From: a bacterium
GTDB taxonomy: Bacteria > UBP15 > UBA6099 > JAJRTR01
Assembly: GCA_024278215.1 (NCBI GenBank)
Contig: JAJRTR010000115.1
Coordinates: 1 to 5,511 of the forward strand
Direction of reading: 5' to 3'
Length of the DNA: 5,511 bases
In this document: positions 1 through 5,511 of the stretch, one piece after another
How positions within the stretch are numbered: position 1 is the stretch's first letter
Layout of the letters: the number at the start of each line of letters is the position of its first letter
Made by a program: the position numbers and the translations under genes
The notes under the pieces: generated by a model
What the model was told of the DNA's origin: nothing
What the model saw: only the letters and a program-made list of their open reading frames with translations
Database searches by the model: none

Positions 1-140
1 GAAATTGTTCAGAACAAGGCGGAGGTGTAAAATCCTCGCAGGCGTACTTGCAGAGTACGTCGAGGACGATTTTGCGCCGACAACGCAGCTATGGACAATA
101 GCAGCCGACCGCAGCAGAATCAGAATTTTGCAATTGGCTC
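1..140 (+). repeat. Palindromic MITE-like repeat, copy A (left end cut by window)
   Basis: Bases 1-103 match 5409-5511 with three differences (at 14, 51 and 75 of this copy). The right end is the 17-mer at 124-140, the exact reverse complement of 5371-5387, which begins copy B. Joining the copies gives a ~178-bp element with 17-bp terminal inverted repeats. The whole element is an imperfect palindrome: 43-48 (CGTACT) pairs with 54-59 (AGTACG) around loop 49-53, and CCTCG near 34-38 can pair with CGAGG at 61-65 with bulges. The loop centre (51) coincides with the midpoint of the inferred element (51.5), which supports the inferred ends. About 38 bases of this copy lie left of the window. It contains no coding frame. 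It is most likely a non-autonomous mobile element or a REP/BIME-type dispersed repeat. No transposase is present to say which family would move it. Confidence 0.85.
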
Positions 141-151
141 AATAGTATCCG

Positions 152-203
152 GGACGCTTGAGCGTTCATAAACGGCGCTGCACCTGCCGGAGAGGTGCAA
201 GCG
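152..203 (+). other. Two adjacent hairpins in non-coding DNA
   Basis: Just right of the repeat are two inverted repeats. The first is ACGCT-TG-AGCGT at 154-165, extended by weak pairs at 152-153 with 166-167; its tiny nominal loop means the inner pair would open. The second is TGCACCT (179-185) with AGGTGCA (193-199) around a 7-base loop, extended by CGC (176-178) with GCG (201-203) across a bulged A at 200, giving about ten pairs. Neither is followed by a T tract, so neither looks like an ordinary intrinsic terminator. They lie upstream of the proposed promoter at 252-280 and so would not be in the deaminase leader if that promoter is right. I do not recognise a riboswitch or known small RNA here. 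They could belong to a gene or RNA that begins left of the window. Confidence 0.45.
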
Positions 204-251
204 AGTACGACAGTAAGATGCTGTTTCTGATTGATAAGTGAAGCCTCCATA

Positions 252-280
252 TTGATTTAATCACACACAAAGATTATTCT
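252..280 (+). promoter_or_regulatory. Candidate sigma-70 promoter for the deaminase gene
   Basis: TTGATT (252-257) and TATTCT (275-280) are separated by 17 bases, each matching four of six consensus positions. Transcription would start near 287, leaving a leader of about 26 bases with GGAG at 303-306 before the ATG at 313. The spacing and the A/T-rich spacer are good, but the hexamers are only moderate matches. Confidence 0.45.
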
Positions 281-312
281 ATGCGGGATAATTGAGAACC
301 TCGGAGATCACT

Positions 313-765
313 ATGGCCAGACCAAGCTGGAACGATTATTTTATGAAAATCACCTACGATGTCGCCGAAAGATCAACCTGTATCAGGCGCAAAGTAGGCG
401 CTGTTATTGTAAAAGATAAAAGGATACTCGCTACAGGCTACAACGGCGTTCCCACCGGGCTCGTTCACTGCGAAGAGCGCGGTTGCCTGCGCGAAGAACT
501 CGGCATACCGTCCGGCGAACGCGCGGAAATGTGCCGCGGGCTGCATGCTGAACAGAATGCTATCATACAGGCAGCCCAGCACGGTGTCGGCATCGACGGC
601 TCAGTCATTTACTCTACAACACAACCATGCATTATATGTGCCAAGATGCTCATAAATGCCAAGATTGAGAAAGTCATCTATGACGGCGGCTACCCGGACG
701 ATCTCTCGCTGGAGATGCTTGACGAGTCCGGCATCGAACTGGTCAGGTGGAAGTCCGGAGGATAA
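313..765 (+). CDS. dCMP/cytidine deaminase family protein (ComEB-like)
   Basis: A 150-residue zinc-dependent deaminase, most like deoxycytidylate deaminase, which converts dCMP to dUMP in the cytoplasm and so feeds dTMP synthesis. The zinc site is visible: H78-A79-E80, with E80 the proton shuttle, and P105-C-I-I-C109 supplying the two cysteine ligands. Extra cysteines at 53, 58 and 74 (HCEERGC and EMC) are typical of the dCMP deaminase branch, where some members hold a second structural zinc. Length is usual for the family. The ATG at 313 is chosen over the in-frame TTG at 292 because GGAG at 303-306 is six bases upstream of it and the family begins with a sequence like [11 protein letters not shown]. 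It resembles Bacillus ComEB, but no competence genes are nearby. No partner such as thymidylate synthase is in view, and the next gene is 293 bases away. The family is secure; preference for dCMP over another cytosine compound is inferred. Confidence 0.93.
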
Positions 766-974
766 AGCGATCTCCGCTCCCGGAATATGTTGTTGAACTT
801 GTGCGTTTTGAAACCTGCGCTGTATTTTCTATGCACACGATCCGGAATAAAACCCGATACCGTTTACAGGGGATTGGGGTTTGTATCTTACCCCGCTATA
901 TTTCACCAATGCAGGTTATAACCGTGTGCGATTTGACACGTAATGCCGGTCGAAGCGGCGATCGGAGTGTCTTC

Positions 975-1003
975 TTGTGCGGCACTGGTTTTTATGATAT
1001 TCT
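975..1003 (+). promoter_or_regulatory. Candidate extended -10 promoter in the 766-1058 gap
   Basis: TATTCT (998-1003) is preceded by TG at 995-996 plus one base, the extended -10 arrangement, with a weak -35 TTGTGC (975-980) at 17 bases. A start near 1010 would give a leader of about 49 bases before the ATG at 1059. The -10 hexamer is the same as the one proposed at 275-280. A weaker alternative in the gap is TTGAAA (808-813), 16 bases, TATGCA (830-835). A perfect TTGACA at 933-938 has no -10 at a usable distance. Otherwise the 293-base gap holds nothing I recognise: no RNA gene, no convincing terminator, and no credible small gene. Confidence 0.35.
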
Positions 1004-1058
1004 TAGTTGCTGTAGTTACCCGGCTGATGCAATTATTTTTTCCCTTGGGAGGAGCGCT

Positions 1059-1847
1059 ATGACGGAACACGAAGAAGAAATACTCAGGGCGAAAACATTT
1101 CTTAAGGCGGCAGTGCCGCTTGTGGAGGAAGCAGTCGAGGCCGACCCTGCGAAAAAGAACATGATCGCCGGCTGGAACTGCGCCGTGCAGCTAAGTGTTC
1201 TGAACGAGGAACCGGCAGCGTACATGGAGTTCAAAGACGGTTCGGTCAAAGTGATACAGGGCAGACACGCCAACCCGACGATCGAGTTGTGCTTCAAGAA
1301 ACTCAAACACATGAACGATACTTTCGCCGGCAACAAGGCACCGATGCCGAAAGTCAAGGGGATATGGCACCTGATACTGCTGCTCAAGGTGCAGGGTCTG
1401 CTGAATTCGCTTCAGATGCTTATGCCGGAATACCAGTGCAAAAGCGAAGAGGAGAAAGTCCTGAAGGTAAAAATGCTGCTCCTGATGGTAACGCGAGCCA
1501 TGGAAGAAATGGTGAAGGGCGGCGACGAATATATGATCCGTATGATCAAGGCGCAGAGGAAGAAAATTGTTGAGTGGACGGTGGCGCAACGTGATGATAT
1601 GCCCGCTGTCTATATAAGAATAACCCCCGGCAAAGTCAAGGCGTTCGAGGGCCGCTCGAAAAGACGGCCATATCTTGCGATGGACTTTCGAGATGTGGAC
1701 AGCGCCCTTGCGATGCTCACGAGTCAGGTCAACCCGCTCGAAGCGCAGAAAAGCGGGATGGTAGTGCCGCGCGGCACTGCGGAATTCGGTGTTAAAGCCG
1801 GAAGCCTCATGCTTCGTGTCGGCAACTTTCTCATGCCGGAAAACTAA
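1059..1847 (+). CDS. SCP2-like sterol/lipid-carrier family protein with tandem duplicated domain
   Basis: A 262-residue protein with no signal peptide, so probably cytoplasmic. It looks like two copies of one ~125-residue unit. Each has an acidic start (EEEILRAK at 5-12; EEEKVLKVK at 130-138), an amphipathic helix, a strand pair around PAAYMEFKDGSVKVIQGR (52-69) or PAVYIRITPGKVKAFEGR (182-199), then helix and strands ending in LMPE (121-124 and 258-261). The pattern resembles SCP2 sterol-binding domains, which hold hydrophobic ligands in a pocket; this assignment is by eye and moderate. The linking helices are methionine-rich (eight Met between 120 and 162), which suits a hydrophobic surface or tunnel. 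The start is fixed by a strong GGGAGGAG at 1047-1054, four bases before ATG 1059; the frame stays open back to GTG 747, but that extension is Cys-rich and unlike coding sequence. The next gene begins 39 bases (or 15) downstream, so the two probably form an operon. Confidence 0.8.
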   Translation: MTEHEEEILRAKTFLKAAVPLVEEAVEADPAKKNMIAGWNCAVQLSVLNEEPAAYMEFKDGSVKVIQGRHANPTIELCFKKLKHMNDTFAGNKAPMPKVKGIWHLILLLKVQGLLNSLQMLMPEYQCKSEEEKVLKVKMLLLMVTRAMEEMVKGGDEYMIRMIKAQRKKIVEWTVAQRDDMPAVYIRITPGKVKAFEGRSKRRPYLAMDFRDVDSALAMLTSQVNPLEAQKSGMVVPRGTAEFGVKAGSLMLRVGNFLMPEN

Positions 1848-1886
1848 ATACCGCACTGAAAGGTGTCTGCTCCGGGTATCTGTCGA

Positions 1887-2612
1887 ATGGTCAGGAAAAC
1901 AAACAAAAAAGCTGTCGCCTTTTTCGATGTCGACGACACCATATTAAAAGGGTCTTCCGGCATCATGCTGGCGAAATATATGTTCCTCGAACGCGGCGAA
2001 ACTGCAAGGCTAGACTATATCCTCGATATGGTCAAAGCCATTATTGATGTAAAGACAGGCAAGGTTGAATACGACATGCTTGTGGAGAAAGGGCTCGAAC
2101 AGTTCAAGGGGCGAAACCTTTCGGAAGTAGAAGCGCTGTCGCGCGATCTTTTTGAAAAGGTCATGAAAAAACACATTTATCGTATGGCATATAAGATAGT
2201 GAGAAAGCACAAAAAAGCAGGAGTGAAAGTTGTGTTGCTGACAGCGAGCCTCACAGAACTTATCGACCCGCTGGGCGATTTCCTCGACGTCGATGAAGTG
2301 ATTGCACTCCAGCCCATTTTCGAGAACGGCGTTCTCACGGGACATGCCAGGAAACCGTTCTGCTACCACGGCGGCAAACTGATTCTCGCCCGCGAATATG
2401 TCCAGGAACACGGAATCGATCTCGACGACTGCTATTTTTATTCCGACAGCAGTTCCGACCTGCCGCTTATGGAAAAAGTCGGGCATCCGCGCCCCACTAA
2501 TCCAGACCCCGCCCTCAAGCGCCTCGCGATCCGGCGCAACTGGCGTTTCCACAAATTTATCACTGTTCTGCCCCCCGATTTCAGACCCGAACACTGGGAG
2601 AAAAAGAGATAG
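1887..2612 (+). CDS. HAD-IB family hydrolase (phosphoserine phosphatase-like)
   Basis: A 241-residue HAD-superfamily phosphatase of subfamily IB (PSPase-like). The four catalytic motifs are in order: motif I FDVDDT at 13-18 (nucleophile D14, acid/base D16), motif II LLTAS at 117-121 (T119 or S121), motif III K164, and motif IV SDSSSDLPLM at 186-195 (D187, D191 for magnesium). The C-terminal NPDPALKRLA...W (205-219) is typical of the group that includes CicA-like proteins and hydrolases fused to acyltransferases. The helical cap between motifs I and II (about 20-110) is where substrate is selected, so the substrate cannot be named; a small phosphomonoester or lysophospholipid-type phosphate are options. 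Length is normal. The start is uncertain: ATG 1887 has only a weak GGG at 1874-1876, while GTG 1863 adds eight residues but has GAAAG directly abutting it; a stop at 1857-1859 limits further extension. It probably shares a transcript with the SCP2-like gene. Confidence 0.88.
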   Translation: MVRKTNKKAVAFFDVDDTILKGSSGIMLAKYMFLERGETARLDYILDMVKAIIDVKTGKVEYDMLVEKGLEQFKGRNLSEVEALSRDLFEKVMKKHIYRMAYKIVRKHKKAGVKVVLLTASLTELIDPLGDFLDVDEVIALQPIFENGVLTGHARKPFCYHGGKLILAREYVQEHGIDLDDCYFYSDSSSDLPLMEKVGHPRPTNPDPALKRLAIRRNWRFHKFITVLPPDFRPEHWEKKR

Positions 2613-2647
2613 CCCGCATTGGTGAAATATGCAGGATAAAACCGCAT

Positions 2648-2675
2648 GACGGATTGGAAGCCGGGGCGAACCGTC
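2648..2675. terminator. Weak hairpin between convergent genes, possible terminator
   Basis: GACGG (2648-2652) pairs with CCGTC (2671-2675), with a mismatch and then three further pairs (TTG with CGA, one G-T). It lies between the end of the HAD gene and the end of the convergent keto-acid gene, where a shared terminator would be expected. On the + strand it is followed by TATTATTA; on the - strand GGTTTT comes five bases after the stem. The stem is short and the loop long, so this is a tentative call. The rest of 2613-2724 shows nothing else. Confidence 0.25.
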
Positions 2676-2724
2676 TATTATTACAATTCACGGACCCGGT
2701 ATGCCCGTTATAAGACAGCGAAGT

Positions 2725-3591
2725 TCAGTCGCGTTGCGGCAGGTTGAGTATCGAGCGCGCTTCGTCGGGCGTGGCGGGTTCGCGGTCGAGCATACGGGCC
2801 ATGTCGGCGATTTTAGCTACCTGCTGCCAGCTGCCCTCCGCAAGTTCCTTGCCGCTGATATAGAGATTGTCCTCGAGTCCGACGCGCAGGTGGCCGCCCA
2901 TGACGATTGCCGCCATGTTGGCCTGCCACGAGTTTGGGCCCACTCCGCAGACGCACCATGTGGCGTCCGCCGGGATCGAATTGACGAATGCCACAAGGTA
3001 ATCCATTCTGAACTTGATGCCGCCTGCGACACCGAAAACGAAATTGAAGTGCATCGGTTCCTCGAAAAGGCCGGCATTCCTGCGCAGTAGAAGTATGTTG
3101 TGCACGTGGCCGATGTCGTAGACTTCGCATTCGGGTTTTACTTTGTTTTCCTTCATGACTTTCGCGAACTTTTTCACCATATCGAATTTGTTTTCGAATA
3201 CAAAGTCGAACCATATATCGCCGGTTTTGTGGTCTGCAAGCGCGAAATTCATTGTGCCGCTGTTGAGCGAAGCGAGGTCTGGTTTGAATTCCGGGATGTG
3301 GTGGATGCGGAGCTTCTCAGGCACGCCCGCGCCGATGGCGGTGCTGAGATTGATGAGAATCGGGCAGCGTTCTTTGATGCCGTTTACGATTGCGCCGATT
3401 GCGTCGAGGTCGGCGGTGGGCATTCCCGTTTCGGGGTCGCGCGCGTGGATGTGAACAACGGCGGCACCCTTTTCATAGCATTTTACCGCTTCTTCGATGA
3501 ATTCCTCCGCGGTGTACGGTACGTTGGGATTCTGTTCCTTGCGTGTGGCCGCGCCCGCGAGCGCTGCTGTGATTACAACTTTATCCGGCAT
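2725..3591 (-). CDS. Beta-keto acid cleavage enzyme (BKACE, DUF849 family)
   Basis: A 288-residue TIM-barrel enzyme of the BKACE family. The founding member, Kce, cleaves 3-keto-5-aminohexanoate with acetyl-CoA in lysine fermentation; relatives act on many beta-keto acids, yielding acetoacetate and a new acyl-CoA. Seen here: PDKVVITAALAGA at 2-14, the zinc-binding H47-I-H49-A-R51 followed by DPETG (52-56), ECEVYDIGH (154-162), and GGHLRVGLEDN at 232-242. By position R236 and E240 correspond to the catalytic Arg and third zinc ligand of Kce, with D241 next. The substrate loop reads NLSTAIGAG (81-89) rather than the common STGG type, so specificity may differ. The start is ATG 3591, six bases from AGGT/GGAGGT (3598-3603 on the complement); an upstream in-frame start at 3645 would skip this site. 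It has its own promoter, and no lysine-fermentation genes are in view. The family is secure; the substrate is unknown. Confidence 0.93.
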   Translation of the reverse strand: MPDKVVITAALAGAATRKEQNPNVPYTAEEFIEEAVKCYEKGAAVVHIHARDPETGMPTADLDAIGAIVNGIKERCPILINLSTAIGAGVPEKLRIHHIPEFKPDLASLNSGTMNFALADHKTGDIWFDFVFENKFDMVKKFAKVMKENKVKPECEVYDIGHVHNILLLRRNAGLFEEPMHFNFVFGVAGGIKFRMDYLVAFVNSIPADATWCVCGVGPNSWQANMAAIVMGGHLRVGLEDNLYISGKELAEGSWQQVAKIADMARMLDREPATPDEARSILNLPQRD

Positions 3592-3662
3592 TACTACACC
3601 TCCAGTGGCGTTATGTTGTTTCGCTGATTGATTACCTAATCTCATATTGCTCGTGTACTAAT

Positions 3663-3690
3663 ATTATTGTCCGACGGCTGTTTGTGTCAA
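3663..3690 (-). promoter_or_regulatory. Sigma-70 promoter for the BKACE gene
   Basis: On the - strand a perfect TTGACA (3690-3685) is followed after 16 bases by AATAAT (3668-3663), five of six consensus positions. It lies in the 121-base gap between the end of the alpha/beta hydrolase gene and the BKACE start. Predicted transcription starts near 3655, giving a leader of about 65 bases with GGAGGT before the ATG. This is the best promoter in the window and implies that BKACE can be expressed apart from the two genes upstream of it. Confidence 0.65.
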
Positions 3691-3712
3691 GAAACCGGCA
3701 CCGCGCGAAATG

Positions 3713-4549
3713 TCACGCCGGGAACTCCCTGCCGAGGAAATCCAGCATCAGGCTGTTTACTTTATCTGCGTTGTTCACATGGCCGTTGTGCCCGATGGAA
3801 CTGAGTATGTGCAGTTCGGAATCCGGTATTTGCGCGTGCATTCTTTTCGCGTGTCCGAGGGGGACGATCTGGTCGAACCTGCTCGCGATAATGCAGGTCG
3901 GAACTTTAAGACCGGCGAGTTGCGATTCGATATCCATGTCCATCAGGGCGCGGTATTCGGCCATTGAGACTTCCGCGGAACTGTCGAATATGCCGACCGA
4001 AGCCATGATGACAAAAGGGTGTTCGTCGCCAAGGAAAACGGAAGCGAGATCACCCGCAATGTTGAAGCCGGTGTTTATTGTTTTGTTGATCGAAGGCTCA
4101 CATAAAAAGTGGACAAAAGCGCCGACGGCCGTTTCCTTGATAACATCCGGAATGAATTTAAAAAAGCTGTAACCGGTCTGGAGCAGGATCAGCGCGCCGA
4201 TTGATTCCGGGTTGCGATGGAAAAGCATCTGCGCGATCGTGCCGCCGGCGGAATGGCCCGCGACGGCAAAGCGGTTATCGGGGCCGGCCCCCGTCTTTTT
4301 CATCAGCTCGTCGAAGCCGTCTATAACAGTGTTAAACGAGAATCCATCTATACCCTTTGTGCTTCCGCCGTGTCCGGGCCAGTCGGCGGCGATGACCCTG
4401 TACCCGGCGTTCGCGAGGGTTTTGATCTGTGATGTCCATTGTATCGACCGACCGCCGAGCCCGTGTATAAGCAACACGGTTTCGCCCTCGACAGGACCGG
4501 TTTCCCTTATGTACATTTCGATTCCGCTGTCGAGTTTCATATATGGCAT
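3713..4549 (-). CDS. Alpha/beta-fold hydrolase
   Basis: A 278-residue serine hydrolase of the alpha/beta-fold superfamily, without a signal peptide and therefore probably cytoplasmic. The oxyanion-hole motif HGLGG is at 29-33, the nucleophile elbow G98-H-S100-A-G102 gives Ser100, the acid is D226 in SRFDQIVP (223-230), and the histidine is H254 in SIGHNGH (252-257), at the usual distance from the C-terminus. A helical lid lies between about 125 and 205, where substrate is chosen. The reaction is probably hydrolysis of an ester or similar bond; the family also includes C-C hydrolases, dehalogenases and peroxidases, and nothing here settles which. The glutamate often seen five residues after the catalytic His is absent (N259). 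ATG 4549 is chosen because AAGGA (4561-4557) lies seven bases upstream and MPYMKLDSGIEMYI is a typical first strand; the frame extends to 4633 with unlikely residues. It lies 92 bases after the DUF2505-like gene, with which it may be cotranscribed. Confidence 0.92.
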   Translation of the reverse strand: MPYMKLDSGIEMYIRETGPVEGETVLLIHGLGGRSIQWTSQIKTLANAGYRVIAADWPGHGGSTKGIDGFSFNTVIDGFDELMKKTGAGPDNRFAVAGHSAGGTIAQMLFHRNPESIGALILLQTGYSFFKFIPDVIKETAVGAFVHFLCEPSINKTINTGFNIAGDLASVFLGDEHPFVIMASVGIFDSSAEVSMAEYRALMDMDIESQLAGLKVPTCIIASRFDQIVPLGHAKRMHAQIPDSELHILSSIGHNGHVNNADKVNSLMLDFLGREFPA

Positions 4550-4641
4550 GAGACATTCCTTTTCAACAAAATGCGCCGCCCGGCACAGGTGGGCGAGAAC
4601 ATTATCAACCCGCATAATCCTGTAAAAAAGCAAACGGCGAG

Positions 4642-5148
4642 TTATTTCTTTTTCGCAAGTATTTCTTTGACTTCTTCGACCATAGATTTAACGTCGAGGT
4701 CGAGATTCTCGCGCTGTGTCTCGATTATCTTCTTCTCGATCAATCTGCCGAGGACCGGGATTTTCACCTTGATCTCACCTCGAAGTTCGCGGGCGGTCTT
4801 GCCGTTTTCAAGTTTTTTCCATTTTGCCGTCCCGCTCATTTTGAAGACATTCGCCATATAAAAAGGTGTGACTTTGAATGTGTATGTGTTTGTGCTGTAG
4901 TCGAATTCGCCTTCTTCGACCCAGGTCAGCATTTTCGGCGTAATAATTTTTCTGATTCTGGGCGGGATGTCACCGTTTGCGCATGTTTCGATCTTCGTAT
5001 ATTGTTTCTTCCCCTTTTTCTTGCGCTTGAGGACCTTTACGCTTGTGATGTTGGGATAAACCCGCACGTCCCGCTCTTCGCGTTTCTGTGTCAGTTCGAT
5101 AAGCATTTCCATCGGCGCGTCGATTTCGTGATAGTGTTTGTACTTCAA
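4642..5148 (-). CDS. DUF2505-like START/SRPBCC-superfamily protein
   Basis: A 168-residue, strongly basic protein. HEIDAPMEML at 7-16 is the usual first strand and helix of SRPBCC/START-type domains, and the C-terminal half (KMSGTAKW at 103-110, ELRGEIKVKIPVLGRLIEK at 121-139, then a long helix to the end) resembles the DUF2505 family. Such folds form a hydrophobic cavity closed by the last helix; the ligand is unknown. No catalytic residues are evident. A lysine/arginine stretch, KRKKKGKK (41-48), lies in a likely strand-to-strand loop and could contact acidic phospholipid or nucleic acid. The start is TTG 5148: GGGGAGAG (5162-5155 on the complement) is six bases upstream, and the next in-frame ATG (M13) would remove the conserved first strand. 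It is the first gene of the - strand set. Family placement is by eye; a general SRPBCC call is safer than DUF2505. Confidence 0.78.
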   Translation of the reverse strand: MKYKHYHEIDAPMEMLIELTQKREERDVRVYPNITSVKVLKRKKKGKKQYTKIETCANGDIPPRIRKIITPKMLTWVEEGEFDYSTNTYTFKVTPFYMANVFKMSGTAKWKKLENGKTARELRGEIKVKIPVLGRLIEKKIIETQRENLDLDVKSMVEEVKEILAKKK

Positions 5149-5213
5149 TGGTTTCTCTCCCCGCTTTCCGTAGTATTTATGGCTTCAAAGTATCCCGCGG
5201 CGGTTTGCGTTCC

Positions 5214-5227
5214 GCTCGAATGCGAGC
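5214..5227 (-). other. Small hairpin at the predicted 5' end of the leader
   Basis: GCTCG (5227-5223 on the complement) and CGAGC (5218-5214) form a perfect five-pair stem around a four-base loop. The predicted transcription start for the promoter at 5262-5233 is near 5226, so this stem would sit at the very 5' end of the mRNA, where such hairpins can slow RNA decay. It may be coincidental. The rest of 5149-5370 holds only this leader, the promoter and A/T-rich DNA next to the repeat; I see no gene in it. Confidence 0.3.
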
Positions 5228-5232
5228 AGATA

Positions 5233-5262
5233 ATTATATCGTACCATCCGTGCAAACATCAA
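5233..5262 (-). promoter_or_regulatory. Sigma-70 promoter for the DUF2505-like gene
   Basis: On the - strand a perfect TATAAT (5238-5233) is preceded at 18 bases by TTGATG (5262-5257), four of six -35 positions. Transcription would begin near 5226, giving a leader of about 78 bases before TTG 5148. It can serve the DUF2505-like gene and probably the alpha/beta hydrolase behind it. Confidence 0.55.
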
Positions 5263-5370
5263 AAGTCATTTGCGGCGGACTGTGTCGGCTGAGCAGGGAA
5301 CACCTTTTTATTTCGATGGATAACAATAAACAAAAGATAATCGGGAAAATACTATTAAGAACTGTATAAA

Positions 5371-5511
5371 GAGCCAATTGCAAAATTATGTTCGTAGCGA
5401 GGTCGAGCGAAATTGTTCAGAGCAAGGCGGAGGTGTAAAATCCTCGCAGGCGTACTTGTAGAGTACGTCGAGGACGATTTTGTGCCGACAACGCAGCTAT
5501 GGACAATAGCA
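5371..5511 (+). repeat. Palindromic MITE-like repeat, copy B (right end cut by window)
   Basis: This copy supplies the left end missing from copy A. It starts with GAGCCAATTGCAAAATT (5371-5387), the exact reverse complement of 124-140, and from 5409 on repeats bases 1-103 in the same orientation. Differences from copy A are at 5422, 5459 and 5483. Position 5459 is the apex base of the loop, so that change leaves pairing intact. About 37 bases would lie beyond the window. The copy sits about 145 bases upstream of the TTG-started gene's -10 box, in A/T-rich DNA. No target-site duplication can be judged because neither copy is complete. Confidence 0.85.

Follow-up and report, generated by a model that had tools for sequence, protein, structure and literature searches.

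The window analysed here, the whole stretch of 5,511 bp, is one complete contig (C89) of a host assembly of 207 contigs representing a 4.55-Mb genome. Its genes are ordinary (dCMP/cytidine deaminase, SCP2-like, HAD hydrolase, BKACE, alpha/beta hydrolase and DUF2505) and lie between two partial copies of one repeat, within which both window ends fall. The features of the two copies, all on the forward strand, are as follows.

1..140 (+): copy A, spanning element positions 39-178 and truncated where the contig begins
15..20 (+): core motif CAAGGC of copy A, left side of the conserved internal loop
41..64 (+): core apex of copy A, GGCGTACTT-loop-GTACGTCGAG
81..88 (+): conserved internal loop of copy A, right-hand side (core motif CAACGCAG)
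124..140 (+): right terminal inverted repeat AATTTTGCAATTGGCTC (copy A), pairing with the left repeat of copy B
141..144 (+): AATA adjoining copy A, presumed one side of a 4-bp target duplication, inferred from other copies
5367..5370 (+): TAAA adjoining copy B, presumed one side of a 4-bp target duplication, inferred from other copies
5371..5511 (+): copy B, spanning element positions 1-141 and truncated where the contig ends
5371..5387 (+): left terminal inverted repeat GAGCCAATTGCAAAATT (copy B), 17 bp perfect versus 124-140
5423..5428 (+): core motif CAAGGC of copy B
5449..5472 (+): core apex of copy B
5489..5496 (+): core motif CAACGCAG of copy B

Copies A and B are partial because the assembly breaks inside the repeat, and the other side of the presumed target duplication of copy A falls beyond the contig. 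The 103 bp common to both copies (1-103 versus 5409-5511) are 97% identical, and joining 5371-5408 to 1-140 produced a sequence of exactly 178 bp, in which 94 of 178 positions match their own reverse complement. This joined sequence is a chimera of two different copies, differing at 3 positions from a 70-copy consensus. Folded as RNA, the element forms a single hairpin with a central loop at -82.2 kcal/mol (z = -9.4), and folded as DNA it reaches -46 kcal/mol (z = -7.7), with 0 of 200 shuffles as stable in either case. A previous sequence-only reading had proposed the 178-bp near-palindrome joined from the two copies, its 17-bp perfect inverted-repeat ends, and a centred loop giving one long hairpin when transcribed, and each of these claims held.

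Many other contigs of the host genome also begin or end within a copy (C149, C148, C88, C83, C53, C37, C71 and others, in a short-read assembly), and the repeat may explain a good part of the 207 contigs.

Copies, target sites and decay in the host genome

The sequence-only reading had called the element MITE-like, and had suggested a search of the genome and its relatives for copies, target-site duplications, and a transposase with matching terminal repeats. Copies were counted in the host genome using a 20-bp end pattern with up to 3 mismatches, and the reversed pattern as control. Since 344 forward and 342 reverse matches (686 in all) were obtained, and 0 with the control, the 4.55-Mb genome carries about 340 copies, one per 13 kb, making up ~1.3% of the sequence. 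The modal copy length was 178 bp (47 of 70 copies). Full copies stop exactly at GAGCC/GGCTC, with unrelated flanking sequence beyond; the proposed boundaries, which would have been refuted by copies ending elsewhere or extending well past these points, therefore held.

Among the 70 full copies with both flanks, a 4-bp direct repeat was present at 44 (1.6 in shuffled flank pairs) and a 5-bp direct repeat at 3 (0.1 in shuffled flank pairs). Insertion targets were A+T-rich and C-N4-G-like, with a preference just outside the duplicated bases for C (20 of 44) and G (26 of 44), indicating a symmetric target. A transposase thus moved the element repeatedly as a discrete 178-bp unit, with 4-bp staggered cuts. 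Divergence of the copies from their consensus ranged from 0.6 to 22.5% (median 5%), meaning that activity was repeated or prolonged.

Within 680 kb of sampled sequence, 41 of 43 full copies lay outside any ORF, and the remaining two were in ORFs, but only in short ones (109 and 125 aa). Arm substitutions in host-genome copies mostly break pairing (249 broken versus 18 compensated), and no strand bias relative to genes was found among these copies (15 to 11). From the uncompensated arm changes and the unbiased orientation, we infer that single copies, once inserted, are not visibly retained for a host function; selection on the pairing of individual copies is unsupported, as most arm changes are uncompensated.

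The criteria for a MITE were met for a short (50-500 bp), non-coding, interspersed and multi-copy unit (178 bp, ~340 copies), for terminal inverted repeats at fixed ends (17 bp perfect; GAGCC/GGCTC), and for a target-site duplication of constant length (4 bp, 44/70 versus 1.6). The criterion of terminal repeats common to an autonomous transposon of the genome was not met. Save for this partner transposase, the element is shown to be a MITE, that is, a non-autonomous transposable hairpin, and the MITE-like reading is supported by copy number, fixed ends, 4-bp duplications and intergenic placement.

For the partner, five transposase families were searched by Pfam in the host genome, without turning up a transposase whose ends begin GAGCCAATTG. 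PF01609 matches were two IS1634-type fragments and an IS4-like element whose ends differ, PF13751 matches were two scraps, and PF13701 gave a single IS1380-type remnant, next to which lies a complete copy unrelated to it; neither PF05598 nor PF13546 had a match. A search for paired ends 0.2-4 kb apart, over the 680 kb sampled and further retrieved loci, yielded nothing but truncated copies and pairs due to chance, including a 1197-bp end pair on C84 that encloses an ordinary non-transposase gene between two truncated copies. Viral contigs with the 17-bp end carried chance matches inside other sequence, and the plasmid and phage records searched held no similar DNA. The host assembly is fragmented by the repeat itself, and the absence of a partner transposase is not proven.

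Other repeats were seen in the same genome. A second, REP-like 23-bp palindrome, CCCGCATTGGTGAAATATGCGGG, lies at 898-919 and 2609-2630 of the window, and had 50 matches (up to 4 mismatches; 680 kb plus window) versus 0 in a shuffled control; it resembles IS1380-type ends. Self-comparison of C139:15004-17917 showed two near-tandem 1.3-kb repeats.

A conserved, covarying core with varied terminal repeats

A relative of the same order holds three copies with the same centre, other ends (GAGRCTCTAACA), and apparent 3-bp duplications. An apex scan (pattern GGCGTACTTN{2,8}GTACGTYGAG over named species genomes) returned at least 107 stretches, from Deltaproteobacteria, Nitrospirae, Acidobacteria, Rokubacteria, Armatimonadetes, Negativicutes, Spirochaetes, Gammaproteobacteria and others. 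Most were near-perfect hairpins of about 116-132 or 176-198 bp with the apex central; a few matches, such as L128, L129, L169 and L217, lie in coding-like sequence and look like chance. Hairpins of the relatives come in two standard sizes, ~125 or ~180 bp, with terminal repeats differing by lineage, and have the core consensus CAAGGC ... GGCGTACTT-loop-GTACGTYGAG ... AACG. The host-genome element meets this family definition, having the CAAGGC/AACG internal loop, the GGCGTACTT...GTACGTYGAG apex and covarying stems, and its copies score up to 71.9 bits with the broad covariance model R2 (see below).

A covariance model of the core, R1, matched 40 of 386 bacterial genomes, in 39 of 327 genera spread over the domain (E <= 1e-3 per genome), with about 0.4 genomes expected by chance, and many genomes had at least 11 copies. 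The private end pattern, run on the same 386 genomes, gave 257 + 257 matches in the host genome and one stray match in the 385 others. The terminal repeats are thus private to the host genome, and the core is not.

Covariation was tested on 111 aligned matches over 17 model pairs, against shuffled and slid versions of the alignment. 90.8% of cells at model pairs were paired, versus 71.1% in shuffles, and the covariation score was 0.489, versus 0.154 shuffled and below 0.1 for every slid version, showing that the core stems vary through compensated changes. Two caveats apply: the alignment was fitted to the model and somewhat favours its pairs, and the apex letters are fixed by the scan pattern, making apex conservation alone uninformative. 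The unpaired motifs CAAGGC and AACG, both absent from the scan pattern, are conserved as well. At one apical pair, 94 of 111 matches have G.U; since this would be A.C on the opposite strand, the folded form is strand-specific, and we infer from it that the folded form is RNA or single-stranded DNA. A conserved, covarying core module thus recurs across many bacterial lineages with varied terminal repeats.

A link between terminal repeats and a transposase was found in a Bryobacterales genome, where two copies of an IS1380-family transposon share 97% identity across a length of exactly 1734 bp and terminate in CTAACCCGCATTTCTCACCA / TGGTGAGATATCCGGGCTA, and the hairpins end in CTAGCCTGCATTTCTCACCA / TGGTGAGAAATGCAGGCTAG, matching these resident ends. 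The match of hairpin ends to resident IS1380-family ends is shown in this one genome; in a second genome, a hairpin and an IS1380-type element match at one end (L267). The Bryobacterales hairpins have the same core as the window element but unrelated ends, and the window's host has only the one IS1380-type remnant. The ~125-bp class has other ends again, often GCTCAAAAAGG, and the PF01609 transposases in short-class genomes included none with short-class ends. Since the ends match IS1380 in Bryobacterales and differ in the ~125-bp class, the ends follow the transposase and the core stays. Lineages are shown to have exchanged the ends while keeping a common core.

Further observations were made on the family. 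Copies within one genome can have different yet complementary arms (L353-L357 in G136, L338-L342 in G137), which could stem from selection, from the presence of several subfamilies, or from quasi-palindrome correction as the DNA replicates. In many lineages, including L326-L336 and many short-class copies, a lone mismatch is found again and again at a distance of about 11-12 bp from the ends (GCTC/AAAAA versus TTTTT/CAGC). In 9 of 174 family elements (L239, L255, L332, L342, L355, L357, L158, L160 and L196) the apex lies within 70 bp of a tRNA or tmRNA gene, on either side, a closeness partly expected from intergenic placement. TD-2, near a Treponema copy, is a separate feature and not the element.

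Probable relation to ERIC and comparison with other repeat families

No Rfam family matched the window above its gathering score, and none covered the element at the eight family loci examined; no description of the core or the wider family was found in the literature searched (most subscription papers and ISfinder were outside the search). ERIC (IRU, RU-1) is a single imperfect hairpin, intergenic and multi-copy, as is the window element, and has been reported only from Enterobacteriaceae and Vibrionaceae (PMC10969869). At 127 bp it has the size of the family's short class, and it shares with the family an AAGGC / AACGNN internal loop and a GGA-GC-TACTT...AGTA-GT-GA apex, its apical stem being one base pair shorter than that of the family core. 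Because size, apex and internal loop are alike, ERIC was tested as a relative. R1 with speed filters missed both ERIC and Correia elements, and the broader model R2, built from A3 with no ERIC sequence among its input and run unfiltered, was adopted for this reason.

Over 57 kb, R2 ranked five ERIC copies first, all in register, with E-values of 0.029-0.097. In a further set of nine loci from enterobacteria and Vibrio, ERIC was the top match every time, in register (best E = 2.4e-4); the copies at these loci are mutually related and do not constitute nine independent tests. In the reverse direction, R3, a model built only on ten ERIC sequences, recovered members of the family in other genomes, with a best E of 2.7e-5 and the top 20 all in register. 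E-values from R2 and R3 are approximate, good to about fivefold near 0.01, and homology was tested at the family level, not with the window copy alone. A G137 copy (L339:122-208) has a shortened, ERIC-type apex, bridging ERIC and the family. From these reciprocal matches, we infer that ERIC is very probably the enterobacterial and Vibrio branch of the core family.

The window element itself is a relative and not ERIC, since it is 178 bp with different ends and variable 4-bp duplications, and does not meet the criterion of 127 bp with the terminal 5'-TA-3' described for ERIC in the review literature (PMC2229807). The sequence-only reading had matched the element to no named family, which held for the ends and probably failed for the core, given its relation to ERIC.

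Another ~200-bp repeat family in the host genome, with 'GAGAAATCCGGG' ends (L103 1696-1900; C84:65692-65799; C112:90980-91091; C112:54841-54952), was matched weakly by R2 (E 0.01-0.08), and is likely a second branch of the core family.

Correia (NEMIS) elements of Neisseria are MITEs with a hairpin, similar motifs (GACAAGGC...CAACGCCG) and a GTAC apex. R2 gave a marginal E of 1.4 at the right place for one short Correia copy only, and R3 found no Correia element in the Neisseria loci, leaving membership in the core family not established. The Neisseria loci further show that being a hairpin MITE is not enough to give a score. The Chunjie MITE of Geobacter uraniireducens is of like size (178-235 bp, dozens of copies; PMC10969869), a likeness noted without sequence comparison. 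REP and REPIN repeats are likewise abundant, palindromic and intergenic, but consist of 20-40 bp units with GTAG or CGTC tags (PMC3733652), are tied to Y1 transposases (PMC2817692), and are not elements with terminal inverted repeats and target-site duplications; the window element, a 178-bp unit having both, does not qualify as one.

Proposed mechanism and its alternatives

The reading we consider likely is that of a mobile hairpin with a conserved folded core and with ends swapped according to the transposases available locally. The terminal repeats would serve as an exchangeable address for a locally available DDE transposase, and the element would be mobilised in trans by whichever such enzyme recognises its ends. 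The core, folded as RNA or as single-stranded lagging-strand DNA, may aid the element's own spread or its tolerance; this is inferred, and the job of the core is not shown. On a bolder version, all these hairpins form a single bacteria-wide family, with the core conserved and the ends swapped so that various transposases can move it (IS1380 in one lineage, others elsewhere), of which ERIC and perhaps Correia elements are branches; we lean towards this version, with reservations.

Three alternatives were considered. In the first, the element is an ordinary MITE, derived from an insertion sequence by internal deletion, with a functionless core, and the likeness across phyla results from horizontal transfer or chance. 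Its mobility features are those of any MITE, and its copies decay freely after insertion, as this explanation would have it. However, a covarying core in 39 genera with differing ends is unexpected for filler or for transfer of the whole element, no parent insertion sequence containing the core was seen, and the observation that would refute the explanation, core covariation in a deeper independent sample, is largely in hand already. We consider it unlikely.

In the second, also unlikely, the hairpin is a host-domesticated structured RNA (a terminator, or an mRNA-stability or processing element) that is mobile in appearance only. In its favour, transcribed ERIC and Correia repeats affect mRNA stability (PMC10969869, PMC2229807), the apex of 9 of 174 elements is no more than 70 bp from a tRNA or tmRNA gene, and the apical G.U is conserved. 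Against it, exact ends, 4-bp duplications and ~340 near-identical copies show transposition, orientation is unbiased, and host-genome copies lose pairing freely.

The third, a single-stranded-DNA element whose folded hairpin is the transposition substrate, as in REP/REPIN or integron attC, draws on the strongly folded, strand-specific apex, the conserved internal loop, and the recurrence of ~125 and ~180 bp sizes across genomes, but is very unlikely, as perfect terminal inverted repeats with 4-bp duplications mark double-strand cut-and-paste by a DDE enzyme, and the ends equal IS1380 transposon ends in one genome.

MITEs are usually seen as collapsed transposons, in which the ends are important and the middle is debris. 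In the mobile hairpin favoured here, the middle is the conserved part, present in about a tenth of 386 genomes, and the ends are private to each lineage. ERIC was named in 1991 and has been used for typing since, its origin being an open question, and for bacterial repeats in general matching transposon ends have mostly not been found (PMC2229807). If the present reading is true, ERIC would belong to a far wider family, with a first candidate for the type of enzyme that mobilises it, and the need of a mobile element for a particular folded core would become directly testable.
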